Part shown: piece after piece, positions 1 through 24,977 of the stretch
How the letters are laid out: every line of letters begins with the position of its first letter
Numbering within the stretch: the first letter of the stretch is position 1
DNA from: a virus
Reading direction: 5' to 3' (one strand)
IMG/VR virus record: IMGVR_UViG_3300018428_002637
Location: 1-24,977 of that record
DNA: 24,977 nt
Made by a program: the position numbers and the translations under genes
The notes under the pieces: model-generated
Seen by the model: the letters and a program-made list of their open reading frames with translations, nothing else
Told to the model about the DNA's origin: nothing
The model's database searches: none

Positions 1-956
1 GCACCAACATTTCCACGGAGTCTTTGACTCACACAGATATTTAGGTAGTCAACATAGATGATGTCTGGGATGAAGTTCTGTTTGACTTTCAGTTCTTCAA
101 GTAGTGTACGGAAGTGTCCAACGTGAGCAGAGGCAGTCGGATACTCTTTGATAATCAAACGTCCATCGATCTTGTTCTTGATCTTTTCGACCCGATCATC
201 AAACATTTTCTTAGACAGATCACGCAAGTCTGTGATTGGCACATTCATCATGTTGGCATCGATACGTTCTGCGATGCGTTCCTCTGCCATTTCCAGTGTG
301 ATATACAAAACATTCTTACTCTGTTCGATACAGGCTGCGGCACAGTGACACATGAACAGAGACTTACCAACACCAGTACCAGCAAGTGCCACATTGAGAG
401 TCTTGTTACTCAGTCCACCCTCGGTGATCCTGTTGAAGTAGTCAAGATCAAATGGCAATTTCTCTTCTTCTCGGTGGTAAAAATCATATCGCATGTCAGC
501 ATCAGCAACATAATCATGACCAACGTGGTTATCAAATCCTACGCTGAGTGCATCTGACAATATACTAGGCAAAGAATCTACGGTGTGTAGTTTGTCTTGA
601 CCATCGATGATTTGAATAGACTGCATGATGGCATTGTAAACTGCCTTATCCTTGCAAAACTTTTCTGACTGATCAACTAACCAATTCAGATCAGAAGAGA
701 CATTAGACAATCCATTGATAAGTTCTTCCGACTTGGCATACAAGTCTTCAGTAATTTTTCTATTGTTTTGTAAAGAGATTAGTAGAGCATTTTTTGATGG
801 ACATGCATTGTACTTTTGAAAATGTTCGGCAATTGATGCAAACACTGTTCTATGTTCTACATCAAGAAAGTAATCCTCTCTTAGAAATGCAATAACCTTT
901 CGTGCATATTCCTCATCAAATATCAGATTCGATAATATTTCTGTCTCTAATCTCAT
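1..956 (-). CDS. 41: Replicative DNA helicase gp41 (DnaB-like), 3' part missing
   Basis: Hexameric 5'-3' helicase that unwinds DNA ahead of the phage replisome and carries the primase. The reading frame runs from ATG at 956 to the window edge without a stop (318 codons seen). It has a DnaB-type N-terminal helical domain (about residues 1-140), a linker, then a RecA-like core with Walker A GTGVGKS (193-199), the TLEMAEE segment (220-226) and Walker B IIYVDYLN (299-306). The end, including the arginine finger, lies outside the window. The start overlaps the preceding zinc-ribbon gene by 41 nt, and a GAGAG stretch sits about 9 nt upstream. It is the last visible gene of the 43-uvsX-41 unit. Identification is by recognisable motifs and gene order; the product is near certain. 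Confidence 0.95.
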   Translation of the reverse strand, partial: MRLETEILSNLIFDEEYARKVIAFLREDYFLDVEHRTVFASIAEHFQKYNACPSKNALLISLQNNRKITEDLYAKSEELINGLSNVSSDLNWLVDQSEKFCKDKAVYNAIMQSIQIIDGQDKLHTVDSLPSILSDALSVGFDNHVGHDYVADADMRYDFYHREEEKLPFDLDYFNRITEGGLSNKTLNVALAGTGVGKSLFMCHCAAACIEQSKNVLYITLEMAEERIAERIDANMMNVPITDLRDLSKKMFDDRVEKIKNKIDGRLIIKEYPTASAHVGHFRTLLEELKVKQNFIPDIIYVDYLNICVSQRLRGNVG

Positions 957-1092
957 CAATAAATTCTCTCTTTACATCTTCCACACATGGTTCACATAAG
1001 TAAACCTTATCATCTGCACTATTAAAACATATTGCAGGATCATTGTCAAGGTCTATCGCAGTTTCACAACGATCACAATTCACTGTAGGCAT
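916..1092 (-). CDS. Small zinc-ribbon-like protein between uvsX and 41
   Basis: A 58-aa protein with two CxxC knuckles, C6/C9 and C33/C36, and an extra C22, followed by a charged helical tail. This spacing suggests one zinc-binding ribbon; function unknown. ATG at 1092 is preferred over an in-frame TTG two codons upstream because a GGAGG-type ribosome binding site lies about 9 nt before it. It overlaps the uvsX end by 20 nt and the 41 start by 41 nt, so it must be translationally tied to both. In T4 the unrelated gene 40 sits at this position between uvsX and 41. A role with the recombinase or helicase is only guessed from position. Confidence 0.75.
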   Translation of the reverse strand: MPTVNCDRCETAIDLDNDPAICFNSADDKVYLCEPCVEDVKREFIDEIRDRNIIESDI

Positions 1093-2134
1093 CTTCAATA
1101 TCCTCCTCGGTTACCTCTGCTTGCATGATAGAATCAGAAGAGATTAGGTATCTCTGAGAAATCCATTCGACAAACGTATCGTCTTTCAAAATTGGTAACC
1201 AGAATTCTTTCTGATATGTTTCTTTGGTGCGATACTTCTTACTGTCATCGCCATTTGCCGCAACTTGATACCATCCGTTACTGGGTTTCACAACATGACC
1301 AGATTCAAGTGCCATGTCCAGTAGACCAGACCACTTGCTGATACCACCTTCAAAAGAAACTTCGATTGGAATCTTAGACTTCTCTCTGACATAACGAGAC
1401 TTCTCAACATTAATAATAAAGTTGTATCCCGTCAAATCTGTGCCCGTCTTTTCTTGTTGACGGCCAATAATATAGATGTTGTCGGCAGAGTAGTAGATAC
1501 CTGTACCACCAGAGACGATATCTTTTGGGAACATACCAATCTCTTTGTAAGTATGATTGACAACTACAGCAGGGATATCTTTCAGTGTCAAGTGAGGAGT
1601 GATCATACGGAACAGAGACTTCATCTGTTTAGCACGAGTCATATCAGCCACTGACTTGCCATCAAGTGCATCTTCCACTTCCTTTTTAGATGCCAAGTTA
1701 CCAACAGAGTCAACGATAATCATCACACGGTCACCCCGTTCGATGTTATTCAACTGAGACATGGAGTCATGTTTCAACTGTTCGATGTCTGTGATTGGAG
1801 TATGTACAACTCGGTCAGTATCAATACCAAAAGATTGGAAGTAACCCTGAGGCGCACCAAACTCTGAATCATAGAACAGAATCACCGCATCATCATACTT
1901 GTCTAGATAAGACTTGGCAAGAAGCATAGCAAAGGCAGTCTTGAAGTGTTTGGAAGGCCCAGCGAACACCGTCAATCCTGGCGTAAGTCCACCATCAAGT
2001 TTACCAGAGAGTGCCACATTCAAAGCAGGCACAGATGTCTGGATCAAATCTTTCGTGTTGAAAAACTTGGAGTCAGTCAATACAGATGACTCTTTAATTG
2101 TGGAATTCTTTTTTAACTTATCAATCAAACTCAT
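1073..2134 (-). CDS. uvsX: RecA-like recombinase UvsX
   Basis: Strand-exchange protein that forms filaments on single-stranded DNA and drives phage recombination-dependent replication and repair. The 353-aa product has Walker A GPSKHFKT (59-66), the catalytic-glutamate segment YDSEFG (E91), Walker B VMIIVDSVGN (137-146) and an acidic C-terminus (TEEDIEDAYSEL). The KHFKT variant of the P-loop is typical of T4-type UvsX rather than bacterial RecA. Its ATG overlaps the stop of gene 43 by 4 nt (ATGA), so translation is coupled to the polymerase. It is followed by the zinc-ribbon gene and 41, as in other T4-like phages. Confidence 0.96.
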   Translation of the reverse strand: MSLIDKLKKNSTIKESSVLTDSKFFNTKDLIQTSVPALNVALSGKLDGGLTPGLTVFAGPSKHFKTAFAMLLAKSYLDKYDDAVILFYDSEFGAPQGYFQSFGIDTDRVVHTPITDIEQLKHDSMSQLNNIERGDRVMIIVDSVGNLASKKEVEDALDGKSVADMTRAKQMKSLFRMITPHLTLKDIPAVVVNHTYKEIGMFPKDIVSGGTGIYYSADNIYIIGRQQEKTGTDLTGYNFIINVEKSRYVREKSKIPIEVSFEGGISKWSGLLDMALESGHVVKPSNGWYQVAANGDDSKKYRTKETYQKEFWLPILKDDTFVEWISQRYLISSDSIMQAEVTEEDIEDAYSEL

Positions 2135-4638
2135 AAAAATAATCCTTCTAATGTAGCAACTGGTTTTGTATTCCAGTTCAAACTTTCAACAATTGTATTT
2201 AGTGGGTCAAGAAATGCTTTCTGAAACTGGGTATCATAATCGATGTATCGATGGAGATCGAACTCCTTCGGCATCAGACCATTGAAACCGACACAATTTT
2301 CTCGGACATGATTTGGTTCCTTGAGATACAGATACTTAATCTTGTCACCATCTTGAATCAACTGATACTTCTTTTCAATCTTCTGGGTGCGAACAAGGTG
2401 ATTATACACCAAAGCACCACGAACATGCATCGGAGTTCCTTTAGTGTAAACTGTTTCACGGGAAACATACTTATCAATGTTATTGCATCCACGAGGAAAG
2501 GCAATGTCTTCGGGAGGCATACTCTTAAACTTCTGCCATGTCTCTTCAACGTAGTCCTGCAACTCTTTTTCATCAGCACTGAGACACAGACTGACTGCCT
2601 CCTTCAACCAACTACGGACTGGTGCGGGAGTAGATGATCGAACAATCTCCAACCCCATCACTTTTAGTTTGGGTTCCTTGTATCGGACACCTTCGTTGTC
2701 CCACACATTCATTGCATATCTTTTCTTCGCAACCCAAATGCCAGTGTCAGCAATACCTTCACGTTTGAACACAATCTTCTTGTCAAATACATTCATGTAA
2801 TCACCAAGTTCCTGCATCCGGCCATTGATAACTGGTTCAAGTTTCTGGTCAACAAACTTGTCGAGGATGTCAATAATCTCATCGAATGGTTTGTCCTTCA
2901 GATGTTTCTCCACCATCGTATCCAGTGTCAAATAACAAGAGTCGGTGTCGGTGTAGAAAGAGTACACTTCATTATCTGTGCCAAGAAACTTGTTCATGAA
3001 TTCATCAATTACCTTGGCAGTGTCACGGATAATCAACTGACCCGTCAAAGTAATTGACTCTGCGATTCGCTCATCAAAGTATCGGAACCACTTGTTACCA
3101 ATCGCACCAAAGAGAGAGTTCAACTGAATTTTTCTTGCCATCTGAAAGTTGTGATACTTGGCAATGTCATTCTTGAGTTTAGGATTCTTTGTATCCTCAT
3201 ACTCTTGTTCTGCCTGTTTCATCAGTTTCTTATACCGTTGTCGGTCATCAAAAAACTTCTGAGTAATCTCTGCCATGAAACCCTGTTTGTCTTTTCGATA
3301 GAGATATCCATTAGCAGCCATGGACAACCCGCTATCTGCCAGTTTCAACTGATGTTTCCGTTCCAAGATACTGTCCACGGTACAGTCAATTGGTTTGTGG
3401 TTTTCTGCAAGCATCTCGGGAGATAGATTGTGTTGCATGATGATAGAAGGATACAGACTTGTAGCATCAACAGACACAACCCACTTGTATTTTCCTGTCT
3501 TGGGTTCTTGCACATAACCGCCTGGAAATCCCTTGGAGAAGTGTTCTTTCTTCTGGGGGATCATGATATTTTTTTCTAGCAGATGGTTATACAACAGGCA
3601 ATCCCATGTACGCACTGAAGAAAAGATGTCGTTGTAATTACACTTACAGTCATATGCCATCGTGATAATCAACTCAAGGAACTTCATCTTATCATCAAGT
3701 TCGTCAACGAGTTTGGTATCGATGATGTTGTAGTCGATGAACCTGTTCCAATCATTCTCATAAAACTCACGGAAAGTTTCAAACCCCGTGTCAAGTTTGT
3801 TCTTCCCAAGTTCTACTTCGGCAATGTAGTCGAGTCGGTAGGACTCTTGGAAAGTGTAAGTAAACTTTTTGTACAAATCCATGTAGTCCAGTTGGATCAC
3901 ACCCTTGATATCAATCTTCATGATCTCTCGGTTGTGTCCTCGCACCATACGTTTACGAGTCATGTTGTACGGACTGAGATTGTTCTTGGCATCATTGCCA
4001 AACACTCGGTCAATCCTGTTGACTAAGTATGGCATATCAAACTGTTCCATGTTCCATCCAGTAACAATGTCTGGATAATCACTTGCCCACCACTGCATGA
4101 ATTGTTCTAGCAAATCATATTCATCACTGCAATAGTGATAGGTCACGGGCAGTCCTTCGACTTCTTCTGACACACACTTCCATTCACCAGAACCCCATGT
4201 ATGGATTTCTTTGGTGGCATTGTCAATGACAGAGATAAGAAGAACCTCTTCGATGGGGTTCTCTACATCTGGGAATCCGTGTTCGGCGGTTGTCTCAATA
4301 TCGATGGACAAGATTTTCATTTGACTCATGTCAAATTCAATCGCACTTGGATACATTGAAGAAAGGTATTGATAGGTCAGATCGGTCTGACCGTAGATAG
4401 GATAGTTTTCGATCTTAGAATAATTATCTAAGAATTCTTTACAGTCAGCATTGTCTCCGAAAGTAATTTCTTTCAGACTTTGACCGTCAATAGATTTAAA
4501 TTGAGATGGTTCGGCAGACTTTACATAAAGTGTAGGGGCGAAGGGATGACGTTCCGTAAAACGCTTACCATTCCTCACGCCCCTAACTAAAATGGAGTTA
4601 CCGTATTGCCATGCATAAGTGTAGAAGTTTTGAGACAT
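2131..4638 (-). CDS. 43: Family B DNA polymerase gp43
   Basis: Replicative polymerase with proofreading. The 835-aa protein has Exo I DIET (D113/E115), Exo II with GWNMEQFD, Exo III with YNIIDTKLVDE, polymerase motif A DATSLYPSI (from about 391), motif B NSLFGAIGN, motif C YTDTDS (about 562-567) and KKRY. All catalytic acids are present, so both activities should be intact. The short hydrophobic C-terminus (TLEGLFL) fits a sliding-clamp-binding tail. ATG at 4638 is chosen over a TTG one codon upstream; the ribosome binding site is weak. A host-type promoter lies just upstream. No intron, intein or split is seen. Confidence 0.97.
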   Translation of the reverse strand: MSQNFYTYAWQYGNSILVRGVRNGKRFTERHPFAPTLYVKSAEPSQFKSIDGQSLKEITFGDNADCKEFLDNYSKIENYPIYGQTDLTYQYLSSMYPSAIEFDMSQMKILSIDIETTAEHGFPDVENPIEEVLLISVIDNATKEIHTWGSGEWKCVSEEVEGLPVTYHYCSDEYDLLEQFMQWWASDYPDIVTGWNMEQFDMPYLVNRIDRVFGNDAKNNLSPYNMTRKRMVRGHNREIMKIDIKGVIQLDYMDLYKKFTYTFQESYRLDYIAEVELGKNKLDTGFETFREFYENDWNRFIDYNIIDTKLVDELDDKMKFLELIITMAYDCKCNYNDIFSSVRTWDCLLYNHLLEKNIMIPQKKEHFSKGFPGGYVQEPKTGKYKWVVSVDATSLYPSIIMQHNLSPEMLAENHKPIDCTVDSILERKHQLKLADSGLSMAANGYLYRKDKQGFMAEITQKFFDDRQRYKKLMKQAEQEYEDTKNPKLKNDIAKYHNFQMARKIQLNSLFGAIGNKWFRYFDERIAESITLTGQLIIRDTAKVIDEFMNKFLGTDNEVYSFYTDTDSCYLTLDTMVEKHLKDKPFDEIIDILDKFVDQKLEPVINGRMQELGDYMNVFDKKIVFKREGIADTGIWVAKKRYAMNVWDNEGVRYKEPKLKVMGLEIVRSSTPAPVRSWLKEAVSLCLSADEKELQDYVEETWQKFKSMPPEDIAFPRGCNNIDKYVSRETVYTKGTPMHVRGALVYNHLVRTQKIEKKYQLIQDGDKIKYLYLKEPNHVRENCVGFNGLMPKEFDLHRYIDYDTQFQKAFLDPLNTIVESLNWNTKPVATLEGLFL

Positions 4639-4670
4639 CAATCATAACCAAAATAATAAATCAAAGTAAC

Positions 4671-4699
4671 ATAGTATCACAACAGATGGTTAATGTCAA
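4671..4699 (-). promoter_or_regulatory. Sigma70-type promoter for 43-uvsX-41
   Basis: On the minus strand TTGACA (4699-4694), a 17-bp spacer and TACTAT (4676-4671). The -35 box begins 3 nt after the stop of the preceding Sm-like gene, and the -10 box is about 33 nt before the gene 43 ATG. Spacing and the perfect -35 match the other promoters in this window. Confidence 0.82.
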
Positions 4700-4702
4700 T
4701 CC

Positions 4703-5089
4703 CTATCCTTCAAATTTTGGTGTCCTAGAACTAGTAGAAGTAGCAGTGTGTTGGAACTTTGCTTCGTATTCCAACTTAATATCTGCCTTTGGTTCAAAGA
4801 CATAATTTATTTGACCGTAGGGGACAAACAAAACCCCTTCACTAGCAGGAGAACAAGGAACAAAGACTATTCTAAATACTCCCTCCCTATTCTTCTCGTC
4901 AGATTTATAGTGAATTTCAGCTGGGTTCTGAACCATCCATCGGTTACCCTCTTTATCATCGGAAAGATATCCAATGATATCTTGCGTACAACCCTGAAGT
5001 TTAATACCAATACTAACTGGTTTACTAGGAGGTTGTGGGGTTTCCACCACTTCTTCATTCAAATTTGCATCTACAATTTCTTCACTCAT
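4703..5089 (-). CDS. Sm/Hfq-like small protein upstream of gene 43
   Basis: A 128-aa protein with an acidic N-terminal tail (about 1-25), a compact beta-rich core (about 25-110) and a Ser/Thr-rich tail. The core pattern (an Ile-Gly turn, a central hydrophobic strand run, then a VPYGQINYVF segment) resembles Sm-like beta-barrels seen in marine T4-like phage proteins, but I cannot prove the fold. A second, similarly organised protein is encoded at 23857-24261. An Sm-like ring would suggest RNA binding; that is inference. The likely GGAG ribosome binding site is about 11 nt upstream. It closes the regA-hsp20 group, just before the gene 43 promoter. Confidence 0.7.
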   Translation of the reverse strand: MSEEIVDANLNEEVVETPQPPSKPVSIGIKLQGCTQDIIGYLSDDKEGNRWMVQNPAEIHYKSDEKNREGVFRIVFVPCSPASEGVLFVPYGQINYVFEPKADIKLEYEAKFQHTATSTSSRTPKFEG

Positions 5090-5105
5090 AACAATATAGT
5101 CTCCA

Positions 5106-5237
5106 TTAAGCTACAGTTTGTAGACCAACAACTGAATAAATCATTACTGCTAGAGTTCCCAAAACAAATACTGTTTCGGTTACCTGTTCACAGAATCGTC
5201 CATCACAATCCTTGGCCATTTGGATTAAAGTTTTCAT
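5106..5237 (-). CDS. 43-aa single-pass membrane peptide
   Basis: A short ORF whose ATG overlaps the hsp20 stop by 4 nt (ATGA), with a GAGG ribosome binding site inside the end of hsp20. The product starts MKTLIQMAKDCDG, has a charged N-terminal third, and then one hydrophobic stretch (about residues 23-43, FVLGTLAVMIYSVVGL region) long enough to cross a membrane. There is no signal-peptidase site. Function unknown; small inner-membrane peptides between core genes are common in T4-like phages. The precise coupling to hsp20 and the clean start signal argue that it is a real gene. Confidence 0.68.
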   Translation of the reverse strand: MKTLIQMAKDCDGRFCEQVTETVFVLGTLAVMIYSVVGLQTVA

Positions 5238-5713
5238 TTTTCCTCTTTGAGAAATTTTGGGTTAGACTTTTTGTTTACTAGGATTTCACGAGCCTTTTTC
5301 TCTTCGGGAATAATTTTTTGTAGAGTGATATTCAACATACCATCTACAAAGTCAGCACCAAGTACTTCTACATCTTCCGCTAGTGCGAAAGTGCGAGTGA
5401 AGTTTCTTGCGCCAATTCCTTTGTGGAGATATTCTCTCTTGTCTTCTCCACGATCTTGAACACCTTGAACAATGAGTTTGTTGCCGGTGGGGACAACGTG
5501 GATATTGAATTCATCTTCAGTAAAACCAGCGCCGGCAATTTCTATGATGAAATTTTCATCATCTACCCGAACGATATTGTAGGGGGGATAATTGTTGGCA
5601 ACTTCACTACAGGTTACAAGGTTATCAAATACCGAGTCAAAACCAATAGTGAATGGGCGATACTGATCCATAATTTTGTCGATGTCGGCGACACCAAATT
5701 TGCGTGTGACCAT
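5234..5713 (-). CDS. hsp20: Small heat shock protein Hsp20 (alpha-crystallin family)
   Basis: ATP-independent holdase chaperone. The 159-aa product has an alpha-crystallin domain (about 44-142) that includes the GMLNITL segment matching the conserved G-x-L motif, a variable N-terminal arm and a Lys-rich C-terminal tail. A clear AAGGAG ribosome binding site precedes ATG 5713. Phage Hsp20 between regA and 43 is a hallmark of marine T4-like phages, where it may protect replication or assembly proteins. The 83-nt leader carries two small hairpins that could control translation. The stop overlaps the following membrane-peptide gene. Confidence 0.93.
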   Translation of the reverse strand: MVTRKFGVADIDKIMDQYRPFTIGFDSVFDNLVTCSEVANNYPPYNIVRVDDENFIIEIAGAGFTEDEFNIHVVPTGNKLIVQGVQDRGEDKREYLHKGIGARNFTRTFALAEDVEVLGADFVDGMLNITLQKIIPEEKKAREILVNKKSNPKFLKEEK

Positions 5714-5743
5714 AATAGTCTCCTTTTCAGCGAGTTTAAATTG

Positions 5744-5795
5744 CGTATCCCTTACGGCGATACGATAATATATATAAGACTTCTTGCCTTATATA
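5744..5795 (-). promoter_or_regulatory. Two hairpins in the hsp20 leader
   Basis: Two neighbouring inverted repeats lie between the regA stop and the hsp20 start. One is an 8-bp AT-rich stem (tatataag at 5771-5778 with cttatata at 5788-5795, 9-nt loop). The other is a 6-bp stem (cgtatc at 5744-5749 with gatacg at 5759-5764, 9-nt loop). Neither is followed by a U tract, so a terminator is unlikely; leader regulation is possible. Confidence 0.45.
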
Positions 5796-5796
5796 A

Positions 5797-6213
5797 TTAT
5801 TTTTTCCTACCAATATTGTATTTAGTGACCAGAGTCCAATCGTTTTTCTCCTTGTAAGGCAGAATCTTGATCTGACTCATTGGTGCTAATTTTTCCTCTG
5901 CAATAGGACTGCAAAGTTCAATCAGACCCCAATCACTCAACAGTTTGGCAATCGAGTTTCTTCTCATCAAATCATTGTCACTGAGTTCAGCAGACTTACC
6001 ATCAAGAGCAAAGAGCTCTTTGAAATGGGTGATAAAATACCTACCCTGCTTGTGCAAGATATGACAAGATTGATATAAGACTTTTTCTTTTTTGGATGCA
6101 ACACCTATTCTAGATAGGGTTTCTCTCACTTTCAAAAAGTCATCATCATTTTTTAATTTTATTTCCACTGGAGTATAATCTGGAAAATTAATAGCAAAAA
6201 AATCTTCACTCAT
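5797..6213 (-). CDS. regA: Translational repressor RegA
   Basis: RNA-binding repressor that in T4 blocks translation initiation of many early mRNAs, including its own and those of the clamp genes. The 138-aa protein (122 in T4) matches in length and position, between 62 and 43, and contains the basic and aromatic segments typical of the family (for example QGRYFITHFKELF, about 56-68). An AAGGT ribosome binding site lies about 9 nt before the ATG. A T4-type late box sits about 43 nt upstream, so this gene may be made or boosted late. Any RegA target sites here are unproven. Confidence 0.88.
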   Translation of the reverse strand: MSEDFFAINFPDYTPVEIKLKNDDDFLKVRETLSRIGVASKKEKVLYQSCHILHKQGRYFITHFKELFALDGKSAELSDNDLMRRNSIAKLLSDWGLIELCSPIAEEKLAPMSQIKILPYKEKNDWTLVTKYNIGRKK

Positions 6214-6255
6214 TTTAAAGTTACCTTCATAATTATTATTATTGTTTATGAAGAT

Positions 6256-6263
6256 TATTTATA
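6256..6263 (-). promoter_or_regulatory. T4-type late promoter box upstream of regA
   Basis: Exact TATAAATA on the minus strand in the 55-nt gap between the stop of 62 and the start of regA. This is the T4 late -10 element recognised by gp55-RNA polymerase, and it is correctly oriented for regA-hsp20. The surrounding gap is AT-rich, so chance occurrence is possible. Confidence 0.6.
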
Positions 6264-6268
6264 AAATG

Positions 6269-6715
6269 CTAATTTTTCCCACCCTTATTTAATAGTTTAA
6301 TAATAGACTGGAGGTCATCATCGGATAATATTCTCAGAGCCTCAATCGCCTTGGTATCAGTGTACCCAAAATATTCTTTCACGATCTCAACATTACTTTC
6401 CCGCTCGGGTTTGATCCACTTGTTAAATCGTTTTTTCTTACGAACTATACCGATCAGGAAATCGTACTGCATCTTCTTATCTATGTGTGGTCTAGAATTC
6501 ATTTCATTTGCCACATGTACAGTATCATTACCATGAGACAGAGACTTGTTTACCAAAAATGGATTATACTGTTTCTCTGACCAATCATCTACAATCAGAT
6601 TCTCTTTGGTATAAGTAATGCTATTTGTAAAATCAAATGGACTAATAGACTTCTTCTTTGTCTGATAGTCCTCTGGATTGTAAGTTGGTTTGGGTGTTCC
6701 TAAATCTTCAAGCAT
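6269..6715 (-). CDS. 62: Clamp loader small subunit gp62
   Basis: Partner of gp44 in the ATP-driven loader that places the gp45 clamp on DNA. The 148-aa protein is shorter than T4 gp62 (187 aa), as is usual in marine relatives, and has the recognisable KKRFNKWIKPE segment (about 92-102) and the YFGYTDTKAIEAL helix. Its ATG overlaps the preceding 49-aa ORF by 8 nt. In T4, 44 and 62 are adjacent and coupled; here a dioxygenase gene and a 49-aa ORF are inserted between them, which could alter loader stoichiometry. The frame is uninterrupted. Confidence 0.9.
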   Translation of the reverse strand: MLEDLGTPKPTYNPEDYQTKKKSISPFDFTNSITYTKENLIVDDWSEKQYNPFLVNKSLSHGNDTVHVANEMNSRPHIDKKMQYDFLIGIVRKKKRFNKWIKPERESNVEIVKEYFGYTDTKAIEALRILSDDDLQSIIKLLNKGGKN

Positions 6716-6857
6716 TTTTATCTACAACACTCACTTTGTATTTGACTGATAGTTTCTTTGCAGTGTCTATCCAGTAAGCACGCCACTGTGGATCAATGGT
6801 ACGTTTACTAGCTTCCAGACAATTTTTTATTCTTTGTATCGCCAACTTTTTACTCAT
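6708..6857 (-). CDS. 49-aa protein between the dioxygenase gene and gene 62
   Basis: A small ORF with ATG overlapping the dioxygenase stop by 4 nt and its end overlapping the gene 62 start by 8 nt. A GGTGA ribosome binding site lies about 5 nt upstream. The product is basic and predicted helical (MSKKLAIQRIKNCLEASKR start, then PQWRAYWIDTAKKL), with no signal peptide and no metal-binding motif. Function unknown. The nested overlaps on both sides make coding likely. It may also carry ribosomes from the dioxygenase gene into gene 62. Confidence 0.65.
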   Translation of the reverse strand: MSKKLAIQRIKNCLEASKRTIDPQWRAYWIDTAKKLSVKYKVSVVDKNA

Positions 6858-7651
6858 AACTTCACCTTGGAATAATCAAATGCGATGCGATGCAACACTC
6901 TATTCTCCATGTTGTCGCACTCCCACCTCTTGTGAATAGTCAACCACTGTTCACTAATAACAACATCACCATCTTGCCAGTGATGATCGTACCTATACTT
7001 ATCTTGCAATACATGTTCCTTCAACCAATCCATAGTTTCTTCAAACTGAGGTTGTTCATATTCTACTATACCAAATATCTGTAGGAAAGGAAAGTAAAGT
7101 CCAGTTTTTCCTGCTTCATTGGTATAGACTAATGGGAATGGTTTATCTGTAGCATGATGTTCAATAAAAAAATCACTTTCAGAATACGAACCAGTTTTAT
7201 ATCCCAAGGTAATATGAAGTTTGTTGATTCTTTTTTTATCTTTGTCGGAAAGGTCTTCATATGCCTGTCGCATGTCAATCCAACTGGTACAACTACCAAC
7301 AGTATCCTTGACACCATGCAACCAAATAAGTGGAGCACGATCATAACTGCTTGCCTGATTGGCATGCCAGTCAAGAGCAGAGGTGTGACCAAACAACCCA
7401 GGCTCGCCGTGTTGATTCTTCTCACCAGTGACCCGAATGATATGATCATTGACTGCAATATGCTCACCACGTTCGCCTGGCTTGTTCTGCAACTGCTGAC
7501 ACTCACCAATCATTTGGCAAAACCTAACCTCATCATCTGGGGTTAGATTCTGATTACGAAAGACAATCACACCGTGATCAAGAACTTCTTCTGCAATTGC
7601 ATGTGCTACTGATTCGGTTGCTTTTGTTAAATCGTATTTTGCAAATCTCAT
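6854..7651 (-). CDS. TauD/TfdA-like 2-oxoglutarate Fe(II) dioxygenase homologue
   Basis: The 265-aa protein has the jelly-roll layout of TauD/TfdA enzymes: early HGVIVFRNQ (26-34), DWHANQ (94-99), distal H240 and R255. The 15-residue H-to-R spacing equals that of TauD, so the 2OG-anchoring Arg and second iron His are in place. The first iron motif reads H96-A97-N98 instead of H-x-D, which removes the usual carboxylate ligand; the codons are CAT GCC AAT. It may be a variant enzyme or non-catalytic. It sits between clamp-loader genes 44 and 62 with 4-nt overlaps on both sides. Substrate unknown; small-molecule, protein or nucleotide targets cannot be separated from sequence. Confidence 0.82.
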   Translation of the reverse strand: MRFAKYDLTKATESVAHAIAEEVLDHGVIVFRNQNLTPDDEVRFCQMIGECQQLQNKPGERGEHIAVNDHIIRVTGEKNQHGEPGLFGHTSALDWHANQASSYDRAPLIWLHGVKDTVGSCTSWIDMRQAYEDLSDKDKKRINKLHITLGYKTGSYSESDFFIEHHATDKPFPLVYTNEAGKTGLYFPFLQIFGIVEYEQPQFEETMDWLKEHVLQDKYRYDHHWQDGDVVISEQWLTIHKRWECDNMENRVLHRIAFDYSKVKL

Positions 7652-8577
7652 TTCATATCCACGTTGGCCATAATATCAACAAGACATGCTGTAAGATTAA
7701 TTTCTTGGTCAGCAACAAATGCCGACTTGTACTGGTAGTCAGCAATCAACAACACCAAGTGAGGAACCTGTACCACTTTGTCCATCAGAGTATCATAGAT
7801 TTTACGATACAACCCTTGTGGGTCGGTGTCTACATTGTTAGCAACCCACTGGCGCATCTTCTTGAAGTCTTTGTCCTTGAGACTATCACACAATCCCTTC
7901 ATGTTGACTTCAGCAATGTTACTCAGAATACCTTCATCAATTGCACCAGACTTTGAGTACCGTTGTAGTTCGTTTAGCGTCCTACGATAGTCTGGGAAAT
8001 ATTTCATCAGAAGTTCAGCAAGAACTTTTTCTGAATACTGAATACTTTCTTGATCAAGGATGTCAGAGATACGATTCATGAAGGCAGATGCCATCTGAGG
8101 TTTCTCTTCTTTCTTGAGTTTGAATTCTACCACCGTTGTCCGACTATGAAGCGGTTCGATGATTCGATTCTTGAAGTTACATGTAAAAATAAATCGACAG
8201 TTCTTGGAGAACTCTTCGATAAAGGCACGCAACGCTGGTTGCGTAGAGTTGGGGTTTAGATAGTCCGCCTCGTCAAGGATAACTACCTTGGTCTTACCGC
8301 CGAAACTGACCGTACTTGCAAAGTCCCTAATCTTTGTTCTGAGAACATCAATGCCGGACTCATCCGATCCATTGATAATGATGTAGTCACATTCTAATTC
8401 ATTACAAAGAGCACGTGCCACTGTGGTCTTGCCTGTACCGGCAGTACCACAGAGCAACATGTTAGGAATTTCTTTCTGGTCAACAAAAGATTGAAATACA
8501 TCCTTCAGTCTATTTGGGAGAACACACTCCGAAATAGTTTGGGGTCTGTACTTCTCCACCCAGAGAAATTCATTCAT
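7648..8577 (-). CDS. 44: Clamp loader large subunit gp44 (AAA+)
   Basis: ATPase of the clamp loader. The 309-aa protein (319 in T4) opens with WVEKYRP, then Walker A GTAGTGKTT (44-52), Walker B with DEAD (102-105), sensor 1 TCN (132-134) and an SRT(T) segment at about 145-148 in place of the SRC arginine-finger motif. ATG at 8577 is used: it overlaps the TGA of the 53-aa gene (TGATG), with AAGGAT upstream. An in-frame GTG one codon earlier is a weaker alternative. It works with gp62 and loads gp45 for polymerase and late transcription. Confidence 0.95.
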   Translation of the reverse strand: MNEFLWVEKYRPQTISECVLPNRLKDVFQSFVDQKEIPNMLLCGTAGTGKTTVARALCNELECDYIIINGSDESGIDVLRTKIRDFASTVSFGGKTKVVILDEADYLNPNSTQPALRAFIEEFSKNCRFIFTCNFKNRIIEPLHSRTTVVEFKLKKEEKPQMASAFMNRISDILDQESIQYSEKVLAELLMKYFPDYRRTLNELQRYSKSGAIDEGILSNIAEVNMKGLCDSLKDKDFKKMRQWVANNVDTDPQGLYRKIYDTLMDKVVQVPHLVLLIADYQYKSAFVADQEINLTACLVDIMANVDMK

Positions 8578-8738
8578 CACCGTATCCTTTTTTCAAGAAC
8601 CTCAATCTGTTGTTGTCGTTTCTCTTCCCACTTCTCTTCGGTGCGATCACCTTTGGGGAAAAACTTGGCACTCTTGAGGTTTTCAAGTGCCACCATACGC
8701 CGACCACGAGCGTTCTTACTTCTCCATGCAGAAGCCAT
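8577..8738 (-). CDS. 53-aa basic protein upstream of gene 44
   Basis: A small ORF that starts MASAWRSKNARGRRMVAL and continues with a charged, probably helical C-terminal half (EEKWEEKRQQQIEVLEKR). A strong AAGGAG ribosome binding site is 4 nt before the ATG, and its TGA shares a base with the gene 44 ATG. The N-terminus is very basic (WRSKNARGRR), which suggests nucleic-acid contact, but no known domain is evident. The position inside the clamp and clamp-loader cluster suggests a replication accessory or coupling peptide. Function unknown. Confidence 0.78.
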   Translation of the reverse strand: MASAWRSKNARGRRMVALENLKSAKFFPKGDRTEEKWEEKRQQQIEVLEKRIR

Positions 8739-8746
8739 AATACTCC

Positions 8747-9352
8747 TTATCCAATTTTATCCTTTGTACCAAGAGACTCTTCCAGATTGAGTTCTAATTG
8801 ACTGCCGCCAACTGGACTCTCGTTCATAATGTATTCAAACATCGTAGCTGGATCAGAAACTTCATACGGATCATTTTCAACGTTGTCTCCAAAACCATCT
8901 TCAACAAAGGCTTTTTCAACAACACCATCATTCAAAAGTACCGAGTATCTCCATGATCTTTGGCCAAATCCAAGATTATCTTTGTCAACCAACATCCCTA
9001 TCTCAGAAGTAAACATACCAGAACCATCTGGAATAGGTTTAACTCCATTGATCTGTTGATATCGGAACCACATGTTCATAACAAACGAATCATTTACAGA
9101 TAAACAATAGATTTCGTCAATACCTTTTGACCTAAACACTTCATAGTTTTCTTCATATCCAGGCAACTGGAAAGCAGAACAAGTTGGAGTAAATGCCCCA
9201 GGCAATGCAAAGATAATTACCCTCTTGTCCCTAAACAAATCACCAGAAACTACATCTTGCCATCGATATGGATTAGTACCACCAACGGATTCATCACGAA
9301 CCCGTGTTTTAAAAACGACATCCATTGGAAATCGCTGTCCTACTTCAATCAT
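8747..9352 (-). CDS. Peroxiredoxin, Prx5 type
   Basis: Thiol peroxidase that would reduce H2O2 or organic peroxides. The 201-aa protein has the Prx5-type active site PGAFTPTCS (51-59) with peroxidatic C58 and T55, the CLSVND strand (83-88) and the active-site arginine in QRSWRYS (R132). C83 is present, but no obvious resolving cysteine follows the core, so reduction may need a host glutaredoxin or thioredoxin. The last 20 residues (GGSQLELNLEESLG) extend past the fold. AAGGTG precedes the ATG. It lies between gp45 and gp44, so it is expressed with the replisome; probably an acquired host-derived metabolic gene. Confidence 0.9.
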   Translation of the reverse strand: MIEVGQRFPMDVVFKTRVRDESVGGTNPYRWQDVVSGDLFRDKRVIIFALPGAFTPTCSAFQLPGYEENYEVFRSKGIDEIYCLSVNDSFVMNMWFRYQQINGVKPIPDGSGMFTSEIGMLVDKDNLGFGQRSWRYSVLLNDGVVEKAFVEDGFGDNVENDPYEVSDPATMFEYIMNESPVGGSQLELNLEESLGTKDKIG

Positions 9353-9363
9353 TTTAATTCACC

Positions 9364-10017
9364 TTACTGAGTTTTTGAACTTGGGTCAAGTGCCAACCAA
9401 TAGGTTCTTTCACTATTGGAAAACATCATTACTGGTTTTGTGCCAATGGTCACATCGTATGTGTCTGGAATGATCTTCAATGATTCAATTGACAACCTAG
9501 CATCAAATTCCAAATCACTATCACCAAGAACTGTCGTAAAAGAATTACTCTTGGGGGTATTTGGATCACCAACAGACATTAATACCTGTTGTCCATTGCC
9601 AACTACTCGCAAGAATGGAGCAGAGATGGCAGATGCAGCACGATAAATTGTCTGAATATTTTCTTTGGCGATATGAAATGTGTAGAGTGGTTCTACTTCA
9701 ATCGAGCGATCTGGTGCAGCTTTAATCACAGACGGTTCAGCATAGTAGAATTCAAACTTGCCAGCATTAGTTTGTACCGTGACAGATTCATCTCCAAACT
9801 GGAGATCAGCATTCTCATCCATAGTCAACAAAGACAAGAACTGATTCAAATCATAGATGGCAAATTCTTTGGGGAAACTTTCTGTTACCGTGGCACGGCA
9901 CAAAATGTTCATTGAGTTTGACACAGTAGCAAGAGTTTGTCCCTCACGAACCAAAAGATTCGTATTGATAGAGGCAAAGTTCTTAAATGTGTCGAGGGTT
10001 GGTTTGGAAACTTTCAT
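9364..10017 (-). CDS. 45: Sliding clamp gp45
   Basis: Trimeric processivity clamp for gp43 that also activates gp55-dependent late transcription in T4. The 217-aa protein (228 in T4) has the two-domain clamp pattern, with FAIYDLNQFLSLL (about 52-64) in the first domain and RLSIESLKIIPDTYDVTIG in the second. ATG 10017 or the adjacent ATG 10020 are both possible; GGAG is 9 or 6 nt upstream respectively. It is driven by its own host-type promoter and begins the 45-prx-44-dioxygenase-62 unit. Confidence 0.93.
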   Translation of the reverse strand: MKVSKPTLDTFKNFASINTNLLVREGQTLATVSNSMNILCRATVTESFPKEFAIYDLNQFLSLLTMDENADLQFGDESVTVQTNAGKFEFYYAEPSVIKAAPDRSIEVEPLYTFHIAKENIQTIYRAASAISAPFLRVVGNGQQVLMSVGDPNTPKSNSFTTVLGDSDLEFDARLSIESLKIIPDTYDVTIGTKPVMMFSNSERTYWLALDPSSKTQ

Positions 10018-10045
10018 CATAATATACTCCGATCAAACAAATTAC

Positions 10046-10074
10046 ATAATAACAAATAAAAAAGGAAAAGTCAA
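10046..10074 (-). promoter_or_regulatory. Sigma70-type promoter for gene 45
   Basis: On the minus strand TTGACT (10074-10069), a 17-bp T-rich spacer and TATTAT (10051-10046). It begins right after the stop of the upstream small gene and ends about 26 nt before the gp45 start. Confidence 0.78.
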
Positions 10075-10076
10075 GA

Positions 10077-10445
10077 TCAAATTTCAAAAGGTTTTTCCAA
10101 AATTTCATTTTCTGGCAAACTACACTCAATCCCATGCTTCTTGTGATATTCTAGAAGACATGGGAAAGAGGTAATTGGAATTCCGTTAAACGGTTCATCA
10201 CTGATCAATTCTTTAAACTGCCTTTCATAATCATTGTAGTGTTCTTCATCATCAAAAACCATTGTCCACTTATAAGTCAATCCATCAGATGAAAACGTAC
10301 TATGGGCCTCAACTCTTTCTTGTTGTCTTAACCAATCATGAAATATCTGTGATGCTTTTTTGTGTTCAACAGTTCTTTCTTCTGATTGTTGATACCATTT
10401 TGTACTAAGTGTAGGTCTTTTTAAAACATACTCAAGTTTATACAT
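10077..10445 (-). CDS. Small hypothetical protein, paralog of its neighbour
   Basis: A 122-aa protein starting MYKLEYVL. ATG at 10445 is preferred over an upstream in-frame start because it gives an 8-nt overlap with the previous gene and aligns with that gene's N-terminus. It shares a layout with the product of 10438-10773: an N-terminal beta strand, F-x-DWL helix end (about 41-45), DG turn, a hydrophobic strand, and an acidic E-x-Y-x-DY segment (about 73-79). This suggests one alpha/beta domain duplicated in tandem. Function unknown, and no catalytic motif is visible. Confidence 0.75.
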   Translation of the reverse strand: MYKLEYVLKRPTLSTKWYQQSEERTVEHKKASQIFHDWLRQQERVEAHSTFSSDGLTYKWTMVFDDEEHYNDYERQFKELISDEPFNGIPITSFPCLLEYHKKHGIECSLPENEILEKPFEI

Positions 10446-10773
10446 TTTCCGTAGTATGAGCAATGGTGACGTTATTTGTCGTACAATAATCTAGGAAAGC
10501 CTGATCTTGGAATTGGTCTTCAAGACCAGCTGATGTCCAAGCAGAAGTATAATCATCGTATGCATCTTCATTAGCAAACATGATATCACAATAAACGGTA
10601 TTGCCGTCTGGTTCTGCATCAAACACCACATCAGCTTCGTCTCTACCAGTCAACCAATCTTGAAATGCAGACGCCTTGGTTTCATAGGTTGATCCTAAGA
10701 GGTCAGCTGCCCAAAAAGGCCACTCTACACTCTCAGATTGACGGGTAAATGTAATTCTAATTCGATAAGCCAT
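10438..10773 (-). CDS. Small hypothetical protein, first of a paralogous pair
   Basis: A 111-aa protein starting MAYRIRITFT. ATG 10773 is chosen because GGAGAG sits about 5 nt upstream; an in-frame TTG four codons earlier overlaps that site and is rejected. It has FQDWL (about 37-41), a DG turn, a CDIMF strand and EDAYDDY (about 73-79), closely matching the pattern of the next gene. A late promoter box lies 37 nt upstream and a strong terminator beyond it, so this pair probably forms the start of a late-expressed unit. Acidic overall; function unknown. Confidence 0.78.
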   Translation of the reverse strand: MAYRIRITFTRQSESVEWPFWAADLLGSTYETKASAFQDWLTGRDEADVVFDAEPDGNTVYCDIMFANEDAYDDYTSAWTSAGLEDQFQDQAFLDYCTTNNVTIAHTTENV

Positions 10774-10796
10774 TATTCTCTCCAAAAGTTAAATGG

Positions 10797-10809
10797 TAAT
10801 TTACTCTCT
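10797..10809 (-). repeat. Copy of the cobS leader ribosome-site motif
   Basis: The 13-nt minus-strand motif AGAGAGTAAATTA occurs here and at 12348-12360, where it is the ribosome binding site region of the CobS-like gene. Here no ATG follows (ACC instead) and the next start codon is 24 nt further on. It could be a decayed duplicate of a gene start or a shared leader element. Confidence 0.6.
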
Positions 10810-10817
10810 TATTTATA
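10810..10817 (-). promoter_or_regulatory. T4-type late promoter box
   Basis: Exact TATAAATA on the minus strand, directly after the U tract of the terminator and 37 nt before the start of the 111-aa gene. It is the consensus late element for gp55-containing RNA polymerase, and gp55 is encoded in this window. Confidence 0.72.
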
Positions 10818-10819
10818 AC

Positions 10820-10876
10820 AAAAAAATCGGGGACTGGCGAATTGAGAGAGAGTGAGAGAGGCCGCCAGTCCCCGAT
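10820..10876 (-). terminator. Rho-independent terminator of the CobS/DUF3310 unit
   Basis: A perfect 14-bp GC-rich stem (arms 10826-10839 and 10863-10876) closes a 23-nt loop and is followed on the minus strand by seven T residues (10826-10820). It is correctly placed after the DUF3310 gene. The loop is unusually long and purely pyrimidine-rich in the transcript. Confidence 0.93.
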
Positions 10877-10891
10877 CCGCCCTAAGGCGGA
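10876..10891 (-). other. Small hairpin next to the terminator
   Basis: A 6-bp inverted repeat (tccgcc at 10876-10881 with ggcgga at 10886-10891, loop ctaa) lies between the DUF3310 stop and the main terminator stem. It has no U tract of its own. It may block 3' exonucleases or assist termination. Confidence 0.6.
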
Positions 10892-10898
10892 ACCTTTA

Positions 10899-11174
10899 CT
10901 ACTGTTCTAAGTCATGAACATGTAGTGCAATTAACGCATAGTGCAGTACTTTTAGCAAGTCTTTACGGTTCTTGCCCTCTTTTTTACCATACCTTTGCGT
11001 ATATTTGATAATATTACCAAGGCAAAATCCTTCGCCATGTCCAGTATCTATAACAAACTCGGTGGTTTGTACTTTGTTCTGAGCATAGTGTTCATCATAT
11101 GTACTATCAACATATGCTTGAAGGTCAGCGATCAGCTGACCCTCATTGTATTTGTAATCTTTCTTAGAAGTCAT
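10899..11174 (-). CDS. DUF3310-like small protein
   Basis: A 91-aa protein with the DUF3310 (SaV-like) signature: IDTGHGEGFCLGNIIKYTQRYGKKEGKNRKDLLKVLHYALI region (about 41-82), where an Asn-containing turn is followed by KYTxRYGKK and a DLxKxxHY helix. The family is widespread in phages and has no settled function; related folds resemble nucleotide-metabolism helices, but that link is uncertain. The start at 11174 overlaps the CobS-like stop by 11 nt. A longer frame open to 11351 is a shadow of that gene. It is last in its transcript, directly before the terminator. Confidence 0.85.
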   Translation of the reverse strand: MTSKKDYKYNEGQLIADLQAYVDSTYDEHYAQNKVQTTEFVIDTGHGEGFCLGNIIKYTQRYGKKEGKNRKDLLKVLHYALIALHVHDLEQ

Positions 11175-12348
11175 AGTTATCTGCCTCTGGGTTGTCATCA
11201 TTCTGGTCTTCAGCAGGGGCATCAAGATCAACACCAGCATCAACCTTGGTGTAAAGATCGATGAAGGCAGACTTGGTGTCAGTGTCGAAACGGTTGACAC
11301 ACAACTGAATTGCCTTGAGGCGATCTTTGAACATGGCGTATGCCTTGACAATGTGTTCTAGACGGCGGGTTGAAACCAACTCATCAATGCCACCCTCATA
11401 GAAAGTCTTTCGGATCACATCAGCCCACAGTACCAACTTGTCGGCGAATTCATCATCAACGCAGTCAGCGACTTCCATCTTGTTGAGAACAATTTTTTTC
11501 TCTTGAGCGGAAGACGGGTATTCCTGTTCAACCGTGATTGCGAATCGTTCGAGGAATGCCTCATCAAGAACCTGAGCACCCATGAACTTACCGTCATCAG
11601 AACCACGGCCCTTGGTGTTCGCAGTAGCGATCACATTGAAACCAGAGGCTGGAGTAACAACTTCGCCAGTCTTTTTGTTGAAGTAGGGTTTGCCTTCAAG
11701 GATTGCCTGTAGACACATCAACTTGTTTGATCCACGATCAATCTCATCAAGGATCAAGACAGCGCCACGTTTCATGGCAGTCAGCACAGGGCCTTCACGG
11801 TAAACTACGTTACCATCAACCAACGTATTGCCACCGATCAGATCATCTTCATCGGTCTCAATCGAAATGTTGACACGGATTGCCTCACGTTTGAGTTTGG
11901 CACAAACCTGTTCAACCATCATGGTTTTACCGTTACCCGACAAACCACAAATGAATGTAGGATAGAACATACCAGACTTGACAATGTTCACTAGGTCACG
12001 ATAGAAACCAAAAGGAACATATGTTTTGTCAGCGGCAGGAACTAGGTTTTCAATTTCCACAGCAAGTTTCGCCTGAGTTAGAACCCTAGAAGCAGCAGCG
12101 GCCACTGGTTCGGGTTGGGTTTGAATAACCGCCACTGGTTTGGTTGGTTTGGGCATTGACACAACTTGGCCAACCATCTCGGGGTTAAACTGATTGCGGC
12201 CAACCTTGGCCTCTTTGAAAAACCACATCGGGTTTTTGAGACCAGCCTCACGGGCGATATCCATAACTTCAGATTTTGAGAAAATACCCGTCTGGTTGTT
12301 AGACTCAGCAAGGGCGGCCATCAGTTGATCTTTCTGTTTAATACTCAT
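11164..12348 (-). CDS. cobS: CobS-like AAA+ ATPase (MoxR type)
   Basis: The 394-aa protein has an N-terminal helical region (about 20-60), a Pro/Ala-rich linker (66-88), Walker A GLSGNGKT (135-142), Walker B AVLILDEID (196-204), sensor 1 NVIATANTKG and an arginine in FLERF, plus an acidic C-terminal tail. Phage genes like this are called cobS after the ATPase subunit of cobaltochelatase, but no CobN partner is present. Together with the VWA protein upstream it forms an ATPase/VWA pair, a general arrangement for remodelling a target protein or inserting a metal. An AGAGAG leader site precedes the ATG, and it has its own promoter. Confidence 0.88.
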   Translation of the reverse strand: MSIKQKDQLMAALAESNNQTGIFSKSEVMDIAREAGLKNPMWFFKEAKVGRNQFNPEMVGQVVSMPKPTKPVAVIQTQPEPVAAAASRVLTQAKLAVEIENLVPAADKTYVPFGFYRDLVNIVKSGMFYPTFICGLSGNGKTMMVEQVCAKLKREAIRVNISIETDEDDLIGGNTLVDGNVVYREGPVLTAMKRGAVLILDEIDRGSNKLMCLQAILEGKPYFNKKTGEVVTPASGFNVIATANTKGRGSDDGKFMGAQVLDEAFLERFAITVEQEYPSSAQEKKIVLNKMEVADCVDDEFADKLVLWADVIRKTFYEGGIDELVSTRRLEHIVKAYAMFKDRLKAIQLCVNRFDTDTKSAFIDLYTKVDAGVDLDAPAEDQNDDNPEADNYDF

Positions 12349-12360
12349 AATTTACTCTCT
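12348..12360 (-). repeat. Leader motif repeated at 10797-10809
   Basis: Minus-strand AGAGAGTAAATTA, ending in the A of the CobS-like ATG. It contains the purine-rich ribosome binding site of that gene; an identical 13-mer precedes the 111-aa gene without a start codon. Confidence 0.6.
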
Positions 12361-12389
12361 CTATTAACTCAATCACTCAACATACTACT

Positions 12390-12418
12390 AGCTTACTACA
12401 TCCCGAAGCAGAAGTCAA
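12390..12418 (-). promoter_or_regulatory. Sigma70-type promoter for the CobS-like gene
   Basis: TTGACT (12418-12413), a 17-bp spacer and a weaker TAAGCT (12395-12390) on the minus strand, about 42 nt before the ATG. The -35 and 15 nt upstream of it are nearly the same as those of the VWA gene promoter (see 14793-14821). Confidence 0.65.
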
Positions 12419-12467
12419 GGGGCTTGGCGAAAATAATTGAATTTTCTTTCCCTTTGAAATCAACAAC

Positions 12468-14765
12468 TTACGCAACCATATCAATAAATCGATTGATAAA
12501 GTGGCGGGAATTGGTCTTTTTGGACTGAAATTGGCGGAATCCACGCAGAATATCTGACTTCTTTTCGGACTTTACTTCCAATTCAGCATCATCAATTTTG
12601 AGATCAGAACCACCTTTGATAAGGAAAGCCTGATCATATCCCCATGCACTATCAAGTGGCAGGTAATCTTTTTTCAACCAAGTACTTTTGTATACGGCAT
12701 CAAACTCAGCGGTATCCCATTGATACGGATTGAGGGTTACCCAATTGTAAGCATTTTTGACATCGCCACGTTTTTTACTGGTGATCCAGAAGTTTACCAT
12801 GCGGGAACCCGTAACTTTTTTGAACATGGCAATACCAGCGAGAAGAGACATCTCTTTGCCAATACGGTAACGTGACTGATAAACTGCGGCGGGTTGTTTA
12901 ACCACAACAGAAGTAGTGCCACGTTTTAGAATGAGTTTAGTGGCGAAAACTGATTTGCGATTTCTCCAGCCATCATCTCTGATATTGTCACCCCAAATTT
13001 CATACTCATCAGTGTTACCGCCATCGGAAAGAACAATGGTGTTAAGCACTTCGACACGATTGCGGTCTTTGAATTCTTTGGCAAGATCAGTAGCAATGAT
13101 CATAGCACCGGCAAGGGGGGTAGAACCCAACGACAAGTGTCGAGGAAGATCGGCATAATTGGCAAGACATCCATTGTGTCGGTTAGAACGCCAACGACTA
13201 CCATAATTAGCCCAAGTATCAGCGTAAATCAAAAGACTTTCAAATTGTTTTTTGTAGTCACTGGGTGAAGATTCTGAAGTGATTAATTGAATCATACCAG
13301 TGCCAGGATTGATGCAAATTTCATTTTCAGAATTTGACTGGCGAACACCTTCTCTCATATCCATACCACAAACAAAACCATATACATCAAATGGGATGCC
13401 AACTTTTTTGCAGAAGGAAACTTGTATCAATAACTGTTCAATTGTGCCAGCCATATGTTGAGCCATAGAACCAGACATATCAAGAATCATGAACATGCCG
13501 TGGTTTTTGCCAGAAGGCGTGACAGTGTTTGACAAGAACAAGTCTTCGGTCAACTTGTAGGCCCACAACTTATCTTCATTGAGTTTGCCAGTATTGTGAA
13601 CCTGTGCCTTGCGTAACTCAGACGCCTTGCGCTTCATCTCAAACTGCATGACCAACTGATTGATGGAAGACTTGTTTTTAGATCGAAACGCATCAGACAA
13701 ACTTTTACGATAGGCTTTTGCCTCATCGGCAGAAACTTCATCATAATAATTTTTTGTTAGTTTGAACTCAAAGTCCCAAGTTTTTGAGACGGGGATTACA
13801 TGGTGTTTGCGACTGATAAACTTGGGGAAGTAAGCGGTGAAAACTGATTCACTGTCAGACTCCAAGAGGCGACTTTCATTTTGACGGAAACTTCTGTCGG
13901 TTTGCGACATGGGTTCGCCATCTTCAACAGGCGATTCACTTGATTGACTTGATTGTGATTCAATCGGTTGATCAGATTCAGACTGTTCGGTGTCAGATTG
14001 AGAATCAGATTCGGAATCAGTAGACTCGGCAGATTCGGAACTGTCATCGGACTCTTCGCCAGTGGTCTCACCAGATTGGCCATCGCCCTCGGTGGGATCA
14101 TCAGTATCTTCGGCGTCATCGGACATTTCCATTGAGGAACCTTGACCCTCGACTTCTTCACTGTCATCTTCGCCAGCGGCAGGAGCAGGCTGTTCCTGTT
14201 GCTGATCTTCCATATCTTCCATTGCGCCATTATAAAGATCATTGGCAATGTCAACTACATCAGACCATTCCTCAGCAGAATCAATGCGAGCGAGAAATTC
14301 TTTCTCGGAATCGGAAAACTGAACATTGAGGAATGAACCAATCTTGTAATGAAGATTGATACGATCAATCAGAGGCAGGGTGTTGACATCTTTATCAGCA
14401 ACACCGAAAAAATCTTTGTCGAATAGGAAACGATAACCCTTGTAGAATGATTTAACAAGGCCGGGGTATCGTTGCTTGACTAGTCGTTCGTTGCGAGCGT
14501 CTTCAATAACATTTAGGAATGACTTGAAACCAGCACCTTGATCACAAACAGCATCATGCCATCCTTCAGCGGGGGTGACCAAACCGTGGCCAACTTCATG
14601 TCCGATCAGAAGATCGTAAACATAGCCGGGCATATCTTTCCAATTGGGAAGAATAATTTTGCGGTTTTTAAGATCGAACGCTGCGGTAGGAACATTAGCA
14701 TGTTCTATCGCAAGGTCTTCGGTGGCCAACAACTTGGCGAGATAGGACTTGGATTCAATATTCAT
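12468..14765 (-). CDS. CobT-like VWA protein with HExxH domain
   Basis: The 765-aa protein has three parts: an N-terminal metalloprotease-like domain with HEVGH (56-60) and an acidic NVIEDARNE helix (85-93); a low-complexity Asp/Glu/Ser/Gln region (about 185-290); and a von Willebrand A domain with MIDAS motif D429-x-S431-x-S433, a STPLAGA loop with the metal-binding Thr, and VLSDGG. All three MIDAS elements are present. This is the architecture of the CobT/cobaltochelatase-associated family, here working presumably with the CobS-like ATPase that follows. Marine phage copies are often annotated as peptidases; protease activity is unproven. Starts at ATG 14765 with a GAGAG leader. Confidence 0.85.
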   Translation of the reverse strand: MNIESKSYLAKLLATEDLAIEHANVPTAAFDLKNRKIILPNWKDMPGYVYDLLIGHEVGHGLVTPAEGWHDAVCDQGAGFKSFLNVIEDARNERLVKQRYPGLVKSFYKGYRFLFDKDFFGVADKDVNTLPLIDRINLHYKIGSFLNVQFSDSEKEFLARIDSAEEWSDVVDIANDLYNGAMEDMEDQQQEQPAPAAGEDDSEEVEGQGSSMEMSDDAEDTDDPTEGDGQSGETTGEESDDSSESAESTDSESDSQSDTEQSESDQPIESQSSQSSESPVEDGEPMSQTDRSFRQNESRLLESDSESVFTAYFPKFISRKHHVIPVSKTWDFEFKLTKNYYDEVSADEAKAYRKSLSDAFRSKNKSSINQLVMQFEMKRKASELRKAQVHNTGKLNEDKLWAYKLTEDLFLSNTVTPSGKNHGMFMILDMSGSMAQHMAGTIEQLLIQVSFCKKVGIPFDVYGFVCGMDMREGVRQSNSENEICINPGTGMIQLITSESSPSDYKKQFESLLIYADTWANYGSRWRSNRHNGCLANYADLPRHLSLGSTPLAGAMIIATDLAKEFKDRNRVEVLNTIVLSDGGNTDEYEIWGDNIRDDGWRNRKSVFATKLILKRGTTSVVVKQPAAVYQSRYRIGKEMSLLAGIAMFKKVTGSRMVNFWITSKKRGDVKNAYNWVTLNPYQWDTAEFDAVYKSTWLKKDYLPLDSAWGYDQAFLIKGGSDLKIDDAELEVKSEKKSDILRGFRQFQSKKTNSRHFINRFIDMVA

Positions 14766-14792
14766 ATAACTCTCACTCTCAAATACATGTAT

Positions 14793-14821
14793 AGTATGAC
14801 AGCTATCGAGGCAAAAGTCAA
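14793..14821 (-). promoter_or_regulatory. Sigma70-type promoter for the VWA gene
   Basis: TTGACT (14821-14816), a 17-bp spacer and CATACT (14798-14793) on the minus strand; TACTAT two bases further is an alternative -10. The 21-nt block 14816-14836 matches 12413-12433 at 18 positions, including GCCCCTTGACT and TTTTCGC. Confidence 0.65.
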
Positions 14822-14865
14822 GGGGCCCAGCGAAAAAAGATTTCCTTATAAATCAAGGGCTTACA

Positions 14866-14885
14866 AATTTTTTTCAATTTTTTTC
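14866..14885. repeat. Tandem 10-bp A/T-tract repeat
   Basis: Two exact copies of aatttttttc in direct tandem, 45-64 bp upstream of the VWA gene -35 box. On the minus strand these are two A7 tracts with one helical turn spacing, as in bent DNA or an UP element. Confidence 0.6.
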
Positions 14886-14887
14886 GA

Positions 14888-15256
14888 TCAAATCCGCTCA
14901 AAATAGCGAGTTACGGCGAGAATTTTCTCGATTTGTTTGTCAATTATGGCGGTTCTATTGGGCCAGTGAATGTAGTCCTTTTCGGGGTTCTTTTTGAGAT
15001 TCTGCAACAGGGGCAGGATCAGCAGTTCTACATCCTTCAATTTGCCACTAACATCGGCCTCCAACAGGGCTCGGTGTTCGTTTATCATGCCAGTATTATC
15101 GGCAGACAGGATTCTGGATTCCAATTGTTCTAGTTTATCCATGATCGAATCCAAAGACCCCTCGGGCAATGTAGCCTGTACAGGTTCGGATGGGACGGTT
15201 GTACTGGTAGGTACGTCATCTACCGCAGTAAAACCAAAATCGAAATCATCTGACAT
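14888..15256 (-). CDS. Conserved small acidic protein (DFDFGF N-terminus)
   Basis: A 122-aa protein opening MSDDFDFGFTAVDD, with a Pro/Thr-rich stretch and then helices predicted to form a coiled coil (about 35-85), followed by a C-terminal helical segment with HWPNRTAIID. The DFDFGF start is a motif I associate with a conserved marine T4-like phage protein whose role is unknown; the acidic-aromatic start could be a short peptide that docks on a partner. AGGAGA lies 6 nt before the ATG. It ends the long operon, just before the VWA gene promoter. Confidence 0.78.
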   Translation of the reverse strand: MSDDFDFGFTAVDDVPTSTTVPSEPVQATLPEGSLDSIMDKLEQLESRILSADNTGMINEHRALLEADVSGKLKDVELLILPLLQNLKKNPEKDYIHWPNRTAIIDKQIEKILAVTRYFERI

Positions 15257-15265
15257 CTATTTCTC

Positions 15266-15592
15266 CTAGACGGCGAAACTCTCTCCACAACCACAGTGTG
15301 CGGTTGCCTTTGGGTTGGAAATTTCTATGCCGCTGTTGATACCCTCTCTCTTAAAATCTATCAAAGACCCAGAGAGGTACAACAAACTTTTTGGATCAAT
15401 GAAAACTGTTACGCCGTGTTCTTCGACTACAACATCTTCTATAGATTGGTGATCGGCATACTCAATAACGTACTTGAATCCAGTACACCCACTCGGAGTG
15501 ACACCCACTCTCACACCCAACCCTCTTCCACGTTCTTGTAATTGTTTTCCAATCCAATCAGCGGCTTGTTTGGTGATCTGTATCGTTTCCAT
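15266..15592 (-). CDS. iscA: A-type iron-sulfur carrier IscA
   Basis: Fe-S cluster carrier that receives a cluster from IscU and passes it to target proteins. The 108-aa protein has the three family cysteines: C36 in PSGCTGFKY and C100/C102 in the C-terminal CGCGESF. LYLSGSLIDFKREGINSGIEISNP matches the family core. The length equals that of bacterial IscA. It overlaps iscU by 35 nt in another frame. AAGAGAAG lies just before the ATG. Phage-borne, so probably an auxiliary metabolic gene. ErpA and SufA are close alternatives, but pairing with IscU favours IscA. Confidence 0.92.
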   Translation of the reverse strand: METIQITKQAADWIGKQLQERGRGLGVRVGVTPSGCTGFKYVIEYADHQSIEDVVVEEHGVTVFIDPKSLLYLSGSLIDFKREGINSGIEISNPKATAHCGCGESFAV

Positions 15593-15965
15593 GCTTCTCT
15601 TGATAGTTTTTTATTGCCGCCTTGATTGCATCTTCGGCAAGTACACTACAATGAATCTTTACAGGCGGGAGTGATAGTTCTTGAGCAATTTCTGTATTGC
15701 GGATTTTTCCTGCTTCGTCAAGGGACTTTCCTCTAACCCATTCTGTGAGTAGTGATGAAGAAGCAATAGCACTGCCGCATCCGTAAGTTTTGAATTTAGC
15801 GTCTTCAATAATTCCGTCATCCGATACTCGGATTTGCAACCGCATAACGTCTCCACACGCTGGAGCTCCGACCATGCCAGTTCCGACAGTTTCATCATTT
15901 TCGTCAAGTTTGCCAACATTCCTTGGGTTCTCGTAGTGATCTAGTACTTTATCTGAATAAGCCAT
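15558..15965 (-). CDS. iscU: Iron-sulfur cluster scaffold IscU
   Basis: Scaffold on which Fe-S clusters are assembled with sulfur from the host cysteine desulfurase. The 135-aa protein has all three ligand cysteines (C37 in APACGD, C63 in YGCGSA, C106 in HCSVLAEDAI), D39, and the LPPVK motif (99-103) that docks the HscA chaperone in ISC systems. It appears complete and active. No desulfurase, HscA/B or ferredoxin gene is nearby, so it must plug into host machinery. The final 35 nt overlap iscA, giving a short unusual C-terminal tail (NDTDHQTSR). Confidence 0.94.
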   Translation of the reverse strand: MAYSDKVLDHYENPRNVGKLDENDETVGTGMVGAPACGDVMRLQIRVSDDGIIEDAKFKTYGCGSAIASSSLLTEWVRGKSLDEAGKIRNTEIAQELSLPPVKIHCSVLAEDAIKAAIKNYQEKHGNDTDHQTSR

Positions 15966-15973
15966 GTCTATAT

Positions 15974-16489
15974 TTATGCAGCACTAGACTTCAACATCTT
16001 AATTTTTTTGTTTTGTTTTTTCACCTTTTTCAAAGCCCTATCTAGTTGCAGTTTACCAACTCTTTGCAACATGTTTTGTCCTAACATATGATCATATTCA
16101 TGCAAAACAACTCTAGCCCAAAGACCATCAAACTCTTCCATAACAATTTCTTGATTTTCATTTTGATATGAGAGTGTACACTTTTCTGGTCTTTTGACTC
16201 TCAACATCAATCCAGGCGCACTCAAGCAACCCTCTTCCATCATTACAACAGTGTCACTATGAGAAACTAGTTCTGGATTAAAGAATATCCATTTTTTTGC
16301 ACCAGCACCCATAGTAAATACCCTAGCATTCAACCCAACCTGATTTGCAGACAATCCGATCCCGCCCAAAGACTGCTGTCTTTTCCAAATCTTATCTCCA
16401 AATTCTTCTGCATTTTCCCAATCCACAAACTCATTAGGCGGAACCTTTAGCATGGGGTGGTTAAGGGGAAGTAATTCTAAATCGCTCAT
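15974..16489 (-). CDS. def: Peptide deformylase
   Basis: Metal-dependent removal of the N-formyl group from nascent proteins. The 171-aa product has all three motifs: GIGLSANQ (43-50, family GxGLAAxQ), EGCLS (86-90) with the metal Cys, and HEYDH (130-134) with two metal His and catalytic Glu. A Lys-rich C-terminal tail (about 150-168) goes beyond the catalytic core, longer than in minimal phage deformylases. The ATG overlaps gp46 by 4 nt. Marine T4-like phages commonly carry this gene; it may speed processing of phage or fast-turnover host proteins. Confidence 0.95.
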   Translation of the reverse strand: MSDLELLPLNHPMLKVPPNEFVDWENAEEFGDKIWKRQQSLGGIGLSANQVGLNARVFTMGAGAKKWIFFNPELVSHSDTVVMMEEGCLSAPGLMLRVKRPEKCTLSYQNENQEIVMEEFDGLWARVVLHEYDHMLGQNMLQRVGKLQLDRALKKVKKQNKKIKMLKSSAA

Positions 16490-18156
16490 GACATCACCGA
16501 ATAGTTTTGTTTCTTTTCAAATTTAATCTGACTTCTAAATTTATCAAACAGTTGATCACCCTTGTGGCTGATAACAAATACATTTGCTTGATCACCGATA
16601 GTATTTAGTAGTTGCATAACATAGTCTGTACCATTATTATCCAAAGAACTGTCAAAAACTTCATCCAGTATCAACAAGTTTGTACTAGCACTGTTCTTCA
16701 TCTTGGCAATTGTTCTCCATGTGAACAAAAGAGCCAAGTCAATACGTTGTTTCTCACCCTCGCTGAAGGATGCGTAACTAAATTTATCTCGGTGTCTAGA
16801 TTTGATTGTCTCATTAAACTTCTCATCAAGTTCAAAGTGTACAAAGAAATCCATCGACTGCAAATACTTATTAACCAGTTTATTGATAGCCGGTAAGTAC
16901 TGTTTGATAATTCTAGTTTTAATACCAGTGTCTTTCAATAGATGTGAAACAGCCAAATTATAATGTTGTTCTTCATTCTTGGCAGAACGCAACTCATTCT
17001 TGGATATAACTTCCTTAGCCATCACTCTTAGTTTCTTTTTTTCGTCACTAATATCAGTAGAATTTGTTTCCGCATCAGATAACATATCTTTTAATTTTTG
17101 TTTGTATCTTTCTTGTCCGATGATGTCAGATTGTACAGAAGATATTTTATCGGATATATTTTGCCACTTCAATAATGTACTAGCAACATCATCATATTCC
17201 TTCTCCAATCCCTTTAAAGATTTTTCCAGAGAAGATATTTCTTCTGATTTAGTATTTGACATATCATGTTTGAAGTCTTCGCAAATCTCCTGTTTACATG
17301 TAGGACAATCACTGTTCTCTTCGTAAAACTTTAACTCTTTTTCTGCTCTTTTAATATTGGTTGAGAATTTTTCTCTGAAGGAATCGAGTTCTCTTTTTCG
17401 TTTCTCAGGTTCACCCAAGTCTGACTTCTCAGCCTCATATTTCTGAAGTTGTTGTTCATTATTCTCAATTGATGTTGTCGTCTCATTTATAGACTCCTTA
17501 ATATTGTCAATCTTGGTTGCTTTATCTTTCTCCAAAGTATCAATATAATTTTTCTGAACTTTGGTTTTGTGTTTAGCAAGTTCTACTTCAGATTCTATTG
17601 TGCGAATATCTTCTTTTAGAATGTTCATCTTTTCTTTTAACAAAACATTCATAGTAGTAAAAATTTGTATGTCGAGAATGTCTTCAATGATCTCTCGTCT
17701 AGATGCAAGAGGCAGCTGCATGAAGGGGGTGAAAGAGGCACTACCCAAAATAACAATCTGAGTAAATGACTTGTAGTTTAACTTGAGAATACTTTCTTCA
17801 AGATACTTTTGGGTGTCTCTGAGTGCCGCATCTTGGTCTAGAAACTTATCGTTGCAGTATATCTCAAAGACATTTGGTTTCATTCCACGAATTACTTTAT
17901 ACTGTTTTTTTCCAACAGAGAATTCAATTTCAACCAACATCTTTTTACTGTTAATTGAGTTTACAAGTTGTGGCTTGTTAATACTTCTAAATGGTTTGTT
18001 GAATAATACAAAACACAAAGCATCAAGACAGGTAGACTTACCACTGCCGTTCTCACCCACAATAAGTGTCGTGGGGTTGCGGGTAAAATCTATCTCAGTA
18101 AAATTATTGCCAGTGGAAAGAAAGTTTTTCCACCGCAATTTTTGAAATATAATCAT
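16486..18156 (-). CDS. 46: Recombination nuclease subunit gp46 (SbcC/Rad50-like)
   Basis: ATPase subunit of the gp46/gp47 complex, which resects DNA ends for recombination-dependent replication and helps degrade host DNA. The 556-aa protein (560 in T4) has N-terminal Walker A GENGSGKST (about 34-42), a long coiled coil with a CPTC zinc hook near the middle (about 283-286), the ABC signature SFSEGEKQR (about 462-470) and Walker B LLILDEVFD. ATG overlaps the stop of the SGNH-like gene by 4 nt. In T4, 46 and 47 are adjacent; here the SGNH-like gene separates them. Confidence 0.96.
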   Translation of the reverse strand: MIIFQKLRWKNFLSTGNNFTEIDFTRNPTTLIVGENGSGKSTCLDALCFVLFNKPFRSINKPQLVNSINSKKMLVEIEFSVGKKQYKVIRGMKPNVFEIYCNDKFLDQDAALRDTQKYLEESILKLNYKSFTQIVILGSASFTPFMQLPLASRREIIEDILDIQIFTTMNVLLKEKMNILKEDIRTIESEVELAKHKTKVQKNYIDTLEKDKATKIDNIKESINETTTSIENNEQQLQKYEAEKSDLGEPEKRKRELDSFREKFSTNIKRAEKELKFYEENSDCPTCKQEICEDFKHDMSNTKSEEISSLEKSLKGLEKEYDDVASTLLKWQNISDKISSVQSDIIGQERYKQKLKDMLSDAETNSTDISDEKKKLRVMAKEVISKNELRSAKNEEQHYNLAVSHLLKDTGIKTRIIKQYLPAINKLVNKYLQSMDFFVHFELDEKFNETIKSRHRDKFSYASFSEGEKQRIDLALLFTWRTIAKMKNSASTNLLILDEVFDSSLDNNGTDYVMQLLNTIGDQANVFVISHKGDQLFDKFRSQIKFEKKQNYSVMS

Positions 18157-19001
18157 AAAATAGTCTTTAGTCGGGGAACAATTACTTGTTCAGCATATAT
18201 GTCATGTTGTTCTGGGGTGGGGTGTGAGGGAGAATTTCTATCTCTTTCTCTACCAAAGGCAAGTTGTTCCTTAAAAGGTAAATCGGTGTTATCAAAACAC
18301 CATTCAAACTCACCACTCGGTATGAAAGAATCCCAATCAATAAGTTTTACTAACCAATTTACTTCTGGATGTTCCCAAGAACTTTTAACAAAGGCATCAT
18401 CAATGTATTTTGCAAAAAAGTACTTGATGTTATTTCTCTTTAAGAATTCTTGGAGGGTCAAAATACTTTTCATGGTATTAACAACACGAGAAACATCGGT
18501 AAGAAAAAACTCCTCCAACATAATACGGCCAAGATCGACATACCTTCTTGTATATTCTGGGTATAAATTTGAATTTGGATCATCTAGGTTTTGTGATATC
18601 CACCCAACATTTGTGGGAGAAAAGGGAACCCAGTGTCCGTCTGATCCCTCTACAAATTTTACTACAGAAGGAACTGCTTTTCCTTGTGGCAAAATATCAT
18701 CTCTATGATCTTCTCTGTAATATTCTGCTCTGTCTGCATGAGACCACATGACTCCTACAACAATTTCATCCGCACCAATGCCAGACTCTATCATACGTTG
18801 AAGAACATGGAGAACATTCATCAATATTAGATTGTTGCCTATCGCCGGTATCCCAGTGTTCATTCCTACCATGTTCATCTTTGAACACACGGACTCTGGC
18901 CATGAAACGTTTAACATGTTTGAAGTAAATGAACATCCACCAGCAACAAAGTATTTTTGTTCTGGGGATTTGTTTGGAATTTTTACATACTGAATTTTCA
19001 T
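18153..19001 (-). CDS. SGNH-hydrolase-like protein inserted between 47 and 46
   Basis: The 282-aa protein starts near a GGCSFTSN segment (21-28) whose Ser24 resembles the SGNH nucleophile block, followed by TGIPAIGNN (49-57; block II Gly), a strand VVGVMWSHADR, and a C-terminal SHPTPEQHDIYAEQ with the probable catalytic His. The usual Asp three residues before that His is not clear. Such proteins are frequent in marine phages and annotated as esterase-like or hypothetical; a real substrate (lipid, acyl-sugar, surface glycan) is unknown. Three nt after gp47 and 4-nt overlap with gp46 make it a coupled cargo gene. Confidence 0.68.
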   Translation of the reverse strand: MKIQYVKIPNKSPEQKYFVAGGCSFTSNMLNVSWPESVCSKMNMVGMNTGIPAIGNNLILMNVLHVLQRMIESGIGADEIVVGVMWSHADRAEYYREDHRDDILPQGKAVPSVVKFVEGSDGHWVPFSPTNVGWISQNLDDPNSNLYPEYTRRYVDLGRIMLEEFFLTDVSRVVNTMKSILTLQEFLKRNNIKYFFAKYIDDAFVKSSWEHPEVNWLVKLIDWDSFIPSGEFEWCFDNTDLPFKEQLAFGRERDRNSPSHPTPEQHDIYAEQVIVPRLKTIL

Positions 19002-19004
19002 TGT

Positions 19005-20057
19005 CTATTCCATATGTTGTGCTTCAACATAGAGTGTTTGCACAACCGATGTAAGTTTTTCTCTGTCCAAGTCGGTAACAGTATTGCTAATGTAGTCCCT
19101 AAGTAATGTCATTGTATCATCTATAGCAAGTTCTACATCATCGCCAACCGCATCATCTTCAAACTCAGAGAAGTCTTCTACGATTTTTAATTCTACACAG
19201 TTGCAAGTATACAAAGAATCAACTAGTTTGTCAAACTTTAGGAAGTTCTCTTTCTTTACCACAATAAGCTTAACGCAAGAGCCGACAAGACCAGAAAGAT
19301 CAAAAGAGCTGTCTCCGTCCATATCGTTATAGAAGAGTTTGTGAAACATTCTGTAGGGATTTTTGATAAAATCCAGTTCGTTCGATTCCGTATCGTAGAT
19401 GTGAAATCCTCTGTCATCATCGAAATCAGACCATGTAATCTCATAAGGATTGCCAAGATAAGTAATGTTATCCCTAGAAGAACGATGATGGAAATGCCCG
19501 CTGCAAACCAAATCAAAATGATCAAAGGCATCAGTATCCATTCCGTGAGGGTTTGGTACACCTTTGTACATTTGGAACCCAGTAAACTCAAAATGCCCAA
19601 AACATACTTTGGCATCCGTTGACTTAACAGCATCCATTGTAGTTGTATAATTGTCACTACATATCCAAGGGACGAATAAAATTTTTCTTTCATCTAACGT
19701 TATCTCCGTAACTTCTGGGTAGACATGGATATTGTCATACTCCTTCAACAACAATTCCAAAGAGTTTACGTCATTGGTATTTTTATAATATGTGTCATGA
19801 TTGCCTGGAATCATGTGCAAAGTCATACCAAGGCGTTGTGCCTGCCCAAAAAAATACTCCTTGCATGATTTGAGTGTGTTGAAGTTTACAAACTTCCTTC
19901 TATCAAACGCATCACCCAAATGTACAATAGTATCTATATTGTTTTCTTGTAAATATGGAAAAAAATACTCATCATAGAATTTCTTAAAATACGCATCAAA
20001 CGCAAGACTGTCTGATCTAGCACCAAAGTGCGTATCAGTAATTAGTGCAACCTTCAT
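19005..20057 (-). CDS. 47: Recombination nuclease subunit gp47 (SbcD/Mre11-like)
   Basis: Metallophosphoesterase partner of gp46. The 350-aa protein (339 in T4) has all phosphoesterase motifs in order: DTHFG (8-12), GDAFDRR, GNHDTYY, CFGHFEF and SGHFHHR. The two-metal active site is complete. An acidic C-terminal part (EDFSEFEDDAVGDD) is in the region that contacts gp46 in Mre11-type enzymes. ATG overlaps the glucosyltransferase-like gene by 4 nt (GCATGA). Confidence 0.96.
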   Translation of the reverse strand: MKVALITDTHFGARSDSLAFDAYFKKFYDEYFFPYLQENNIDTIVHLGDAFDRRKFVNFNTLKSCKEYFFGQAQRLGMTLHMIPGNHDTYYKNTNDVNSLELLLKEYDNIHVYPEVTEITLDERKILFVPWICSDNYTTTMDAVKSTDAKVCFGHFEFTGFQMYKGVPNPHGMDTDAFDHFDLVCSGHFHHRSSRDNITYLGNPYEITWSDFDDDRGFHIYDTESNELDFIKNPYRMFHKLFYNDMDGDSSFDLSGLVGSCVKLIVVKKENFLKFDKLVDSLYTCNCVELKIVEDFSEFEDDAVGDDVELAIDDTMTLLRDYISNTVTDLDREKLTSVVQTLYVEAQHME

Positions 20058-21040
20058 GCAATAGCCTTATTCATCATGTGTGCAAACATGTCATAGTATC
20101 CACCCTTTGATAGTAGCACACTCTCATAGTTTCTTCTGTATTCAGAAAGTTTATCTGCCATAACAGACGGGTTCTTTAGTTCGATAACCTTTTCTCTAAA
20201 ATCTTCAAAGTCCTGCACCCTTTGCCAGTCATCAATATTATATGTATTATTCTCATCATAGTTCTGGTAAACAAAAGGAATCATACCAATCGCCAGGGCC
20301 TCAACATACCTTGAAGTAGTGGCGGTAGGGTCTTTCCAGTTGAAACAAAGTGTTGATCGGCATGGTTCTAGTTTTGGGTACAACTGATTCCAATTTTTAA
20401 TCCACGCAGACTGTCTTTTCATTCCAGAGGGAAACCCACCTATCAAAACAGTAGAGATGTCTGGGTCTCTGTAAATCTTTCGCAATACTTTGCCACGATC
20501 ACACCCGTCTTTCATTCGACCCCAATAACCAAAGTCGTGGTTATGTGTTCGTCCAAACATTTCAGATATTGCATTTTCAAATCTATCACGAATAAAATGA
20601 TACTTCATTCCGTGGATGTTGCCTGGAAAATCAATTTCATCTATGACAACAAATTTTTTGACGTTTGGCAGAAAACTCCTATAAAGTTCTTCGGTGTCAC
20701 CTCTGTCACTTCTCCAAATGATCACTGTTTTACCATCAAAGAAAGGTGCAATCTTTTCAATATGGGACTGAGACTTTGCCAAGTCTTTGGGGTTCATTTG
20801 TAACTCACCATGATATCTAAACTCACTATCACTAGGAATTACAATTACATCTGCCCACTCAATAGACTCTGGTGTACGGACTGGTCGAGTATGGTCAAAA
20901 GAAATATTGTATGTGCCATACTCATGTTGTGGATTATTTCTCATCCACTGTACATAGTTCTCCAAGAAACTATCCAACACAGTTTCCAGTGGGCCATTGT
21001 ACTTTACATTAGATCGCAATCTGGCACAAGCAATTTTCAT
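20054..21040 (-). CDS. Beta-glucosyltransferase-like GT-B glycosyltransferase
   Basis: The 328-aa protein has a GT-B-like two-lobe layout and, by eye, aligns with T4 DNA beta-glucosyltransferase (351 aa). The opening MKIACARL resembles MKIAIIN; IIWRSDRGD (107-115) places an Asp where BGT has catalytic D100; IGGFPSGMKRQS (200-211) resembles the nucleotide-binding GGSFRSGQRES; and TSRYVEALAIGMIPFV (242-257) keeps the BGT Glu that binds the sugar-nucleotide ribose. BGT R191 is Pro here and R195 appears to be Lys, so donor or acceptor may differ. It could modify phage DNA or a surface glycan. It is coupled by 4-nt overlaps to a nucleotidyltransferase upstream and gp47 downstream. Confidence 0.62.
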   Translation of the reverse strand: MKIACARLRSNVKYNGPLETVLDSFLENYVQWMRNNPQHEYGTYNISFDHTRPVRTPESIEWADVIVIPSDSEFRYHGELQMNPKDLAKSQSHIEKIAPFFDGKTVIIWRSDRGDTEELYRSFLPNVKKFVVIDEIDFPGNIHGMKYHFIRDRFENAISEMFGRTHNHDFGYWGRMKDGCDRGKVLRKIYRDPDISTVLIGGFPSGMKRQSAWIKNWNQLYPKLEPCRSTLCFNWKDPTATTSRYVEALAIGMIPFVYQNYDENNTYNIDDWQRVQDFEDFREKVIELKNPSVMADKLSEYRRNYESVLLSKGGYYDMFAHMMNKAIA

Positions 21041-21432
21041 GATAACTTCACTCGGTCTCGCAAACTAGTGGAAGAAAAAGAGTGTTTCCTATTGGTGAAT
21101 ACAACAGGTATGTTTAATTCGTCACCAGTAAATCTTTTGTCCCTATAATCTTCACCGACAAACCGTACATCAATTTTTTTAGTGACAAGAATATCCATCA
21201 GGCATGTCTCACTTGAGTACGGAATAATTTCATCCACATACTTCAACCCGTCCAGTTGTATAAATCGTTCGTATACAGACTGCACCGGCGAGTTCTTACC
21301 TTTTCTGTCTAAGCTGGGGTCAATCTGCAAACCAACAATCAAGTAATCACATTTGCTTGATGCCTCTTCCAGCATCACAACATGTCCAGCGTGCAACAAA
21401 TCAAATGCACCACAAGTAAATCCAACTATCAT
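21037..21432 (-). CDS. Cytidylyltransferase-type nucleotidyltransferase
   Basis: The 131-aa protein is a minimal HxGH-class nucleotidyltransferase: TCGAFDLLHAGHVVMLEEA (5-23) contains the HAGH signature, VGLQIDPS the second strand, VGEDYRDK and FSSTSLRDR the C-terminal ISSTxLR-like motif. The length and motifs fit glycerol-3-phosphate or sugar-phosphate cytidylyltransferases (TagD/RfaE type) that make CDP-activated groups. The substrate is not determined by sequence. It directly precedes the glucosyltransferase-like gene with a 4-nt overlap, which suggests that it supplies an activated donor, though this is inference. Confidence 0.85.
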   Translation of the reverse strand: MIVGFTCGAFDLLHAGHVVMLEEASSKCDYLIVGLQIDPSLDRKGKNSPVQSVYERFIQLDGLKYVDEIIPYSSETCLMDILVTKKIDVRFVGEDYRDKRFTGDELNIPVVFTNRKHSFSSTSLRDRVKLS

Positions 21433-22541
21433 CGTATAATATCTATCTTATCAATCGTGTCACGGTTCCATACCTCCAACTCTTTTCTTATTCTACCATC
21501 AGAATGGAGGTTGTTGTATCTCTTGGTGGCCAGTTTCTTCCACCACTTAATAATTTCTGGCAGTTCAAATCTATCAAAGTTTTCTGCCTTTGTCAATGTG
21601 TCTGTTTTTCCAAGTAACACATCTTTCACGTTGGAGTATCCATACTCTGACATGTAAAACCGTTTGTTTGTTGTTACATCAGTGGATGATTTGATAGTGT
21701 CGGTAAATCTTTTGTACTCTTCGGCATCATGTTCCTTGAGAGATGCCTTAACAATCCCAACCATCTTGGTTTGATACTTTAGTTTGCGACTAGATGCACC
21801 CTTGTGAATCAAAGGTTCTCCGCCGTTTCTTTCCTCAAACCAATCTCTTAGGTGAAAGTATATATCTTCACCCATAGTCAACAAAAATGATGACATGGTG
21901 TCACCCTTGTATCTTAGATAAGGGCGCATACCATCATACATAGATGCACCCTTTATGTTGCCATAAAGAGATGTCGTCTCAAACAAACAAAACTCCGTGT
22001 CATACTTCTTGTTCAACATCCTGCGAACATCATGGGAACAACAGATTGCAGCCATGAGTTTACCCCCAAGATAGTTGAAACCAAAAGGTTGAACGGGCAC
22101 AATGTTGAACCCCATGATTGCACGTTGGTTGAAAATTCCCAGATCGGGAACACCGCCGAGGTAGTCGTTTCTGGGTTTTGAGTTGATGAGGGGGGAACCC
22201 ATCTTAATAAACCCAACGGCTTTATTGGTGTTTGTTTCTTTGACAATCAGTTTAAGAGTTTTACCTGGCGCCTCATCGGGGGAAAACGAAGCGGTCATCT
22301 CCAACATCTGATCAAAGATTTCATTGTTCATTTGAACAACTTCAAAGTCCAAGTCCTCAGGCGGTGTGTCCCATAACTGAAACATATCGTCTTCAACACT
22401 CATACCAAACAGGGGCGGAGGCAAAGCCTTCACCCGTTCAATTTTTCTTGCACGAAAGTAATCGTCTATCCTTCCAAACTTGGAAAAATAATCAATAATT
22501 AGCTTGCTCGCATACAGCGAGTCTTCTTTGGATAGAATCAT
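21429..22541 (-). CDS. DruA/DUF4338-like protein
   Basis: The 370-aa protein contains the order of segments I associate with DUF4338, the family of the Druantia anti-phage protein DruA: a VGFIKMGSPLIN strand (about 115-126) followed by a charged motif (KPRND), then QPFGFNYLGGKLMAA (about 153-167), HDVRRMLNKKY, and LFETTSLYG (about 185-194) with SMYDG. The N-terminal third (1-100) is variable, and the C-terminal third is helical and basic. Identification is by eye; a distant or coincidental match is possible. The molecular function of the family is unclear. It lies second in the operon with 4-nt overlaps on both sides. Confidence 0.52.
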   Translation of the reverse strand: MILSKEDSLYASKLIIDYFSKFGRIDDYFRARKIERVKALPPPLFGMSVEDDMFQLWDTPPEDLDFEVVQMNNEIFDQMLEMTASFSPDEAPGKTLKLIVKETNTNKAVGFIKMGSPLINSKPRNDYLGGVPDLGIFNQRAIMGFNIVPVQPFGFNYLGGKLMAAICCSHDVRRMLNKKYDTEFCLFETTSLYGNIKGASMYDGMRPYLRYKGDTMSSFLLTMGEDIYFHLRDWFEERNGGEPLIHKGASSRKLKYQTKMVGIVKASLKEHDAEEYKRFTDTIKSSTDVTTNKRFYMSEYGYSNVKDVLLGKTDTLTKAENFDRFELPEIIKWWKKLATKRYNNLHSDGRIRKELEVWNRDTIDKIDIIR

Positions 22542-23080
22542 ACAGCAGTCATGAATTGTGGAATAGGTCTATTAGTCCACTTAGAGAAGTGTGCTTTGTA
22601 TTTGCGATAGTAAGCTTGATATGCTTCAACAAAGTCATCACATTTTACATCATCTGGCATTGCTTGTGGTATCTCGGTCATTGGCCCGTCTGGAATATTT
22701 CTTGGTACTGACTTGAGTACATCACCGAGTTTTGTCCAACATGCATGTTGTTTACCATAACGATGTGTATATTCTTTTGCAAGTGATTCCCACAACCCAT
22801 ACAACCAGATATAGTTTGCCACGGTGGTTCTTGTCCAGATGGCAGTAGGATGATTGATGTGAGATGCTTTATACAATGTGTTTTCCATCATATCATCTGG
22901 ATGTTTCCATCGCTTGATGTTTCTACCATTAGCAGTTTTGCCAAGATAGATAGTACCATCTAACACACGATGTGCAGTAGACAACAGTTGTGGATATTCA
23001 ATGTTCATTTTCACAACGTGTTTGTCGTTGTGAAGTTTTGCAGCTACAGTGTAGTTGCGGTCAAGTCCAAATGCATTCAT
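22538..23080 (-). CDS. Conserved phage protein of unknown function (DKHVVKM family)
   Basis: The 180-aa protein has a pattern I recognise from many unrelated phages: HNDKHVVKM (17-25), LLSTAHR (33-39), INHPTAIWTR (75-84), YIWLYGLWESLAKEYTHRYGK, QAMPDDVK and a C-terminal YRKYKAHFSKWTNRP (157-172 region). The conserved Asp, His, Lys and Arg are enzyme-like, but no function is established to my knowledge. AGGGGG lies about 8 nt before the ATG. It is the first gene of the long operon, driven by a perfect sigma70 promoter at 23107-23135. Confidence 0.8.
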   Translation of the reverse strand: MNAFGLDRNYTVAAKLHNDKHVVKMNIEYPQLLSTAHRVLDGTIYLGKTANGRNIKRWKHPDDMMENTLYKASHINHPTAIWTRTTVANYIWLYGLWESLAKEYTHRYGKQHACWTKLGDVLKSVPRNIPDGPMTEIPQAMPDDVKCDDFVEAYQAYYRKYKAHFSKWTNRPIPQFMTAV

Positions 23081-23106
23081 AATATATACCCCCTAGTATT
23101 TGTATC

Positions 23107-23135
23107 ATTATACATATGTTGAGAGCAGATGTCAA
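23107..23135 (-). promoter_or_regulatory. Perfect sigma70 promoter for the 46/47 operon
   Basis: TTGACA (23135-23130), a 17-bp spacer and TATAAT (23112-23107) on the minus strand, identical to consensus in both boxes. The -35 overlaps the gp55 stop codon; the -10 is about 27 nt before the first ATG of the operon. Confidence 0.93.
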
Positions 23136-23722
23136 GAGTCTTTTAAAGCGTTAATTTTTTCTTTAGCTAAGTCCATTGCTTCCTTGTCATTGAAGTATTT
23201 TGGTCTGCGTTTCGGAACATTCTTAGATTGATCGGCAAATTTCTCGTTCATCTTATCAGACTCTTCAATTTGTTTCTTCATATATTCAAGAAATTCATTT
23301 GATCCACCGTCCTCTCCGAGTTCATCTAGAATACCATGCAAATCGAGACTCTGAATGTATCGATATTTTGTATCTAGTTGTTTCTTTTCTTTTTGAATAC
23401 GCCGAAGAAAAGCATAATAAGTGATCTGTGTAAAATACGCAAAGGGGTTCTTGGATTTTTCTGGGTCGAAGTTATGAATATATGTGATACAATTTTCAAT
23501 ACCATCAAGGATCATTTCTTCTCGGAAGGTGTAGTTTACAAAGTTAGATTTGTAAGCCAAGTGATTTGCAATCTTAACGAAACACTCACCGATGTAATTT
23601 GACACTCTCGGTTTAGGTTCGCCTTTCTTTTCGGCTTCATTTACTTGTTCTCTGTATTCTATCATTGCCGCCAAAAACTCTTTGTTGTTGACGTAATGTC
23701 TGTTCTCAGTTTTTTTGCTCAT
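23132..23722 (-). CDS. 55: Late transcription sigma factor gp55
   Basis: Sigma-family protein that directs host RNA polymerase to late TATAAATA promoters, in T4 with gp33 and the gp45 clamp. The 196-aa protein (185 in T4) has the sigma region 2-like core FREEMILDGIENCITYIHNFD (about 66-86) and KNPFAYFTQITYYAFLRRIQKEKK (about 96-119), with a charged C-terminal region. AAAGGA lies 8 nt before the ATG. A near-perfect host promoter is about 31 nt upstream, consistent with early expression before late genes are switched on. Confidence 0.94.
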   Translation of the reverse strand: MSKKTENRHYVNNKEFLAAMIEYREQVNEAEKKGEPKPRVSNYIGECFVKIANHLAYKSNFVNYTFREEMILDGIENCITYIHNFDPEKSKNPFAYFTQITYYAFLRRIQKEKKQLDTKYRYIQSLDLHGILDELGEDGGSNEFLEYMKKQIEESDKMNEKFADQSKNVPKRRPKYFNDKEAMDLAKEKINALKDS

Positions 23723-23752
23723 AATAAAAGTCCTTTAATACTTTATAACACA

Positions 23753-23781
23753 AGTATAATTTATTTTATAATAAATGTCAA
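23753..23781 (-). promoter_or_regulatory. Sigma70 promoter for gene 55
   Basis: TTGACA (23781-23776), 17-bp AT-rich spacer, TATACT (23758-23753) on the minus strand. It lies back to back with the plus-strand promoter at 23799-23827; the two -35 boxes are 17 bp apart. Confidence 0.9.
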
Positions 23782-23798
23782 TAGTGTTTTGAAAGCCC

Positions 23799-23827
23799 TT
23801 GACAGGTGCTCAAAAAATCATTATAAT
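23799..23827 (+). promoter_or_regulatory. Perfect sigma70 promoter on the plus strand, antisense
   Basis: TTGACA (23799-23804), a 17-bp spacer and TATAAT (23822-23827) match the consensus exactly. All genes here are on the minus strand, and no plus-strand gene starts downstream, so transcription from it would run antisense through the 134-aa gene and uvsW. The expected start is near 23834. Confidence 0.85.
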
Positions 23828-23838
23828 TAGGATGTGCC

Positions 23839-23861
23839 ATTAAGGGATATTAAGCCTTAAT
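23839..23861. other. Dyad/hairpin at the antisense transcription start
   Basis: A 7-bp inverted repeat (attaagg at 23839-23845, ccttaat at 23855-23861, 9-nt loop) covers the stop codon of the 134-aa gene and lies about 5-27 nt after the predicted start of the plus-strand promoter. It could be an RNA hairpin or an operator. No tight U tract follows on either strand. Confidence 0.5.
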
Positions 23862-24261
23862 GAATTTGATCATTTCCTTTATCTTTTAAAGAATTCATAA
23901 ATTCTTCTATGGACAAACCGTCTTCAAATTCTGGTTCAAAGTCGTCCATGGCGTCCATAAAATCCAACCCTTCTTTTTTGTCTTCCATATACCCCTCGGT
24001 CATCTTGTAGAATCCCTCTTCATAATGCTGACTGAGCGGCGAAATAGAAATAATTTTATCTTGTTTAATAGAATAAAATTCGGAGTCGGTGAAAGCAATC
24101 CAAGGGCGCAAAGACAAAGCTTCATGTGTGGAGTTAATTTTTACTCTAGTAACTTCTAGAGGTATGGTTGTTTCTAGATGTGTTTCTGATTCAGATACAA
24201 TACCAGCAATAAGCTGCATGCCGTTATCTAAACAAATAATACTAGGTTTGCATTTTACCAT
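23857..24261 (-). CDS. Sm-like small protein downstream of uvsW
   Basis: A 134-aa protein with a beta-rich N-terminal part (about 5-72: LDNGMQLIAGIVSESET, TTIPLEVTRV, then LRPWIAFTDSEFYSIKQDKIISI), which has the strand order of Sm/Hfq-like barrels, and an acidic C-terminal tail with EEFMNSL. The acidic tail could dock on a partner. The layout resembles the 128-aa protein at 4703-5089. AAGGAT precedes the ATG at 24261, which overlaps uvsW by 20 nt. The fold assignment is by eye; function unknown. Confidence 0.72.
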   Translation of the reverse strand: MVKCKPSIICLDNGMQLIAGIVSESETHLETTIPLEVTRVKINSTHEALSLRPWIAFTDSEFYSIKQDKIISISPLSQHYEEGFYKMTEGYMEDKKEGLDFMDAMDDFEPEFEDGLSIEEFMNSLKDKGNDQIH

Positions 24262-24977
24262 TAGAGTCTATCCTTATAACTTTGTATTCAAAATTTTCTT
24301 CATTGTATAATTTAATTCTTTCAAGGACATGATTTAAAGTATAGTTCTTTTTTGACTTCCATGATAAATCATCACCAACATCAAACAAGTTACAACTTGA
24401 CTTGTCGTTCCCCTTTCTCAACCCCCTACCAATAGACTGCAAGTTTCTAATCCTGCTTTTACTTGGAGAGGCAAACACTACATTGTGTAGGTTTCTAATA
24501 TTTATACCAGTAGAAAATGTACCATATGAGGCTACAATTATAGTGTCTTTTGATTGTTCCGTCAACTCACGAATCTTCTCCCTTTGTTCCGTCTCAGTGC
24601 CTCCGAAAACAAAGTACACCGATTTATCAGTCATTCCTTTTATCATCTTGTATAAGACATCGCCGTGTTTCTCTACATACTGATATAAAACCAACGTATT
24701 GCCCTTCTGAGAGGTCGCCAGCTTCGCCAGGATGTCATTGCGTTCTGGGTTAGATACTAGGAAGTCCATTTCCTCTTGATAAGACATTTTGGATACAAGT
24801 TTTCTTTGTTCATCTGGGTATCCAATTATCATACAGATGATTTTAAGTTCTGCTAGTTCCTTTTTGTCCATCAATTTTTTGGTTGAGGTCACCTTGAATA
24901 CTGGCCCAAACACACCCTCTAAGACAAGTTTGTGTGTCTTTGTGCCGTCTAGCGTACCAGTAGTACCTATTCGGAAA
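24242..24977 (-). CDS. uvsW: Helicase UvsW, C-terminal part
   Basis: Superfamily 2 DNA/RNA helicase that branch-migrates recombination intermediates and unwinds R-loops at origins, switching T4 from origin-dependent to recombination-dependent replication. The window shows 244 residues. It begins near the motif III region (RIGTTGTLDG) and LEGVFGPVFKV, and includes motif V ASYGTFSTGINIRNL and motif VI SIGRGLRKG. The N-terminal half with Walker A and DExx motifs lies outside. No frameshift is seen. A GTG at 24913 is an internal codon, not the start. Confidence 0.93.
   Translation of the reverse strand, partial: FRIGTTGTLDGTKTHKLVLEGVFGPVFKVTSTKKLMDKKELAELKIICMIIGYPDEQRKLVSKMSYQEEMDFLVSNPERNDILAKLATSQKGNTLVLYQYVEKHGDVLYKMIKGMTDKSVYFVFGGTETEQREKIRELTEQSKDTIIVASYGTFSTGINIRNLHNVVFASPSKSRIRNLQSIGRGLRKGNDKSSCNLFDVGDDLSWKSKKNYTLNHVLERIKLYNEENFEYKVIRIDSNGKMQT

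Follow-up and report, generated by a model that had tools for sequence, protein, structure and literature searches.

Genomic context of the antisense promoter

The window (the whole stretch of DNA analysed, 24,977 nucleotides of the virus record IMGVR_UViG_3300018428_002637 from IMG/VR) holds all of its large ORFs on the minus strand, and in its last part a perfect host-type promoter points the other way, into the genes that run towards it. A preliminary description had reported a plus-strand TTGACA-17-TATAAT site opposing the minus-strand coding, back to back with the gene 55 promoter and directed into a 134-aa gene and uvsW, and both the site and its arrangement were confirmed. The features of the locus are as follows.

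23799..23804, plus strand: -35 box TTGACA of the antisense promoter, an exact match
23822..23827, plus strand: -10 box TATAAT of the antisense promoter, an exact match, kept in relatives
23833..23836, plus strand: T(-1)G(+1)TG, with the predicted start at G23834
23834..24977, plus strand: candidate antisense RNA region
23838-23845 and 23855-23862, plus strand: 8-bp dyad CATTAAGG/CCTTAATG, which might form a hairpin close to where the antisense RNA begins
23781-23753, minus strand: gene 55 promoter TTGACA-17-TATACT, back to back with the antisense promoter
23132..23722, minus strand: gene 55, late sigma factor, 196 aa (phrog_234, E 2e-62)
Downstream of the 23107-23135 minus-strand promoter: 180-aa gene, DNA binding protein (phrog_624)
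23857..24261, minus strand: 134-aa Sm-like gene (phrog_471), for a putative RNA-binding protein, last in the putative late operon
24242..24977, minus strand: 3' part of uvsW, R-loop helicase, running off the window

The antisense promoter (23799-23827, plus strand) matched the consensus at 12/12 positions with a spacing of 17 nt, within the 16-18 nt of sigma70-type promoters. It carries no T4-type late box TATAAATA, and its -10 region, which reads TATAATTA, is not that of a late promoter. Perfect sigma70 matches occurred at a mean of 0.02 in the shuffled window, and the two real ones were equalled in 0 of 100 shuffles; the second (TTGACA-17-TATAAT, 23135-23107, minus strand) stands before the 180-aa gene. 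A 165-kb virus record (G001), identical to the window across the Sm-like protein and the gap, contained five perfect TTGACA-N16-18-TATAAT sites in total, with the antisense site as the sole one on its strand.

The nearest isolates of the window by DNA were Methylophilales phages of the Melnitz group (69% identity). The Pfam Sm_like family was sub-threshold for the window's 134-aa protein and reached E 1e-42 for its Syn9 homologue. Residues 35-91 of the Sm-like protein (23857-24261, minus strand) also gave a weak sequence match to DNMT3B in the PDB (chain 6r3e, E 2.8e-6). Elsewhere in the window, a 370-aa protein (21429-22541, minus strand) matched the Pfam family DruA (Druantia protein DruA) at E 5.5e-8, above the cut-off.

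A complete uvsW was present at L004:2506-4020, where the order upstream was major capsid protein, TATAAATA, 117-aa gene, tail tube protein, uvsY, uvsW and Sm-like gene. In a near-identical record, TATAAATA stands before the uvsY-uvsW-Sm-like operon. The gene order is most simply read as a late operon of uvsY, uvsW and the Sm-like gene, with gene 55 after its 3' end and the antisense promoter in the gap between them.

Conservation among related phages

Loci of related phages were gathered by gp55 similarity, with nine added through the 134-aa protein, and were collapsed at 90% gp55 identity into 84 clusters. Sites were scored against a simple sigma70 consensus by a best-site rule, and shuffles and the remainder of the same loci served as controls. 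In the 200 nt before gene 55, 61 of the 84 clusters had an antisense site scoring 11/12 or better; the clusters are related phages, so that the counts are not independent events. The shuffle control gave 12 such sites in 1680 (0.7%), and the same strand elsewhere in the loci gave 21 sites of at least 11/12 in 477 kb (0.009 per 200 nt). The promoter of gene 55 itself reached at least 11/12 in 50/84 clusters.

With a gap of at least 45 nt between the Sm-like gene and gene 55, scanned over its entire length, an antisense site of at least 10/12 was present in 73 of 76 clusters, and the three exceptions include two Melnitz-like phages in which TTGACA lies just 6 nt from TATATT. Six clusters in which the two genes abut, or nearly do, had no antisense site above 9/12. 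Nearly all relatives with room for the promoter keep it, and therefore a real early antisense RNA is very probably made. The cyanophages Syn9, P-SSM4 and S-RSM4 all carry the site; in RB69, Vibrio phage 6E35-1b and Pseudomonas phage Cygsa01, gene 55 is preceded by other genes and no such site was found before it. A tblastn search of a phage collection with the 134-aa protein produced no match.

Comparison with close relatives for loss of the boxes had been proposed in the preliminary description. Where the 134-aa protein was 66% identical, relatives retained both hexamers at 12/12 with the same 17-nt spacing, while the spacer itself was only 9/17 identical, and between clusters with 17-nt spacers the hexamers were 89% identical and the spacers 42%. 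Judged from these comparisons, the antisense promoter is almost certainly a genuine promoter. A chance match, earlier called unlikely, is now excluded because the site is conserved across many T4-like phages. A+T-rich gaps do yield some promoter-like sites, but the conservation, together with the anchoring and the initiator described below, makes a chance match or a decayed promoter without function extremely improbable and in practice refutes it.

Position relative to the neighbouring genes

Measured from the Sm-like stop codon, the predicted start is a median of 21 nt (IQR 20-26) further on; its median distance from gene 55 is 97 nt (IQR 79-107). Two loci have 637 and 409 nt between the Sm-like gene and gene 55 (L359 and L084, respectively) and still carry a 12/12 site beside the Sm-like gene, and the site likewise stays there in L126, in which a gene is inserted before gene 55. 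Eight clusters keep the antisense site with a gene 55 promoter scoring no more than 9/12, and L079, with no Sm-like gene or uvsW found upstream, showed no antisense site. Because the site stays close to the Sm-like stop and persists without the gene 55 promoter, its target seems to be the uvsW operon and not gene 55.

The -35 boxes of the antisense and gene 55 promoters overlap or cross in 36 of the 62 clusters with both, which leaves room for an effect on gene 55. The same overlap would suit a divergent or bidirectional partner of the gene 55 promoter, tuning gene 55 via polymerase competition or supercoiling. This role is improbable, however, as the antisense site is anchored to the Sm-like stop, is kept both without a gene 55 promoter and at a distance from gene 55, and bears an initiator that gene 55 promoters lack.

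The main rival is a boundary insulator, in which opposing transcription would keep polymerases of the late operon out of gene 55 and the antisense RNA itself would have no role. The position of the site at the junction of late operon and gene 55 fits such a function, as do its lack where the Sm-like gene and gene 55 abut and the similar antisense site that, in three loci, separates a tail-fibre gene from a small gene. However, sigma70 promoters should be weak during strong late transcription, and inserted DNA parts the site from gene 55 and leaves it beside the last gene of the operon, although this is compatible with both views. Insulation is fairly unlikely, and gene 55 tuning, mRNA protection, a replication origin and chance are less likely still.

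Initiator and further copies of the motif

The trinucleotide TG[T/C], 5-6 nt past the -10 box at the expected -1/+1, was found in 70 of 72 antisense sites compared with 1 of 62 gene 55 promoters, its background being about 1% of positions. A palindrome centred on +1 reached 5 Watson-Crick pairs in 11/72 sites against 1.3% of shuffles, a modest enrichment, and the asymmetry of G-T over A-C within it may reflect shared descent. An RNA hairpin was rejected as its explanation, since the enrichment is modest and the left arm falls before the expected start; because of that position, a role as operator or in the open complex is just as likely as a hairpin. The conserved feature downstream of the -10 box is accordingly the TG initiator within a weak palindrome on +1, and not the 8-bp dyad.

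All 11 long virus records examined contained TTGACA-N16-18-TANANT at the locus, and when the TGT initiator was required the antisense site was unique on the non-coding strand in 9 of the 11. The fuller motif TANANTAACNNTGTNNGGGTT occurs in two or three copies per genome in several cyanophages, one of them at the antisense site, and a pattern scan placed its matches mostly upstream of gp55. It was also found before a conserved 67-75-aa gene (Syn9 gp88, phrog_718; L377, about 965-1207; L371-L376) and, in two of those cyanophages, upstream of a CpeT-like gene. Such low copy numbers point to a small regulon.

The same extended motif was observed in L153, L169 and L181, in the gap that separates a tail-fibre-like gene, at its 3' end, from the gene of a 91-aa cysteine-rich protein; there too it is antisense to the fibre gene. 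In L098, L127 and L152 it also precedes an ORF starting MTVKLISVTPDAEK, which resembles thymidylate synthase ThyX.

It is conceivable, but unlikely, that these sites form a phage-specific promoter class whose +1 palindrome is read by a phage factor, and which would act as a timing device via early antisense transcription at late-to-early module junctions, with the RNA as a possible ligand of the Sm-like protein encoded opposite.

Region downstream of the predicted start

A 7-bp dyad had been described just past the start. A dyad does exist there, and it measures 8 bp; only 4-5 bp of it remain in the nearest relatives and it is gone beyond them. The first 35 nt of the RNA gave a predicted fold of -9 kcal/mol (z -2.4).

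Only tiny ORFs follow the start, as had been noted, and no conserved ORF was found downstream of it across clusters. A coding use was rejected: the longest ORF after the start had a median of 24.5 aa compared with 23 in the control, and the first-ATG peptides look unrelated. In phage Melnitz, a 31-aa ORF is annotated antisense over the gene 55 start (L365:1818-1913), and relatives show no conserved ORF.

Searches against Rfam, permissive settings included, returned no family match, and no intrinsic terminator was found in the window, nor a conserved one in relatives. Candidate terminators clustered near +600 were discarded, being explained by a conserved uvsW protein motif.

The downstream region also bears on a replication origin, at which an R-loop of the transcript would prime replication beside the gene of an R-loop-removing helicase. 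Origins of T4 use promoters, oriE apparently an early one (PMC3016281). However, in a weak test, GC downstream was 0.27-0.35 in 72 clusters, like the surroundings, with no A+T-rich unwinding element beyond the local average, and in another weak test no GC skew turn was seen at gene 55 in Syn9. An origin at this site is very improbable.

Proposed role in the timing of the late operon

Silencing of uvsW until late infection, or production of a small RNA, had been put forward for this promoter. The former is the role best supported by the sequence comparisons, given that the operon is late and that the site tracks its 3' end; of a defined small RNA there was no sign, with neither a terminator nor an Rfam match found. 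The specific reading, that an early sigma70 promoter about 20 nt past the 3' end of uvsY-uvsW-Sm-like delays the operon by antisense RNA or by opposing transcription, has in our judgement about an even chance of being correct.

Early in infection, unmodified host RNA polymerase would start at G23834, and the product would run antisense through the Sm-like gene, from its 3' end, and on into uvsW. Expression of the operon would be lowered by the antisense RNA or by opposing polymerases. Once gp55 takes over the polymerase, sigma70 promoters would fade and the brake would be released, so that UvsW and the Sm-like protein would appear late. The data above support the promoter itself, the class it belongs to, where it is anchored and that it is conserved, as well as the late promoter upstream of the operon and the absence of a conserved gene downstream of the antisense start; early firing, lowering of the operon by antisense RNA and release by gp55 are what we infer from them. 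A T4-like late promoter alone might be enough to keep the operon late. In T4, host polymerase is retuned by alt, modA, modB, motA and asiA, all of which the T4-like cyanophages lack (PMC2984593).

The antisense RNA could also act in the opposite sense, pairing with the operon mRNA, shielding it from RNase E and raising expression. Protective cis-antisense RNAs are known for cyanobacterial psbA (PMC10989914), and a co-induced protective pair has been suggested in phage infection (PMC2518516). Protection requires antisense RNA and mRNA simultaneously, however, and here a sigma70-type promoter is paired with a late operon, which makes this reading distinctly improbable.

The literature searched, mostly freely available papers, contained no description of the antisense promoter. 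With the brake on the late operon as the preferred reading, the promoter is a concrete candidate for gene timing by antisense transcription in an abundant viral group that includes Syn9 and other isolates. It is aimed at the operon of an R-loop helicase and an Sm-like protein, and it bears on gene timing in T4-like cyanophages.

Comparison with known systems

The OOP RNA of lambda is a short terminated RNA, whereas at the present locus no terminator was found and the target operon is late. What the two share is a host-type promoter, constitutive and antisense, that sits immediately after the 3' end of the target. According to Krinke and Wulff, as cited in PMC5869508, OOP reduces cII expression in an RNase III-dependent manner. 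The lambda promoter pAQ, antisense to Q, holds back a late function (PMC5869508), as the present one would, but pAQ is activated by CII, whereas the promoter here is near consensus and needs no known activator.

In T4, UvsW unwinds origin R-loops and is expressed solely from a late promoter (PMC3016281). The confinement of uvsW to late infection is shared with T4 (PMC3016281), which relies on the late promoter alone, whereas an antisense promoter is present here; RB69, of the T4 type, has no antisense promoter before gene 55. CfrI of cyanophage S-PM2 is antisense to psbA and to a homing endonuclease gene and is co-expressed with both, unlike the present site, which lies opposite the Sm-like gene and uvsW; common to both is an antisense RNA, here a predicted one, in a T4-like cyanophage (PMC2984593).
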